Below are positions 1-64,000 of a DNA stretch of 64,000 bases, piece by piece (positions within the stretch are counted from its first letter, which is position 1; every line of letters begins with the position of its first letter). A model generated the notes under the pieces. That model made no database searches. It saw only the letters and a program-made list of their open reading frames with translations, and was not told the origin of the DNA. The translations under genes and the position numbers were made by a program. The stretch is from Fuerstiella sp. (GTDB lineage: Bacteria; Planctomycetota; Planctomycetia; Planctomycetales; Planctomycetaceae), in the NCBI GenBank assembly GCA_022447225.1, contig JAKVAZ010000011.1:62001-126000 (forward strand). Direction: 5' to 3'.

Positions 1-141
1 TATCAGCGTGACTACCTGCTGACGTTGGAGCTTCTGGACATTCACACAGGAGTCGCCATCAAGGAGTCGGCACAGCTTCGCAAAGGGTATCATCGATCCT
101 ATGTTGGTAAGCTTAGGTACAAGTTGATGTCGAGTCCGTAA
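1..141 (+). CDS. LpoB-like outer-membrane lipoprotein, C-terminal fragment
   Basis: The reading frame is open from the first base and ends with TAA at 139-141, so only the last 46 residues are visible. They include LTLELLDIHTG followed by an Arg-Lys pair. This resembles the end of LpoB/YcfM-type lipoproteins (COG3417), where a beta strand of the form 'xxLxDLxTGxxxW' precedes a short basic tail. LpoB proteins activate penicillin-binding proteins from the outer membrane in enterobacteria; the role in planctomycetes is unknown. The next gene downstream looks like COG3014, a family I recall beside LpoB-like genes, which supports the call. The fragment is too short for certainty. Confidence 0.5.
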   Translation, partial: YQRDYLLTLELLDIHTGVAIKESAQLRKGYHRSYVGKLRYKLMSSP

Positions 142-256
142 AGCGGATCTGTAGACGGTCGGGACGTTACAGATTTGGAGATCTGGCAGATCACAGGCAG
201 TTCCTGGGTTTCTGTTAGCGGATGCAGACGCCACCGGAATAGCGAAAGCCATTGCG

Positions 257-1648
257 ATGAGTCCGGCATTTAGATGTATCTTACTGATGGTTCCGTGGTA
301 TTTGTTCAGTTCGATCGGTTGCCGGTCGACGGTGCATGTTCATCAGCAGATGATATCAGCGTACGATCGCGGCGAGGTGGATGATGCCCTGTTTCAGCTG
401 GAACGTCTGGCTGACAGTGGTCCCGGTGAATCGAACATTGTCTCATTGAACCGTGCCATTCTGTATCTCATGGATTCACGTCCCGAGTCAGCCGTTCCTG
501 AACTGGAGTGCACTCGCAAACGGCTCGACCATTTGAAGCAGATCGATGTTGTTGAACGAGGGATTTCCATATTGGATGATGATTCGTTCAATGCCTGGAC
601 CGGTCAGGATTTCGAGCGACGAATGGTTGACAATCTTCAAATCATTGCCGGTTTTTTACAGAACGATGATGACTCGTTCGCACTGGTCTCCAGGGGGATG
701 AACGGTGTTTTCACAGACGAGCGAATTGTCAATCCGTCCTGGAAATCCAGTGATTTTACGAAGTCGGGGACGGTCAGACGGGCCGTTGCTGTTCCTGCAC
801 GGTTTGCAGCAAATCGTATGACGGCGTGGCTGGCTGCAGCACTGACTTCGGAACGAATGATGGACGCTGATGCCACGGATCGACTGATAAAGCAGGTCGC
901 GGCCTGGGAACCTGCGGGACATACCGACGTTGATGATCTGCACACACTGGGTACACGAACCTCTCAGAATTTCGGTACGCTGCAGGTCGTCACGTTTGCC
1001 GACCGAATATCACCCCGGAAGTCTGAACAGGCCCTGCCGACGACGGCTGCTTTAGTGGTGGCTGATCGACTGCTGTCTGTCACCGGTGACCATTCACTAC
1101 CGCCAACCATTTTTCCCGTTCTGGTCGACCGACCGGTCAGTGAGCGTTACGAACCGATGTTTGTGACACATATGTCGGTTGGTAGTGCGGAATCAAAAAG
1201 TAGTCGATTGCTGGTCGATCTCAACGCAGCCGCATGGGACGCTTGGCAGGCGGATCGGGATCAGCAGCTGGCTCGCGCAGTTGTGCGACGTGTCGTCAAA
1301 AAAAGTGCCGTTTACGGAGCCAGGAATGCTCTTGGTGTACGCAACGGATCTGGTGCTGATTTACTGTTGAACGTGGGGGGGATGATCTGGGAAGCTCACG
1401 AGCGGCCGGATCTGCGCCAGTGGAACCTCCTTCCGGCGGCGATTGAAGTGGCTCAGATGGAACTTCCTGCAGGAAATCACACGGTCAGGTTGCAGGTCTT
1501 TCCGGAACGTCAGCAATCACCAGGAAGACCCGTCGATCAGGTGGAACTTCCGGTGATGATTGAGGATGGTCGCAATACGTTTGTAGTGTGTTTTCGGCCG
1601 CGCAACAGACTGGTTGGGATACAATGCAACAGGCCGGGCGTCAGATAG
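257..1648 (+). CDS. COG3014-like predicted lipoprotein
   Basis: 463 aa. The N-terminus has a short hydrophobic stretch ending at Cys22 (SSIGC), a weak lipobox because the -3 position is Ser rather than Leu. Residues 30-90 form helical TPR-like sequence. Around residues 107-125 is DDSFNAWTGQDFERRMV, the signature I associate with COG3014 proteins, which have an acidic pair, G-[EQ]-D-F-E and then a helix. The C-terminal half is beta-rich and ends with a strand typical of envelope proteins. It follows the LpoB-like fragment by 115 bases on the same strand, so the two probably work together at the cell envelope. Function is not known; the family assignment is by motif only. Confidence 0.6.
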   Translation: MSPAFRCILLMVPWYLFSSIGCRSTVHVHQQMISAYDRGEVDDALFQLERLADSGPGESNIVSLNRAILYLMDSRPESAVPELECTRKRLDHLKQIDVVERGISILDDDSFNAWTGQDFERRMVDNLQIIAGFLQNDDDSFALVSRGMNGVFTDERIVNPSWKSSDFTKSGTVRRAVAVPARFAANRMTAWLAAALTSERMMDADATDRLIKQVAAWEPAGHTDVDDLHTLGTRTSQNFGTLQVVTFADRISPRKSEQALPTTAALVVADRLLSVTGDHSLPPTIFPVLVDRPVSERYEPMFVTHMSVGSAESKSSRLLVDLNAAAWDAWQADRDQQLARAVVRRVVKKSAVYGARNALGVRNGSGADLLLNVGGMIWEAHERPDLRQWNLLPAAIEVAQMELPAGNHTVRLQVFPERQQSPGRPVDQVELPVMIEDGRNTFVVCFRPRNRLVGIQCNRPGVR

Positions 1649-1747
1649 ACGTTGGGGGCTGATTTTCCTGTACACGCGAACAGGTATGGCGTTGTTTTTG
1701 GGTCTGAATTCTCAGTCCGATTCGCGGATTCACGTTTTACAGCGCAG

Positions 1748-2731
1748 CTAATTAATGACTCCGCTCACAGGAAGTCTCAGTGGTTCTGAACGACCTGCAA
1801 TGCGAATGATCAATTCATCTTCAAAATGACCGCGGTCCGGTGGTGCGCTGAATTGAACAGGCACTACATGCACCGTTCTTTTTTCCGCCGGAACTGTGAC
1901 CTCGAAGCAGTCTGACATTCCGTCACAGTCTATTGCTGCGATTCGGAATGGCTTTTTCCCTTTGACGACGATTCGCTGCCGGATCGTGTTGCCCGCCTGG
2001 ACCGGTCGTAACTTCACCAGAGAAGGAGTGACCGTAATATCCGGTATGACTATTCCTTCGACCATCAGGGGAACGTACGGGTTATTTCTGTCGTTGGTGA
2101 CGATCGTGATCAGATCCCGCAGACGTCCGGCACCTGCCGTGCTGTTCAGTTTGACCAGTAATCGGTAATCCATACGACCGTTACTGCGCTGTCCGGGAAT
2201 CAGACGTGCTGTCAAATGGGGGTTGTCAGTCCTGACATCGACAATGTTCCAGTCCGGCCGACCGGCGTACCGGATGTTCACTGTTGAGGTATCGCCCTGA
2301 CCAAGGTCAACATTGTTGAATCGCACCAGTCCGGGATCAAAGACAACATCACTGCGAATGTATGCCGAGATGGGAATTCGTATTTCAGCGTAGCGAGGTG
2401 CGTCAAAGCGAATAATAAGGTTGGAATCTTTCTTCTGTCGGAATTTGTGAGTGTTCATTTTGACTTCAACTGTTCCGGTTTGTCCCGGTTCAATCGTTGT
2501 CCGGCCAGGCGTGGCGGCAGAACATCCACATGTTGTTGTCACTTCCGAAATATGAACGCTGAGGTTGTAGATGTTTCGGATCTCAACCAGTTTCTTTACC
2601 TCGGATCCGGTCGCGATCACGCCAAAATCGATTTTCTTGGTCTCGATCATTGGCCTCGCCCAGTCATCCGAAACGGCGTGTGGCATGAGCAAGGCCGACA
2701 CACAGATGCTTGCAAGAATTCCAATTTTCAT
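1748..2731 (-). CDS. DUF1573 domain protein, exported
   Basis: I place the start at the ATG at 2731, giving 327 aa, because the sequence then begins with a clean signal peptide (MKIGILASICVSALLMPHAVS). An in-frame extension to 2842 is possible but would bury it. The mature protein opens with the DUF1573 pattern: 'xxDFGVIATGSEVKK' with N-terminal strands, then TTTCGCSAATP at about residues 66-76 and 'IEPGQTGTVEVKMNT'. Two further Ig/ASPM-SPD2-Hydin-like beta domains follow. DUF1573 proteins are abundant in planctomycetes and are taken to be periplasmic or surface proteins; no enzyme activity is evident. It has no close partner gene. Confidence 0.85.
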   Translation of the reverse strand: MKIGILASICVSALLMPHAVSDDWARPMIETKKIDFGVIATGSEVKKLVEIRNIYNLSVHISEVTTTCGCSAATPGRTTIEPGQTGTVEVKMNTHKFRQKKDSNLIIRFDAPRYAEIRIPISAYIRSDVVFDPGLVRFNNVDLGQGDTSTVNIRYAGRPDWNIVDVRTDNPHLTARLIPGQRSNGRMDYRLLVKLNSTAGAGRLRDLITIVTNDRNNPYVPLMVEGIVIPDITVTPSLVKLRPVQAGNTIRQRIVVKGKKPFRIAAIDCDGMSDCFEVTVPAEKRTVHVVPVQFSAPPDRGHFEDELIIRIAGRSEPLRLPVSGVIN

Positions 2732-3830
2732 GATCTGTATCTGCCTCAAGAGTAGCGTATTCCGGTAATGAGACCTCCCGTCTTCATGCCGCCTGCGAAC
2801 CCGAACATAAGCCCGATATTCCTGCGTGTAACGCTGGTACACGTATCCGAGTTGATGGGAGCAACCTGGAATGTCGTTCCCACGCGCAGAACTATCCCCA
2901 AGGATGATCGACGGAGTGATAACCTTACGTTAGGGGGATGAGATCAAAGTGTCAATCTGCAGGTTATCAGGGGACGATAGTCCTCCTGGCAGGAATTGCC
3001 GGTAAATCCACACTTCAGCTGGGTACGATCGGGACGAATTGTGAGGTCTGTGCCATAAGGGCGATTGCTGCAGAACGACGCGATTTATCGGCTTCACCCG
3101 TCAAACCATACGTTCATTACTGTGATTTTCCATGGCGTCGGGTGATGGACTCCGCAATTTCGTCTGTTGGCCGGAGTCATGACACCAGCACAATACAGTC
3201 GTTGCTGATGTCTGCCGACGAGACGTCTGTTCGTGATGCTTAGTCCCCGACAGTACGCTCGATGTTGCACCGCGGGCTCGGCATGTGAACGGACTGCTTT
3301 ATTCGGGAAACCCAAACCTGATGCTGATCACACGAGTCACGGTGGAAAAACAAAGCGATGAGTTCATCGATGTGACTATTTGACATTGTTCTTTATTTCC
3401 GTACCGGCTTCGGACACTTTGGTCAGAATGGGTGTGATCGGCAGCAACAACAAAGCCGTTTTTTTGCACAGTGTTCTGCTGCCAGGTATCCGGAACGCAA
3501 GTGTTCAGACTGCCACTGAGAACCGAGGTTTAGCCACGGACCTCCGATGTTTCCGCGGTACCGGCAGATGTATCAACCTTAAGTTCACTATCCGCACCAG
3601 TGTCATCATTTTCGATGAAACCGGATACGAACCGTGGAATGGTTGTTCCTGACTCGTGTCACGCATTTCGTGAATTGACAGCTGACTTGTTTTGGCAGAG
3701 ACAGACCGACCCGTTGTCCGGATACTGACAGTGCAGTCCATTATCACCACACTGATATATTCTCGGGGCACATCTGTAATTCTAAAGATTTTGGCGTTGT
3801 TGCGCAAACCGAACGATGTCGGAATGAAAG
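2732..3830. other. gene-poor spacer
   Basis: About 1.1 kb separates the DUF1573 gene from the terminator of the small basic protein gene. A 101-codon plus-strand frame (2938-3243) and a 111-codon minus-strand frame (3505-3840) exist. Neither has a convincing ribosome binding site, domain or amino-acid pattern, and the second starts inside a terminator stem. I see no tRNA cloverleaf or strong repeat here. Confidence 0.5.
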
Positions 3831-3858
3831 AAACCCGCACCGTTAATGGTGCGGGTTT
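3831..3858 (-). terminator. Rho-independent terminator of the small basic protein gene
   Basis: A perfect 11-bp inverted repeat (3831-3841 with 3848-3858) encloses a 6-base loop. Read on the minus strand it continues into a T-rich stretch (TTTCTTTCATT). It lies 63 bases downstream of the stop codon at 3922, so it probably ends that transcript. Confidence 0.8.
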
Positions 3859-3921
3859 AAGCTGATAATGCGGTAATCCGTTGTTCTAATTCGTTCGCAG
3901 GATTCCTGGACGGGCGATGTG

Positions 3922-4026
3922 CTATCGAGAGAGCTTTACGTGTTTCCGTTTGAGGCGTCGAGCTTTTGCACTTGCCGGACGCCGTCCATGATTTGCTTTG
4001 TTGAGTTTTCGGTTTGTCTTAGCCAT
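3922..4026 (-). CDS. 34-aa basic protein, bL37-like ribosomal protein
   Basis: A 34-residue frame from ATG at 4024-4026 to TAG at 3922-3924. The product begins MAKTNRKLNKANHGRRPASA and ends in a run of Arg, Lys and His; about 40% of residues are basic. The KANHGRRP core is very like the SKANHGKRPNA ending of the mycobacterial 24-aa protein bL37, and I recall similar short basic proteins across planctomycetes. AGG sits 7 bases before the ATG, and a perfect terminator lies downstream at 3831-3858. The gene is therefore a stand-alone transcription unit. Ribosome association is inferred from the similarity and composition and is not shown by the sequence. Confidence 0.7.
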   Translation of the reverse strand: MAKTNRKLNKANHGRRPASAKARRLKRKHVKLSR

Positions 4027-4339
4027 GTCAATACCTGACTGGATCCGGAAGTTAACATACTCAGCGGAAGGACGGGCTGAGCAGAATATCGATCAGTGAG
4101 AGTCCGCGAAAGGCAGACTCAACTCAGATTCTGTATTTCCCAAAGAGATTTCCGATACAGTTGTCCTGCTGCACATTGTCTGAAAACATCAATCGACAGG
4201 AAATCGAAACTCGCTTCAGCCGATTTCACGGACGGACACCCGAAATCTTTGCTGAGGTCTGATCCGATCTGTAACTTGCTGACAGTGGTGCACCTCATAA
4301 GAGGGTAACATTCCGGGTAGAATAAGGGATTCCGCTTTC
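4027..4339. other. spacer between divergent genes
   Basis: 313 bases between the minus-strand small protein gene and the plus-strand HAD gene. It must carry promoters for both directions, but I do not see a near-consensus -35/-10 pair. A 70-codon plus-strand frame at 4096 has no support. Confidence 0.4.
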
Positions 4340-5032
4340 ATGCCGCAACGTGTTGTATTCTTTGACATCGACGGGACACTGCTGGCATCGGGGGGAGCCG
4401 GCCAAAAGGCGATGGAAAGTGCCTTGATCGAAGAATTTCGGATTCAGTTTCCGTTTGAAGGTGTTCTGACAGCCGGTCGTACCGACTACGGGATTGTAAC
4501 CGACATTTTCGATCGATATCAGATCGCTCACTCGGACAAACAGTATGAGCGTTTTCGATGTGCATACCTGGAGCGACTTCCGGATAATCTGCAGACCTCG
4601 TCGGGTCAGGTATTGCCCGGTGTGGCAGAGTTGCTGGCAACGCTGTCTTCGAATGAAGACCTTGTACTTGCTTTGATAACGGGCAACTATTCGGAAGGAG
4701 CCTGGATCAAACTCCGACACTTCCGGCTGGACCGGTATTTTAAATTCGGTGGATTTGGAGATTGTCACGCCAATCGAAATTTGGTTGCAGAATCGGCCAG
4801 AGTGACCGCAGAATCTGAGCTGGGTAGTCCGGTTCCCGGGCATCACTGCTGTGTGGTGGGCGATACGCCGGCGGATATCGAATGTGCCAGATCCATTGGA
4901 GCGATGGCGATTGCAGTCGCAACCGGCACGTTCAACATTGATGAACTCGCCGCAAACAGTCCCGATCATGTGTTTGTTGACTTTCGTAATGTGAACCTGA
5001 CCATTGACAGGATCACTGCCATCTTGCATTGA
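4340..5032 (+). CDS. HAD-superfamily phosphatase (phosphoglycolate phosphatase-like)
   Basis: 230 aa. HAD motif I is FFDIDGTLL at residues 8-16, with the nucleophile Asp10 and acid/base Asp12. Motif II is LALITGN near residue 113 and motif IV is GDTPADI near residue 174. A helical cap of about 70 residues lies between motifs I and II, as in the Gph/PGMB subfamily (type C1 cap). These enzymes hydrolyse small phosphate monoesters such as 2-phosphoglycolate; the substrate cannot be read from the sequence. The motif III lysine is not obvious: the residues before motif IV read SELGSPVPG. AAGGGA lies about 10 bases before the ATG. alaS follows 251 bases downstream on the same strand, but the gap suggests separate transcription. 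Confidence 0.85.
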   Translation: MPQRVVFFDIDGTLLASGGAGQKAMESALIEEFRIQFPFEGVLTAGRTDYGIVTDIFDRYQIAHSDKQYERFRCAYLERLPDNLQTSSGQVLPGVAELLATLSSNEDLVLALITGNYSEGAWIKLRHFRLDRYFKFGGFGDCHANRNLVAESARVTAESELGSPVPGHHCCVVGDTPADIECARSIGAMAIAVATGTFNIDELAANSPDHVFVDFRNVNLTIDRITAILH

Positions 5033-5283
5033 CAGGAAGTGATGTCCCGCCCCGTCGCCGATGCTGAGGTCGATGAGACAAGGGAGTCAGTTTTTCTCAC
5101 CTGCTCGGCGTGTTGCAGATTCCGTATATTCCGGCTGGAGTTCGTCTGGTACAGGAAACGGAGCAGTACAATTTCCGGCTGTCCTGAAAACCGGCCCGGC
5201 TGCTTTTCAGAAGTTTACTGTCTGGTATCGTTCTTCCTGACAATGCCCGCTCCCTGTCCAGAATCCATCGCCGGCAGACTGCC

Positions 5284-7917
5284 ATGAAAACTGATGAAAT
5301 TCGCGAAAAATACCTTGTGTTCTTTGAGTCTAAAGGCTGCATTCGCCGTCCCAGTGATGTCCTGGTGCCTCGGGATGACCCTACGGTACTGTTCACGCCG
5401 GCGGGTATGAATCAGTTCAAGAACGAATTCATGGGGATCGGTAACCTGGAATTTACAAGAGCTGCCACCTGCCAAAAGTGTCTGCGTACCGGTGACATCA
5501 GCAATGTGGGAGTCACTGCCTATCATCACACATTTTTTGAAATGCTTGGCAATTTTTCTTTTGGAGACTACTTCAAACGTGAGGCAATTCACTGGGCGTG
5601 GGAATTCCTTACCGGTTCAGACTGGCTGGGTCTTGAAAAGGATCGACTGACGGTCAGCGTGTATAAGGGAGCCCACGGTTTCGACGAAGAGGCCTTTAAT
5701 ATCTGGAAAGATGAGATTGGTCTGTCCGCGAATCGTATTGCACTTTTGGAAGAAGACGAGAACTACTGGCCGGCCAGTGCGCCCAGTAAGGGGCCCGACG
5801 GTGTCTGTGGTCCCTGCAGTGAGATCTTCTATCAGCCTGCGGGTTTCGATGGTGACGTTGAGATATGGAACCTGGTGTTCACGCAGTTCAATCGAGTTGG
5901 TGATCCGCCTGACAATCTGCGACCGCTGCCCGCAAAAAATATTGATACGGGAATGGGACTGGAACGAACGGCCGCTGCACTTCAGGGCGTGATCAGTAAT
6001 TTCGACAACGACGTGTTCAGGCCATTGTGTCTGGCATCTGCCGAGATCACAGGAGTCGAGTATCGTTTTGACGCACCGCAGGGACGACCGATTCGACGAA
6101 TAGCGGATCATCTTCGAGCGGTTAGTTTTTGCATTCATGAGGGGGTGATCCCCGACACAGAGAAGGAAAACTATATCGTGCGTCAGTTGCTTCGACGTGC
6201 ATCGTTGGAAGGTTACCTGCTGGGAAAACGTGAGCCGTTCCTGTATCAAATTGTGCCCGCCGTCGTTGATGTGATGAAAGCCGCTTACCCGGATCTGACG
6301 GAAACGGTTGAAAGTGTGCAGAACACGATCAGGGAAGAAGAAGACCATTTTTTTGGTACAATTGAACGAGGACTTGCCCGATTTGATCAGTTTGCGGCAC
6401 GAGCTAATTCCGATGACGGTGTGATTCGCGGAGAAGACGCGTTTGCACTTCATACTGAAGACGGATTTTTGATTGAACTGACCGAAGCGATTGCGGAGGA
6501 CCGGGGGCTTAAAGTTGATCGGACCCATTACGATGAACTGACCGGTGAGCATGCGAAAATCAGCCGCGGAGGCAAAGAAACGTCGGTCATGGTGGCTGGT
6601 CCGCTCGACCTGATTCGCAAGCAGCACGGTGACACCGTGTTTCTTGGCTACGATGCTTTTACGTCAGAATCAACTGTTATCGGTTTGATCCACAACAACT
6701 GTGGTGTTGACAGTATTCCGGGCGGTACACGAGGAAGCTTTGGAATTGTTCTGGATCAGATGCCGTTTTACGGCGAGTCAGGCGGGCAGGTTGGAGATGT
6801 CGGCAGACTGACCGGCGATGGTATCTGTGTGGAGATTTCAGACTGTCAAAAACACAACCAAACATTATTTGTTCTTGAAGGCCGACTGACCACCGGGAGT
6901 CTTGCAGTCGGAGATGAGGTGCACGCTGAAGTTGATGAAACACGTCGAACCGGAATTCGGCGTGCTCATTCCGCAACCCACATCCTGCATCATGCACTGC
7001 ACCAGATACTGGGAGAAAAAGCGACGCAGCGAGGCTCCAAAGTTGAAGAAGATGCCCTGCGGTTTGACTTTGCCCACCGGCAGGCCATGACACCAGAGGA
7101 AATTCGACAGGTTGAAGATATTGTCAACGTCAGGATAACAGGTGGTGCTTCCGTAGAAACAGAACTGTTGCCAATCGAAGAAGCCCGCGCACGTGGTGCG
7201 ATGGCTCTGTTTGGCGAGAAATATCCGGACGAAGTTCGTGTCGTGACAATGGGTGATTTCAGTGTCGAACTTTGTGGTGGTACACATGTTGCGAATGTCG
7301 GTCAGATCGGATTGTGCCGTATTAGCTCCGAAGAACCTGTGGCCAAAGGTGTTCGCCGAATTACGGCTGTCACAGGTCCGCGAGCTCTGAAAAAGGGACG
7401 TGATGCCGACGAACTGTTGCTGCAGCTTCAACGGGTACTGAAGGCCAACCAGCCTGCCGATTTGCCGCCACGTGTGGACGCCCTGCAGAGTCAGTTGCGC
7501 GATCTCAAAAACCAAGTGGCCGTACTGTCGTCGGCTTCCGTATCCGAGGAAATCGATGACCTGGTTAACGGTGCTGAACATGTCGGCGATGTGAAGATCG
7601 TGGCAGAGCAGGTGCATAACGCGACACGTGAATCACTTCGAGACTACGTGGATCAGTTGCGCGACAGGCACAGTCCGATAGCAGTGATTCTTGCGGGCGA
7701 AGTGGATGGAAAAGTTGCCCTCATTGCAGCTGTGAGCAAACCTCTGGTGAAAGAAAAGGGTCTCAATGCCGGTCAGGCAGTGAAAGTCGCGGCTCAGAAG
7801 GCGGGTGGTGGTGGTGGTGGCCGCCCCGACATCGCTGAAGCCGGGGCAAAACAACTGGACAGAATCACTGAAGCGATTACTGCGGGTAAGAAAGCTTTTC
7901 AGGAACAGCTCGGATGA
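5284..7917 (+). CDS. alaS: alanyl-tRNA synthetase
   Basis: 877 aa, matching the usual bacterial length (E. coli 876). The class II catalytic domain starts with [19 protein letters not shown] and continues with [10 protein letters not shown] (motif 1 region) and [10 protein letters not shown] (motif 3 region). The editing domain has the zinc motif HSATHILH at about residues 561-568 and CGGTH near 664. The C-terminal DHHA1 domain carries the glycine-rich [15 protein letters not shown] that contacts tRNA. It charges tRNA-Ala and clears mischarged Ser or Gly. All hallmark motifs are present. A strong Shine-Dalgarno is not visible before the ATG; an overlapping 82-codon frame (5039-5287) just upstream is not convincing as a gene. 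Confidence 0.98.
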
Positions 7918-8126
7918 ATCCGAAAAAAATGGCCTGAAATCAGCAGTCCTGTGATGATCCGAGTGGTCGACTTAACGTTCTGTTTTCTCGTGTGAGGACG
8001 GAATTGACTCAATGAGTGGCGGCAGAAACGCACAGGACATGCTGTGTGACAATCCATTGTACCTCGTGGATTCGGCAGTCAGTGTCTGGTATATCGAACA
8101 ACGCAGACAGGAGCAGTTGGTCGGCT

Positions 8127-9149
8127 CTACAGTCCTCGACGTTTTAGTTCAGCAAGCACGTTTTGCACGATGGCCGATACTTCTGCGGGGTCGGTCATCA
8201 CCGCATTTGTATCGGTCGGACAGCCCCCGACGGGCTGATCGGTAAATCCGTGAGCTGCTAGATGACACTGTAGTTCGTTGCTGAGTGTTGCTAAATCGGT
8301 TCGTTGTTCTGACGACATCGGCTGTCTGCCGTGTCCCATGTTGAAGCCTCGCAGTCCCACCGCTGCCCGAAATCCTTCCGGAAATTCGGCCGAATAGATC
8401 ATGGCGTCAAACAGACGCACCAAGTCGTACTGCAGACGACGTGCTGAGTCAAGATCGCCGTTTAGTGTCGTGTCGTACAGTTTTCGTGTGAGCTCCGGGA
8501 CAACGCCGGAGCTGGCGTTGGTTCCGCCGTCGCAGCCGACAAGCAGCATGGGCATCAGAGCTGCATCCCATCCGGTAAGAAACGCAAAGTCCGGTCGATT
8601 CGGCCGCACGGCCTGGATCATCCGGATCATATGCGGAATCTCACCGGATGAATCCTTGATTGCAACGATTCGCTCGCACTCTTCCGACAATCGCTGAACT
8701 GTAGGAACATCAATCGGGCTGGCGAACATCGGGATATTGTAGAGTGTGACGTCTACGGGAGTGTTGATACCGATTTCTCTGAAATAAGCATAAACGGAAG
8801 CCGGCGAAAGTTTGTAGTAAAACGGAGCCACGATCGCGACGGCCCGAACTCCTAACGACGCATAATATTCGCAGGCAGCGAGTGTTTCCTTCACATTGGC
8901 TTCGGCTGCCCCGGCAAGAATGGGCACGCGACCCCGTGTCTGGTCGGCAATAACGGCAACGATTCGCCGACGTTCCTCCGGGGTAAAACGTGTAAACTCT
9001 CCGGTGGAACCATTTGGGTACAGACCGTGAACGCCCCGCTCAATCAGCCAGTCGACATATCGGCGAAGTTCCTGCTCATTGATAGAACCGTCCGATGTAT
9101 ACGGGACGAGATTGGGAGTGAAAATACCCTGAAGACGTTGATGCGGCAT
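8127..9149 (-). CDS. DapA/N-acetylneuraminate-lyase family aldolase with C-terminal helix extension
   Basis: 340 aa against roughly 290-310 for most family members. The TIM-barrel signatures are YPNGSTGEF (the GTTGE phosphate/carboxylate loop), LYNIP with the catalytic Tyr, and VAIKDSSG with the Schiff-base Lys. It should be a pyruvate-dependent aldolase or lyase, but the substrate is not readable. The extra 30 or so residues at the end form a Pro/Thr/Asp-rich linker and then a helix, [18 protein letters not shown]. This has the amphipathic pattern of bacterial-microcompartment encapsulation peptides. The gene lies 75 bases downstream of the antiporter gene and is probably in its operon, so it may handle a sugar acid or amino-acid derivative. 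No shell gene is in this window. Confidence 0.85.
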
Positions 9150-9224
9150 TGGAAACTCTACTGGTGATTTCTGGTTGCTTACTGGATTCCGTGGACTGAC
9201 CGGAGTCCTGATCTACTGTAGCGA

Positions 9225-11111
9225 TCAAACTGATGTCGATGCATCCGATTCTTTGCCAAGACACATGATTCCGCCAGTGCACACGGCAATTGCCACCGGC
9301 AGACAGAACCACCACGGAATTCCAAAACCAATTGGCAGGTATCCCAGCAAAATCGAGGTGATGGCAGTTAACAGGGCGTACGGAACCTGAGTTGCGACGT
9401 GCTGGAGATGTTCACAACCCGCCGCAGCCGACGAGAGGACGGTCGTATCAGATATCGGCGAACAATGGTCGCCAAAGATAGCTCCCGCCAAAACTGCTCC
9501 GATCGTACTGCCAAAGATGGGATTGTTAACGATTACCGGGTTTGTACCGCCTATCAGATCACAGGCAAGGGGGACCATCACCGGCAGCAGAAGTGCCATT
9601 GTTGTGAATGAACTGCCAATTGTTGCTGAGATTGTTCCGGCAACAACAAAAGCAATCGTTGGCAGGAATTCCGCTCGAACCGAGTTTCCAGTCATATCAA
9701 CGATGTATCCCGCTGTATCGAGCTGACCAGAGTTACACACGTCAGAGACACCCCATGCCAGAACGAGTATCACCACGGCCGGGATCATGGAACTGATGCC
9801 TGATGTCCAGCTGTGGACACAGTCTTCCAGTGACATTTGGCTGAAAGACAGTGCCAGCAGCACTGCCAGACTCGACGACACGAAAGAGGCTGTCAGAAGC
9901 AGTTTGTAGGCATTCATCCCCTGCTGAAAACCGGTTAAGGTGATTACCACCATACTCAACACCGGAACCACTGCGAGCCAGATGCTGCCACGGGCTGTGG
10001 ATGTTGGGGGCGGGGAGTCATGTGGCGGTTGGTTTCGTTCTGTACGCAACATGGCTCCGAAATCACGTCCGCTGCATGCAACGACAGCGACGACACAGAT
10101 CATCAGGATTGGATAAATCCGGAATGGAACGGTTGACCAGAAGAAATCTGCTGCGTTTGCCTCAATGCCGGCGGTCTTGAATCCTGCAGCCACCTGATCG
10201 ATTTCAAATGCGGTCCAGGTACTGATACCCAGTCCGGCAACGGGTGCTGCTGTTGAATCGATCAGGAATGCCAGTTTTGCTCGTGAGAATTTCAGTTTGT
10301 CGCTCAGCGGCCGCATGGCTCCGCCCACGATCATGGAATTTGCGTAGTCGTCAAAAAAGATCAGTAATCCCATAAGCCAGGTCAGGAACATGCCTCTGCG
10401 CCGTGTTGAAGCGAAACCTGCAACGGACTCAATGGCTGTTCCTGTTCCGCCACTGTCGTTCATTACCCCGATCATGGCTCCCAGCAACAGTGTGAACAAA
10501 ATCACTGAGGCATGATCGTAATCGGCGGTCTGCCGCACGATTATTTCACAGAACACCGGTACGGCGAGATATGACTCCTTCAGTGGAATAAACAGCAGGC
10601 ACCCTCCAAATATCGCCAGTATCAGCGACACGGTCACCTCTCTGAACACGACAGCCAGTCCGATGGCCAGAACCGGAGGCAGAAGTCTCAGCCACGATGG
10701 CCGTACCTGAACCGGAAAGTGCCAGTGCTGCTTATCGGCGGTGATGGAGATTCCGTCCGGCGATATCGCCAGACGACGAGCACCAATCAGAGCCGGTGTG
10801 ATCTGAAGTAACCCCGATGAGAATGAGACTTCGCCTGCGAATAGCTGCCGTTCAGAATTTGTTGTGGAATCTTCAGTACAGATTTCAAGGCCGGAAACGG
10901 ACACCGTGCCGGACCACGTTGTGAGCAGGTTTCTGTCCTGACCAAGAGCTCGAAACGTCAGCCTGGACACGGAAGCTCCCGCAGGCAACGTGTGTGGGCC
11001 GTCGAATACGATCTCGACCGGGTAAACCGATTCTTCTGCGGTAGTGGAGATTGACGGCAGCACGCAGGCTGCCATGAAAATCGCCCCGCTCATGAGATTC
11101 TTCAGGGACAT
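9225..11111 (-). CDS. NhaC-family Na+/H+ antiporter with exported N-terminal domain
   Basis: 628 aa. Residues 1-26 form a signal peptide, and about 120 residues of beta-rich, presumably periplasmic sequence follow. From about residue 140 there are 11-13 hydrophobic segments. The NhaC-type landmarks include LIFFDDYANSMIVGGAM, DSTAAPVAGLGISTWTAFE, GSSFTTMALLLPVMVPL and FGDHCSPISDTTVLSSAAAG. The last is the highly conserved Asp/His/Ser/Asp loop of NhaC/MleN-type exchangers. It would exchange Na+, possibly with an organic anion, for protons across the inner membrane. The extra N-terminal domain is not part of classical NhaC. It sits 45 bases downstream of a histidine kinase gene, which suggests control by that two-component system. 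Confidence 0.9.
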   Translation of the reverse strand: MSLKNLMSGAIFMAACVLPSISTTAEESVYPVEIVFDGPHTLPAGASVSRLTFRALGQDRNLLTTWSGTVSVSGLEICTEDSTTNSERQLFAGEVSFSSGLLQITPALIGARRLAISPDGISITADKQHWHFPVQVRPSWLRLLPPVLAIGLAVVFREVTVSLILAIFGGCLLFIPLKESYLAVPVFCEIIVRQTADYDHASVILFTLLLGAMIGVMNDSGGTGTAIESVAGFASTRRRGMFLTWLMGLLIFFDDYANSMIVGGAMRPLSDKLKFSRAKLAFLIDSTAAPVAGLGISTWTAFEIDQVAAGFKTAGIEANAADFFWSTVPFRIYPILMICVVAVVACSGRDFGAMLRTERNQPPHDSPPPTSTARGSIWLAVVPVLSMVVITLTGFQQGMNAYKLLLTASFVSSSLAVLLALSFSQMSLEDCVHSWTSGISSMIPAVVILVLAWGVSDVCNSGQLDTAGYIVDMTGNSVRAEFLPTIAFVVAGTISATIGSSFTTMALLLPVMVPLACDLIGGTNPVIVNNPIFGSTIGAVLAGAIFGDHCSPISDTTVLSSAAAGCEHLQHVATQVPYALLTAITSILLGYLPIGFGIPWWFCLPVAIAVCTGGIMCLGKESDASTSV

Positions 11112-11156
11112 GTGAAATGGTGACCGATACGGAGTTCACAGGAATTGAACTCGACA

Positions 11157-12314
11157 TTACCCGACATGCGGCAGGACGACAACAAAACCAGCACCACTGT
11201 CCTGTGTTGATTCCTGAAGAATCAGGCCACCATGATTCCTGGCGATTTGCCAGCAGACCGGTAATCCGAACCCAATGCCACGGCCTGCCTCTCGACCCGA
11301 GAAAAACGGATCGAACAAATGCCGACGCAGTTTCTCATCGGTAATGCCGGGGCCCCGATCCTCCACTTTGAGAATGACGGCGCCGGGCTCGGTTTTCATG
11401 CTCACAATGATGTCTTCACTAATACCGCTGTCGAGACATGCTTCCATGGCATTTCGAACCAGATGGCTCACCAGGGTGCGAATCTGCGAGGAATCGATTT
11501 CATTTGTGACCGGTGGTGCAGGAAGATTGAATCGTACCTGACCGGCCGGGGAATCGAACGAACTGACTGTGTCCACAGCTGCCTGTCTGACCAGTTCAAC
11601 CATTTCGGATGGTTTCCGATCGGGAGCCGGTGGCCTGGCGAACAACATACAGTCGCCAATCATATCCCGAATCCGCCATGCCTGAGAACCGATTGTTGCC
11701 AGCGACTGCCGGCGCCCCGTGAGCGATTCCTGATTGAGCAGTAACTGTGTCTGTCCAATGATGCTGCCAAGTGGATTGTTGATTTCATGTCCTGCTCCGG
11801 CCGCGAACTCTGCCATCGACTCCATATGGCCGGGATCAGGAACGAGGGTGTACTGTGACGAGGCGCCCGACAGAACAGCGGCTGCAGTATCCGCAGCGGT
11901 CCCGCTGTCACTAACGGCATCGTGGACCAGACATGCCGAAAATCGATCCGGCCAGACGAAAGATTTGAAATCGAGTGACGATCTGTACGGGGATGCAAGT
12001 TCTGCTAACTGTTCAACAGAGAATAACGCGGTAATGGACTGATGCCCTGAAGCCACCGAGACGCTGATGTGACCGTCTGATGTGCGCGTTGCATCTGCGA
12101 TCAGGTATTCGGATGCGGATGTAAAAGTGATGGCGACGGCGGAGCCAGCGTCTCTTGTAAGGAGCCAGACCGCAGCCGCTGCTGACACTGCTTCTTCAGA
12201 GGCTGACGGCGCTGTCAGACATCGCAGGACTTTTTTCGCCCAGCAAGTTGATTCGATCCGACACTGCCTGATGAGACTCAATTCCTCAGCATCGCGCCAC
12301 GTGTACCGCAGCAC
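11157..12314 (-). CDS. soluble sensor histidine kinase
   Basis: 385 aa with no membrane segment. Residues 1-165 have no domain I recognise; they are helix-rich and rich in Ala and Ser. The H-box is AGAGHEINNPLGS with the phospho-accepting His at residue 176 (HisKA dimerisation helix). The HATPase domain follows, with the N-box LVSHLVRNAMEA at about 285-296, the G1 box DRGPGI, and the F/G2 region FDPFFSGREAGRGIGFGL. The kinase is probably cytoplasmic. The response-regulator gene lies 126 bases upstream and the NhaC antiporter 45 bases downstream on the same strand. The three therefore look like one unit in which sodium or pH status might be sensed; the signal is unknown. Confidence 0.9.
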   Translation of the reverse strand: MLRYTWRDAEELSLIRQCRIESTCWAKKVLRCLTAPSASEEAVSAAAAVWLLTRDAGSAVAITFTSASEYLIADATRTSDGHISVSVASGHQSITALFSVEQLAELASPYRSSLDFKSFVWPDRFSACLVHDAVSDSGTAADTAAAVLSGASSQYTLVPDPGHMESMAEFAAGAGHEINNPLGSIIGQTQLLLNQESLTGRRQSLATIGSQAWRIRDMIGDCMLFARPPAPDRKPSEMVELVRQAAVDTVSSFDSPAGQVRFNLPAPPVTNEIDSSQIRTLVSHLVRNAMEACLDSGISEDIIVSMKTEPGAVILKVEDRGPGITDEKLRRHLFDPFFSGREAGRGIGFGLPVCWQIARNHGGLILQESTQDSGAGFVVVLPHVG

Positions 12315-12440
12315 TCACTATTCAGATGACAGAACTGGTCCGGACAACACGAACCAACTGGCGACCACAGTCGAGGCAAAACCGATGACGGGGTTTCAGG
12401 AATCTGCTGGTGGCGTCGACACGAATGACTGTCCTGAAAG

Positions 12441-13019
12441 TCAGGACGCAAGCTGCTCAATGTCCAGCAGTTTGCAGATTCGCTCAATCAGATAGTCAAT
12501 TTCAAACGGCTTTTGCACGAAATGATCTGCTCCGGAATCCTTCAGGTCCTGGATTTTATCCTGCTCCACCATTCCACTGATACAAATAATACGAACGTCG
12601 TCCATGTTCGAATCACTTCTGACTCGCTGACAAACTTCCTTACCATTGATGTCCGGCAGCATCACGTCCAGCACGATAATGTCAGGGTGATATTCTTTCA
12701 CCATCATCCCGGCATCGAACCCATTATCAGCGGATCGTAACTCAAATCGTCCGTCAGCGATCAGTGCATCGGATATCAACTCAACAAGCTCTGCATCGTC
12801 ATCAACGATAAGCGCCCGACGTTTGCCACTTTCCAGGGCATCCGTGGGAATACCGTTTTCTTTCATGAACTTATACAAGACGTCGCGTGGTATCCGACGA
12901 AATCGTGAGCCTGGTACTCGGAACCCTTTGAGTTGTCCGGAATCAAAACATCGAATGATCGTTTGCTGACTGACTTTACAGATTTTGGCAGCTTCGCCAG
13001 TGGTGAATACCGTTTTCAT
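12441..13019 (-). CDS. response regulator with N-terminal excisionase/MerR-type DNA-binding domain
   Basis: 192 aa from the ATG at 13019, which has GGAG 8 bases upstream; a TTG frame extension to 13046 lacks such a site. Residues 1-60 are a winged helix-turn-helix of the excisionase/BldC type (FTTGEAAKICKVSQQTI, then SRFRRIPRDVLYKFM). Residues 65-185 are a receiver domain with the acidic pocket DDD, the phosphorylation site in VLDVMLPD, and the conserved Lys in HFVQKPF. The HTH-before-receiver order is opposite to classical OmpR or NarL regulators. It probably receives phosphate from the kinase encoded just downstream. A good sigma-70-like promoter lies at 13191-13218. Confidence 0.9.
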   Translation of the reverse strand: MKTVFTTGEAAKICKVSQQTIIRCFDSGQLKGFRVPGSRFRRIPRDVLYKFMKENGIPTDALESGKRRALIVDDDAELVELISDALIADGRFELRSADNGFDAGMMVKEYHPDIIVLDVMLPDINGKEVCQRVRSDSNMDDVRIICISGMVEQDKIQDLKDSGADHFVQKPFEIDYLIERICKLLDIEQLAS

Positions 13020-13190
13020 GACCACAACTCCGTTTTGGTCCTGCAAACACTGAAACAGCGACCGCAGTTCAACAGGTAAACTTGCAGCCAGCGTTTTTTT
13101 GTCAGGTGAAAATCGACAATCTGCTGATTCTCACTAGAGCAACTCATTGACTTTAGCTTCCTGATCGATGCTGTTCGTCTAATGTTTCTA

Positions 13191-13218
13191 ATTGTATGTA
13201 TTTCCAAAAGTCAGTCAA
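13191..13218 (-). promoter_or_regulatory. sigma-70-like promoter for the response regulator operon
   Basis: On the minus strand TTGACT (13218-13213) and TACAAT (13196-13191) are separated by 16 bases. Each hexamer differs from consensus at one position. The expected start of transcription near 13184 leaves a leader of about 165 bases before the ATG at 13019. Confidence 0.55.
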
Positions 13219-13327
13219 CAGTGTTTGTGTTGTGCATGTTACCTGTTGTTACTTTTTTTGTTTCGTTTGTTTTGTATTGAGTAATTTGGGGTTGGTGGGT
13301 TGTTGTTTTGTGCGCAGAGAGAGTAAG

Positions 13328-13352
13328 TCAGCCACCATCTGTGGGTGGCTGA
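13328..13352 (-). terminator. hairpin downstream of mnmG
   Basis: A 9-bp perfect inverted repeat (13328-13336 with 13344-13352) and 7-base loop lie about 60 bases past the mnmG stop codon. The sequence after it on the minus strand is only moderately T-rich (CTTACTCTCT), so it may be a weak terminator or an mRNA end-protecting stem. Confidence 0.5.
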
Positions 13353-13412
13353 TCCTGGTTCCTTTTATGTATTTGAGCCCTCAAGTCACCACATCTCTGC
13401 AGGAGCGTGGTT

Positions 13413-15230
13413 CTAAGGTGAATTCAAATACATCACCAACACGGCGATATCTGCTGGAGTAATCCCGCTCACACGACTGGCCTGACCAACGTTTGCTGGC
13501 TTCAAACGACCGAGTTTTTCTCTTGCTTCCACTCTAAGCTGAGGCAGAGCAGCAAAGTCAAACGTGTCCGGTATTCGCATACTGTCAACTTTCCGGAGGC
13601 GGGCGATTTCCGCCTCCTGACGACGAATGTAACCAGCGTATTGCGTGTCGATTTCGATCTGCCGGATGCAGTCTGAAGAGAACTGCTCGTTCCTGAGCGC
13701 AGGGAGGATGTTTTCAGCATTTTTCCATGTGAATTCCGGTCTGCGCAACCACTCTTCCAATGTCTGGCCCTCATAACGTATCTGTTGAATCAATTGAAAG
13801 GCCCTTTCGAGTTCACATTCGTATGCGTTGTGTCTGCGAGTTCGCTCAGCGCAGATTGTTCCCCGCTGAATTCCCAGGGGTGTCAGACGCCGGTCGGCGT
13901 TGTCCTGTCGGAGCAACAGGCGATACTCGGCCCGTGATGTGAACATTCGATAGGGTTCGTCGACACCTTTGGTGACCAGGTCATCGATAAGGACTCCCAG
14001 ATAGGCCTGATTTCGGGACAGGACGAACTCAGGATGACCGGCAATTTTAACTGCGGCATTGATCCCGGCCATCAAACCCTGTCCGGCAGCTTCTTCATAG
14101 CCGGTGGTCCCGTTGATCTGGCCTGCAAAATACAGTCCTTCCACGTGACGTGTTTCCAGTGTAGCGCGGAGTTGAGTGGGAGGAGCAAAGTCGTATTCGA
14201 CCGCGTAACCGAACCGCATGATGTCGGCGTATTCGAGTCCGGGAATCCCGTGAATCATTTGACGCTGAATATCCCGCGGGAGACTTGTTGAAATCCCGTT
14301 GCAGTAATATTCAAGAGTGTTTCGACCTTCCGGTTCAAGGAAGATCTGGTGGGATTCCTTGTCGGCGAAACGCACAACCTTGTCTTCAATCGACGGACAA
14401 TATCTAGGTCCGGTACTTTCAATCTGTCCGGTGTACATTGGTGATTGGTTCAGATTCTCCCGAATCAACGCATGTACTTCAGGAGTAGTTGCTGTGAGAT
14501 GGCAATCCATCTGAGTCTGTTCAATCCGGTCGGTCAGAAAGGAAAAGGGCTGAGGAGCCAAATCTCCGGGTTGTCGTTCGCATTTTGAAAAATCGATGGT
14601 CCGACCGTTAATACGTGCCGGAGTCCCGGTTTTGAATCGTTGGAGTTGGAACCCAAGATTGCGGAGGATCCCTGAAATTCCATGTGCCGATTCTTCACCT
14701 GCCCTTCCACCTTCACTTGTCGAGTTACCCGTGTGCATGATCGCTTTGAGAAACGTTCCCGTTGTCAGTATGACGGCGGCAGCACGGTAAACGGTTCCTC
14801 CTGCTGCTCGGAGGCCCGTGACGCGGCCTTTGTCTGTTTCGATCGATTCGACACGTTCCTGCCGCAGTGACAGATGTTTCTGCTGTTCGACTCGCCATTT
14901 CATTTCGAACTGATAGGCTTTTTTATCTGCCTGTGCCCGCGGGCTGTGCATCGCCGGCCCTTTACCACTGTTCAGCATTCGGAATTGGATACCGGTTGCA
15001 TCAATAACACGTCCCATCTCGCCCCCAAGAGCATCGATTTCACGGACAATTTGTCCCTTGGCAACACCTCCAATTGCCGGATTGCAGCTCATTTGACCGA
15101 CCGTGTCGCAATTCATCGTTAACAGGGCAGTCTTTGCTCCCAGGCGCGCACTGACCAGTGCTGCTTCGGTGCCGGCGTGTCCGGCACCAACAACGATGAC
15201 ATCAAAATCATAGAAGTCTGTGGCAGGCAT
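13413..15230 (-). CDS. mnmG: tRNA uridine-5-carboxymethylaminomethyl modification enzyme MnmG
   Basis: 605 aa; family members are about 600-630. The FAD-binding Rossmann motif is [21 protein letters not shown] at the N-terminus. The family signatures include [11 protein letters not shown] and the FAD/NADH contacts, [17 protein letters not shown] and [17 protein letters not shown]. The C-terminal helical domain has the [15 protein letters not shown] pattern that interacts with tRNA and MnmE. With MnmE it installs the cmnm5 group on U34 of certain tRNAs, using FAD and methylene-THF. Its start lies 11 bases after the end of ruvB, so the two are cotranscribed. Confidence 0.97.
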
Positions 15231-15241
15231 TCCGTGTGGAC

Positions 15242-16324
15242 CTAAAGAAGGCCGGGCTGGTCCTCTGACTGAGCGAAATCGCTGTCCGGAGTTTCCGGAG
15301 GCGTACAGCCGAGGTGTGTATAGGCTTTTGCCGTCAGCATCCTTCCTCTGGGGGTTCGCTGAAGAAGCCCCTCCCGCAGCAGGAATGGTTCGACCTCGTC
15401 TTCCAGTGTATCGGCCGGCAGGTTCATGGTGTGAGCGATTGCCTGCACTCCGGCCGGGCCACCCATAAAGACGGACATGATGGTTTCCAGGTAGCGGCGG
15501 TCAGGTTCTTCCAGGCCGATGCTGTCAACACCCTTCATTTCAAGAGCGGCCTGGGCTACCTGCAGAGTAATGACTCCGTCAGCCCGGGCATCTGCATAAT
15601 CACGAGCCCAGCGCAGCCAGTTATTTGCTTTTCGCGGTGTGCCGCGTGATCGGAGCGCAACTTCAAATGCTGCTTCATCGGCGATTTTTGTATTGAGTCG
15701 ATCAGCATTTCTGCGGACTATTGTGGCAAGTTCCTCCAGCGAATAGAACGACAGATGTTCACGGCTGACGAATCGATCTCGTAATGGAGCTGTCAGCATT
15801 CCACTGCGAGTAGTGGCGCCGATGACGGTAAACGGCTGTAGTTTCATGTTGATAGTGCGTGCATTGAGTCCCTCCCCCAGTGTGATGTCGACACGAAAGT
15901 CCTCCATGGCCGGATAGATGAATTCTTCGACTGCCGGCGGCATACGATGAATTTCATCGATAAACAACACTGAACCCTCGCTGGCATTGGTGAGGTATGG
16001 CAGCAGATCTTTTGGGGCGCTCAGAGATGGTCCGGCCGTGATCTGAAAATCAGTTCCCAGCTCCCGGGGAATGACCATAGCCAGAGTCGTTTTTCCAAGT
16101 CCCGGCGGTCCGTCCATCAGCAGATGGCCGAGTGGGTCTCCGCGTTTTTCGGCCGCCTGCAGGAGAATGCGAATTCGTTCGACCACGGCAGCCTGTCCGA
16201 TCACATCGTCCAGCTGAGACGGTCGAAGTTCGTCATCTGATTCCAGTGACCGGGCTGTTCTTTGGTCAGGTCCGGGTGTGCTGTCACCAGGTGCCTCACC
16301 GTGGATTATGGGTTCACGAGCCAT
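15242..16324 (-). CDS. ruvB: Holliday junction branch-migration helicase RuvB
   Basis: 360 aa from ATG at 16324; a GTG at 16381 in the same frame would add 19 residues, and neither start has a clear ribosome binding site. The order of motifs is [11 protein letters not shown], Walker [11 protein letters not shown], Walker B FIDEIHRM, sensor 1 IGATTRSG, the arginine-finger region [11 protein letters not shown], and the C-terminal winged helix with [16 protein letters not shown]. RuvB is the AAA+ motor that drives Holliday junction migration with RuvA. The ruvA and ruvC genes are not in this window. mnmG follows after 11 bases, so the two form an operon. Confidence 0.97.
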
Positions 16325-16576
16325 TGGACGTTTTGAGAATGGTATGAAACGGACCTGAACAGACCCGGTAACGTGATTCACGTTTCTGCAGTCTGTTCGT
16401 TACTGCATCACACTGTCAGTGCGATTGTCAACTTAACCGGCGTTTTGCGTCCATGGAACGTCTTGAAGTTCAGTCAAAACCGGTCAGGTGTCATCTGAGT
16501 ATCTGTCAATTGGCGTTGGAGAGGTCTTGCCAGTCTGTTTTAACGGCGTGATCGGTCAAATTATGCGACGTTCAGA

Positions 16577-18928
16577 TCATTCTGATGTGACCGGTTCGAC
16601 TTCCACCGATTCGGATGCCACATCTGCTGCAGTTAATCTTGAGTTCAGTCGCTGAATCACTTTGTCATCAGGAGCGTCTGATGACTGCTCCGTTGACAGG
16701 GCTTTTTTCCATAATTCGACGGCGTCTTCAGTGCGCTCCAGTGCTTTGTATACGTCACCGAGATGTTCCTGAAGGGTTGCGTCCTGGAAATCGGGGTCGT
16801 TGTTTGCTTTGAGCAGTGCCTCAAGTGCTTCTTCGTGGCGTTCGAGTCGATAGAGTACCCAGCCGAGGCTGTCGAGGTATGCCCGATTGTCCGGTTCAGC
16901 CTCTACGGCGAGTTCGATCATATTAAGTGCCTGCTCAAGCTTTTTATTCTGATCCGCATAGAGGTAACCGAGGTCGTTATTGACCCCCGGGTCATCTGGC
17001 CTTTCTTTTAACAATTCCTCCAGAATCATTTCAGCTGACGAGTTGTCGCCACGTTCAACATAAACGGCGGATAATGACAACCGTGCGCGTCGCCTGATAT
17101 CGTCATCCTGTGTATCACTGTTGATGATGTTCTGATAGACACTGATACATTCGTCCCAGCGTCCGGCCTGGGAGTGAATTGTGGCTAACAGCATTCTGGC
17201 AGTGTTTTGAATGTCAGGTGCGTTTCCGCCCTTCTCAATTGCTGCTTCCAGTGATTCCTGTGCGTCGCCGGCGTTACGGTCTTGGAAATAGATCCATCCC
17301 AGTCGATACAGGAGTTCAGGATTCTGCGGGTAAATTGCAAGTGCGGATTGAATTGCTTCCAATGCCTGTTGGATCCGTTCATTAAAGACTTCTGCGATTG
17401 CCAGATTTCGCAGTGTCAAAACGCGTGCCTCCATTGGCAGTGTTCTGATTGCCAGCAGTCGGCGAAATACAACGGCAGACTCTGCGAACCGGTCATTTAA
17501 CAGATGGTGCATTCCCAGTTGCTGCAGGGCGCGCTGGCCGATGTCCTGACTGGGATTTCGGTCCAGGGTTGCCTGCAGTAACTTCCCCAGTTCTTCGGAG
17601 CGACCGATTTCCTGAGCGATTTGTGCGCAGATCCAGGTAACTTCGGGAAACAGATTGTCATTGTTTTCCATCGAGTCCAGACAGGAGTCCACAACCGATT
17701 TTGCAAACTCATCATCCGTCAGAATTTCAGGGAGAAACGGAACGATTTCGGCCAGTTGTACGCGTGCTCTTAAAGCTTTTTGGAGTGTCCTGATCAGGGA
17801 ATCTGCGTCAGCCCGAACAATGTCAATACGAATCAGTCCCGGGTAGCCTGCGGGATCCCCGGATTCCACAATGATACTCTCGAATGTTTTTGTAGCATCA
17901 TCAAAGTGTCCCTGGCGGAGCTGAGTCTCCGCCAAATACAGTCGGACGACAGTTTCATCCAGGGTTTCGGTCTGCAATTCCGTGAGTTTTGCGATGATCT
18001 TACTACGTCGAGTTGTGGCAGAATAGATTTGAGTTAACAGTTCGAGAGAACTCTTTTCGCGTCGTCCTGTGGCAAAATAGCTTTCCAGGCTGGCTTCTGC
18101 TTTTTTGAGATCGTCTGCGCGGAAACGAGCCTGTGCAAGCAGCAGATGGTGTCGTCCAGGAGAGTCCTGTCGAATACGTACGAGTGCCTCAAATGCCCTC
18201 AGTGCATCGTCAGTGCGGCCAACTGACAGCAGGGCTTCTCCCACTGTTTCATATCCCGTCATCCGGTCATCCATCAGGGCCTTGTGTCGTCGGAAATCGA
18301 GCCCGAAATCCTCGGGACGCTCCAGCGCCTGAAGTAACACCTGATAGCTTTCTGCTGCTTTCGCATTTTGTTTCAACTGCAGTAGAATTCGACCGCGGAC
18401 ACTGTGAATCAGAATAAACTCCGGATCAGTCGGAGTTAGACGCTCTGATGCTGCGGCTTCGTCCAGCAACTGAATGGCTTCACGGATTGTCTGGACGCTG
18501 CCGGGCTGTCGGAGCAGACTTGTTGCCAGTTGAAAACGTGTGCGGAAGTCTGTCTTGTCCAGATTGATTGCTTTTCGCGCCAGGCTTAATCCCTTCTGGA
18601 CATCTCCCATCTGCAGCAGCAGAATTGCTCTCGCCCGAATCGGCTCGGGAGCCGTATCGTCGGCCTCAGATGCCTTTTCAAATGCTTTCAGGGCCACATC
18701 CAGTTGGTTGTTTTTTTGTGCCTCGACACCTTTCATATACCAGGCGAGTGCTTCGGTTCGGCTCGAATCAACCGCCCGTACAGGTTCGGCAGGGCTGGTA
18801 ACATCGTCTCCGGGCTGGCGAGGAGAACCCTCCGACTGCAAATCTGTCTCCTGTCCGGCAGCCTGGACAGAAGTTCCTCCCCAAAGCAGTCCGGCAACGA
18901 GCAGTACCCGTTTGAGTTGATTCAACAT
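16577..18928 (-). CDS. exported TPR-repeat protein
   Basis: About 783 aa from the ATG preferred here, because MLNQLKRVLLVAGLLWGGTSVQA then forms a signal peptide; an upstream GTG at 18967 would add 13 residues. The mature protein starts with an acidic linker and then carries about 12-15 TPR units, for example ALAWYMKGVEAQKNNQLDVA and LLYRLGWIYFQDRNAGDA. The last repeats (NNDLGYLYADQNKKLEQALN, LDSLGWVLYRLERHEEALEA) resemble the C-terminal TPR block of BepA/PilF-like proteins. The probable site of action is the periplasm, as a protein-protein scaffold. No catalytic domain is visible and no neighbour is close enough to suggest a partner. Confidence 0.85.
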   Translation of the reverse strand: MLNQLKRVLLVAGLLWGGTSVQAAGQETDLQSEGSPRQPGDDVTSPAEPVRAVDSSRTEALAWYMKGVEAQKNNQLDVALKAFEKASEADDTAPEPIRARAILLLQMGDVQKGLSLARKAINLDKTDFRTRFQLATSLLRQPGSVQTIREAIQLLDEAAASERLTPTDPEFILIHSVRGRILLQLKQNAKAAESYQVLLQALERPEDFGLDFRRHKALMDDRMTGYETVGEALLSVGRTDDALRAFEALVRIRQDSPGRHHLLLAQARFRADDLKKAEASLESYFATGRREKSSLELLTQIYSATTRRSKIIAKLTELQTETLDETVVRLYLAETQLRQGHFDDATKTFESIIVESGDPAGYPGLIRIDIVRADADSLIRTLQKALRARVQLAEIVPFLPEILTDDEFAKSVVDSCLDSMENNDNLFPEVTWICAQIAQEIGRSEELGKLLQATLDRNPSQDIGQRALQQLGMHHLLNDRFAESAVVFRRLLAIRTLPMEARVLTLRNLAIAEVFNERIQQALEAIQSALAIYPQNPELLYRLGWIYFQDRNAGDAQESLEAAIEKGGNAPDIQNTARMLLATIHSQAGRWDECISVYQNIINSDTQDDDIRRRARLSLSAVYVERGDNSSAEMILEELLKERPDDPGVNNDLGYLYADQNKKLEQALNMIELAVEAEPDNRAYLDSLGWVLYRLERHEEALEALLKANNDPDFQDATLQEHLGDVYKALERTEDAVELWKKALSTEQSSDAPDDKVIQRLNSRLTAADVASESVEVEPVTSE

Positions 18929-19614
18929 CAGCGATTCCTGTACTGGTTTTCCGTTGTGCCACATCACTCACAATTATTCCGGGCACGCAACGAAACCGTC
19001 TGGTGAATTAAACGCCGTTGCGTGCAGGAATGTGACGGTAACACCTTTTATACATCATGATCTCCGGCAACTCAGATTGCCGCAAGCGGCAAGTTCGCGA
19101 GCTTTGGCCATTCACTGGACGAACTTCCCTAATTTGAATTGTCCTGGATTGCTCAAATATTGAAAAGTGCATTCAATTCAATCAATGCAGGAGTTTGCCT
19201 GGTGATGGATTGGTGTTTTGCTGTGCCGTCCAGGTTGTCGAATAACTCAATTGAGTTGACTACCTGGTCGGTCCGGACACACTTGCACAGTGCGGAATAC
19301 CGTGTTTTCCGTCATCAGAACCCTTGATACCGTTGCTCCGGATTCAGAAGTCATAGATTCTGTACCCAGAGCGATCAGTCATTGTCGGGAATATCACAAG
19401 TGTCTGGTGGACAGGCAGCGACGGGACTGTCGTCTTTACTTGAGGTCACACAGACCACTTAGTGTTGTGACTCAGGGCTCGGTTTTCAAAAAACCGTTTT
19501 GAACCCGGTTCCTTCGTTTCATCTTTTGCAGTGCCTTTGCGTGCCGGCATTGTGGAGGATCGATCCGGATCAGGGGCACTGCACCTGCCAGTATGATTTC
19601 CACAGGGTCGCAAC
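18929..19614. other. gene-poor spacer
   Basis: 686 bases between the TPR protein gene start and the end of the EndoIII-like gene, both on the minus strand. Short plus-strand frames of 60-70 codons lack ribosome binding sites and domain patterns. The promoter of the TPR gene must lie in the first part, but I cannot assign it. Confidence 0.4.
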
Positions 19615-20667
19615 TCATTTTTTCTTTGCGACCTTCTTTCGGGCTGTCGCTTTGTTTTTTGCCGGCTTTTTTTTCGCGGCTGCTGTTCTCGATGTGGTTT
19701 TCTTTGCGGTTGTTTTTTTCCCGGTAGAAGTAGAGGCAGCCTTTTTTCGGGACGCCTTTTTCTTCACAGAAGATGTTTTCTTTGCGGTCTTTTTCTTTCC
19801 CCCGGCGGTCCTGGACGTGGCCTTTTCTGACGGAGAAGTTTTGGCAGAACGGGATTTTTTCGTCGTTTTGCTTTCTGCAGATTTTTTTCCTGCTCGTTTC
19901 TTTGTTTTTGCTGCAGCCTTTTTTGTGACTGTAGTTGGCTTCTTCTTCTTTCTTTTTTTCGGTTTCTTGAGGCTGCTGTATCGTTCTTCCACCAGATTCA
20001 CATTGAATTCTTCGTCTTCGTCCGGTGGTTCACTTAGCCGCTCAATAAATCGAGGATCTGTAGCCAGACAACGCAATGCACAGGTAAATCCGTGCGTATC
20101 AGCTTTCTTGAGTCCGGGCTTCAAAAAATCTCCGGCCTGCTCCTCTGTTGATTTAGGGGGGACGATTCCAAGGTGAATGGCTGCACGGGTGGACAACGTG
20201 TCCAGGCAGACCAGATAGCCGCCAAGTGAATGCTGGACGGTGAAGTTTCTGATGAAGGCCGACATGTTGTCGATTTTTTTGAGTCTTTTCTGTGCAGAGT
20301 CCTGTGTGAGCCGTTTGAGCTTTTCATAGTCGTATGTGTAAGTCGATTCAAAAACGAAGCGCAGAATCGAACGAATGCGGAGTCCGGCCCAGTCACCTGA
20401 CCGCATCACGCAGAGTGTCTGTTCGATTTCCGCGACCGAACTCACACGAACTTCATTCAGGTCGTAGTAAAGTCTGTTCAGTCGATCATAGCCCTGTTCT
20501 GCCGGTTCCCAGGGATTGTCCTCCAGGCACGCTGCAAATAACATGGTTTCCAGGACGGGCAGACTGAACTTGGGAACGTTCCTGCCGTAGTCCTTATGCA
20601 GCAACGATGTCAGCTTTTTACAGGCCTGTTGTTTTTCACTGGCTTTCGTCGCGGTGGGAGATGGCAT
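19615..20667 (-). CDS. EndoIII/HhH-GPD-like protein with histone-H1-like tail
   Basis: 350 aa in two parts. Residues 1-220 are predicted helical and resemble the endonuclease III fold: LPVLETMLFAACLEDNP corresponds to the first helices, and CLDTLSTRAAIHLGIV corresponds to the 'VDTHVxRxxxRLG' segment that holds the catalytic Asp of EndoIII. The HhH with its catalytic Lys and the four-Cys iron-sulfur motif are not seen, so glycosylase activity is doubtful. Residues about 225-350 are a low-complexity Lys/Ala/Thr/Ser tail (KKPKKRKKKK, then KKTAKK-like repeats). It resembles eukaryotic histone H1 or Hc1-type tails and should bind DNA. It lies 47 bases after rbfA on the same strand, at the end of the nusA-infB-rbfA cluster. 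Confidence 0.8.
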   Translation of the reverse strand: MPSPTATKASEKQQACKKLTSLLHKDYGRNVPKFSLPVLETMLFAACLEDNPWEPAEQGYDRLNRLYYDLNEVRVSSVAEIEQTLCVMRSGDWAGLRIRSILRFVFESTYTYDYEKLKRLTQDSAQKRLKKIDNMSAFIRNFTVQHSLGGYLVCLDTLSTRAAIHLGIVPPKSTEEQAGDFLKPGLKKADTHGFTCALRCLATDPRFIERLSEPPDEDEEFNVNLVEERYSSLKKPKKRKKKKPTTVTKKAAAKTKKRAGKKSAESKTTKKSRSAKTSPSEKATSRTAGGKKKTAKKTSSVKKKASRKKAASTSTGKKTTAKKTTSRTAAAKKKPAKNKATARKKVAKKK

Positions 20668-20714
20668 TGTTGCTTCCTGTCAGGCCGGATTCATTCCTGG
20701 CAATGCTGTTTGAT

Positions 20715-21167
20715 TTATGCATAGTCGTCGTTTGGTGACGCTTCGTTTTCGACAACAGGGTCCCCAGGGGATTCCTGGTCATTCTGGGCATCAGGTTTTG
20801 CATCCAATGCCCCTTCTGCACACGAATCGGGCAGGACCTGCTTCAGAATCCGGGTGGCTTCAAAAGATGTCTGAATTCCCCGGTCAATTTCAAAACTTAA
20901 TTCGGGAGTATATCGGGTCTTGATGCTGCCTGCGACTTTGGACTGCAGGTATCCCCGGGCGGAATTCAAACCATGCAGCGACAGCGACGTTTCCTGCTCG
21001 GATCCCCTGACCGAGACTGCGATTTTTGCATAACGTACGTCTGCGGAGACTTCGACGCCGAGCACAGTCACATTTTGAATACGCGGATCTCGTAACTCCT
21101 GAAGAATTGCAGTACTGACGATTTCGCGAATGACGGAAGCGACTCGAGCAGTTCGACGGGTGGACAT
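20715..21167 (-). CDS. rbfA: ribosome-binding factor A
   Basis: 150 aa from ATG at 21167 (MSTRRTARVASVIREIVS), which matches the usual RbfA start; an upstream in-frame extension is unlikely. The KH-like fold signatures are RDPRIQNVTVLGVEVSADVR and YAKIAVSV, then YTPELSFEIDRGIQ. The last 40 residues are an acidic, Pro-rich tail not found in short RbfA proteins. RbfA assists late 30S maturation at 16S rRNA helix 1. It sits 162 bases downstream of infB, the canonical order in bacteria. Confidence 0.95.
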   Translation of the reverse strand: MSTRRTARVASVIREIVSTAILQELRDPRIQNVTVLGVEVSADVRYAKIAVSVRGSEQETSLSLHGLNSARGYLQSKVAGSIKTRYTPELSFEIDRGIQTSFEATRILKQVLPDSCAEGALDAKPDAQNDQESPGDPVVENEASPNDDYA

Positions 21168-21329
21168 GGCGGAATCGACTAAGTGACGGACATAAAAGGG
21201 AAAACGGGACGGCAGGCACAAATGTCAAATGCAGCAGAACCAAAGATCTCCTGAGAAACGATGTCACTTTCGGACAGACGGGACGCAAATCCATATTCAG
21301 TGCTGGTGGCAGTCTGGGTCAGTCAACGC

Positions 21330-24200
21330 CTACTTGCTGTCGCTCAGAGTTCTTTGGATTTCGTCGACGCGGAAAGCCTCCAGCAGATCGCCTTCCTTAA
21401 TATCATTGAATCCCTCCAGTCGGATCCCGCATTCCATACCGTCGCGCACTTCTTTGGCATCATCCTTTTCCCGCTTGAGTGAACCAATGCGGTAGTCATT
21501 CAGGACTTTCTGGTCGCGAATGACATGGATTCTGTTGTCTCGTGAAATCGTGCCATTCATAACCCGGCAACCTGCAATAGTACCAAACCGGCTGATCTGG
21601 AATGTTCGCAGTACAATTGCCCGTCCCGTCGTGACTTCGACACGTTCCGGTCGTAATAATCCTTCCAGAGCCTGACGGATATGTTCGGTGACTTCGTAAA
21701 TGATGTCATAGCGGCGAATCTCAATCCCTTCCTGATCGGCCATTGCTTGGGCGCGGTCTTCTGCGATCACATGGAAGGCAATGATGACAGCGCTGGCTGC
21801 GGTCGCAAGCGAGACGTCACTCTCATTAACGCCACCCACTGCGTTATGAATGATATTGATTTTCACTTCCGGGTGCTCGAACTTGTCAAGTTCGCTTCGC
21901 AGTGCTTCGAGTGAACCGGGTGTGTCCCCTTTAAGGATTAGTGGCAGCTCCTGAATGCCTTCACCCTCGCGCACCTGGGCAAGGATGTCTTCAATGGTCT
22001 TTGCCTGTCCACGTCCGGAGAGCGACCGCGAGCGTCCTTCGTGTTCCCGTGTTTCTGCGACAGTGCGAGCCTCTTCGATGTCCTTCATAACGAAGAAGTG
22101 CACGCCGGCTCCGGGAACGCTGTCCAGACCTGCGACTCGAACCGGCGTAGATGGTCCGGCTTCGTCTACCGGGCGGTCCTGATCATCATACATCGCCCGA
22201 ATACGACCGTAACTGTTGCCACACAGCACGTTGTCACCGACGCGAAGCGTTCCTTTTTGCACGATCAACCACGCCAGGACTCCCCGGCCTTCATCACGAA
22301 ATGATTCCAGACAGACTCCGATAGCCTCACGACGGGGATCAGTTCTGTATTCGTGAAGTTCTGCCGTCAGCAACAGTGTTTCCAGCAGACTATCGATTCC
22401 AAGTCCTGTTTCACCGGACGTCCGGACCACTTCGTATTCTCCACCCCATTCTGCCGGCAACAATTCATGCTGAGCGAGTTGCTGGAGGGCCTTTTGGTCG
22501 TCGACACCTGGCAGGTCCATTTTGTTCAAAGCAACGACGATCGGGACTCCGGCGTTACGGGCGTGACTAATACATTCTTCCGTCTGAGGCATCACACCGT
22601 CATCTGCAGCGACCACCAGGACGATAATATCTGTGACGTTGGCTCCCCGGGATCGCATTTCACCAAACGCCGCATGGCCAGGCGTATCGACAAACGTGAT
22701 CGGGTGTCCCTCATAGTCGACCTGATAGGCAGCAATATGCTGAGTAATTCCACCGGCCTCACCGCTGGCGACGTTTGATCGTCGCAGACGATCGATGAGG
22801 GTGGTTTTTCCGTGATCCACATGTCCCAGAATTGTGATTACCGGCGGTCGCGACTGCAGTGTTTCTTCGCTGTCCTCATGGTCCATGGACTTCAATAATT
22901 CGGCTTCGATGTCACGGCCCCGTTTGATTTCCAGATCCACGCCAAGTTCTATGGCGAGTTCCATCGCTTCATCTTCCGTCAGTTCGTCGTTGATCGTGGC
23001 CATCCGTCCTTCTTTAAACAGGATTGCTACGATCGAACCCGCCGGGCGACCGATCGCTTCGGATAACGTACGAATTGTGATCGGAAGCTCGATTCGAGCC
23101 GACGTCTTGAGTTCTGCCACCGGGCGATTCCGGCGCCGTTTCATTCGTTTGGATTGGCGAGCTAGTTTGCGCTGGTCGTTGAAATCCTTGAGTAATGAAC
23201 CTTTTCTGGATCCACGACCTCGGCTGGGTGCAGGTCCACCGTCGTGTTCTGCCCGTGCGTCCTTAAGTTGCTGGAGTTGATCGGCAAGTGGACTGTGCCG
23301 GTCAACGATATCTTTCAACGCCATGTCCGGCTTCTGGACTTTTTCCTCCCGTTCTTTTGGGCGTGAAACGGGTGGCGGTGTATAAGATGGGGGTGCAGCA
23401 ACCATCGGTCGGGCGACGATGGGTCGTCCTTTGCCATTACCTGGTTGGGGATTCGCAGGTGGATCTTCGGAATCGTCTGGTGTTTCCTGCGAAGGATCGG
23501 ATGCTTTGCGATCCTTTACAGAACCGATGGGTTTCATGTCCCGCATACGGTGCATGGTGGGACGCCGGACCTGCGGTGCTGACCCGGCAGCAGCAGGTGT
23601 GTCGTCTTCAGCGGCAGCAGGAGTGTCGTCTTCAGCGGCGGCAGGTGTGTCGTCTTCAGCGGCAGCAGGAGTGTCGTTTTCAGCGGCAGCAGGAGTGTCG
23701 TTTTCAGCGGCAGCAGGAGTGTCGTCTTCAGCGGCAGCAGGAGTGTCGTCTTCAGCGGCGGCAGGTGTGTCGTCAATTGTTTCTTCGGATACCGATGATG
23801 TATCGCTCGTGGTTACTTCTTCCGGAGCTTTTGGCTCTTCGTTCTGAGCAGCATCTATCTCATCGGAGTCGGAAGCTTCTGCCTCGCTGGCTATTTCACT
23901 TTGTGTTGTCTCATGGTTTGGCACTTCATCCTGTATTGAACGAGGTGCCATTGCCCGTATTTCACGGACCTTGGCTGCTGCTGTGGCTTCTTCGCGAACT
24001 GGAGCGAGTGCTTCGACCGATTTGGAAGGCCGAGGACCGGAATTGCGGTTCCTGATGAACGCCACAATCTGATCTTTTTCTTCCGGTGTAATTGTTGCAA
24101 GCGCATTACGAAGCTTCACACCGGCTTCATCGCAAAGTTCGATCAGAACTTTGCTGTCAAGGCCTAGTTCTCTTGCCAGAGCAAAGAGACGAATCTTCAA
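21330..24200 (-). CDS. infB: translation initiation factor IF-2
   Basis: 956 aa. The start is a TTG at 24198-24200, preceded by AAGGG about 10 bases upstream, and gives the IF2_N sequence [19 protein letters not shown]. Residues about 60-370 are disordered and include a tandem octapeptide (DDTPAAAE) repeated 8 times at 23584-23775, then basic and Pro-rich stretches. A second IF2_N-like domain precedes the G domain: G1 GHVDHGKT at about 457-464, G3 DTPGH, G4 NKMD. Domains II-IV end with the fMet-tRNA-binding C2 region. IF-2 delivers fMet-tRNA to the 30S subunit. The gene lies between nusA and rbfA, as in most bacteria. Confidence 0.97.
23584..23775 (-). repeat. 24-bp tandem repeat inside infB
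   Basis: About eight head-to-tail copies of a 24-base unit encode the octapeptide DDTPAAAE (two copies read ENDTPAAA). Adjacent copies differ by only a few bases, such as GGTGTG against GGAGTG, so the array is young or homogenised. It lies in the disordered N-terminal region of IF-2 and keeps the frame open. Confidence 0.9.
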
Positions 24201-24406
24201 AACAACTACCCTTTTCCCGATTTGGTCGCTGTTTCCAGCAAACGAGTATGTGCGGTAAATGTGTATGTCAGACTGACCAAAGGATCAGTAGCTGATTTAT
24301 CTGACTTTACAGTATGGTAAACAAGAAGATTTTGGGTGCCGGTCTGGCGTGGACACGGCTTTTTTCCGGAATTACCGCGGGAGTCCCGGCGACAATTCCA
24401 CGGCGT

Positions 24407-25984
24407 CTAGCTGACTTCTTCCGAATCGCCTGCTGCTTCGGTTTGTCTGTTGGTCAATTCGTCCGAATCGACGTTCGTCGTCTCGGCGGTGTCCACCATC
24501 GCCGATTTGGTTGGTTCGCTGCCGACATCTGAATTTTCGGACGTTGCAACGAGATCGTTTTCATCGTGCTCTTCGGAATCAGTATCGGCTTCTGCCGCAG
24601 CCGTTGATTCACTGGTGTTTTCTGTCAATAGGTCATTTTGCGTTGTAGGCTTTGTCCCTGCTTGCACTGCAGCGGCCTCAGTGGAAGCAGCAGTCTCAGT
24701 GGAAGCAGCAGTCTCAGTGGAAGCAGCAGTCTCAGTGGAAGCAGCAGTCTCAGTGGAAGCAGCGGCCTCAGTGGGGGGCGGCGGAGGATTCCGTTTTCGC
24801 TCCTCCTCTGCCAGTCTTTCCTCTTTCTCGATTCGCTCACTTTCAACGTCTGCAAAATCAACAATCGTATCGCATTGTTCCTGTGTGAGTCCTCCCAGTT
24901 CAGCGAGCTGGTCGGGTTCGATGACAGACAAATCGTCGAAAGTGAAGAAACCCTGAGACACGAGGTTTTCAACGAGTTCGGGTGCCATTTCCGGAACTAC
25001 GCTGAATGCTTCGATGGAAATATCCAGCTGCTCGTCCAGTGACTCCTGAGTCATGACGTTGATGTCCCAGCCAACCAGTTTCGACGCCAGTCGGACATTC
25101 TGACCGCGACGACCGATTGCCAGTGATAATTGATCGTCCCGTACCAGAACCAGAACTTTGCCGAGCATTGGACAAAGAATTACATCTTCCACTTCTGCGG
25201 GCTGTAGTGCATTGGGCACCAGTATTTGAAGTGAGTCATTCCAGCGAACGATATCAATTCGTTCTCCGTTGAGTTCTTCAACGATGCCACGAATTCTCGC
25301 ACCTCGAACGCCGACACATGCTCCAACACAGTCAACTGATGTATCAGATGACGAAACAGCGACTTTGGACCGATGTCCGGCCTCACGAGCAATCGAGCGA
25401 ACCTCAATAACGTGGTCGTTGATTTCCGGGATTTCTACTTCGAAGAGTCGACGTACGAAATCGGCATGAGTACGAGACAGGATCACGCGTACCCGTGAAC
25501 CGGACTTTCGAACATCCAGAACGGTAGCCCGCACACGATCACCAACTCGATAGGTTTCTTTCTGGATTTGCTCACTTCGGGGCAGGATGGCTTCCACACG
25601 ACCCAGATTGACGATGACTGTACCGCGGTCTACCCGCGTGACACTGCCTGAAACAATCTGGCTCTTCAGATCCAGAAATTCTTCATAGTGGGCGTCGCGC
25701 TCGGCTTCGCGAATTTTCTGGATCATTACCTGCTTGGCTGTCTGGGCGGAGATACGACCGAGCAGGTCTCCCAGCAGGTCGGATTCCAGTTGAGCGCCAT
25801 CACAAGTCAGAGACGGTTCGCCAGTGATGCGATCCACCTGAACGACGAGTTCTTCTTCTTCAGAAAAATGTTTTCGCGCCGCTGAGAGGATCGCCTGCTC
25901 AATTCCTTCGAAAACGATTTCCGGATCGATAGATTTGTCGCGATGAATCGCATCGACGATCCGCAGAATTTCGGGTCCGTTCAT
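24407..25984 (-). CDS. nusA: transcription termination/antitermination factor NusA
   Basis: 525 aa from ATG at 25984 ([19 protein letters not shown]); an in-frame extension to 26062 would run through the hairpin at 26017-26044 and is rejected. The order is the N-terminal RNA-polymerase-binding domain, the S1 domain ([14 protein letters not shown]) at about 110-175, two KH domains ([30 protein letters not shown]) and one HhH repeat ([12 protein letters not shown]) at about 340-385. A low-complexity tail then contains six 18-base repeats (TETAAS). It modulates pausing and termination. rimP, which often precedes nusA, is not adjacent. infB follows 206 bases downstream. Confidence 0.96.
24667..24776 (-). 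repeat. 18-bp tandem repeat inside nusA
   Basis: Six copies of an 18-base unit encode T-E-T/A-A-A-S in the C-terminal tail of NusA. The four central copies are identical in sequence, which indicates recent slippage or conversion. The tail is low-complexity and outside all folded domains. Confidence 0.9.
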
Positions 25985-26390
25985 GCTCAAGAGCCGCTCA
26001 GCAAAGACGCTATAACAAAAAAAGTGGGACATTGTCCCACTTTTAGTAGTGCCGCTGGCCATTCTGCAATGACCCGGCCCAACCGGCCTTTACGTGCGCC
26101 ATGCCCCGAAAAATCGAAAATTTCTTCGGAAGAGCAACACGCCAAGTGATGGGATAATTCACATGTCCATCTTCACTTCCTCGGTCCCGGATGGTGATTA
26201 ACACCACCTGCCGTTGAGAAAACTGAGTCCGGAGCGACCAAAGGCTGACCTCAGGTCACAGGATCGAACAGCACAACGATACTTACCAGAATTCAATCTG
26301 TCAACAGTCCGAATCCGCCTGTCGAAACCGGGAATTGGAACGCCGCTGGCTGAAATTGTGGCCGGATGACATTCCGAGATGGCTCGTGAC
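25985..26390. other. nusA leader and spacer
   Basis: 406 bases between the small gene (26391-26594) and nusA. It holds the terminator hairpin at 26017-26044. A 102-codon minus-strand frame at 26198-26506 overlaps the small gene and has no domain or ribosome binding site. I see no rimP-like sequence. Confidence 0.5.
26017..26044 (-). terminator. strong hairpin in the nusA leader, terminator or attenuator
   Basis: An 11-bp perfect stem (26020-26030 with 26034-26044) and 3-base loop are followed on the minus strand by TTTTTTTG. This is a complete Rho-independent terminator. It ends only 33 bases before the nusA ATG. It could end the transcript of the small gene at 26391-26594, or attenuate nusA expression from a promoter upstream. 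The plus-strand reading is also T-ended, but there is no plus-strand gene upstream. Confidence 0.8.
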
Positions 26391-26594
26391 TTAGGACTGT
26401 TTCTGAACACAGTCACGTGTGAGTTGTCGAGCGGACTTGTAGGCGTGTTTGACGGTAAACACACGAGATTCAATCTGCTCTGCCGTAAAGTATCGTCCTG
26501 GTTCACTGCCGGGCAGGCCAGCCAAAGACAGAGTGAGCGGCAGAAGGTCCACGAATTCCTTGTAGCGATGCTGTTGTTCCGACTGTTCAGCCAT
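26391..26594 (-). CDS. small protein of unknown function
   Basis: 67 aa, starting at ATG 26594 with GGAGGG 8-9 bases upstream, the strongest ribosome binding site seen in this window. The product MAEQSEQQHRYKEFVDLLPL continues with TLSLAGLPGSEPGRYFTAEQI and a basic helix ending KSARQLTRDCVQ. The composition is that of a folded helical protein with no signal peptide or Cys motif. I believe I have seen close relatives in other planctomycetes but cannot name a family. It precedes nusA by 406 bases on the same strand. The terminator at 26017-26044 may end its transcript. A longer in-frame reading to 26690 is unlikely. Confidence 0.7.
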   Translation of the reverse strand: MAEQSEQQHRYKEFVDLLPLTLSLAGLPGSEPGRYFTAEQIESRVFTVKHAYKSARQLTRDCVQKQS

Positions 26595-26981
26595 AGATTG
26601 GTCCCTCCGGGATTTTTTCTCGTTGAGTTCAGGTCCGGCGCCCGGACGCGCCGGGCTCGATTCGCAACTCTTCCAGTCCAAAGCTTTCACTTACATTTTA
26701 TTCTTACCGATGCTCTCGCCAGATTTCGGGATGCCTGTGTCCAACGTTCGATTGCGGATTTGCCCAGGCTTCATGGGTTCTGAAGATCCACCCGGAAATT
26801 GGATGTCTGTGGTTAAGTCACAACGCCACTCAGGCTGAAAATTCCTGTAATAGTTGGGTGCCAAGTTCGTTAGGTCTGATGATTCAACCCCGGTCAGCAG
26901 AACGCACCACTTTCATGCGTTTGAACATTTTCAGGCTGAGACTGCCGATGTGAGGGATGGCTTCCGGCACTCACAAGTTTC
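26595..26981. other. spacer
   Basis: 387 bases between the FHA gene's end and the small gene's start, both on the minus strand. No gene or repeat is evident. It should hold the promoter of the small gene. Confidence 0.4.
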
Positions 26982-27929
26982 TTAGCCTGGGCGTCGTTGA
27001 GTATGCTGACGGATGATATCAGCGGCTGCGTTGGTTGAATCACCTTCACCCGTCGATCCGCTTTGCTCCGTTTGTGTCGACGGTTTGGTTTTAGGAGGTT
27101 CACTCACGGCACCTGTCTGCGACGGGTCCGGCAGGGTAACATCAGCTAGTGGTTCATCCGCAGGTGGCGGTTGCTGTTCGGGAACGAGGGACGGTGGCAG
27201 TTGCTGTCCGGGAACGAGGGACGGTGGCTGTTGCTGTCCGGGAACGAGGGACGGTGGCTGTTGCTGGAATCCGGGCATCATGGTTTGCGGTGGTGGTGGA
27301 TAACCCATTGGGTACACGGGCATCGGCTGCTGCGGTTGGTATGGGTAGCCACCGTACATCTGTCCCGGGTAGCCAACCTGCTGCGGCATGGGCTGATAGG
27401 GTGCCTGGCCGGGGATCATTCCCTGTTGAGCGATGACAGTACTACCGTCACCGATGTGCTGCGGCTGATCGATCGGAGTTTCTAACTCCTGTGTGGCACT
27501 CGCCGGAGACTCGGCAACAGGCTGATTTTGTTCAGTTGTCGGGGCCGACTCCGGGCTTTCCGCAGGAGAGGAGACTTCCATTACAGTTTCAGTATTCGAA
27601 ACAACAGTTTCTTCACCACTTGCGGAGGCAGGACTCAACGTCCTAAATTCAAATTCCAGATTGCCAACGACGATTCTGTCTCCCGCGATGAGAGTTGTCT
27701 CTTTGACAACTCGTTCGCCATTGACTGTTGTGCCATTGGTGCTTCCAAGATCACGCAGACGAACAGAATATTCGTCAATAGCGAAGACGCAGTGATGCCG
27801 ACTTACAAGATCGCTGTTTGGACGAAGCTGACAATCACTCTCTCGCCCAATTAAAAACTTTCGACGATTTAGTGGAATGACCTGACCCGAATGTTTACCA
27901 CCAACGACTTGAAGTTCGCTTTCGATCAT
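26982..27929 (-). CDS. FHA-domain protein with Pro/Gln-rich tail
   Basis: 315 aa from ATG at 27929; the in-frame extension upstream has no motif, and GGGAG lies 12 bases before this ATG. Residues 8-95 form the FHA domain: FLIGRESDCQLRP, SDLVSRHHCVF (the phosphothreonine-binding Ser-x-x-His) and LRDLGSTNGTTVNG. The rest is low-complexity: a Thr/Glu/Pro section, then about 90 residues rich in Pro, Gln, Tyr and Gly with a decapeptide (PPSLVPGQQQ) repeated about three times. FHA modules bind phosphothreonine peptides and may read out the Ser/Thr kinases common in planctomycetes. It has no close operon partner. Confidence 0.9.
   Translation of the reverse strand: MIESELQVVGGKHSGQVIPLNRRKFLIGRESDCQLRPNSDLVSRHHCVFAIDEYSVRLRDLGSTNGTTVNGERVVKETTLIAGDRIVVGNLEFEFRTLSPASASGEETVVSNTETVMEVSSPAESPESAPTTEQNQPVAESPASATQELETPIDQPQHIGDGSTVIAQQGMIPGQAPYQPMPQQVGYPGQMYGGYPYQPQQPMPVYPMGYPPPPQTMMPGFQQQPPSLVPGQQQPPSLVPGQQLPPSLVPEQQPPPADEPLADVTLPDPSQTGAVSEPPKTKPSTQTEQSGSTGEGDSTNAAADIIRQHTQRRPG
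27174..27264 (-). repeat. 30-bp tandem repeat in the FHA protein gene
   Basis: Three near-identical copies of a 30-base unit encode PPSLVPGQQQ-type decapeptides in the tail of the FHA protein. Copies differ at only a few bases. Confidence 0.8.
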
Positions 27930-28612
27930 ATTTATTGGTCGCTCCCGAACCGCAACATGAAACGTGGTTTCTGTTCGGTGCAAACCGACAGAAAAAATCT
28001 CACAGAGATTATTTAGTGAGGAAGTATCAGGCGTAAGCGAGTCCGCAGAACGCGGACAGAGATATTGACAGGAGCCGAAGTATGACAACCCATACCAGTC
28101 AGATAAACACTGGGAGCAGAAGATTTTTTCTGTCTACTCCATTTTTAACGGTTCTTTTTGGGAAAAGTGGCGGTTAACGCGCGAAAAGGGCCTCATTACC
28201 ACTGATGTTTCTTGTGTTAAAATGAGTGCTGTGAGTGAGTTAGGTTAGTTTGTTTCTGGTGGAATTGTACACAACAGTCGACGACAACTGTGTGGATTCA
28301 GAAATAATATGGCTACTCACAAATTTACAGAGCTTGTGGAGTTTCGCATTCACTGGTGGACATAGTCGTTGTCGTGCTTGTTGCAACAATTGTGAAGCCG
28401 ATGACGGGCTACACGGGCAGCGATCACGTTCAAACCAGCTCACTGGTGTGCAGATTCACAGATTCAGCATCCTCTGATGCCTTGTGCAGAGTGTGTGGAA
28501 GGAGCGTGGATATGGTGAAAATCAGGGGTAAGTAAAACTTGCCTCACGGGATCATTTGCCACCTCAAAAGTCGTCTTTAACAAATGACTGAACGCGTAAT
28601 TATTACGGGTAT
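27930..28612. other. AT-rich spacer
   Basis: 683 bases between the lipoate-ligase-like gene (end) and the FHA gene (start). The part from about 28100 to 28330 is richer in A and T than its surroundings and probably contains the FHA promoter. A 13-base palindrome CGTAATTATTACG lies at 28594-28606. No RNA gene signature such as SRP RNA or RNase P could be matched. Confidence 0.45.
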
Positions 28613-29443
28613 TCAGATTGTGGTCACCTGTTGCGATTCATCGGGTGTTGGCAGAACCTGATTGATTGTTCCTCGAGTCAGTGACTCCAGATTGGCAAGC
28701 GTCAAATGGCGCTCGTGATCTGTGTATTGTGAAGTAATGTGTTCACCTGCGATCGAATTCGCCAGTCTGTCAGGTAAAGCAGCTGTAAAACCGGGTAAGT
28801 CGAACTTGGGAAACAGGTTGCAAATGCCTTTTGCAGTGGTCAGCAGATATGACGAATTCAACAAAACGGATCCGTGCTGGAGGATCGTGCCTCTTCGCCT
28901 GCGCTGAGCACTTCCTGCAACTTTTGGATGTCCCTCAATGTGGTCACCAACTGCGACCAAATCCCGGGGATCGCACCGCAGAAAACAAAAAAAATGTTCG
29001 TTTTTGCGGTGGTTGTTCGATTCGGGATTGTCCCCGTGCTGTGGGTGTTCTTTCCGAAATCCGACGCTTACGCCACATGACTCAAGCAGGTTGGCGATCG
29101 TTCCGTGAACGACTTCGTACAGCCGCAATGGCTGGTGCCGCAGGGGGTGTGTTCGGGGAATAACGCATGAATATGTTAACTCATGATGATGCAGTATGGC
29201 TCCACCACCCGTGATGCGTCGGACGCGAGGACATTCGGTCAATTTCTGATCAGTAAATGAACTTTCGAAGTTCTGAAAGTAGCCGAGTGAAACAGTGGGT
29301 TCTGACCATCGGTAAACTCGTACGACGGGTACTGTCGGCTGTTCATCAGCGGCCTGTAGGAGAGCTCCGTCAATCGCCATGTTAACCGAACCGGCCAGAG
29401 GCACCGGATCAATGATGACACGACAGGCGGAGATGTTGCGCAT
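28613..29443 (-). CDS. lipoate-protein ligase A family (octanoyl/lipoyl transferase-like)
   Basis: 276 aa. Family motifs are RRITGGGAILHHHELTYS near residues 75-92 (the RRxTGGGAVxH lipoate-binding signature) and KVAGSAQRRRRGTILQHGS near 173-191, with the lysine that contacts the lipoyl carbonyl. An FCF segment about 25 residues before that lysine could hold the catalytic Cys of a LipM-type octanoyltransferase; LplA ligases lack it. It would transfer octanoate or lipoate to GcvH or 2-oxoacid dehydrogenases. It begins 5 bases after the end of rpiB and is the last gene of the phosphatase-rpiB operon. Whether it is LipM or LplA is undecided. Confidence 0.85.
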   Translation of the reverse strand: MRNISACRVIIDPVPLAGSVNMAIDGALLQAADEQPTVPVVRVYRWSEPTVSLGYFQNFESSFTDQKLTECPRVRRITGGGAILHHHELTYSCVIPRTHPLRHQPLRLYEVVHGTIANLLESCGVSVGFRKEHPQHGDNPESNNHRKNEHFFCFLRCDPRDLVAVGDHIEGHPKVAGSAQRRRRGTILQHGSVLLNSSYLLTTAKGICNLFPKFDLPGFTAALPDRLANSIAGEHITSQYTDHERHLTLANLESLTRGTINQVLPTPDESQQVTTI

Positions 29444-29448
29444 TTGAC

Positions 29449-29931
29449 TTATCCACCGCAGCCGGGTGCTTCCGAAGTCAGGGAGGTGCTGGCATCACGT
29501 TCAATGTCTGCGATCTTTTCAATTCTTCTTGCGTGGCGCCCTTCTTCGAAATCAGTGGACAGCCAGATTTGGATCATTTGTTCAGCTAACTGGTCACTAA
29601 GCTGGTTTGCTGACAGGCAAAGTATGTTTGCGTCATTATGCAGCCGACTGTATTCAGCCGTGACTGTGTCATGGCAGGGAGCAGCCCGCACACCGAAAAA
29701 TTTATTGGCCGTAATACACATACCGATTCCGGTACCGCAGATCAGGATGCCTCGGGCGTGCTCATCTGCTGCGACAGAAGACGCCACGCGTGCAGCATAG
29801 TCCGGGTAGTCCACACTTTCCCCGGATTCGGGGCCGAGGTCGTCCACTTCAAATCCCAGATTTTCGACGGTCTGCAGCAGACGGCTCTTCATTTGGAATC
29901 CGCGGTGGTCGCTGGCAATGGCGATTCTCAT
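29449..29931 (-). CDS. rpiB: ribose-5-phosphate isomerase B
   Basis: 160 aa; RpiB proteins are about 145-160. The start is MRIAIASDHRGFQMK, with the conserved Asp-His of the active site. Next are VDYPDYA, LICGTGIGMCITANKFFGVRAA (the catalytic Cys and the GTGIG anion loop), HNDANILCL and the terminal TDFEEGRHARRIEKI. It interconverts ribose-5-phosphate and ribulose-5-phosphate in the pentose phosphate pathway. Its ATG overlaps the TGA of the upstream phosphatase gene (ATGA, 29928-29931), so the two are translationally coupled. Confidence 0.95.
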   Translation of the reverse strand: MRIAIASDHRGFQMKSRLLQTVENLGFEVDDLGPESGESVDYPDYAARVASSVAADEHARGILICGTGIGMCITANKFFGVRAAPCHDTVTAEYSRLHNDANILCLSANQLSDQLAEQMIQIWLSTDFEEGRHARRIEKIADIERDASTSLTSEAPGCGG

Positions 29932-30407
29932 GATGTTGTGTCGTATTTCCTGGTGAGGTCGTCAGCAATCCGTCGGATGGCTTCTGTGAGCTGGTCCGCA
30001 CATTCCCGATATACTTCAGTTCCACCCCCGATAGGGTCCGGAATGCTCTGTCTGTTTTGAGCCAATAGCTGGATCCGTCCAGTCAGGTCGGGGCGTGCTT
30101 CCTGAAGAACAGATAAATGTGATTGTGTCATCGCGTAGACATGATCGCACTCGGAGAGTATTTCAGAAGTCACCTGTCGACTTAGGTGATCCGACAGGTC
30201 GATCCCTCGTTCCCGCATCAATTCAACTGCCTGCTGAGTGGCAGGAGAATTTTCTGCTGCTGCAATTCCGGCCGACAAAATGTCGTGTCCGTTGTATCTG
30301 AGTTCGTCTTCCGTACAGCCAAGGCGTTCACTCAACATCCTGCGAAAAATAGCTTCCGCCATTGGGCTTCGGCATGTGTTTCCTGTACATACAAACAGCA
30401 CCCTCAA
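29928..30407 (-). CDS. low-molecular-weight protein tyrosine phosphatase family
   Basis: 159 aa. The P-loop VCTGNTCRSP (C-x4-C-R-S) lies at residues 6-15, with the nucleophile Cys7 and the substrate-binding Arg. The general acid Asp is in the loop IPDPIGGG near residue 120. The family dephosphorylates protein tyrosine or arginine, and some members reduce arsenate. It is the first gene of an operon with rpiB (4-base overlap) and the lipoate-ligase-like gene. The pairing with rpiB is also seen in Gram-positive bacteria as ywlE-ywlF. Confidence 0.9.
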   Translation of the reverse strand: MRVLFVCTGNTCRSPMAEAIFRRMLSERLGCTEDELRYNGHDILSAGIAAAENSPATQQAVELMRERGIDLSDHLSRQVTSEILSECDHVYAMTQSHLSVLQEARPDLTGRIQLLAQNRQSIPDPIGGGTEVYRECADQLTEAIRRIADDLTRKYDTTS

Positions 30408-30897
30408 AGAGCATTCCTTTCCTGATTTCGGAATGAGGCGCGGTCATTCTTCCTGCCCCTCCCATCGGAAGGAGCATCGTCGAACACCCTGGATATTACG
30501 AAACTCAGTTGAGAAGGTTTCGGAATGAAACCTCGTGGTCCTTCCCGATCGGGAAGAATCCTGATGACGTGAATTGTTACATCATGCCGGGAGTTCAGCG
30601 AAATCTCAAGCGGTTGCGTGCTATGATCATTGGAATCCAACTTGCTGTTGGACGTAAGAGATAAGACGTGGAACCTGTAACATGTATCCTGTACACGGTT
30701 TATGGATAATGGTTGATTTTCCGGGACAATCAGCGTGATTGAAGACGCGTTGAAGTCATATTGAGCGGCTAATCAGCGACCGGCACGATCAGAATTCGTT
30801 GTTTTGTGTAATCAAACGGGGAATGATTTGCGTGTGCCGGCGAAAAGGCATTGTTCGAACGTGTCGAGAGAACGTTGCAGTATCGGGATGAGCCACA
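30408..30897. other. spacer between divergent genes
   Basis: 490 bases between the phosphatase gene (minus) and the methyltransferase gene (plus). No gene, repeat or clear promoter could be assigned. Confidence 0.4.
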
Positions 30898-31644
30898 GTG
30901 GTAAAAAAACTGGTGACAACGTTGCAGAAGTCTGCGAAACAACAGGTTCGCAGGTTTGCGGAGTTTCGTGGAATTCAGCGACAGTCGCTGAATCGCTATC
31001 AGAGCTCCGTGCGCCGTCTGTACGACGGGCCGCAAGGCGCAGTTCTTCGTTACAGTAGCCTGTTGTCACTGCATGAACCGCTGATGGGCCAGTTGTTCAG
31101 GTCCGGACGCTTTGATGCTTCACGTTTCGAAACGATTTTGGATGTCGGATCGGGAGCTGGTCAGATTATCCGGCATCTTTTGCGAACAACGTCGGATGCC
31201 ACGAGGATCGTAGGATTTGATTTGTCGACGGAGATGTTGCGCCGGGCCAGAGAACGGCTCAAATCCGATCGCCCAAGTTTCGTGGCAGCTGACATGATGC
31301 AGATGCCGTTTCGTGATGAATCATTCGACTGCATTACCTGTGGCTATGTCCTTGAGCACCTGCCTGATCCTCAGCCTGGACTGGCAGAGTTCTCACGAGT
31401 TCTCAAGCCGCACGGCACGATTCTGCTGCTTGCGACGGAGGACTCTTTTTCCGGTCTGATTACGAGTCATACCTGGAAATGTCGCACTTTTTCACGCAAT
31501 GAACTCAGGGTGGTCTGCGGAAAAGTTGGACTCACATGGGAACAGGAGCTGTGGTTCACCCGATTACATGAGATGCTGCGACTGGGCGGAATCCTGGTCG
31601 AACTCGTGAAGCAGCCTTTGCCCGATTCGGTGCCCCAGTGCTGA
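30898..31644 (+). CDS. class I SAM-dependent methyltransferase
   Basis: 248 aa starting with GTG at 30898; a TGA in the same frame 9 bases upstream excludes an earlier start. The SAM-binding motif I is ILDVGSGAGQ near residue 79, motif II IVGFDLSTEML near residue 102, and motif post-II VAADMMQMPF. CGYVLEHLPDPQPGLAEFSRVLKPHGTI is the UbiE/Methyltransf_11 signature, split here by its central EHL. An N-terminal basic helix precedes the Rossmann fold. The substrate is unknown; members methylate quinones, sterols, lipids or small molecules. It stands alone, convergent with the gene at 31673. Confidence 0.85.
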   Translation: MVKKLVTTLQKSAKQQVRRFAEFRGIQRQSLNRYQSSVRRLYDGPQGAVLRYSSLLSLHEPLMGQLFRSGRFDASRFETILDVGSGAGQIIRHLLRTTSDATRIVGFDLSTEMLRRARERLKSDRPSFVAADMMQMPFRDESFDCITCGYVLEHLPDPQPGLAEFSRVLKPHGTILLLATEDSFSGLITSHTWKCRTFSRNELRVVCGKVGLTWEQELWFTRLHEMLRLGGILVELVKQPLPDSVPQC

Positions 31645-31672
31645 AGCGAGAGGGGCAGTTGCGGATTCTCGT

Positions 31673-32593
31673 TCATTTGTAACGTGTCAAATCCCAGTTG
31701 CGGGCCAGGTTGCACAACTGGTCAATAATTCCGGGGTCTTCACTGCACGCAATGATTCCTGAAAAACGCAGCATATTGGCGCGTTCATCCATCCAAAGAT
31801 CCTCGTAATGCAGGGGGGCGCGGTTATCGGCCCGGACGGCATCACCCCCCAGGACACGAGCGATATGCATCGAGACCGGAAAATCATAGATGTTTGGTGT
31901 GTGAATCAGTGAGCCGCCATATTCACCGGTTGCCATGAACGGGTAGATACTGCCCGGCATTTCGTCCGATGTTCGACCCTGCAGTCCCAGTGCATCCACT
32001 TCCCTCGCCCGATCTGCATCTTCGTCCTGAAAACCAATGAGATAAATTCCGCGACCGGGGCGACTGCGGTTTTTAGTTAGGTTTGGCAGCCCGTTGAGCA
32101 CAGTACGGGCAGGCAGGCTGACATCATCCGGGCCGCAAGCGATTCTGGTATCGGTGACTTCGGTCCAGGTTCCTGTCGGACCCATTTCCGGTGTATACAC
32201 CAGTGAATAGCAGGGGGTCTCTGCGTCGTGAAGATGTACAATCACTGAATACCCGTCTCCGGTTCTGTCTCGAAACTGTTTCGTTCCATCGATCGGGTCA
32301 ATGGAGATCGACAGTTCCGCCTCCTCGGAAAACAGCGTCATATCACCTGTGGATTCTTCACCTTCAATTCTGCATTTCCGCAGAATCGGATCGGCATCCC
32401 GCAGGGCAGCAACAATCAGTTCCTGAACCGACAGATCAGCCAGCGTCAAAGCATCTGTGTTGGAACTGCCGCTGGATTTGCCGTCGAGTGCAATATCGAA
32501 CTCTCTCAGCCTCCGGGCCACCGCGCCGCTCCAGCGAAGAACGGGCGGTAGTACCACTGAGAGTTCAGTAATTATTCGATCGCGTGAGGACAT
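31673..32593 (-). CDS. inositol monophosphatase/CysQ-family phosphatase
   Basis: 306 aa. IMPase motif A is RIEGEESTGD (Glu-Glu-Ser metal ligands) followed by motif B SIDPIDGTKQFRDRTGDGYSV with the metal-binding Asp-Pro-Ile-Asp-Gly. The C-terminal motif reads NIYDFPVSMHIARVLGGDAV, with Asp in place of the usual WDxA pattern. Family members cleave inositol-1-phosphate or 3'-phosphoadenosine 5'-phosphate with Mg2+. The gene starts 6 bases after the end of the ATP-grasp gene, so it is in the mch operon. It could therefore act on a phosphorylated pterin-cofactor intermediate, but that is inference from context. Confidence 0.85.
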   Translation of the reverse strand: MSSRDRIITELSVVLPPVLRWSGAVARRLREFDIALDGKSSGSSNTDALTLADLSVQELIVAALRDADPILRKCRIEGEESTGDMTLFSEEAELSISIDPIDGTKQFRDRTGDGYSVIVHLHDAETPCYSLVYTPEMGPTGTWTEVTDTRIACGPDDVSLPARTVLNGLPNLTKNRSRPGRGIYLIGFQDEDADRAREVDALGLQGRTSDEMPGSIYPFMATGEYGGSLIHTPNIYDFPVSMHIARVLGGDAVRADNRAPLHYEDLWMDERANMLRFSGIIACSEDPGIIDQLCNLARNWDLTRYK

Positions 32594-32599
32594 GGTGGA

Positions 32600-33475
32600 T
32601 CAATCCTGAGTTATCCAGTTGAACAGTATTGAGGGAACACAAACATCACACACTTTCTGGAGTGCCCTCCAGCCAGGAACCGCATTCACTTCCAGAACTT
32701 TGGCAGCTCCATCCAAATCATAAATGAGGTCGATACCGCAGAACACACATCCGGTTGCAGCAGCTGCACGAACCGCCAGATTGATTTCGTCGCTGTTGGG
32801 TGTCCAGGCAGTACTTAGCCCTGCCTGCGACGCATTTGTTCGAAACTCTCCCTCTGAAGCAATGCGTTGCATTGATCCGATCACCTGACCATCCAGCAGC
32901 AGAATTCGGTAGTCGCCGTTGACACATGGAATGAATCGCTGCAGATACATAACCGCTCCGATGCGTTCCAGACTGCGGAAAATACGCCATGCAAGATCCG
33001 GACTGTCGACTCGAATCATTCCCCGGCCTTCCGAACCAAAGAGTGGCTTAACAACGACGTCACCACCCAGCTGTTCGTAAAGCTGTATAGCCGCTTCAGA
33101 ATCTTCGCAAACAGCGGTGTCGGGTACCGGTACGCCGGCATCGACCAGCTTTTGAGTTGTTAACCATTTGTCGACTGCACATTCGACAGCCTTCGGTGAA
33201 TTGACAATTCGAACACCGGAGTCTTCCAGTCCTCGCAGCAGATCCATTCTAGTGACAATACGTTCCAGTGAACCGGGCGGCATCGTTCGAACAATGATTG
33301 CGTCCAGTTCATTCAGAGCGATTTCTCCGCTGGCGAATCGCAGTGTTTCGCTGTCCGTGCGAGCCACCAAAGACGGAAACACGAGCGGGAGGACGATGTG
33401 CCCCAGTTTCTGTCCGGAGTGGCAAAGTTCGCGCACATACCAGCTGCCCTCGTTCCCCAGAACACCAATTTTCAT
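32600..33475 (-). CDS. RimK-type ATP-grasp ligase, probable cofactor glutamate ligase
   Basis: 291 aa from ATG at 33475 (MKIGVLGNEGSWYVREL), with GGA about 9 bases upstream; an ATG 9 bases earlier is possible. The N-terminal preATP-grasp domain ends near residue 95. The ATP-grasp core has DKWLTTQKL, VVVKPLFGSEGRGM (the glycine-rich loop) and FCGIDLIYDLDGAAKVLEVNA, split here, where Asp, Glu and Asn are Mg2+ ligands. Similar RimK/MptN proteins add glutamate to tetrahydromethanopterin or F420, and I recall one in methylotroph C1 clusters. It sits between mch (37-base gap) and the IMPase gene (6-base gap), which supports a role in H4MPT cofactor maturation. The substrate is not proven. Confidence 0.85.
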   Translation of the reverse strand: MKIGVLGNEGSWYVRELCHSGQKLGHIVLPLVFPSLVARTDSETLRFASGEIALNELDAIIVRTMPPGSLERIVTRMDLLRGLEDSGVRIVNSPKAVECAVDKWLTTQKLVDAGVPVPDTAVCEDSEAAIQLYEQLGGDVVVKPLFGSEGRGMIRVDSPDLAWRIFRSLERIGAVMYLQRFIPCVNGDYRILLLDGQVIGSMQRIASEGEFRTNASQAGLSTAWTPNSDEINLAVRAAAATGCVFCGIDLIYDLDGAAKVLEVNAVPGWRALQKVCDVCVPSILFNWITQD

Positions 33476-33512
33476 GGTCGTCATTCCGGTTTCCGGACAA
33501 GTACGATACGAG

Positions 33513-34463
33513 TTAGAAGTCGAGTCCAAATGATGCCGCGACCAAATCCGGCATTCGATGGCCAAATCGAAACGACCGACCCGAACTCAGATTGTGGAAC
33601 AGCACGACTGCCGGGCTGAACAGTTTGGGATCCAGCCTGTAGAAATCGTTGTCAGCTTCTGCGAACAATTCTTTAAATGTTCGCCCGTGGGATTCTGAGG
33701 ATGCCGATGGCACCTGTGGCCCGGTTGATTGAAGCAGTTCATCGTCGCAATCCACCCACAGATTAACAGTGGCACCATACAGAATTGCATCATTAGTACG
33801 ACCAATTCCCTCGAGATCATTTTTAGCAACCGGTGGCAGCGGGCTGATGCCCGTACCACTGACAATCGTCTCCAGCGGAAACCTGAGATCGTGCAGCTTG
33901 TGCAGTGCGGTTTCGATGCTGCGTGCCACGATCTGAACGGATCCGGCGATCGACGCCGTCGGGGCTGTCAGCAACGCAATTTTATCTGCTGTTTCCACAG
34001 TGTCCCGTATCAATTCGATCGCCGAAGTTGAGGGAAGAGTTGATGCTTCAAGCACTCCGATACAGGAGCTGCCGTTTTCGCTGACGTCAAATTCTTTTTG
34101 CAGTTCTTCGACCCGGGCCAAAATACGCATTGGACCGGAGCCCATTGCGAAGTAATCGGCTGTTGCGATTTTCCAGCCGGCATACTGACTTAGCAGGCAC
34201 GCTGCAATCGGGTGATCGGTTGCCACACACACCTGCGGCACCGGCAGCTGACCGTTACCAGGAACGATCCTGATATCTGCAAGATCAGACATGCAGACTC
34301 GTGCCAGAAGAATTCCGGCATCGAGTCCTCCGCGAGATTTAACTCCGAAGTCCAGTAGTGTGATACCGTCCTGCTCAGAGGCGGCGATTCGGAGTCGGTC
34401 TGATTCTGTCACCGCCTGAGACACCAGCTGTGCCGCACGCTGATTCAGTTCGAGTGATGTCAA
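33513..34463 (-). CDS. mch: methenyltetrahydromethanopterin cyclohydrolase
   Basis: 316 aa; Mch proteins are about 310-325. Recognised stretches include LDFGVKSRGGLDAG, AACLLSQYAGWKI, FAMGSGPMRILARVEEL, APTASIAGSVQIVARSIETALHKLH (split by its central IVAR), and PPVAKNDLEGIGRTNDAILY. Mch hydrolyses methenyl-H4MPT to formyl-H4MPT in formaldehyde oxidation and in methanogenesis. Planctomycetes are among the few bacteria outside methylotrophs with this pathway. The partner genes fae, mtdB, mptG and the fhc cluster are not in this window. It is followed by the ATP-grasp and IMPase genes and preceded 25 bases upstream by the cyclophilin gene. Confidence 0.95.
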   Translation of the reverse strand: MTSLELNQRAAQLVSQAVTESDRLRIAASEQDGITLLDFGVKSRGGLDAGILLARVCMSDLADIRIVPGNGQLPVPQVCVATDHPIAACLLSQYAGWKIATADYFAMGSGPMRILARVEELQKEFDVSENGSSCIGVLEASTLPSTSAIELIRDTVETADKIALLTAPTASIAGSVQIVARSIETALHKLHDLRFPLETIVSGTGISPLPPVAKNDLEGIGRTNDAILYGATVNLWVDCDDELLQSTGPQVPSASSESHGRTFKELFAEADNDFYRLDPKLFSPAVVLFHNLSSGRSFRFGHRMPDLVAASFGLDF

Positions 34464-34488
34464 TTTCTACTCGCCGGAAACTGTTCGT

Positions 34489-35016
34489 TTAAGAAATAAT
34501 GACGCTTGCCGATTCGATGATAGCCGGGGAACGTGGTCGATCCTGGCCGTCAGTTTCCAGGGCACCGATTTGGCGAACAACGTCCATACTGGAATCATTC
34601 GCCGTGCGACCAAAAGCTGTGTACTGTCCGTCGAGAAAACTCTGTGTTCCCAGACAGATGAAGAACTGGGATCCTGCCGAGTTCGGATCGCTGGACCGTG
34701 CCATGGAAAGCACTCCATCCAAATGCGGAGTCTCATTGAATTCAGCATCGATGTTATAACCAGGTCCGCCGGTTCCTGTGCCGCCGGGACAGCCACCCTG
34801 GATCATAAAACCACTGATGATCCGGTGAAATGTGAGTCCGTTGTAAAAACCGATCTTTGTGAGCGCCAACAAATTGGCACAATGCCCTGGAGCCACGTCG
34901 GGCAGCAGGTCCAGCAGGATCGATCCGTGGTTGGTTTTTAGTTCCACCTGATAAGTATGGGCGCCAAAATCGATCTCTTTGATTGCTTCCTGAACTTCTG
35001 ACTGGCGGCTGGACAT
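34489..35016 (-). CDS. cyclophilin-type peptidyl-prolyl cis-trans isomerase
   Basis: 175 aa from ATG at 35016; a second in-frame ATG 12 bases upstream is possible. The cyclophilin core has FHRIISGFMIQGGCPGGTGTGGPGY (Arg-Ile-Ile catalytic region, split by GFMIQ) and SMARSSDPNSAGSQFFI, with the substrate-binding Gln and Phe. It has no signal peptide, so it is cytoplasmic. It catalyses prolyl isomerisation. It is the first gene of the mch operon; the functional link is unclear and may be accidental. Confidence 0.92.
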   Translation of the reverse strand: MSSRQSEVQEAIKEIDFGAHTYQVELKTNHGSILLDLLPDVAPGHCANLLALTKIGFYNGLTFHRIISGFMIQGGCPGGTGTGGPGYNIDAEFNETPHLDGVLSMARSSDPNSAGSQFFICLGTQSFLDGQYTAFGRTANDSSMDVVRQIGALETDGQDRPRSPAIIESASVIIS

Positions 35017-35177
35017 AGCTGTTCCCAATGAGCTGAAAAGAGAAATGAATCATTCCATCATTGTTCTGTGACTGAGGAACGCAACCACAACGCATCGAAA
35101 ACAGTGACAACCATGCATCCGGTGTCGGATTACCAGAGCAGAGAATCTCTTGGTTGGCAGCGACCGGTGCACGACTC

Positions 35178-36632
35178 TCAGGACAGGATGTCATGTACGA
35201 CCCGTCCGTGAACGTCTGTGAGACGGTAATCACGACCCTGAAAACGATAGGTCAGCTGTTCATGATCGAAGCCCATTTGATGTAAAATGGTGGCCTGCAG
35301 GTCATGCACATGAACTCTGTTTTCGATGATTCTGAATCCCAGTTCATCGGTCTGTCCGTAGTTGACTCCACCTTTGACCCCGCCACCGGCCATCCACATG
35401 GTGAAACAGTCCGGGTAATGGTCTCGTCCCAGGTGTTTTGACCTGGCGGTGCGACCTTCCCGGAACGGTGTTCGTCCAAATTCTCCACCACAGACAATCA
35501 GAGTATCGTCAAACAGTCCGCGAGCCTTCAGATCGCGAATAAGTGCTGCGATCGGTTTATCCGTCGATGCCCATTTGCCGGTGAGTCCCTGTCCGAGGGC
35601 GTTACTTTCTCCTGTTCCGTGAAAATCCCAGCCCCAGTCGAATAGCTGGACATAACGTACACCCTGTTCTACCAGACGTCTTGCCAGCAGACAGTTGTTC
35701 GCGAAGCTGGATTTCCCGGGTGATGCTCCATAATCTTCCTGAGTCTTTCGTGTTTCTTTGCTGATGTCCATCACCTCCGGGACGGCTGTCTGCATGCGAA
35801 AAGCCAGCTCGTACTGAGCGATCCTGGTGAGTGTTTCCGGGTGACCCAGTTGTGAGGCCTGGATTTCGTTGAGTTGTTTGAGTGCATCCAGTGATCGGCG
35901 CCGCAGACGGCGGTCCATACCGTTCGGATCTGATACATACAGCACAGGATTTCCCTGTGACCGGCACTGCACACCCTGAAACACGCCTGGCAAAAATCCG
36001 CTGCCGTACGAATTTGCTCCACCATTTGGCTGCACTCCGCTGGAGATCAGTACGACAAATCCCGGCAGATTCTGATTTTCAGTACCCAGTCCGTAAGTGA
36101 CCCATGATCCCAGAGACGGTCGTCCGGAACGAGGAGATCCGGTATATACAAGCAGTTCCGCGGGAGCGTGATTGAACTGTTCGGTTGTCACGGAATGGAT
36201 AAAGCAAAGATCGTCAGCCACGGTGTGCAGATTCGGCACAGCATCTGACAGCCAGGTCCCGCACTCGCCGTGTTGACTGAACGTTCGCGGTGTTCCCAAA
36301 AGTTTGGGAACACCGGTCGTAAAAGCGAAAGTGCGATCTTGCAAAAACGACTGCGGGCAGTCTTCACCCGAATGCCTGATCAGTTCGGGCTTGTAGTCAT
36401 AGCAATCGAGATTAGGCGGGGACCCTGTCAGGTGTAGGTAGATGACCTGTCGGACCTTTGGGTGAAAATGTGGCTGTCGACGGGCCAGTGGCTGAACCGG
36501 GTTTACGTCAATGTCTGCACGACAGCTGCCGCCAGACAGAGTTGACAGTGCCATGCCGCCCAGTCCGATGCCGGATCCCGCAAGAAAATGACGTCGCGTG
36601 ATTTGAGTGAGACTCGCCGGATTGTAATTCAT
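35178..36632 (-). CDS. DUF1501 protein, Tat-exported
   Basis: 484 aa. The N-terminus has the twin-arginine signal ITRRHFLAGSGIGLGGMAL at residues 11-29. The body carries DUF1501 features: VIYLHLTGSPPNLDCYDYKP near residue 62, IHSVTTEQFNHAPAELL, TYGLGTENQNLPGFVV, and near the C-terminus GGEFGRTPFREGRTARSKHLGRDH, split by TPFR. These features place it in the alkaline-phosphatase/sulfatase-like fold; substrates are unknown. It lies 81 bases downstream of the PSD1 gene, the classic planctomycete pair, and is probably cotranscribed. Confidence 0.93.
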   Translation of the reverse strand: MNYNPASLTQITRRHFLAGSGIGLGGMALSTLSGGSCRADIDVNPVQPLARRQPHFHPKVRQVIYLHLTGSPPNLDCYDYKPELIRHSGEDCPQSFLQDRTFAFTTGVPKLLGTPRTFSQHGECGTWLSDAVPNLHTVADDLCFIHSVTTEQFNHAPAELLVYTGSPRSGRPSLGSWVTYGLGTENQNLPGFVVLISSGVQPNGGANSYGSGFLPGVFQGVQCRSQGNPVLYVSDPNGMDRRLRRRSLDALKQLNEIQASQLGHPETLTRIAQYELAFRMQTAVPEVMDISKETRKTQEDYGASPGKSSFANNCLLARRLVEQGVRYVQLFDWGWDFHGTGESNALGQGLTGKWASTDKPIAALIRDLKARGLFDDTLIVCGGEFGRTPFREGRTARSKHLGRDHYPDCFTMWMAGGGVKGGVNYGQTDELGFRIIENRVHVHDLQATILHQMGFDHEQLTYRFQGRDYRLTDVHGRVVHDILS

Positions 36633-36713
36633 GTTGAGATTTCCAGTGTGAGCCTGACAGGTGTCCGGGATCCGGACGGTCGAATATCGTCAAGCGGTTT
36701 GACAGTCCTGAAC

Positions 36714-39700
36714 TTACCTCTTCAGGAACATCTCATCCAGATTCAGCAGAACGTTGCCGACAACCGTCATCGCAGCTGCATCAATCGTATTGATGTTCTC
36801 CGGCAAGGGACCCAGTGGATCGGTCGCAAGTATCAGTGATTCTTCCGGATTCTCCGACAGCTGTAATCTGGCATCGTTGAACAGTCTGGTAAGTGTCTGA
36901 AGCTCATTCCGAGTCGGCAGTCTTATCAAACAATGTCGAAACGCCCACGTGATCTGTTCCACACGAGAAGGTCCGTGGAGCAGCGCGTTTCTCGCAAGCG
37001 ACTGAGCGGCTTCCACATAGACCGGGTCGTTGAGTGTGACCAGTGACTGCAGGGGAGTATTTGTGGTGTTGCGGCGCACCGTGCAGACTTCCCGATTTGG
37101 TGCATCGAAGGTGGCCATGGAGGGATAGGGATTGCTGCGCCGCCACAAAGTATACAGGCCTCGCCGATAACGATCTTTCCCTTCGCTTGGTGTCCAGTCG
37201 GTAGAACTACCGAAGGCTGCAGTGAGTCCCTGAATCGGCTGCGGCGGTCTTACCGGAGGTCCGTACATGTCGGGACTCAGCAGGTCACTGACCGCCAATG
37301 CCTGGTCTCTCACCATTTCGGCACTCAGGCGAATCCGTGGACCGCGCGACAGCCAGCGGTTATCCGGATCAATTGTCGCCGTTTCATTTGTGAGCAGCGA
37401 GCTTTGTCGATACGTGGCGGACATGACCAGTTGTTTCAGCATCGCCTTACGGTTCCAGCCGATTCGAATCATTTCTGCAGCCAGCCAGTCCAGCAGCTCC
37501 GGATGTGTGGGCAGTGCTCCCTGAGAACCAAAATCTTCACTGGTTCGAACCAGGCCACGGCCATAGAGTGCCTCCCAGTATCGATTCACCAGAACTCGAG
37601 CGGTTAAAGGATTGGCTTCGCTGACGATCCATTCAGCCAGAGCGAGACGGTTACCTGGCTGTTTGGCTTTAGCGGGATGCAGTGCTGCCGGAACGCCTGC
37701 CATTACCTGATGACCGGTGTTTTGCCAGTTGCCGCGGTACTGCAGGTGAGTCTCACGTCGCCTGTCGATAATTTCTCTGAGTACAGGAACCGTTGTTACG
37801 GGGTTCATGCTGTTCAGCTCGGCAATCGTCTGATCCAGCTGCTGTCGTGGCTCCTGCAGTTCAGGGGCAATGTGCTCACGGTAATACTGTGCAAGTCTGG
37901 CTGAATCTTTCGGACTGCGCCGGTCGGCTGTCAGATCCGTCAATGAGACAATCTCTGACGGCAAACGACTTTGCTGAACCGTGTTGGTATCTGCTGTCGC
38001 CGCAATCCGAAAATGACCCAGCAGATGATCCACATTCGAGGAATTCTGATCGATGATGACCTCCAGTGTCGAAGGTTCTTCCAGACTCACCGCGGCTTCG
38101 GGCAGCAGAACCAGCTGATGTGGGTCCAGCGTCCGGCCGCCAACTGACCAGCCGTCATCTCTTCCCGTTTTTCCGGTCAGGGCATCCGACGGCTCAAATT
38201 TTTCCTGGTGATAGTCAGCAAATGCTTCACTGAGATGAACATCGCGTTCCTGGTTGATCGGAAATTTTTGTGACGGATCCGGAGGCTCCGACACGGCGGT
38301 CTGCCAGACCAGTCTGCGTTCTGCATCGAGCAGTTCAATTCGATAGTCGCGGAGTCTTGACTGCAGACCATCATCCGTACGATTCCAGATCTGCACTGCC
38401 TCAATTTTTTCCATAGAACCCAGATCGACTTCCCACCACGGGTCTTTCTCAGTCGCGGTATGCGTCGTGGATTTTTTCGTGTATTTACCGTCGGTGATTC
38501 CGTCGATTGCATATTCGGGTGGACCGTTGAAATCCGTGGAACTCTGTGATGCCCTGCCCTGCTCTGCGATGTTGTCCGACCCCTGAAAAATTTCGACTTC
38601 GGCAAGCGAAAGAATCTTTTTGCTGCCGACATTTGTGACTCTTACAAACCGACCTTCCAGGAGTTGTTTCTTTTTCGGAATGACCCGGGCCCGAATCCCT
38701 GTGATCACAAAATTGCCGTCGGCATGCCCTGCACCGTGCCCGGGAAGTGATTTATGCGGCAGTGTTTCAATTCGAATTGCCGCGAGTTCATTGAAATCGT
38801 CAGTCAACGGCAACTCAACAGTGTAGGAATCCCGTTCGGCAGTTGCCGAAACGAGGATAGAACCGTCCTCAAGTGTTGATGCCTCACTGCCGGAGCTGCG
38901 GGTGATCTGAGACGCGATTAGGTTTGTCCATTGCGGTGGTGAACGCACCTCTTTTTCCCACGTTTGCTGTGACTTGACCAGTTCCGGTGTGGATTGACTG
39001 AGCGTCGCACGCAGGTCCGCAATATGATTTTCCAGCCGCGATCGCTGTTCCTGCTGTTCGTCTGTATAGATCGGCAGTGTTGGCGATTCATCGCGGCGAT
39101 CTGCGTCCTGAGTATTATTAAGGATTGCAAATACCTGAAAATATTCGTCTTGGGTAATCGGGTCATATTTGTGTGTGTGGCATTGAGCACACGCCATTGT
39201 TGTTCCCATCCAGACAGCGAATACTGTGTTCACGCGATCGACCACAGCAACGTTTCGAAATTCTTCGTCGATTGTACCGCCTTCACTGTTAGTCATTGTA
39301 TTGCGATGAAAGGCGGTTGCGATGACCTGATCATCACTGGCTCCGGGTAACATGTCTCCGGCCATTTGTTCCACTGTAAACTGGTCGAATGGCATATTGC
39401 TGTTGATCGCTCGAATCACCCAGTCACGCCAGGCCCAGATTGTACGGGGCGGGTCGTCTGCGTATCCTGCGCTGTCAGCATAACGCGCCAGATCCAGCCA
39501 TTTGCGAGCCCAGTGTTCTCCAAAACTGTCTCGCTGCAGCAACTCATCGACGAGTGTTTCATATGCGTCGAGATCTTGAGTGGCAGCAAAGGTATCTGCT
39601 TCTTCGACGGTTGGTGGTAGTCCTGTCAGATCGAGCGAAACACGCCGAATCAGTGCATAACGATCAGCCGGAGGCGATGGTTGCAGTCCGTGACTTTGCA

Positions 39701-40169
39701 TTTGCTGCAGGGTAAAGTTGTCAATGCTGTTTTGAGCCCATGCCGATAAATCAGCGGAAGCGTCAGGCACTGAAGGTGTCTGAGGGGCAATATAGGCCCA
39801 GTGTTTGGCGTATTTCGCCCCCTGAGCTATCCACTGTTTCAGGATGTCAATTTGTATTGCGGACAGCTGGTTCTCCGAATCCGGTGGGGGCATCTGTACG
39901 TCCGGGTCCCTGGCAGTAATTCGGGCGATTATTGCACTGGCCGTAACATCTCCCGGAACTACGGCCACATCGCCTGAAGCCAGCTTTTGCTGTGCGGCCG
40001 CAGGCTGATCAAGTCGCAGGTCTGCCCGGCGAGCACTCTCGTCGGGGCCGTGGCATTGCAGGCAGGTCCTTGACAGAATTGGCCGCACGTCACGATTGAA
40101 ATCGATGATATCATCGGCAACGGAGGTTGCTGCCACGGCCATAAAGAGCAAAAGCCAGGATGTTCGCAT
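36714..40169 (-). CDS. PSD1 and planctomycete cytochrome C domain protein (DUF1549/DUF1553)
   Basis: 1151 aa. Signal peptide 1-18, then the PSCyt1 haem-binding motif CLQCH with Cys36, Cys39 and His40. DUF1549 occupies about 155-360 (including FGEHWARKWLDLARYADSAG and MACAQCHTHKYDP). A discoidin/F5-8 type C-like domain lies at about 515-640 (KKILSLAEVEIFQG, DPWWEVDLGSMEKIEAVQIW). DUF1553 occupies about 840-1130 (LAEWIVSEANPLTARVLVNR, LLKQL-type helix, RRNTTNTPLQSLVTLNDP). The family is almost confined to planctomycetes and related phyla. It is exported and may be redox-linked, but no substrate is known. The DUF1501 gene follows directly. Confidence 0.95.
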   Translation of the reverse strand: MRTSWLLLFMAVAATSVADDIIDFNRDVRPILSRTCLQCHGPDESARRADLRLDQPAAAQQKLASGDVAVVPGDVTASAIIARITARDPDVQMPPPDSENQLSAIQIDILKQWIAQGAKYAKHWAYIAPQTPSVPDASADLSAWAQNSIDNFTLQQMQSHGLQPSPPADRYALIRRVSLDLTGLPPTVEEADTFAATQDLDAYETLVDELLQRDSFGEHWARKWLDLARYADSAGYADDPPRTIWAWRDWVIRAINSNMPFDQFTVEQMAGDMLPGASDDQVIATAFHRNTMTNSEGGTIDEEFRNVAVVDRVNTVFAVWMGTTMACAQCHTHKYDPITQDEYFQVFAILNNTQDADRRDESPTLPIYTDEQQEQRSRLENHIADLRATLSQSTPELVKSQQTWEKEVRSPPQWTNLIASQITRSSGSEASTLEDGSILVSATAERDSYTVELPLTDDFNELAAIRIETLPHKSLPGHGAGHADGNFVITGIRARVIPKKKQLLEGRFVRVTNVGSKKILSLAEVEIFQGSDNIAEQGRASQSSTDFNGPPEYAIDGITDGKYTKKSTTHTATEKDPWWEVDLGSMEKIEAVQIWNRTDDGLQSRLRDYRIELLDAERRLVWQTAVSEPPDPSQKFPINQERDVHLSEAFADYHQEKFEPSDALTGKTGRDDGWSVGGRTLDPHQLVLLPEAAVSLEEPSTLEVIIDQNSSNVDHLLGHFRIAATADTNTVQQSRLPSEIVSLTDLTADRRSPKDSARLAQYYREHIAPELQEPRQQLDQTIAELNSMNPVTTVPVLREIIDRRRETHLQYRGNWQNTGHQVMAGVPAALHPAKAKQPGNRLALAEWIVSEANPLTARVLVNRYWEALYGRGLVRTSEDFGSQGALPTHPELLDWLAAEMIRIGWNRKAMLKQLVMSATYRQSSLLTNETATIDPDNRWLSRGPRIRLSAEMVRDQALAVSDLLSPDMYGPPVRPPQPIQGLTAAFGSSTDWTPSEGKDRYRRGLYTLWRRSNPYPSMATFDAPNREVCTVRRNTTNTPLQSLVTLNDPVYVEAAQSLARNALLHGPSRVEQITWAFRHCLIRLPTRNELQTLTRLFNDARLQLSENPEESLILATDPLGPLPENINTIDAAAMTVVGNVLLNLDEMFLKR

Positions 40170-40339
40170 GGGTGAGCAAACCCTGTTACGGGGGCAGAGT
40201 TCAGCGGAAGATGAGGTTCGACTGCTGCCTTTAAATGGAATCAGAGAAGCGACGTGGTTGAGTCGAACCAGGTCGCGGATTACTGAGGTTAACCGGGTTG
40301 CATGCTGTATTCAATCTCCGCTTGTGTGTGTCCGTTCCA

Positions 40340-40364
40340 CTGGTTTGATCCGGATCCGAACCAG
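40340..40364. promoter_or_regulatory. 25-bp imperfect palindrome
   Basis: CTGGTT and AACCAG arms flank a GATCCGGATC core; 23 of 25 positions are symmetric. It is in the space between the divergent PSD1 and acnA genes, about 170 bases from the first and 355 from the second. It could be an operator for a dimeric regulator. Confidence 0.35.
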
Positions 40365-40593
40365 CGGCGGGCAGACACCTGAAATTCAGTTGACTTGTCG
40401 TATTAGGCATTTGGATCGGAACAGGAGGTTTGTGCATTACTCAATCAGACGAATTCGGGAAAACCTCGATTGAGTCATCCTTCCAGCACGACCGTGCACG
40501 GTTGTTTAATGCTGTGCAATAGTTGGGGACCGGGACCACAAACCGGGCAGACTAAGAACATGTCTCAGCATATACTGGTCAGTAGAGCCGCAA

Positions 40594-40621
40594 TTGCGAC
40601 TTTGGCAGACTTGTCTAGAAT
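40594..40621 (+). promoter_or_regulatory. possible sigma-70 promoter of acnA
   Basis: TTGCGA (40594-40599) and TAGAAT (40616-40621) are separated by 16 bases. They match four of six and five of six consensus positions. The leader to the ATG at 40695 would be about 67 bases. Confidence 0.4.
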
Positions 40622-40694
40622 CGGACACCTATGGTGCTCTTCATCTTTCGCTTTTTAAAGACTTTTGTTCTCCTGGAACGCAACGAGCATTGTC

Positions 40695-43364
40695 ATGAGC
40701 AATTCAAATTCCTTCGGCGCCGAAGCCACACTTTCCACGTCTGCCGGAGACGTCAAATATTTTCGTCTGCGTCAGCTTGATGATGACGGTATCGGAAACA
40801 TTGACAAGCTGCCGTATTCCATCAAAGTCCTGCTGGAGGCGTGTCTCCGGAACCTGGACGGGTTTATTGTCAGTAGCGAGGACGTCACGAATCTTGCAGG
40901 CTGGAACGCTGCAGCACCGGCTCAGGTTGAGCTTCCGTTTAAGCCAGGACGAGTCGTCCTGCAGGATTTTACCGGTGTGCCGGCAGTCGTTGATCTGGCC
41001 GCGCTGCGGAGTGCGATGGTTCGCATGGGGGGCGATCCGACAAAGATCAATCCGCTGGTCCCCTGTGACCTCGTCGTTGACCACAGTGTGCAGGTGGACG
41101 AATTCGCCAGTCGTTTTGCTTTGCAAAACAACGTTGAGATTGAATTTCAGCGTAATCAGGAACGTTACGAATTTCTCCGCTGGGGCCAGCAGGCATTCAC
41201 TAACTTCAGTGTTGTTCCCCCGGCCACTGGAATTGTGCATCAGGTTAATCTGGAATACCTCGCGAAAGTTGTGATGGTGACTGATGGGGTCGCCTATCCG
41301 GACAGTCTGGTTGGTACCGACAGTCATACCACCATGATTAACGGTCTGGGTGTTGTCGGGTGGGGGGTCGGCGGAATCGAAGCCGAGGCCGTTATGCTGG
41401 GGCAGCCGATCTACATGCTGACTCCGGAGGTAGTCGGGTTTAAGCTGACAGGGAAGCTTCCGGAAGGTGCGACCGCAACGGATCTGGTACTCACAGTGAC
41501 ACAGATGCTTCGGGCGCACGGTTGTGTTGGAAAGTTTGTAGAGTTTTACGGTGAAGGGATGGCTCAGCTGGGGCTTGCCGATCGGGCTACGCTGGCGAAC
41601 ATGGCGCCCGAGTATGGCGCGACCATGGGCTTCTTTCCCGTAGACGGTGAAACGCTGAGGTATCTGGAACGTACAGGACGTCCGGCAGATCTGATCGACC
41701 TGGTGGAACGCTATACTAAAGAACAGGGACTGTTCCGGACCGATGAGGCGCCGGAGCCGCTGTTCAGCAGCAGTATCGAACTGGATATGGGCACGGTTGT
41801 TCCGTCATTAGCCGGGCCAAAGAGGCCTCAGGACCGTATTTTGCTTAAAGACATGCAGACGGCATGGCAATCCGCACTGGGTGACACCTTTGGCAAGGCC
41901 GAACCGGCGTCGCCGGTTCGGGTTGAAGACAACGGCAGCAGTTCAGACATCACGGACGGAGCGGTGGTGATAGCTGCGATCACCAGCTGTACCAACACAA
42001 GTAACCCGAGTGTGATGGTTGGAGCAGGACTTCTGGCTCGTAACGCAGTTGCCAAAGGGCTCAAACGCAAACCATGGGTCAAAAGCAGTCTCGCACCTGG
42101 AAGCCGGGTTGTCACCGAGTACCTTAAAAAATCCGGACTTGATCAGCCGCTGAACGAACTGGGATTTCATACGGTGGGTTACGGATGTACGACATGCATC
42201 GGCAACAGTGGACCTCTGCCGCAACCAGTGGCCACGGCGATCAGTGAAAGCGATCTGGTGGCCGCAGCTGTATTGTCCGGTAATCGTAACTTTGAAGGTC
42301 GTGTCAATCCCCTGGTAAAAGCCAATTACCTTGCAAGTCCGCCGTTAGTAGTGGCTTATTCACTGGCAGGAACGATTGATATTGATCTTGATCATGATTC
42401 GTTGGGACAGGATCCGGACGGTAACGAAGTGTATCTTAGTGATATCTGGCCGACTCAGCAGGAAATCGCTTCAACTGTCTCAGTGTCGATGACACCCGAG
42501 ATGTTCACGGAGCAGTATTCTTCTGCGAACGCCGGTCCGGAGGAGTGGCAGGCGATCAGAAGTTCAGTCGGTGATATCTATGAATGGAATGCGGACAGTA
42601 CCTACGTGCAGGAACCTCCGTTCTTTGTAGACATGCCGACGGATCCGTCACCAATCACTGCAATCGATAGTGCGCGCTGCCTGGTATCCGTTGGTGATTC
42701 CACAACGACTGATCACATCAGCCCGGCCGGGGCAATTCAGCCCGACAGCCCGGCCGGTCGTTATCTGCAGGAGAGTGGAGTTGATGCCAGGGATTTCAAC
42801 AGCTACGGCAGTCGTCGTGGAAACGACCGTGTGATGACCCGCGGAACGTTTGCGAACATCCGATTGAAAAACATGTTGGCACCTGGAACAGAGGGCAGTG
42901 TGACTATTCATTTTCCGACGGGTGAACAAACGTCAATCTATGAAGCGGCGATGCGCTACAGAAAAACCGGGACGCCACTTGTGGTGCTGGCCGGAGCTGA
43001 ATACGGAACCGGGTCTTCGCGTGACTGGGCTGCGAAAGGCACTTTCCTTCTGGGGATTAAGGCCGTGATTGCTGCGAGTTTTGAACGGATTCACCGCAGC
43101 AACCTAGTGGGCATGGGGGTGTTGCCGCTGCAGTTCCGCGAAGGCGAAAGTCGTGAAAACCTGGATCTCGATGGAACGGAAATCTTTGATATTAGTCTGG
43201 ACGATGCACTGGAACCACAGCAGGCTGTTGAAGTGACCGCCCGAAAAAAGGATGGAGATGAAATCCATTTTGTGACGACGTGTCGGATCGATACTCCGGT
43301 AGAGGTCGAATATTACCGCAACGGCGGCATCCTTCACACGGTATTGAGGCAGCTTGCCAAGTAA
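40695..43364 (+). CDS. acnA: aconitate hydratase A
   Basis: 889 aa from ATG at 40695; AcnA/IRP1 proteins are about 890. An in-frame frame extension of 10 residues (40665) is possible but less usual. The [4Fe-4S] ligands are Cys in [11 protein letters not shown] and the pair in [13 protein letters not shown]. Other signatures are [20 protein letters not shown] and, in the swivelling domain, [20 protein letters not shown] (substrate Arg and Ser region) and [14 protein letters not shown]. It converts citrate to isocitrate in the TCA cycle. A hairpin terminator follows at 43375-43410. All catalytic motifs are intact. Confidence 0.97.
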
Positions 43365-43374
43365 GTACTGCAGG

Positions 43375-43410
43375 GCAGACAGTCGGCATACCGTCTGACT
43401 GCGAATTTTT
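43375..43410 (+). terminator. terminator of acnA
   Basis: A 12-bp stem with two mismatches (43375-43386 with 43391-43402), a 4-base loop, and GAATTTTTA after it. It lies 10 bases beyond the acnA stop and before the convergent gene ending at 43451. Confidence 0.6.
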
Positions 43411-43450
43411 AGACGCGTCTGGCCGGGTTTTCGTTCGCGAACGGTTGTCT

Positions 43451-44389
43451 CTACGGTGTTTCAATCACTTTATTGATGATCGACGCGACCTTGTGGCGTT
43501 CCGGTTCCAAGAAGTGGTTGAATGGTTCGGCCATGTGGTCACTGCAGATTCCTCGCAGCGACGCTGCGCACTTGGTTGCCTTGATGAACCGACTGGCATA
43601 TTTGCCGACTTCATATATTGGTTGCAGGTTGTCGATTTGTGACTGAAGAACTGAGATCCGATCGGTGTTACCGGTCTGCGCTGCGGAGAACATCTCCGTG
43701 AACAGTTTGGGAAAGATGTTGGCTCCTCCATTCACGCCGCCGTCACCGCCACCCTGCACTGTTTCTGCCAACAGGTGTTCGGGGCCAACCAGGATCGTCC
43801 AGTCCGGACGAATTTTTTTGAGCGTAACCAGTTCACAAAAGTAATCAATGTCTCCGCTGCTGTCCTTGACGCCCACAATTTTCCTGTGCTTTGAGAGTTC
43901 TCGCAGTGTGTCAATTTCGAAAGTGACTTTTGTGAGACTTGGAATGTTGTACAGCATCAGAGGCAGGGGAAGTTCTTCCACAATATGGTCTATATAATTT
44001 GTCAGTTCGGTCTGTCCGGCGGGGAAATAGTACGGTGTGGACAGAACCACGGCGACTGCGCCGGCTTCTTTGGCGGCATGCGCCAGATTCACTGATTCCA
44101 CGAACGATGTGTCGGTGATGCCAACCATGATAGGGACCCGACCGTCGACAATCCGGCTGGCCAGCTGAATGAAGTCTCGACGCAGTCGGTAACTCAGACT
44201 GGGAGCTTCACCGGTGGTTCCAAGAATAAATACTCCGGCCACACCACCTTCAATGACGTGGTTGAGGAGTCGTTCCGTTCCGGTTTCGTCAATGGTATCA
44301 CGGTCGGTGAGTGGTGTAATCATCGGGGGGATTACACCCTGCAGAGGCTGTGCGAACAGGGAGGGTGATTCGGGGGATTCAGGCATCAT
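43451..44389 (-). CDS. DapA-family aldolase/lyase
   Basis: 312 aa from ATG at 44389 (a second ATG follows at once), with AAAGGAAAC just upstream; a longer in-frame reading to 44554 has no support. Motifs are FILGTTGEAPSLS (GTTGE loop), LYNIPSLTKVTF (catalytic Tyr) and VGVKDSSGDIDYF (Schiff-base Lys). Length and motifs fit dihydrodipicolinate synthase or N-acetylneuraminate lyase-like enzymes; which one is not evident. Unlike the relative at 8127-9149 it has no C-terminal linker and helix. It is alone, with convergent acnA downstream. Confidence 0.88.
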   Translation of the reverse strand: MMPESPESPSLFAQPLQGVIPPMITPLTDRDTIDETGTERLLNHVIEGGVAGVFILGTTGEAPSLSYRLRRDFIQLASRIVDGRVPIMVGITDTSFVESVNLAHAAKEAGAVAVVLSTPYYFPAGQTELTNYIDHIVEELPLPLMLYNIPSLTKVTFEIDTLRELSKHRKIVGVKDSSGDIDYFCELVTLKKIRPDWTILVGPEHLLAETVQGGGDGGVNGGANIFPKLFTEMFSAAQTGNTDRISVLQSQIDNLQPIYEVGKYASRFIKATKCAASLRGICSDHMAEPFNHFLEPERHKVASIINKVIETP

Positions 44390-44881
44390 GTTTCCTTTTC
44401 TGTTATCGCAGCCCATTCGCTGACGGGCCACGAATTGCTGATATGTATGACCAGTCGGAAAATGATCGGATGGCCTGTTCAGCGAGGAATTCAAACGGAT
44501 CGGCCGGACGGCAGAATGCTGTTTTCCGGCGAGGTTTTCCGGTCCGGTGTTCAACGGTCATGGAAGGTGTCCGACATAATAACGCAAGGGGGCTCCCCAA
44601 CTTACGCAGGACACCTGCTGTCAATCAACTGCGGGTGATCAATATGAATCAAAAAGCTGTACCGCAGTCGGCAGCAGGAATGCTGGTTTCTTAAATCAGC
44701 AGCACGGCTTGTTTTGTCGATCAGTTGCTTCAGGAAAAGAATAAAGGCACTCGACAACGGGCAAAACCGAGGTCGACCAGTCCCCTGACGGTTTTTCAAC
44801 GGGACGCTGCAATTGTGAAAGCAGAGATAATCCTGCCGGGCGATCATATCAGGGCTTCCATCGAATGGTTTCATCCAGGAC
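44390..44881. other. spacer
   Basis: 492 bases between the end of the kinase gene and the start of the DapA-family gene, both on the minus strand. Short frames of 67-114 codons on both strands have no domains. The promoter of the DapA-family gene should be in the first part. Confidence 0.4.
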
Positions 44882-47800
44882 TTAGCCTGATTCAGGAGTT
44901 TCGTCTCCGGGTGGTTCCGGTGTGATCTGTTGTTTGATTGCAGTGATTCGACTGCGAATTGCGGTATTATCGGCGCTGGATTCCACAGCCGAAATTCGTT
45001 CCAGCAGCTGATCAACCAGGGACACAAGCAGCTTCGAGTCAGCAGGATTCTCTCGAGTTTCAGAGGCCTGTTGACAATGATGGACGGCTCGTTCTCGGGA
45101 CGCTATTTCCTCCGGTGTCTGTTCCAGCGACTGATGTGAACGAGCCTGCAGGACTGCGACCTCGGAAGCCTGCAGCAGGAATTCTGCATTGTCGTCGGAA
45201 TCACGGGCCAGGGTGAGATAAAGCTTTTCACTCTGTCGGCCCACGATGATCGTGTAGACGAACTGACCTTGTTCAAAAAATCGCTCGGCATTTTGTTTTT
45301 TTTCAGTCGCCTTCCAGCGATTTTGAAGTTTGACTGCCAGTTTCATGTTTCCGGAACCGGCATAGGCTCTCGCCAGAACCTTGAGCGACGCCAGAGTGTC
45401 AGCGTGTTCCGGTCCCAGAATCTCCATGCGTCGCGTCATCACATGTTGGTGCATTACGATTGCTTTATCCGTTTCTCCGGTGGCCAAAAGAGAACCGGCA
45501 AGCGCCTGCATTGCTGCCAGTGTGTCGGGAGTTTCTTCACCGTCTGTTTCTTTATGAACAGCCAGCATGCGTTTCTGAATTGGAACAGCAAGATCGTATT
45601 CACGTCGGTTTACATAGAGTGTCGCCAGCTGCTGAGTGGCTTTTAGAACCTCCGGGTGACTGTCGCCAAGCGACGCCTGCAGCTGCTTAACTTCTTTTTT
45701 CAACATTGTGAGTTCGTCAAGTTTTGTCTTTCTTGTTCGAATCGCCGCCAGGTTATTGATGGACTGCTGGGTATCCGGGTGGTTCTCACCCAGGACGGCA
45801 ATACGACGCGGCACGACGTCCTCGTAAATTCCGATCGCTTCCTCCAGCTTCCCGATTTCGCCCAGGGTCCAGGCGAGCGTGTTCTGCGAATGGAGTGTGT
45901 CTTTGTCGTCGTGGCCCAGGACCGCTTGTCGCAGCGGCACGACTTTGCGGTAGAGTCGGACTGCTTTGTCCAAATCACCTTTTCGGGTGTAGGTCCAGGC
46001 GAGATTGTTAAGTGAATGGAGTGTGTCAGGATGCCTGTTTCCAAGTGAGGCCTGACGACGCGGAACAACCTCCTCATACAGTTCAATCGCTTGATCCAGG
46101 TTGCCCCTGCGAGAGTACGTCCACGCGAGATTGTGCATGGATTGATGTGTGTGCGGGTGATCTTTGCCCAGTATCGCAATGCGCTGCGGCAGCGTCTCTT
46201 CGTTCAGACTGATCGCCTTGTCAAGTTTGCCGTCCAGAGCGTACGCCCAGGCAAGGTTATATTTCAGGCTCAGGGTGTGCGGGTGTTGCTCACCGAGGAG
46301 TCGCAACCGTCCGGTGAGTGTAGTCTGGAACAGGGGAATGGCCTTTTCAAAAGATCCCTGTTGTACATATGCAGCGGCCAGATCCTCGGCCGAGAAAAAA
46401 GTTCGGGGATGTTGTTCGCCGAGTGTTTTGCGCAGTCGTTCATGTGCCGTTTTTGCGAGTGGGATCGCTTTCTCCGAATTACCCGCGGAAGAATAGGTCC
46501 TGGCCAGGTCAGCGATCGAAGCAATGGTGTCTTGATGCTGTTCTCCCAGCTGCTTTCGCTGCGTCGTCAGTGTTGATTCCAGTAACGAGATCGCTTCGGC
46601 CCACCTGCCGTTAGCTCTCCAGCCGCGGGCGAGGTCATTCATTGCCAGTAGTGTGTCCGGATCGGTCGCTCCCAGAAACCGTCTGGTGAGCGATGCCACG
46701 TGTTGAGCGTGTTCCAGACCATTTATATAGTCACCTGACCGCAGTATGACCCGGGTCAGGGCGCGCATGGAAGCGAGCGTGTCTCTGTGTTGTCGTCCAA
46801 GATGTTCCCTGCGAATGCGGATCGCCTCGCGTCCCGACCGGGAGGCGACATCGTATTGTCCAAGTTCCGTGAAAGATCGGCTAAGCGTGTGCAGCAGCGC
46901 TGCTCTGGCAATCGGATCGTCTTTGAGTCGGTCATCGAGCTGATCGTAGGCCAGTAACAGGCCGGTTGAGGCGGGCATGTCAAACGCTGCACCTTCGGCA
47001 GGGCTGACGCTCTGGAATGAATCCGTGACCACTTCCAGAATTCGTCTGGACCGGCTTTCCGATGTCTCTGCAGCTACTCTTGCCGTATCTGCTTCGATGC
47101 GTCGGGTTTCTGCGACACTGAGGGCCGTTTCGGTTTTTTTTCGTTCGTTCTCAGCTTCCTGCATTGCCAGTCTGGCACTATTGGCCTCACGGGTTGCCCA
47201 CAAGGCGAGAAGACTGCTGATCACGGTTCCGGCCACCAGAAGACAGGCTGCAGTGGCGGCCAGTGTGACGGCGGCACGATGTCGACGAACCAGCTTTTGC
47301 AGGCGGTACATTGTTGAAGGTGGTCGCGCTTCGACGGGTTCATCATCCAGATAACGCTGAACATCGGCGGCAAAGCCGCCGGGGGATTCGTAGCGACGAC
47401 TACGGTCTTTCTCAATGGCCCTCATAACGATCCAGTCCAGATCGCCTTTCATCGGCAGCGAGAATCGGCCGGACTCGATGGTCTGAGTTTTCGGCAGCGA
47501 CTGCATGTGTTGTGTGTCAGAAAACCTTACACTTGGCCGGTCGGGCTCCTCTTCCCGAATGCGCTGGAGCGTTTCCATGATCGTTTCTTCGCGCACCGTC
47601 TCACGTTTGAGCGGCGTACTACCGGTCAGCAGTTCGTAAAGGATGACTCCCAGTGAATAGACATCGGTTCGGGTATCGATGTCCACGGCGTCAAACTGTG
47701 CCTGCTCAGGACTCATGTACTCCGGCGTTCCCAGAATTTGATACTGTCCCGTGAGCTGTTGTTCTTTTGTGTGACGTGGCCCGGTGGCTTTGACGAGACC

Positions 47801-48484
47801 GAAATCAATCACATGAGGTACCGGTTGACCATCCTGCATTGATACCAAAATGTTGGACGGCTTCAGGTCGCGGTGAATAATGCCCTTCTGGTGAGCATGT
47901 TGAATGGCACTGCAGATCTTCAGAAACAGCTGCAGTCTTTTTGTCATTCCCAGTGAGTGACGGTCACAGAACTCAGTGACCGGAACACCGTCCACCAGCT
48001 CCATGACAAAGTATGGGAGACCCGACTCGGTTGTTCCGCCATCCAGCACGGTAGCGATATTGGGATGGCTCATGAGAGCCAAAGCCTGTCGTTCGGCTGA
48101 GAATCGCGCGATGACCTGTGCTGTATCCATTCCGGCCCTGATGATTTTCAGGGCGACCCGACGGTGGACCGGCTGGTGCTGTTCGGCCAGGTAAACCGTC
48201 CCCATACCGCCTTCACCGAGTTCTCCGATGACGCGGTAGTGCTCTATCCAGGTGTCTTTGAGCGAAGGTTGCTTTTCGGGAGTATCAGTAGATCTGCTGT
48301 CGACAATATCGTGCGGGGCGGTGATTGTGTCGTCATCGTGATCATGCGGATCGATGACAGTGGGCTTGACAACAGTTTCGTTGCCAACATCGGCAGGAGA
48401 TGCGCTGGCAGTCTGCGCGGGGTCCTGAACGCTGGGCTTTGTGTCCTCGCTTTCGGAGCCGATGATGGTTTCGTCACTGGTCAT
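44882..48484 (-). CDS. membrane Ser/Thr protein kinase with kinesin-light-chain TPR repeats
   Basis: 1200 aa. An acidic N-terminal linker is followed by a Hanks-type kinase domain: GEGGMGTVYLAEQ at about 90, VALKII with the catalytic Lys, HRDLKPSNIL at about 200, DFGLVKA (Asp of DFG) and TPEYMSPEQ. A proline-rich juxtamembrane part leads to one transmembrane helix at about 400-428 (AATAACLLVAGTVISSLLAL). A coiled coil (AMQEAENERKKTETA) follows, then about 12 degenerate 42-residue repeats of the kinesin-light-chain/TPR_12 type (LGEQHPxTLxSxxNLAxxY). The kinase faces the cytoplasm and the TPR array is on the other side. It probably senses an envelope partner. The gene is monocistronic. Confidence 0.95.
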   Translation of the reverse strand: MTSDETIIGSESEDTKPSVQDPAQTASASPADVGNETVVKPTVIDPHDHDDDTITAPHDIVDSRSTDTPEKQPSLKDTWIEHYRVIGELGEGGMGTVYLAEQHQPVHRRVALKIIRAGMDTAQVIARFSAERQALALMSHPNIATVLDGGTTESGLPYFVMELVDGVPVTEFCDRHSLGMTKRLQLFLKICSAIQHAHQKGIIHRDLKPSNILVSMQDGQPVPHVIDFGLVKATGPRHTKEQQLTGQYQILGTPEYMSPEQAQFDAVDIDTRTDVYSLGVILYELLTGSTPLKRETVREETIMETLQRIREEEPDRPSVRFSDTQHMQSLPKTQTIESGRFSLPMKGDLDWIVMRAIEKDRSRRYESPGGFAADVQRYLDDEPVEARPPSTMYRLQKLVRRHRAAVTLAATAACLLVAGTVISSLLALWATREANSARLAMQEAENERKKTETALSVAETRRIEADTARVAAETSESRSRRILEVVTDSFQSVSPAEGAAFDMPASTGLLLAYDQLDDRLKDDPIARAALLHTLSRSFTELGQYDVASRSGREAIRIRREHLGRQHRDTLASMRALTRVILRSGDYINGLEHAQHVASLTRRFLGATDPDTLLAMNDLARGWRANGRWAEAISLLESTLTTQRKQLGEQHQDTIASIADLARTYSSAGNSEKAIPLAKTAHERLRKTLGEQHPRTFFSAEDLAAAYVQQGSFEKAIPLFQTTLTGRLRLLGEQHPHTLSLKYNLAWAYALDGKLDKAISLNEETLPQRIAILGKDHPHTHQSMHNLAWTYSRRGNLDQAIELYEEVVPRRQASLGNRHPDTLHSLNNLAWTYTRKGDLDKAVRLYRKVVPLRQAVLGHDDKDTLHSQNTLAWTLGEIGKLEEAIGIYEDVVPRRIAVLGENHPDTQQSINNLAAIRTRKTKLDELTMLKKEVKQLQASLGDSHPEVLKATQQLATLYVNRREYDLAVPIQKRMLAVHKETDGEETPDTLAAMQALAGSLLATGETDKAIVMHQHVMTRRMEILGPEHADTLASLKVLARAYAGSGNMKLAVKLQNRWKATEKKQNAERFFEQGQFVYTIIVGRQSEKLYLTLARDSDDNAEFLLQASEVAVLQARSHQSLEQTPEEIASRERAVHHCQQASETRENPADSKLLVSLVDQLLERISAVESSADNTAIRSRITAIKQQITPEPPGDETPESG

Positions 48485-48669
48485 TTACCAAACACCGCAG
48501 ACTAATTCCGTAATACGGCGCAGATTTTACTTTTGTAGTATTTCGGTTCCGATGTGCGTTTTCAAGCGGCACTGGTGCAAATTTCCATACCGAATTTAAT
48601 GCCGAACGACCTGTGAATACGGGCGAAGAACAGACGCTGAGTTTGCGAGGGAAGCGGTGCAGTCCTATC

Positions 48670-49533
48670 ATGGCGGGGATGTCAGAATTAGGTTTTTATC
48701 AGCATGTTATTGTCCACGGTGTCGGACTGATTGGTGGCTCTGTTGCCGCAGCAGTGAAACACCGCCGGCCCGCATGTCGTGTTACCGGAGTTGGTCGAAA
48801 CCCCGAGCGACTGCAGTCTGCTCAGATTGGGGGTTTGATTGACGACTGGTGCACGACACTTAGGGGAGCGTCAGTAGAAGCCCGAGCTGTTGTTGTGATC
48901 TGTTTGCCTGTCGATCATATTTCTGAAGCGGTGATCGAAGCTGCGGAGGCGACTCCGTCCGGAGTACTTATCACTGATGCCGGCAGTGTGAAACAATCGA
49001 TTCAGGATGAAATCGCCGTGTCAGAGGCAGCATCCACCCGATTCGTGGGAGCTCATCCGATTGCGGGAAGCGAAAAGAACGGATTCGAATATGCAGATCC
49101 GGAGTTGTTTGCAGGCCGACCGTGTGTGGTAACAGAGTCAACTGCCGGCGATGAGTTTGAAAGACGTTGTCAGCACTTCTGGAGGAGTCTCGGAGCAGAA
49201 GTTTCTGTCCTTGATTGTGAGGAACACGATCGGATTTTGGCGCTCACGAGTCACCTGCCGCACGTTATGGCTGCGATTACCGCGAACTGCGTATCTCCTG
49301 CCGATTTTGCTTTTGCCGGGAGCGGTTTTCGCGATTCCACACGAGTCGCTTCAGGTGACGCTCACCTGTGGCAGCAGATTCTTTACAGTAACCGCACGCA
49401 GCTGCTGAGTGCGATCAGTAAGGCTGAAGCCGGTCTGAGCCGGCTTTCAGCTGCGCTTAAGGATGGTGACCACGATGCAGTTGTGGAGATCCTGGAACAG
49501 GCTGCTCAGCTTCGTCGGGCGTTTGAGTCCTGA
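48670..49533 (+). CDS. tyrA: prephenate/arogenate dehydrogenase
   Basis: 287 aa from ATG at 48670; a further ATG at 48679 and a longer in-frame start at 48613 are alternatives. The NAD-binding motif is VHGVGLIGGSVAAAVK near the N-terminus. Other TyrA signatures are TDAGSVKQSI, FVGAHPIAGSEKNGFEYA (substrate-contacting His and Ser), LTSHLPHVMAAI with the catalytic His, and FRDSTRVASGDAHLW. It oxidatively decarboxylates prephenate (or arogenate) in tyrosine synthesis. No ACT regulatory domain follows, so feedback by that route is absent here. The gene is divergent from the kinase gene. Confidence 0.93.
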   Translation: MAGMSELGFYQHVIVHGVGLIGGSVAAAVKHRRPACRVTGVGRNPERLQSAQIGGLIDDWCTTLRGASVEARAVVVICLPVDHISEAVIEAAEATPSGVLITDAGSVKQSIQDEIAVSEAASTRFVGAHPIAGSEKNGFEYADPELFAGRPCVVTESTAGDEFERRCQHFWRSLGAEVSVLDCEEHDRILALTSHLPHVMAAITANCVSPADFAFAGSGFRDSTRVASGDAHLWQQILYSNRTQLLSAISKAEAGLSRLSAALKDGDHDAVVEILEQAAQLRRAFES

Positions 49534-49642
49534 GGATGTGTAAGGGACGAGAGACGTCCCGGATGTGCATGACGCAGAGCGATTCACCGGATGCCTTCGC
49601 ACTGGAAATTCACCGTTCGGAATGTGTTGTAACCATGTTGTT

Positions 49643-50029
49643 TCAGCTCTTGTTTCCTGATGTCGGAGACTGACCGGGCGAGTGAACGGCATTACGTATC
49701 CCAAACCGATGAAATCCAAATTCAGTGAGCCCGTTTCTCAGGCGAGAACTGCGGGACTTAGCTGATTCTGCCAGTGACAGGGAGACGGCCAGCGATCCGG
49801 CGACAACCGTTGCAACACGGCAAACCGAAATTGGAATCTGAAATGGTGCAAGATCAGCAAAGAATTCATCCAAACTGCAGACCTCACCAAATTTACAGCC
49901 TTGAAAGGTGAACTCAATTCCGTGCAGATCGTCGCTCCACTGGTAGTCGAATGGTCCCCATGTCTGTCCACGACTGGTGATCCACCATTTTGTTTCGAAC
50001 AGGACAATCTCGCTGGCTGACGTATTCAT
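49643..50029 (-). CDS. small GYF_2-like protein with a hydrophobic segment
   Basis: 128 aa from ATG at 50029. The first half, ETKWWITSRGQTWGPFDY, has the W-x-x-x-x-x-G-x-x-x-GPF pattern of GYF_2 domains, followed by LHGIEFTFQGCKFGEVCSLDEFF. A single hydrophobic segment near residues 75-88 (ATVVAGSLAVSLSLA) may be a membrane helix. I recall planctomycete proteins with a similar GPFDYxWSxDLxGIEF block but cannot name a characterised member. Lies convergent with tyrA (109 bases apart). No signal peptide. Codon pattern and conserved-looking aromatic block argue that it is real. Confidence 0.6.
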   Translation of the reverse strand: MNTSASEIVLFETKWWITSRGQTWGPFDYQWSDDLHGIEFTFQGCKFGEVCSLDEFFADLAPFQIPISVCRVATVVAGSLAVSLSLAESAKSRSSRLRNGLTEFGFHRFGIRNAVHSPGQSPTSGNKS

Positions 50030-50352
50030 TGACTGCACTCGCTGTGTCACATGTTCGCAATATCCGGTTGAGCGGAATCGATCCTTGGGTGATCTGTTTC
50101 ATCCGGGTGTCGGCCAGTCCCGCAGCCGAATACTGGTGTGTCGATGGCGGAACCAGACGGGCCGTGATGACCGGTTATGTTGCCGTTATAAAAAGGCTGA
50201 AAAGCGGATCGACTGTTTTTTCCTGGCTGCTGTGGCCGGCACGCCTTGACAAGAGCTTCATTCTGTGACTATCACACTCACACTTGAGGTTAATTCTGTT
50301 TCTTCTGTCTGCCCCCGTTACTCAAATCGTCAGGTAATCGACGAGGTCTGTC
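50030..50352. other. spacer between divergent genes
   Basis: 323 bases between the GYF-like gene (minus) and the Asp-rich gene (plus). It holds a possible promoter at 50246-50275. Frames of 90-92 codons here have no support. Confidence 0.4.
50246..50275 (+). promoter_or_regulatory. possible sigma-70 promoter of the Asp-rich gene
   Basis: A perfect -35 TTGACA (50246-50251) is followed after 18 bases by TATCAC (50270-50275). The -10 matches four of six consensus positions. The leader to the ATG at 50353 would be about 70 bases. Confidence 0.4.
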
Positions 50353-50634
50353 ATGTTGTTGGCAATGACACTGGAATTTTTGGATCGATCCTTTCTGGAA
50401 CCGCTTTCCTCAGCTGGACCACCTGTTCGGCACGTTGTGCGTCCGGTTGCTGTATCAGATGATGATGATGATGATGACTTCGACGATGATCTGGATGACT
50501 TTGACGACGATGGAGATGATGACGACGACTTTGACGACGACTTCGACGACGACGACTTCGACGACGACTTTGACGACGCCGACGCCGCCGACGACGCCGA
50601 CGATGATGACGACTTCGACGACGACGATATCTGA
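50353..50634 (+). CDS. small Asp-rich protein
   Basis: 93 aa. GAGG lies 7 bases before the ATG. The first 35 residues (MLLAMTLEFLDRSFLEPLSS and a short basic part) are ordinary; residues 36-93 are almost only Asp with Phe, Ala and a few Leu and Gly, in blocks such as DDDFDDDLDD. The region has an Asp codon bias toward GAC and GAT in runs, so slippage of a GAY-TTC repeat could have built it. The protein would carry more than 40 negative charges. It could bind calcium or mask a basic partner, but no function is known. pnp starts about 105 bases downstream on the same strand. Confidence 0.65.
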   Translation: MLLAMTLEFLDRSFLEPLSSAGPPVRHVVRPVAVSDDDDDDDFDDDLDDFDDDGDDDDDFDDDFDDDDFDDDFDDADAADDADDDDDFDDDDI

Positions 50635-50740
50635 ATTTTCGGGTCAGAGATGCCGTTCAGTGATTCAGGACAGAAACAGAAATGGTCGTCCTTTCGGCAG
50701 GGCGTTGGTTCTGTGTTAAACGTCAGCGGAAACAGCTTGT

Positions 50741-51571
50741 ATGCAGAGTTTGAGTACTCATGCGGCTGAAGCCGCTACGGCGATTCGATCACAGTGGCCA
50801 GGTGCCGCACCGGACTACGGTTTGATTCTGGGCACCGGACTCGGCAGCCTCGCGGAGCAAATCGACGTGGCTGTCAGGATACCTTATTCTGATATTCCTC
50901 ATTTTCCGCAATCGACTGCGCCGTCGCATGCCGGACAACTGGTATGCGGACATCTGCATGGCGTTCCGCTCGTGGCGATGGAAGGTCGCCTGCATTATTA
51001 CGAAGGTTATTCGCTGCTCGAAGTAACGTTTCCGGTGCGCGTCATGAAAGCACTGGAGGTAGAGACACTGATCGTCACGAGTGCTGTGGGAGGAATGAAT
51101 CCCCAGTATAACCTGGCTGATCTTGTGATACTGGAAGATCACATCAATCTGATCCCGGACAATCCACTGCGAGGGATTAACGACGATTCGCTGGGACCTC
51201 GATTTCCCGATATGAGCGAACCCTATTCGTCTGAACTCCTCCAGCTGGCGAAAGCGACGGCGCTGCAACTGTCGATTGTTGCTCACACGGGTGTATTGGT
51301 CGCTGTTGCCGGTCCTAATCTGGAAACTCGAGCCGAATATCGTATGCTCAGACACATGGGGGCAGATATTGTGGGTATGTCCACAGTGCCGGAGATCATC
51401 GTGGCACGTCATGCCGGGATGAAGACACTGGGCTTCTCAATCGTGACAGATATGTGCCTGCCGGATGCACTTGATCCGGTTGACATTGAAAAAATTCTTT
51501 CGGTTGCGGCTCAGGGGGGAGAGCGTCTGGAACGGCTTCTGGTTGAGTTGTTTCGCCGATTCGCAGAATGA
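50741..51571 (+). CDS. purine nucleoside phosphorylase
   Basis: 276 aa; trimeric PNPs are about 270-290. The phosphate-binding loop [14 protein letters not shown] is at residues 28-41, followed by [10 protein letters not shown] with the phosphate-binding Arg-His-Tyr, [26 protein letters not shown] and [12 protein letters not shown] with the nucleoside-binding Met. FSIVTDMC holds the base-contacting residues. It cleaves inosine or guanosine with phosphate in purine salvage. It is not the hexameric DeoD type. It follows the Asp-rich gene. Confidence 0.94.
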
Positions 51572-51686
51572 TGACGAACGTTGTTCGGTCCGCGTTTTTG
51601 ACGGAGCTGCCATTGTGGCTGCGGGCGTCGTGGAGTCCGGCATAAAGAATCCGAACATTTCCCACAAGTTGACCACTGAGTGAGGA

Positions 51687-52883
51687 CTAGTTTGCAGGAC
51701 TGCCGGGTTTGTTGTCGTTCGCGAGGGCAACGGCTCCCAATCCTAACCCGGCCAGACCAAGTAACTCACCAAATCCACCACCGCCGCCACCGGACGGTTG
51801 TCCTGCCTCTGAAAGTTCTTGAGGAGCACTCGAATCAGATGCATCTGAACTATTGTTCGCTGCACCTGCTCCTCGAACCATACCCATGGAAAACGGAACC
51901 ATTTTGCGCACGGCGGTCAATGTTCCTTTGCCAGCACCAGCCCTGGCCACTCCACCAACAACGTCGATTCCCATATAGCCAATACCGTCGCGGCCGGCAA
52001 CGACCATAGAATAGATTCCGGGAAGCAGATTCGTCTGTACGAATGATCCGTCCGGATTTACCGTTGTTCGTGCCACCACGATGTCATCGGAGATAAAGCT
52101 GACCGTGAGATCTCTGACAGGGGAAATATTTCCGGTTACCGGATCAAGCAACGTCAGTTGCCCTTCAAGTGAACCATTCGGGGTCAGATGAATGGGGGCA
52201 TGGCCCAGGTATGTTTCAGCGGTAGCCAGACGGTTTGCTGCCAATCCGGTTTCCATGGCGGCGCCTCCCGATGATGCTGCGGCCCCTTCCACAGGATCGA
52301 CTGTGACACTGCTGATCACGGAATCAAGAGTGGTGGCGTCGCGTGCCGGAGTCAATGCCGACTCGATTTGAGCAGCCATCTTGACAGACACGGGACGTGA
52401 CTGCCCCGCAGTCATCTCCTGAGCGACTGCGAAGTTCCCGGCAACAGCCCGGATTCCATACGACAGCTTTCCCTGGGGACCAGCCGCATTAATTGTATAC
52501 AGACCCGGTTTCAAACGATCAAAGGTGCATGCCCCCTCTGAATCTGTTCTGTCCGTTGTTTTACTGCCGTCTGCTGAAATCAGTGTGACTTCGATATCGG
52601 CCACAGGGCCCAGCTCACCGGACGGTATACTCATTGCTGAGAATTCTGCGGTCAGAGAACCATCCGCTGTCAGCGGTAAGACGGTAGACGAATCATCGAC
52701 AGTTGAAAGCGTTTGGATCGTTTCTGCCGGATCTGTTGTACCATGGGCATCCGGTGATTCGAGGACATCTGCCGCTGAATTGGCGACAGCTGCACTGACG
52801 GTCACATAAATCGTTCCGGCACTGATTCCAAGAGACATTGTGAGAGCAATGAATCCCGGCGATGATACTCTCGGTCGTTTCAT
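51687..52883 (-). CDS. exported protein with two carboxypeptidase-regulatory-like domains
   Basis: 398 aa from ATG at 52883, which gives a signal peptide with MKRPRVSSPGFIALTMSLG and cleavage near SAAVA. Two beta-sandwich modules have the CarboxypepD_reg pattern: one near residues 105-160 (ITLISADG-like strand, DSEGACTFDRLKPGLYTI) and one near 250-310 (NPDGSFVQTNLLPGIYSMVV). The C-terminus is a Gly-rich stretch, SGGGGGGFGELLGLAGLGLG, ending in a short polar tail, a layout I recall in planctomycete surface proteins. No enzymatic motif is visible. It is convergent with pnp, 116 bases away, and has no operon partner. Confidence 0.85.
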   Translation of the reverse strand: MKRPRVSSPGFIALTMSLGISAGTIYVTVSAAVANSAADVLESPDAHGTTDPAETIQTLSTVDDSSTVLPLTADGSLTAEFSAMSIPSGELGPVADIEVTLISADGSKTTDRTDSEGACTFDRLKPGLYTINAAGPQGKLSYGIRAVAGNFAVAQEMTAGQSRPVSVKMAAQIESALTPARDATTLDSVISSVTVDPVEGAAASSGGAAMETGLAANRLATAETYLGHAPIHLTPNGSLEGQLTLLDPVTGNISPVRDLTVSFISDDIVVARTTVNPDGSFVQTNLLPGIYSMVVAGRDGIGYMGIDVVGGVARAGAGKGTLTAVRKMVPFSMGMVRGAGAANNSSDASDSSAPQELSEAGQPSGGGGGGFGELLGLAGLGLGAVALANDNKPGSPAN

Positions 52884-53082
52884 CACATCACTCTTCGACA
52901 GAAACACATGGCTTTAAGTGATTATCTGTTGATTTCCTGACCAGCACACCGCAGTCAGTCAGCATCGGAGAACTACATCTCCGGATACAATCCTGATCAT
53001 CCCGCACGGTGAATTGCAACCACGGGAAATGGTAAATCAATGGATTGAGGGACATCCAGAGTATCCCGCGACTCAATCGAAG

Positions 53083-53538
53083 TTAATTCAGAAACCTGGC
53101 GCGTTCTTCGGGGGTGGGAATACGACACGACTCGTATCGACCGAATAAGCGATAACGAGAGGCTGAAATACAGCGATATCCGAAATCCCGCACGAATCTC
53201 GGGATCAGTAACAGCAATACTGCGAACAGGCCCGAAACTCCTCCCAGATCCCGTAAGATCTGCAGGACAGCTGTGGACCGGTAATACAGTTGTCCGTCAC
53301 GATAATAGACGATTGTGTCCAGTCGTTTGCGCACATCAGCACAGAGTACTTCTGTCGCCGTAGTGCCCTGCAGGGGAGCAAACTGCAGGATTTCTTTTGT
53401 GTCACGCTTCAATAGAAAGTTGATCGTGTAATTGCAGAGACCACAGACACCATCAAAGAAAACGATTCGGTCCGCCGGGACTGACGGCGGAACAGATTTT
53501 TCACCGAGTGTTGAGTTGTCTGCAGATGTTTCCGGCAT
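53083..53538 (-). CDS. DCC-family thiol-disulfide oxidoreductase-like protein
   Basis: 151 aa. The DCC signature is VFFDGVCGLCNYTINFLLKRD at residues 25-45, split by its central CGLCN, where the Asp-x-x-Cys-x-x-Cys motif gives the family its name (DUF393). RSTAVLQILRDLGG and the C-terminal RYRLFGRYESCRIPTPEERARFL are also typical. Members are small thioredoxin-fold-related proteins of unknown substrate. No membrane segment or signal peptide is evident except a hydrophobic stretch near residue 110 (LFAVLLLLIPRFV). It is divergent from the large fusion gene at 53781. Confidence 0.9.
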   Translation of the reverse strand: MPETSADNSTLGEKSVPPSVPADRIVFFDGVCGLCNYTINFLLKRDTKEILQFAPLQGTTATEVLCADVRKRLDTIVYYRDGQLYYRSTAVLQILRDLGGVSGLFAVLLLLIPRFVRDFGYRCISASRYRLFGRYESCRIPTPEERARFLN

Positions 53539-53780
53539 GACGAGAGCCTGACTGGTTGGATTCCGTCAATTTCTGAATTTGTTTTGCCTGAAGCTGACAG
53601 GTAACAGGTGGTTCGCTCGCAGGAGAATCCTACTTACCATTCCGTCAAAACACTGTCATTGTAACGCATGTTTTGGGTTACATGTCGAATCACTGGTTGC
53701 ACTTGTTCCCGAAGTTCACTCTGATTCGCTTTGACAGCGATTCGTATCCGAAAACGGCATTGCCTCATCTTTCGTCCGCT

Positions 53781-56700
53781 ATGTCATCTGATTCTGATTC
53801 TAAACGTTCGTCATCAGCCCGTCGCGGTATTTGGTCGGTTTCATTTGTCAGCTACCTGACAATGAATCTGATGACGGTCATCAATGACAGCATGTTTCGC
53901 TGGCTGGTGGTGCCCATTGCCAAGTATCGAGCAACGCAGGATTTACCTGCGGAACAGATCGCCGGTCGGGAATCGCTGATTCTGGGACTTGGTCTCGGGT
54001 GTTTTATTCTGCCGTTTATGGTGTTCTCACCCTGGTCCGGCTGGCTTGCGGATCGGTTCAGCAAACGCCGGGTGACGATCGCTTTGAAGATTGCTGAACT
54101 GATTATCATCACTGCAGGATTGTTCACGATCCGGTTTGGCAGCCTGACGATGCTGTTTGTCATTCTTTTTTTGATGGGTACACAAAGTGCGCTATTGACA
54201 ACGACGAAGTTTGGAATCATTCCTGAACTGGTTCCGAGGAGGCAGCTGTCGGCTGCAAACGGACTGTCGGGACTGGTTACGCTGGTGGGAGTTATCGCCG
54301 GAACCGTGGCTGGAAACGGTCTTTATGGAATGTCTGACCGGACCGGTCTGTCGGGGCTGTGGATATCCGCAGTGGCTCTGCTGGGTGTGGCTGTGACCGG
54401 ACTGCTGGCCAGTTATCCCATCGATCGCGTGGCGGCCTGCAGACCATCAATGCCGTTTCCGGCTAATTTGATTCGTTACTCGATTCGGGATCTGCGACTG
54501 GTCATGGAGAACCGGGCCATTCGTCGTGTGACTTTGGGGATCGTTTTTTTCTGGTCACTGGCTTCGCTGTCCCAACTCACGATCGATACGTTCGTCAATA
54601 ACGAGCTCGAAATGAAACAGGATGCGGTCGGGCCGTATCTGGCCGTTCTTTCGATTGGTGTGGGACTGGGGAGCGTTCTGGCAGGGTGGTGGTCTGGTGG
54701 ACGAGTGGAACTCGGTATGGTGCCGCTTGGGTCACTGATGATGACCCTGGCCAGTGTTCTGGCATTTTTCAGCAGTGGGTCTCCGTATCTGTTTGGCGTT
54801 TCGCTGTTCCTGATTGGACTGGGGGGTGGTCTGTTCAGCGTCCCGCTTAATGCGTTTATTCAGGAACGCAGTCCGCATGGTCAACTGGGTGCAATACTGG
54901 CGGCAGGAAATCAACTCACCGCAGTGGGGATGATCTTCGTGGCCATGGTGTTTCCTTTTCTCAGAAATCAGCTGGGAATGGCGTCCAATCAGGTATTCCT
55001 GCTGGCCGGATTGTGGACGCTGCCGATCTTCCTCTATGTTTGCTGGTTGATTCCCCGGGCCACCATTCGGTTTGTTGTGTGGTTGTTCAGTCGAACCATT
55101 TACCGTGTTCGTAAGTACGGCGTCGAAAATATTCCCGAACAGGGTTCTGCGTTGCTGGTCGCTAATTACGTGACCTGGCTGGATGCGATTCTGATCCTGC
55201 TGGCAAGTTCCCGTCCCGTCCGATTGATTGCGTGGGCTGATTATGTTGAAGGGCCGTTGATGGGCAAACTGGCCGGTTTGTTCGGGATTATTCCGATCCG
55301 CTCTTTGGACGGGCCCCGGGCACTGGTGAAATCTTTAGACACGGTCCGCGAAGCGCTGAGAAACGACGAATTGGTATGCATTTTTTCTGAGGGACAGATT
55401 ACCCCGTCCGGGCAGTTGTTAAAGTTTGAACGTGGTATGCTGGAGATCCTCAGGGGGACAGATGCGGACGTGATTCCGGTCTACCTGGATGAGCATTGGG
55501 GAAGTCTCTTCAGTTATCATGGTGGCCGTGTTTTTTGGAAAAAACTCGGCCACTGGCCTTATCCCGTTTCGATCAGCTTTGGAAAACCCCTCTCACGTGT
55601 GAATGACGTCCACGTCGTGCGACAGTCAGTGCTGGAACTTGGCGCTGAATCTTTTGCACGAAGAAAGGAACGCAGAATGATTCCTGCCCGTCGGTTTATT
55701 CGCCAGTGTCGTCTTGCATGGAACCGCACCAAGTGTGCTGACTCTTCGGGTGTTGAGCTTACCGGAGGCCGACTACTAACAGGAACGCTGGCGTTTCACC
55801 GGCTGCTGACATCGTCAGTCCTGTATCCTGAAGTCAGGAATGTTGGGGTCCTGTTACCGCCGTCTGTGGGTGGGGTTCTGGCGAATTCTTCACTGAGCCT
55901 TGCCGGCAAAGTGACCGTGAATCTGAACTACACACTTTCGGAAGACGTTGTCAATTATTGTATCCGAACGGCGGGAGTGAAGCAGATCATCACCAGCAGG
56001 CGTTTCATGAAACAGCGTCCATACGAGCTGGACGCAGAGTTGATTTTCATGGAAGACCTGCGCCCGAAAATCACGGGAGTCGATAAAGCCAGAGCGTTTG
56101 CAGCAGCTCGATTCATGCCGCTTGGGATACTGAGTAAACGACTGGGACTGCACCTCGCGGAGCCCGATGACCTGATGACGATCGTATTTACATCAGGATC
56201 AACCGGAGAGCCGAAAGGTGTGATGTTGTCGCACAACAACATCCTGTCCAACCTGGATTCCATGACCGGAATATTTAATCTGACAAGTGAGGATACGATT
56301 CTGGGTGTGCTGCCGTTTTTTCATTCTTTCGGCTTCACCGTTACAATGTGGCTGATGCTGTGTGCCGATCCGGCAGGGGTTTATCATTTCAATCCTCTGG
56401 ACAGTCGGGAGGTGGCAAAACTCTGCGAAAAACAACGTGTCAGCATTCTGGCAGCGACGCCCACGTTTCTCAGAACGTACCTCAAGAGGTGCACCCCGAA
56501 GCAAATGGAGTCTGTGAGTCTTGCCATTGTTGGAGCGGAAAAACTGCAACCGGAACTGCGCAACGCCTGGCAGGAAAAATACGGGATCGAACCGACCGAA
56601 GGCTACGGTGCGACTGAACTTTCACCGGTCGCGTCGTTCAATGTTCCGGACAGCCGAATCAGTGGAGGAGCAGGCGGCTTCGAAGGACTACGACACGGAA

Positions 56701-57278
56701 CCGTTGGTCGTGTGACTCCCGGATCCGTTGCTGCCGTCTTTAGCCCGGAAACCGGAGAACAACTGGGAACGAATCAGAGCGGACTGCTCAAAATTAAGGG
56801 GCCCAATGTGATGTTGGGATACCTTGACCGACCTGAACTGACAGCTGAGGTTATTCAGGACGGCTGGTACAACACAGGGGACATTGGATGCATTGATGAT
56901 GAAGGTTTCATTGAAATTACAGGACGTCAGAGTCGCTTCTCCAAAATTGGCGGAGAGATGGTTCCACATATAAAAATCGAACAGGAACTGACGCGTATCC
57001 TTGAGGATGATGACACGGATGACCCGGATGTCATTTGTGCCGTGACAGCGGTTCCCGACGTTCGTAAAGGCGAACGTCTGGTGGTGTTGCATCGGCCTAT
57101 TGCCCGGCCGGTTTCAGAAGTGATTGATGAACTAAAACGGGCCGGGCTTCCGAACCTCTGGATTCCTTCCGTAGAGAGTTTCCGTGAAGTTGATTCACTG
57201 CCACTGCTGGGCACGGGAAAGCTGGACCTTCACGCAATGAAACAGGTTGCCCTGCAGGCTTTTGGTCCTGAGCAGTAA
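53781..57278 (+). CDS. MFS/LplT transporter - PlsC acyltransferase - acyl-ACP synthetase fusion (Aas-like)
   Basis: 1165 aa from ATG at 53781; longer in-frame starts at 53673 (TTG) and 53682 exist, and no site has a clear ribosome binding site. Part 1 (about residues 15-415) is a 12-segment MFS transporter like LplT (lysophospholipid import). Part 2 (about 420-610) is a PlsC-type acyltransferase: motif I reads NYVTWLD, motif III FSEGQITPSG. Part 3 (about 650-1160) is an AMP-forming synthetase with IVFTSGSTGEPKGVMLSH, YGATELSPV and GWYNTGDIG. In E. coli LplT and Aas are separate; they import and re-acylate lysophospholipids. In motif I the catalytic His of HX4D is Tyr (TAC). Confidence 0.93.
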   Translation: MSSDSDSKRSSSARRGIWSVSFVSYLTMNLMTVINDSMFRWLVVPIAKYRATQDLPAEQIAGRESLILGLGLGCFILPFMVFSPWSGWLADRFSKRRVTIALKIAELIIITAGLFTIRFGSLTMLFVILFLMGTQSALLTTTKFGIIPELVPRRQLSAANGLSGLVTLVGVIAGTVAGNGLYGMSDRTGLSGLWISAVALLGVAVTGLLASYPIDRVAACRPSMPFPANLIRYSIRDLRLVMENRAIRRVTLGIVFFWSLASLSQLTIDTFVNNELEMKQDAVGPYLAVLSIGVGLGSVLAGWWSGGRVELGMVPLGSLMMTLASVLAFFSSGSPYLFGVSLFLIGLGGGLFSVPLNAFIQERSPHGQLGAILAAGNQLTAVGMIFVAMVFPFLRNQLGMASNQVFLLAGLWTLPIFLYVCWLIPRATIRFVVWLFSRTIYRVRKYGVENIPEQGSALLVANYVTWLDAILILLASSRPVRLIAWADYVEGPLMGKLAGLFGIIPIRSLDGPRALVKSLDTVREALRNDELVCIFSEGQITPSGQLLKFERGMLEILRGTDADVIPVYLDEHWGSLFSYHGGRVFWKKLGHWPYPVSISFGKPLSRVNDVHVVRQSVLELGAESFARRKERRMIPARRFIRQCRLAWNRTKCADSSGVELTGGRLLTGTLAFHRLLTSSVLYPEVRNVGVLLPPSVGGVLANSSLSLAGKVTVNLNYTLSEDVVNYCIRTAGVKQIITSRRFMKQRPYELDAELIFMEDLRPKITGVDKARAFAAARFMPLGILSKRLGLHLAEPDDLMTIVFTSGSTGEPKGVMLSHNNILSNLDSMTGIFNLTSEDTILGVLPFFHSFGFTVTMWLMLCADPAGVYHFNPLDSREVAKLCEKQRVSILAATPTFLRTYLKRCTPKQMESVSLAIVGAEKLQPELRNAWQEKYGIEPTEGYGATELSPVASFNVPDSRISGGAGGFEGLRHGTVGRVTPGSVAAVFSPETGEQLGTNQSGLLKIKGPNVMLGYLDRPELTAEVIQDGWYNTGDIGCIDDEGFIEITGRQSRFSKIGGEMVPHIKIEQELTRILEDDDTDDPDVICAVTAVPDVRKGERLVVLHRPIARPVSEVIDELKRAGLPNLWIPSVESFREVDSLPLLGTGKLDLHAMKQVALQAFGPEQ

Positions 57279-57316
57279 TCACGGCGCCAAATGTTAAGTA
57301 ACCGGGTTCGAACGTC

Positions 57317-58588
57317 TCACACGAGGCTCGATCCGGCAACTGATTTCCGAACGATTCCCGGCACCGCGAAGTCTGATGCAAACTCTGCCACCTCGCAGCG
57401 AATTCGTTTCAATTCATTGTTGTTGTCGACATTCCGGAGTGTTTCCAGAATCCATGCACCAACACGCCGCATTTCATCTGTTTTCATTCCGCGAGTCGTC
57501 AGGGCAGCCGTTCCGATTCGCACTCCACTTGGATCCAGTGGCTTACGTGTGTCAAACGGAATCATATTTTTGTTGACAGTGATTCCTGCTTGTTCCAGAG
57601 CCGTTTCCGCGATCTTGCCCGACAGTCCGGCGGCAGTGACGTCGCACAGTATCAAGTGGTTGTCGGTTCCGCCCGAGGCGAGTCGCAGATCTCCTGCAAT
57701 GAGTATTTCTGCCAGCGTTTGAGCGTTTTCCACGACCTGTTGAGCGTACTGCTTAAAGGATGGCTGCAGTGCTTCACCAAAACAAACCGCTTTCGCAGCG
57801 ACGATGTGCATTAACGGCCCGCCCTGCATGCCCGGAAATACGCTTCGGTCCAGATCACGTGCATTGTCTTTTCTGCACAGGACGAATCCGGATCGCGGGC
57901 CGCGCAGCGTCTTGTGTGATGTGGATGTGACGAAGTCAGCGACCGGGACCGGACTGTTGTGGATTCCTGCGGCGACCAGACCTGCATAATGAGCCATGTC
58001 AACCATCAACACAGCGTTATTCTCACGTGCAATCTCGGCAAATTTTGCGTGTTCGATTTCCCGTGGATAAGCGCTGGCACCTGCCACGATGATTGCCGGT
58101 TTGTGTGTTTTTGCCAGGGCGGCTACCTGGTCGAAGTCGATGAGATGGTTATCTTCACGAACCCCATAATGAACGGTTCTGTAGAGCTGTCCGCTGAAAT
58201 TTAGATGCATGCCGTGAGTGAGATGTCCCCCGTGAGCGAGGTCCATTGCCAGAATGGTATCACCCGGTTTCAGAACCGTCAGATAGACGGCCATGTTTGC
58301 CTGAGAACCGGCGTGCGGCTGGACATTGGCATGTTCTGCACCAAACAGTTCACACGCGCGGGTTCGTGCGATATCTTCCACCTGGTCAACATGAGCACAG
58401 CCACCGTAATAGCGCCGTCCGGGGTAACCTTCGGCATACTTGTTTGTCAGCACGGTGCCGGCTGCTTCCATGACAGCAGGACTCGTATAATTTTCGGACG
58501 CAATCAGTTCTAGCCCTTCGACCTGTCGTTCGCGTTCCTGACAGATGGACTTCCAGACAGCTGCATCAGCAGATTCAAGTGTGGACAT
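57317..58588 (-). CDS. glyA: serine hydroxymethyltransferase
   Basis: 423 aa from ATG at 58588 ([20 protein letters not shown]); an in-frame start at 58642 would add 18 residues. Landmarks are [35 protein letters not shown], the PLP-binding loop [15 protein letters not shown] with the Schiff-base Lys, [14 protein letters not shown] and the C-terminal [14 protein letters not shown]. It makes glycine and methylene-THF from serine. In this window it is convergent with the fusion gene (38 bases apart) and divergent from the BRCT-MerR gene. All catalytic motifs are present. Confidence 0.97.
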
Positions 58589-58787
58589 GTTTCGGTTTGG
58601 TAAACTGTCAGTTGATATGAGAGTTGGGGCAGACGCATTCACACTCGTGTCAGCAATTCTGTTTTGCCCCGAATTCGGGATTTTCGTGTCTTATAGCACC
58701 AGAAAGGCCGATTGCTACCGAACGTCGATCAGGCACGGTATCTTCGACAAATTCAGGTCTTAATTCCTGTCCCGACACAGTAAAGGT

Positions 58788-60140
58788 GTGCGTGTGTCTG
58801 ATCGACTGGCCCATTTGCAAAGTTCTCTGCCGCTGTCCGGTGAATCTGTTGCGTTCACGGGGACTCTCGCGTCAATGACGCATCGGGCCGCCGGCGAATT
58901 GACAGAACAATATGGGGGCAGATACGTTCGATCTGTTTCACGGGTGATTTCTATACTGGTGGTCGGTGAAGAAGGATGGCCACTTGAAGATGACGGCCAG
59001 ACATCACAAAAATTGCTGCAGGCCTGCAACCTCATTGCAGATGGAGCGGAATTGCGGATTCTTTCCGAATCGGACTGGCTGCATCTGACGGGACTAAACG
59101 AACAGCGTGATGATATTCGGCGAGCTTACACGCCGGCAATGCTCAGTCAGCTGCTGGTGGTTCCGGTCAGTATGATTCGCCGCTGGGCGAGGATTGGTCT
59201 GATTCGTCCGGTTCGTCGTATTTGTCGCCTGCCTTATTTTGACTATCGCGAGGTCTCCAGTGCGCAGCGGCTTGCCAGTCTTCTTGACGAGGGGGTGAGT
59301 CCGGCCGTGTTGGAGACCAGTCTCACCCAGCTGAGTCAAACACTTGCAGGGACCGATCGTTCGTTGTCACAACTGAACCTTCTGGTTCAGGATGAAAAGG
59401 TGGTGATTCGCGATCAGTACGGCGTTGTTAACCCGCGAACCGGCCAGCGTTTACTCGATTTTGAAGCTCAGCAGCAGATCGGAGTGCATGGTGCGGGTGC
59501 TGCTGATGATTCGGTCCCAAATCAGGATGATGACGATGAAGATGAATCAATACCGGTATCGATCTCGTTTGCGGAAGCGAGTTTGCGGATTGGAGACCGG
59601 GATATGCAGGAATGGACGTCCGGTGAGTGGTTTCACGAGGGATGTCGGCTGGCTGAAGAGTCGGCCTGCGAATCCGCAGTCAACGCGTTTCGCAACAGTC
59701 TGAGTTTACTGGGTGCTGAATGGAGTTCGTCTCGTAACAGTGATCTGATGATGGTGGCGGATGGCATGCCGGATCCTGCCGAAGTGAATTTTAATCTGGC
59801 TGATGCATTGTACCGGATGGGGCGTAAGGATGCGGCGATAGAACGTTATCACTGCGCGATCGAATTCGCACCTGATTTTATTGAAGCGTGGACTCAGCTG
59901 GGATGTCTGCATTCCGAATCGGGTGACCTTGAAAACGCTGAAGATTCATTTCAGACTGCGATCGCCATTCATGCGGCTAATCCGGATGCCCTGCTTCACT
60001 ACGCCCAGTTGCTGGACTCGGCGGGGCGAGTCGAAGAAGCATTGGAATGCTGGAAAGAGTACCTCCGCCACGATTTCCGGGGACCCTGGGCCGATCATGC
60101 TCGGGAACGACTGCAGGATGCTGAGGTGGTCACTACGTAA
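58788..60140 (+). CDS. BRCT - MerR-HTH - TPR protein
   Basis: 450 aa from GTG at 58788, with AAGG close by. Residues 15-95 form a BRCT-like domain (VAFTGTLASMTHRAAGELTEQYGG, split by its central THRA; it matches NAD-ligase BRCT starts). Residues about 105-175 have a MerR-type winged helix (YTPAMLSQLLVVPVSMIRRW, then LPYFDYREVSSAQRLASLL). An acidic linker (PNQDDDDEDES) follows at about 245. Residues about 275-440 carry TPR repeats (VNFNLADALYRMGRKDAAIE, IEAWTQLGCLHSESGDLENA). This order of BRCT, MerR and TPR is unusual. The sequence suggests a DNA-associated regulator with a protein-binding arm, perhaps linked to DNA damage. It is a stand-alone gene. Confidence 0.85.
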   Translation: MRVSDRLAHLQSSLPLSGESVAFTGTLASMTHRAAGELTEQYGGRYVRSVSRVISILVVGEEGWPLEDDGQTSQKLLQACNLIADGAELRILSESDWLHLTGLNEQRDDIRRAYTPAMLSQLLVVPVSMIRRWARIGLIRPVRRICRLPYFDYREVSSAQRLASLLDEGVSPAVLETSLTQLSQTLAGTDRSLSQLNLLVQDEKVVIRDQYGVVNPRTGQRLLDFEAQQQIGVHGAGAADDSVPNQDDDDEDESIPVSISFAEASLRIGDRDMQEWTSGEWFHEGCRLAEESACESAVNAFRNSLSLLGAEWSSSRNSDLMMVADGMPDPAEVNFNLADALYRMGRKDAAIERYHCAIEFAPDFIEAWTQLGCLHSESGDLENAEDSFQTAIAIHAANPDALLHYAQLLDSAGRVEEALECWKEYLRHDFRGPWADHARERLQDAEVVTT

Positions 60141-60144
60141 GGTT

Positions 60145-60172
60145 ACACACACACACACACACATTTGTGTGT
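60145..60172 (+). repeat. AC dinucleotide tract with hairpin
   Basis: A 19-base (AC)n tract (60145-60163) directly follows the BRCT-MerR gene's stop codon. Its last seven bases can pair with TGTGTGT at 60166-60172 to form a hairpin. No T-tract follows, so it is a poor terminator. Confidence 0.7.
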
Positions 60173-60211
60173 TCACGCCGGCGGATTCGGATACTGATGG
60201 TTGCCACTTCG

Positions 60212-61036
60212 TCAAAATCGTCCGTCCCGACGTTCCCGAGCAGGCAGGATCTCCAGGCAGGTTGTCCACCATCCGTTCAGAATTGTTTCAACAAATTCAG
60301 GCGGAAGCGATTCGGCCTGCATTTCTGACGCCAATCGGTGATGGTTGTATCGAATTGGAACGAAATCAATACTGACCGGCACTGTCAGGTCGGACCCGCG
60401 ACATACTGAGGCATTTTTGTCTGCGTCCACTCCAGTTCGCAGGATGGTCGACCAGACATACGTCTGACCATCATTTTCCGGTCGTCCCAGAACGCCTACA
60501 TTGATATAGCGACGGCCATCTGACAATTCTCGCTCCCAGTGAATTCCGGAATGTGTTCCGGCGATTATGTCCGCGTCGTATTCCAGACTAAGTCGGTCGA
60601 GGAATGCAGTACTGGTTGACGATTCCCACAGAAATTCATTCGTCTTTCTCGGACTGCCGTGACACAACAGGATTTTCAGGCCGTCTGCCGTCACACGAAT
60701 CTCAACCGGCAGGTCTCTTAGCCAGATCTTGTTGTCGTCGCTGGTGTTTTTTAGTGTGTACTCGTAACTGATTTGAGCGAAATGATTGTCTCGCGGATCC
60801 GTATAGCCACACTGACAGTTGTCCAGTTGGTTGCCGATACTGTCATCGTAGTTCCCCTGCACACACCTGATGCTGTGATCGTGGAGTAGCGGGAAGACTC
60901 GGTCGGGATGAGGGCCGAAGGCGCCGAGATCACCAAGGCAAAAGATGTGATCCACGTTACGAGCCCTGGCGTCCGCAATTGCGGATGTCAGGGACAGATA
61001 ATTGCTGTACAGACCTCCGAACAGTGCAATTTTCAT
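60212..61036 (-). CDS. metallophosphoesterase-like protein with altered motif I
   Basis: 274 aa. The ATG at 61036 overlaps the stop of the radical SAM gene (ATGA), so the in-frame extension to 61111 is ignored. The calcineurin-like fold is recognisable: motif II LGDLGAFGPHP, motif III QGNYDD, motif IV LLCHGSP and a final GTHSGIHW. Motif I, normally D-x-H (SDIHSN), reads GGLYSN at residues 7-12, so the Asp and His are Gly and Tyr. The metal site is therefore incomplete, although the other ligands remain. Between them is a Cys-containing insert (NCQCGYTDPRDNHF). It is the last gene of the flavoprotein-radical SAM operon and may be a partner without classic phosphatase activity. Confidence 0.88.
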   Translation of the reverse strand: MKIALFGGLYSNYLSLTSAIADARARNVDHIFCLGDLGAFGPHPDRVFPLLHDHSIRCVQGNYDDSIGNQLDNCQCGYTDPRDNHFAQISYEYTLKNTSDDNKIWLRDLPVEIRVTADGLKILLCHGSPRKTNEFLWESSTSTAFLDRLSLEYDADIIAGTHSGIHWERELSDGRRYINVGVLGRPENDGQTYVWSTILRTGVDADKNASVCRGSDLTVPVSIDFVPIRYNHHRLASEMQAESLPPEFVETILNGWWTTCLEILPARERRDGRF

Positions 61037-61947
61037 GACTTCGTCGGAAGCTCCGGACGACTCAGTGTGGTATTGCTGCAGATGGCACCATACTGGTAGC
61101 AGGTATAGCACGCGCCGTGCTGCATTGGAAATGACTGCAGCGACCCGGCAAGTGTTTTGCCCATGCGGGCATCCGGAGATTCAATCAAAATTGGACATAC
61201 AAAAACGCCCCGACTTGTGATCACGCGACTGTGATGGCACAGCAGTTGGTCTCGATCGAAGTCGTGCATCATCTCAGGGCTGACGCGTTCGGTGTCGTGG
61301 TAACCTTCGGTACGGTTTTCTTCAGCTCCGATTTTTAAACGAGGCAGGATTTTTAAACGGGGGCGGCTGCACCCGTGTCGCTTCAGAACCGATCGGAATT
61401 TCTCCAGAATCGGCAGACTTTCGGAGTCGTCCCACGTCTGAGTCATCGTGATGATTGGCAGAAAACCGGCGTTACAAAGCAGACTCACACCCTGAATGGC
61501 TTTGTCGAATGTACCGGCCCCACGGACAGGGTCATTGATTTCCGGTGATGGACCGTCGATCGAGACACGAAATTCCAGGCTGAACCGGCCGGCCTGCTCT
61601 GCAGCGTAAAGTTCGTCCAGCCACGCGGATTTTAATACAGTTCCGTTTGTGAGCACGGTGGCGGGGCCATACTCCAGGGTGCGTTTGAGCATTTGTCGCA
61701 GATCTTTGTTCAGAAATGGTTCCCCTCCGGTGAAATAGTATTCGCGTACACCATGCTGCACAGATTCCTGAAGCGCTGTTTCCACATCTTTGTATGACAG
61801 GAATTCAAAGCTGTGGTTGTGGGGACTGCAGCTGATAAAACAGTGTTCGCACTTCAGGTTGCAGACCGTACCTGCAACCTGAAACCACAATTCATCCAGG
61901 GAACGAAGCTCAATCGACGGACAGATTGATGCTGTCTGGGATATCAA
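61033..61947 (-). CDS. radical SAM protein with C-terminal Cys cluster
   Basis: 304 aa from a TTG at 61945-61947, preceded by AAGGAG at 8 bases and overlapping the stop of the flavoprotein gene (TTGA). A GTG at 61968 in the same frame is possible. The radical SAM [4Fe-4S] motif is VCNLKCEHCFISC (CxxxCxxC, with one extra Cys), followed by YYFTGGEPFLNKD (the GGE SAM loop), LTNGTVL and FRVSIDGPSPEIND. The C-terminus has CHHSRVITSRGVFVCP and HGACYTCYQYGAICSN, a SPASM/Twitch-like Cys set that may bind a second cluster. The substrate is unknown. It is coupled to the genes on both sides, so a joint pathway is likely. Confidence 0.92.
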   Translation of the reverse strand: MISQTASICPSIELRSLDELWFQVAGTVCNLKCEHCFISCSPHNHSFEFLSYKDVETALQESVQHGVREYYFTGGEPFLNKDLRQMLKRTLEYGPATVLTNGTVLKSAWLDELYAAEQAGRFSLEFRVSIDGPSPEINDPVRGAGTFDKAIQGVSLLCNAGFLPIITMTQTWDDSESLPILEKFRSVLKRHGCSRPRLKILPRLKIGAEENRTEGYHDTERVSPEMMHDFDRDQLLCHHSRVITSRGVFVCPILIESPDARMGKTLAGSLQSFPMQHGACYTCYQYGAICSNTTLSRPELPTKS

Positions 61948-63128
61948 ACCGGCGTCTCCTTGGGACACAGATACTGATCGAAAAGTTGTTCAATTTGATC
62001 GAATCCATTTTTCATGAGGAACCTCGGGTCGCGACCGTAACTGGCGGCACCCAGAATATAGAAATGGGGTTCCGGGTTACTGAGAAGTTCCACCGTTCCG
62101 CCTGTCTGGTTCAGGCAGTCGTCTGAAGTTTCCCCGATAAGATGAGCGGCCAGTTTGATGGGACCTTCGGTCGCGTAGCAACGATGGATTTGCAGTTCTT
62201 CAAACGGGCGATTATCGGGCCGAAAACCCGGATTTGCCACGACGCGATCGCAGGTCAGTGTTTTCTGATGACCGTCAGCTGATGATATGTTCAGCTGATA
62301 TTTACCATTGTTGCGTTCGATCGATTCGACCTGAACGCCTGGACACCACTGGACCGGGGATCCGGGACGCAGGGCCAGCGCATTGGCCTGATCTGTCAAC
62401 GCACGCCGCTCCGGTAAACGATCGTCGGCAACAGGTGCAATCGGTACGTCTCGAGAACCCCGGGTGATCCATGTCATATTCAGAACAGAGTTCTGCAGCA
62501 CGCAGACCGATGTTGCAGCTGAATAGCCGCTGCCGATCACGAGGGTGTGATCCGACGAACCAGGGAGTGACTGTGGTGCTGCAATTTCGTAATCAGCATG
62601 AGTGAGGCAACGTAGCTCCCCTGGACACGGAATTCCCCCGATACCGACAGCACGATGTTGCGTTGTGAATCCTGTACAATCGAACAGTATTTCAGATTCC
62701 ATTACGGTTTCAGAACCATCTCCTCGCCGGACGAGCAGACGAAACGGAGACGTGGAGCGTTCCGGCTTTCTGACTGCGTCTTTTTTTCCATACATACTGC
62801 GACTGACAGCAATGAGTTCAGTGGACGTTTGAATCACCCCCCGCAGCTGTTCGCTGGCGGCCAATGGACTGAGATAGTGTTGTACGTATGCGTCCCCGGT
62901 GAGAAGTTCATCACCGTGCGGTAGTGGTGCTGTTTCCGCTGCCGCAGTTCGACCGCTGGCGGTGCTGTTCATAGAAAACGGCGTGAACAGTTTGACATGG
63001 GCCCATCGCTGTATCGCTGCCCCGACGTTCCCTCGTTCCAGCACGGTGACATGGAATCCGTTCATTTTGGCCTGCAGTGCTGCGTGCAGACCAATGGGGC
63101 CGGCTCCCACGACGATGAGACGGTTCAT
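61944..63128 (-). CDS. FAD-dependent NAD(P)-binding oxidoreductase
   Basis: 394 aa. The N-terminal FAD Rossmann motif is LIVVGAGPIGLHAALQAKMNG, with GAGPIG at residues 8-13. A second dinucleotide-binding motif, VIGSGYSAATSV, lies near residue 205. Between the two is the ATG motif-like FDCTGFTTQH. This is the layout of flavin monooxygenases and thioredoxin-reductase-like enzymes with an NAD(P)H domain. No redox-active CxxC is evident. It is the first gene of a three-gene operon and overlaps the radical SAM gene by 4 bases. It could supply electrons to the radical SAM enzyme or oxidise its product; the reaction is unknown. Confidence 0.9.
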   Translation of the reverse strand: MNRLIVVGAGPIGLHAALQAKMNGFHVTVLERGNVGAAIQRWAHVKLFTPFSMNSTASGRTAAAETAPLPHGDELLTGDAYVQHYLSPLAASEQLRGVIQTSTELIAVSRSMYGKKDAVRKPERSTSPFRLLVRRGDGSETVMESEILFDCTGFTTQHRAVGIGGIPCPGELRCLTHADYEIAAPQSLPGSSDHTLVIGSGYSAATSVCVLQNSVLNMTWITRGSRDVPIAPVADDRLPERRALTDQANALALRPGSPVQWCPGVQVESIERNNGKYQLNISSADGHQKTLTCDRVVANPGFRPDNRPFEELQIHRCYATEGPIKLAAHLIGETSDDCLNQTGGTVELLSNPEPHFYILGAASYGRDPRFLMKNGFDQIEQLFDQYLCPKETPV

Positions 63129-63510
63129 TAGTTTCTCAAAAAAATGACAAGCCGTTTGATGCGAACGACCGTAATGACCAATCGTCTTACACGAATGCTT
63201 TCAACTTGAGAAGTCGGTTATGACTTGGTGTTGAAAAATGTGAACGGGGTTGCAACATGCCGTCACCGGCAGATTTGAATGTTCTTACGGGGGCACGGTC
63301 GAGTCAGGATCTGTGTAGCTGACTATGGAAGCTCCGTGATTCCGCAATGTTTAACAAAACTCACCAAATCACCAGTTTTTACCAGTGCGTACAATCAGGA
63401 TTTTCAATGAAGGCACGCGTCGGGATACCCGATAACACACTACGGACAACATGGGGACTTGATTGGGTTGGGGCGGCAATGGTCCTCCTGCACATGATTG
63501 ATCGGATGAA
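63129..63510. other. spacer between divergent genes
   Basis: 382 bases between the flavoprotein gene (minus) and the short plus-strand gene. It must contain promoters for both. I see no repeat, hairpin or near-consensus site that I can defend. Confidence 0.4.
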
Positions 63511-63531
63511 ATGAAGGTAGAGGGGCGGCTG

Positions 63532-63759
63532 ATGCGGGGGCGATTAAAGCTGTTTCAGAGTGACGGCAGCTGGCAGCACGAAGACTCCAGAGCAACACAC
63601 GCTGTAATGCCGCTGGAGGACTTTGCTCGGGTCATCGCAGATGCCGTGACGTGGGACCGAACCTGGCTACAGGATTTTTCCGATGACCAGGTGATTGTTT
63701 CACAGGATTTGTACGAAATCATCCGGATGTGCAACGATATCCGTCAGGTCCGGGCGTAA
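63532..63759 (+). CDS. small conserved-looking protein
   Basis: 75 aa from ATG at 63532, with AGAGGGG 6 bases upstream; an in-frame ATG at 63511 has no such site. The product starts MRGRLKLFQSDGSWQHED and continues AVMPLEDFARVIADAVTWDR with an acidic patch and a C-terminal helix (SQDLYEIIRMCNDIRQ). The alternating hydrophobic and charged pattern is that of a folded soluble protein. I recall short planctomycete proteins with a similar DGSW...ARVIADA block but cannot name a function. A perfect terminator follows 88 bases later at 63847-63874. Confidence 0.65.
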   Translation: MRGRLKLFQSDGSWQHEDSRATHAVMPLEDFARVIADAVTWDRTWLQDFSDDQVIVSQDLYEIIRMCNDIRQVRA

Positions 63760-63846
63760 CCCTGAATCACGTATGCCTGCGGTACGATCACTCCGCAATG
63801 GCTGATCATCAACTGTCCCGCCTGCATACCGTTTCAGAATTCATAC

Positions 63847-63874
63847 AAAACGGCACAGACTGCCGTTTTTTTTT
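63847..63874 (+). terminator. Rho-independent terminator of the small gene
   Basis: A 9-bp perfect stem (63847-63855 with 63861-63869), a 5-base loop and a run of eight or more T. It lies 88 bases beyond the stop at 63759. Confidence 0.85.
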
Positions 63875-64000
63875 GGTTTCGGCGACAGGCAGTTTTTGCT
63901 GCAAAGTTTATGAGATGATCTGCAGCACCTGGAGTGCAGCCGGAATGGCCGAACTTCGGACGATTTGTTCATCCGAAGTCGTATGACTACGGCACCCCGA

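Follow-up and report, generated by a model that had tools for sequence, protein, structure and literature searches.

A flavoprotein, radical SAM and degenerate phosphoesterase gene set that probably replaces ArsS in organoarsenical biosynthesis of Planctomycetota

A coupled three-gene unit and its distribution

The window, a 64,000-nucleotide stretch of DNA (C11:62001-126000 of genome G000), belongs to a 5.4 Mb planctomycete genome; among named relatives, Fuerstiella sp. (L039, 87% identity) is the one closest to the locus. The three minus-strand genes described in an earlier note, together with the 4-base overlaps at both of their junctions, were present as described (Table 1). The flavoprotein, which had been read as a two-Rossmann protein, matched Pyr_redox_3 of Pfam with 62.1 bits (cut-off 30), in agreement with that reading, and the other two products were above the Pfam cut-offs of Radical_SAM (62.2 bits) and Metallophos_2 (43.1 bits), respectively. 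None of the three proteins reached an NCBIfam cut-off among the matches listed, and no Rfam family matched anywhere in the window. Translation of the radical SAM gene could also begin upstream of the TTG, at a GTG (61968). Among relatives, a possible start at -4 was found at the flavoprotein/radical SAM junction in 40 of 73 cases and at the radical SAM/phosphoesterase junction in 20 of 81.

Table 1 Positions of the genes and overlaps at the locus, of the arsenic-related genes elsewhere in the host genome, and of the gene cluster in genome G003. Positions without a prefix are those of the window.
Feature	Position	Strand	Description
Flavoprotein	61944..63128	-	two-Rossmann, 394 aa; Pyr_redox_3
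Radical SAM protein	61033..61947	-	304 aa from TTG start; Radical_SAM
Metallophosphoesterase-like protein	60212..61036	-	274 aa; Metallophos_2
Overlap TTGA	61944..61947	-	radical SAM start / flavoprotein stop TGA
Overlap ATGA	61033..61036	-	phosphoesterase ATG start / radical SAM stop
Host ArsM	L191:6502-7659		328 bits to NF040538; single copy
Host TIGR04282	C4:85813		158 bits
Host TIGR04283	C11:153082		229 bits; 27 kb beyond window end
G003 TIGR04282	C31:25793-26302		
G003 flavoprotein	C31:24322-25509		
G003 radical SAM	C31:23426-24292		
G003 phosphoesterase	C31:22593-23363		
G003 ArsM	C31:~21412-22785		
G003 TIGR04283	C31:18728-19390		

Other features of the window were also recorded. A (TG)n tract with a short inverted repeat lies just past the phosphoesterase stop codon (60150-60180); its folding as a hairpin was no better than that of shuffles (z 0.98). 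On the strand opposite to the three genes, a small ORF of 82 aa (63511-63759, plus strand) has relatives near the same genes in at least three other loci. Further away, a 1201-aa protein (53673-57278, plus strand) appears by eye to combine an MFS-type transporter, an acyltransferase and an AMP-ligase domain.

The presence or absence of the genes was determined in a spread of 392 Planctomycetota genomes, with calls at >329 bits for the radical SAM protein and >330 bits for the phosphoesterase. The two genes occurred in an identical set of 22 genomes. When 42 genomes were compared for the flavoprotein, it was found in all 22 of these genomes and in 0 of the 20 others. The three genes (hereafter the triad) are thus a conserved unit, being common to the same 22 of 392 genomes. 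In some genomes they are not linked (the phosphoesterase in G353; the flavoprotein in G024, G137, and G194), and because the genes co-occur even when unlinked, their association is functional and goes beyond synteny. A search of the GTDB contig collection with the radical SAM protein returned 80 loci, nearly all planctomycete, most of them with the phosphoesterase on the same strand and many with the flavoprotein. These neighbourhoods and the 22 genomes bear out the belief, voiced earlier, that radical SAM and phosphoesterase genes of this type recur together. About 30 relatives have a ThiO (glycine oxidase) gene upstream of the triad. As a candidate fourth member it was rejected; it is absent beside the triad of the window and looks like shared synteny.

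Conserved residues of the radical SAM protein and the phosphoesterase

The CxxxCxxC motif and the C-terminal Cys cluster that the earlier note had pointed out are both present and are invariant among relatives. The motif reads C29-x3-C33-x2-C36 and is followed by an invariant C40; with C237, C251, C280, C283, and C290 in the C-terminal region, nine Cys are invariant in total. The five C-terminal Cys may bind a further Fe-S cluster, as in SPASM/Twitch radical SAM enzymes. The fold is nearest to those of the peptide maturases SkfB and SuiB and of BlsE (Z 19-22).

In support of the earlier reading, the radical SAM protein stayed below every curated NCBIfam cut-off among the matches listed. The best NCBIfam match of its core was the Rv1681 family (NF049973), with 107.7 bits against a cut-off of 380 and limited to residues 27-195; one plasmid member of that family lies near an ArsM-like methyltransferase, a likeness to the set of the window. 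Among radical SAM enzymes, the one characterised in the biosynthesis of arsenosugars is ArsS (TIGR04167), as cited in PMC12159101. The window protein is not an ArsS, because it scored 49.9 bits with the ArsS model against a cut-off of 300, over residues 16-162 only, and because ArsS, at 20-21% identity, sits on a long separate branch of the tree. A profile alignment of the two covers nearly the full length with all C-terminal Cys in register (98-99%); the ArsS Cys align with the five listed above, a pattern that is loosely common to other Twitch/SPASM proteins. ArsL of arsinothricin biosynthesis, a radical SAM enzyme encoded beside ArsM that forms a carbon-arsenic bond, is 428 aa long, carries its CX3CX2C motif at 194-201 and conserves only three Cys (PMC8552651). 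The window protein differs from this description of a single Fe-S cluster, three conserved Cys and ~428 aa, with 304 aa, its motif at 29-36 and six more invariant Cys.

The third protein is a degenerate metallophosphoesterase. The assignment of ligands to metal sites, which we take from established family knowledge and an alignment to 3qfm, places the loss at site 1: in 68 of 68 sequences DxH has become GxY and Gly takes the place of the second His of GHxH, so that invariant G8, Y10, and G164 stand where the site-1 ligands would be. In the same 68 sequences, the site-2 ligands D36, N62, H126, and H162 are invariant, and Cys 33, 74, 76, 125, and 260 show complete or almost complete conservation. 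The protein thus departs from the two-metal metallophosphoesterase pattern (DxH, GD, GNH, H, GHxH). Its structure model (pLDDT 94.9) matched over the whole chain the asymmetric Ap4A hydrolase SapH (3qfm; Z 26.9, 2.6 A over 242 residues) and the archaeal 1nnw (Z 26.9, 2.2 A over 231 residues) and 2gju (Z ~27); it differs from all three in the loss of the site-1 ligands, in its conserved Cys and in its longer C-terminus. Judged from these residues, ordinary two-metal phosphoesterase activity would be unlikely. The earlier note had allowed that the protein may bind or process a product, and, with one metal site lost family-wide, it looks closer to a protein that binds or has been remodelled than to a regular phosphoesterase.

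Genomic links to arsenic genes and exclusion of ArsS

Most radical SAM matches in the phylum beyond the 22 triad genomes were fused or adjacent to an ArsM-like methyltransferase. ArsM is adjacent in L128-L132 and L135, and single proteins of ~590-625 aa in L119-L127 (families f46 and f95) are radical SAM-ArsM fusions; those of f46 mostly end in CGPKCC or a close variant, and other fusions have ~850 aa. The fused or adjacent methyltransferases scored ~150-350 bits with the ArsM models NF040538 and NF008823. An adjacent ArsM was not demonstrated for L133, L136, G065, G076, G102, and one match in G023. A TIGR04053-like radical SAM gene is close to the locus in L120 and L130. A literature search, with most subscription papers outside its scope, returned no report of the triad or of planctomycete radical SAM-ArsM fusions.

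The triad itself is tied to arsenic genes in G003 (L154), where TIGR04282, the triad, ArsM, and TIGR04283 all lie on one strand (Table 1). A TIGR04282-type gene was also found near the triad, mostly upstream, in L089, L098, L099, L104, L105, L116, L150, L151, and L155. The 'arsenosugar' glycosyltransferase names of TIGR04282 and TIGR04283 are curated predictions. Most triad loci have no adjacent ars gene.

No ArsS was found in the host genome, in which ArsM, TIGR04282, and TIGR04283 are scattered and unlinked to the triad. A phylum-wide ArsM search (E 1e-30) had suggested a host genome without ArsM, a reading that was dropped when a full search found the gene; the apparent absence was an artefact, because the threshold was strict, six candidates were scored, and an ArsM with an insertion was matched in two pieces. 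In sister genera (genomes G048 and G152), ArsM, ArsS, and both glycosyltransferase genes form one cluster, and a nucleoside phosphorylase-domain gene after ArsS in G048 (L195:11325-12161) agrees with an adenosine intermediate. In the host, the end of a glutaredoxin-like gene (DUF836, 38 bits; L192:6236-6799, contig C4) overlaps the start of TIGR04282, and a similar glutaredoxin-like/TIGR04282 pair lies near the triad in L116.

The phosphoesterase gave two further, independent pointers to arsenic. In the planctomycete G187, a diverged degenerate phosphoesterase (27% identity) lies behind arsR and arsM. On plasmid p546-1 of Roseomonas haemaphysalidis (L211, 53271-70134), TIGR04282, DUF547, two radical SAM genes and a degenerate phosphoesterase occur together with a phosphonate-type (PhnD-type) ABC transporter; this phosphoesterase has the same degenerate motifs (FGGPYSN, DCGCG, and GHCG), and one of the radical SAM proteins is 31.6% identical to that of the window. 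No ArsM was found within this stretch of the plasmid.

The radical SAM clan and ArsS rarely occurred in the same genome. ArsS was present in 131 of the 392 genomes and the clan in 58, with 1 genome in common versus 19.4 expected (Fisher 2e-10; this and the following p-values overstate the significance, because related genomes are not independent). By genus, 3 were in common versus 15.2 expected (5e-6). The exclusion was weaker for the triad alone, with 1 genome shared with ArsS where 7.4 were expected (p 0.001, and 0.026 by genus); the other radical SAM relatives shared 0 versus 12.0 (2e-7). The sole genome with both triad and ArsS, G320, is a 9.1 Mb MAG of 910 contigs that is 80% complete. 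The exchange of ArsS and the clan repeats in separate families (f1, f2, and f46) and inside genera g113 and g120. Within the family of the window, 9 genomes had the triad and 15 had ArsS with no overlap; all 24 had TIGR04282 as well as a TIGR04283 match, the latter of at least 176 bits, and the 4 genomes lacking both triad and ArsS also lacked both glycosyltransferases. Over the sampled genomes, TIGR04282 was found in 83 of 87 with either enzyme (a count that takes in one truncated match at a contig end, in G281) versus 5 of 35 with neither.

Interpretation, rival readings and proposed chemistry

Three lines of evidence, namely gene neighbours, fusions and the patterns of presence and absence, point to organoarsenical metabolism for the triad. 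We consider it very likely that the triad acts in arsenic metabolism, and it is probably a non-orthologous replacement of ArsS in the biosynthesis of an organoarsenical, probably of the arsenosugar type. The chances that it yields the same product as ArsS are evenly balanced. Of the earlier reading, the conserved unit stood; the pathway was not foreseen and, judged from the same three lines of evidence, would be arsenosugar-type rather than peptide modification. A ribosomal-peptide reading was set aside in view of the arsenic links and of the flanks, in which no precursor was noticed by eye.

In a rival reading the triad would not act on arsenic; the radical SAM protein would have been recruited from an arsenic-related family to another small molecule or a peptide, with the correlations reflecting ancestry and lifestyle. 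The nearest folds (SkfB, SuiB, and BlsE), the lack of an adjacent ars gene in most triad loci, the unlinked ArsM and glycosyltransferases of the host, and the phylogenetic correlation among the genomes all speak for it. However, the triad, ArsM, and both glycosyltransferases form one cluster in G003, the exclusion of ArsS repeats in f1, f2, and f46 and within g113 and g120, and a degenerate phosphoesterase lies inside an arsR-arsM operon, and we regard this reading as improbable.

A role in arsenic detoxification, such as methylarsenical oxidation or demethylation, would also fit that operon, and the flavoprotein has a weak ArsO match (25.4 bits, cut-off 425). This match is far under the cut-off and confined to the first Rossmann part, whereas the near-obligate glycosyltransferases argue for a biosynthetic product, which makes detoxification in place of biosynthesis very improbable.

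ArsS reportedly couples a 5'-deoxyadenosyl group, and ArsL transfers the 3-amino-3-carboxypropyl part of SAM. The triad might act on arsenic with a product unlike that of ArsS, either with a different part of SAM as the transferred group, such as the one that ArsL uses, or through the modification of an organoarsenical already made. The ArsM proteins of the host and G003 match the arsinothricin ArsM model best (328 and 348 bits; cut-off 500), and the set requires two extra proteins that are absent from ArsS operons. On the other hand, the same ArsM subtype adjoins ArsS in the sister genera, TIGR04282 and TIGR04283 accompany both ArsS and the triad, and the three conserved Cys of ArsL contrast with the nine invariant here (PMC8552651). 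We regard this reading as unlikely.

For the preferred reading, replacement of ArsS, we propose the following inferred chemistry. ArsM would provide methylated trivalent arsenic. To this arsenic the radical SAM enzyme would couple a radical from the cleavage of SAM, most likely 5'-deoxyadenosyl as in ArsS; its C-terminal Cys would lie nearby or hold an additional Fe-S cluster. The degenerate phosphoesterase could bind the arsenical or the adenosine product through its Cys and single metal site, and the flavoprotein might give or take electrons or oxidise arsenic; both roles are guesses from fold and conserved residues. In the earlier note the flavoprotein had been suggested to reduce the enzyme or finish its product. 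The TIGR04282 and TIGR04283 enzymes would then work on the radical SAM product. The window enzyme shares ArsM and these two enzymes with ArsS as genomic partners. ArsS does without the flavoprotein and pseudo-phosphoesterase that are obligate here, so the proposal does not account for the need for these two.

It is about as likely as not that this is a second, separately recruited system for the C-As bond of arsenosugars, in which a radical SAM enzyme, an obligate flavoprotein and a one-metal, Cys-bearing, arsenical-binding pseudo-phosphoesterase replace ArsS in much of Planctomycetota, with relatives in Proteobacteria. Arsenosugars are major arsenic compounds of marine life, and to our knowledge no enzyme other than ArsS has been characterised for the step that forms the bond. 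If the set substitutes for ArsS, more organisms would be predicted to make arsenosugar-type compounds; in the 392 genomes sampled, 131 have ArsS, and the wider radical SAM clan would add 57 that lack it. The proposal, if true, would give a pathway to three protein families so far annotated by fold only, one more way, besides ArsS and ArsL, for a radical SAM enzyme to form a C-As bond, and an example of what the metallophosphoesterase fold can turn into.

A possible selenocysteine (Sec) was observed at the last Cys of one relative each in the ArsS family and the window family. In a distant radical SAM relative (L136:9822; G025 contig C2), an in-frame TGA replaces the last conserved Cys (CFSCFAAGTT-TGA). 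A stem-loop lies directly behind this TGA (z -2.4), and the genome has a tRNA-Sec (77.4 bits). GxxU is listed as the Sec motif of TIGR04167 in a selenoproteome review (PMC13188914), and the L136 protein may be a new selenoprotein form with this motif. Sec at the same position in both families would indicate a shared catalytic or arsenic-contacting role, an indication that is suggestive only.
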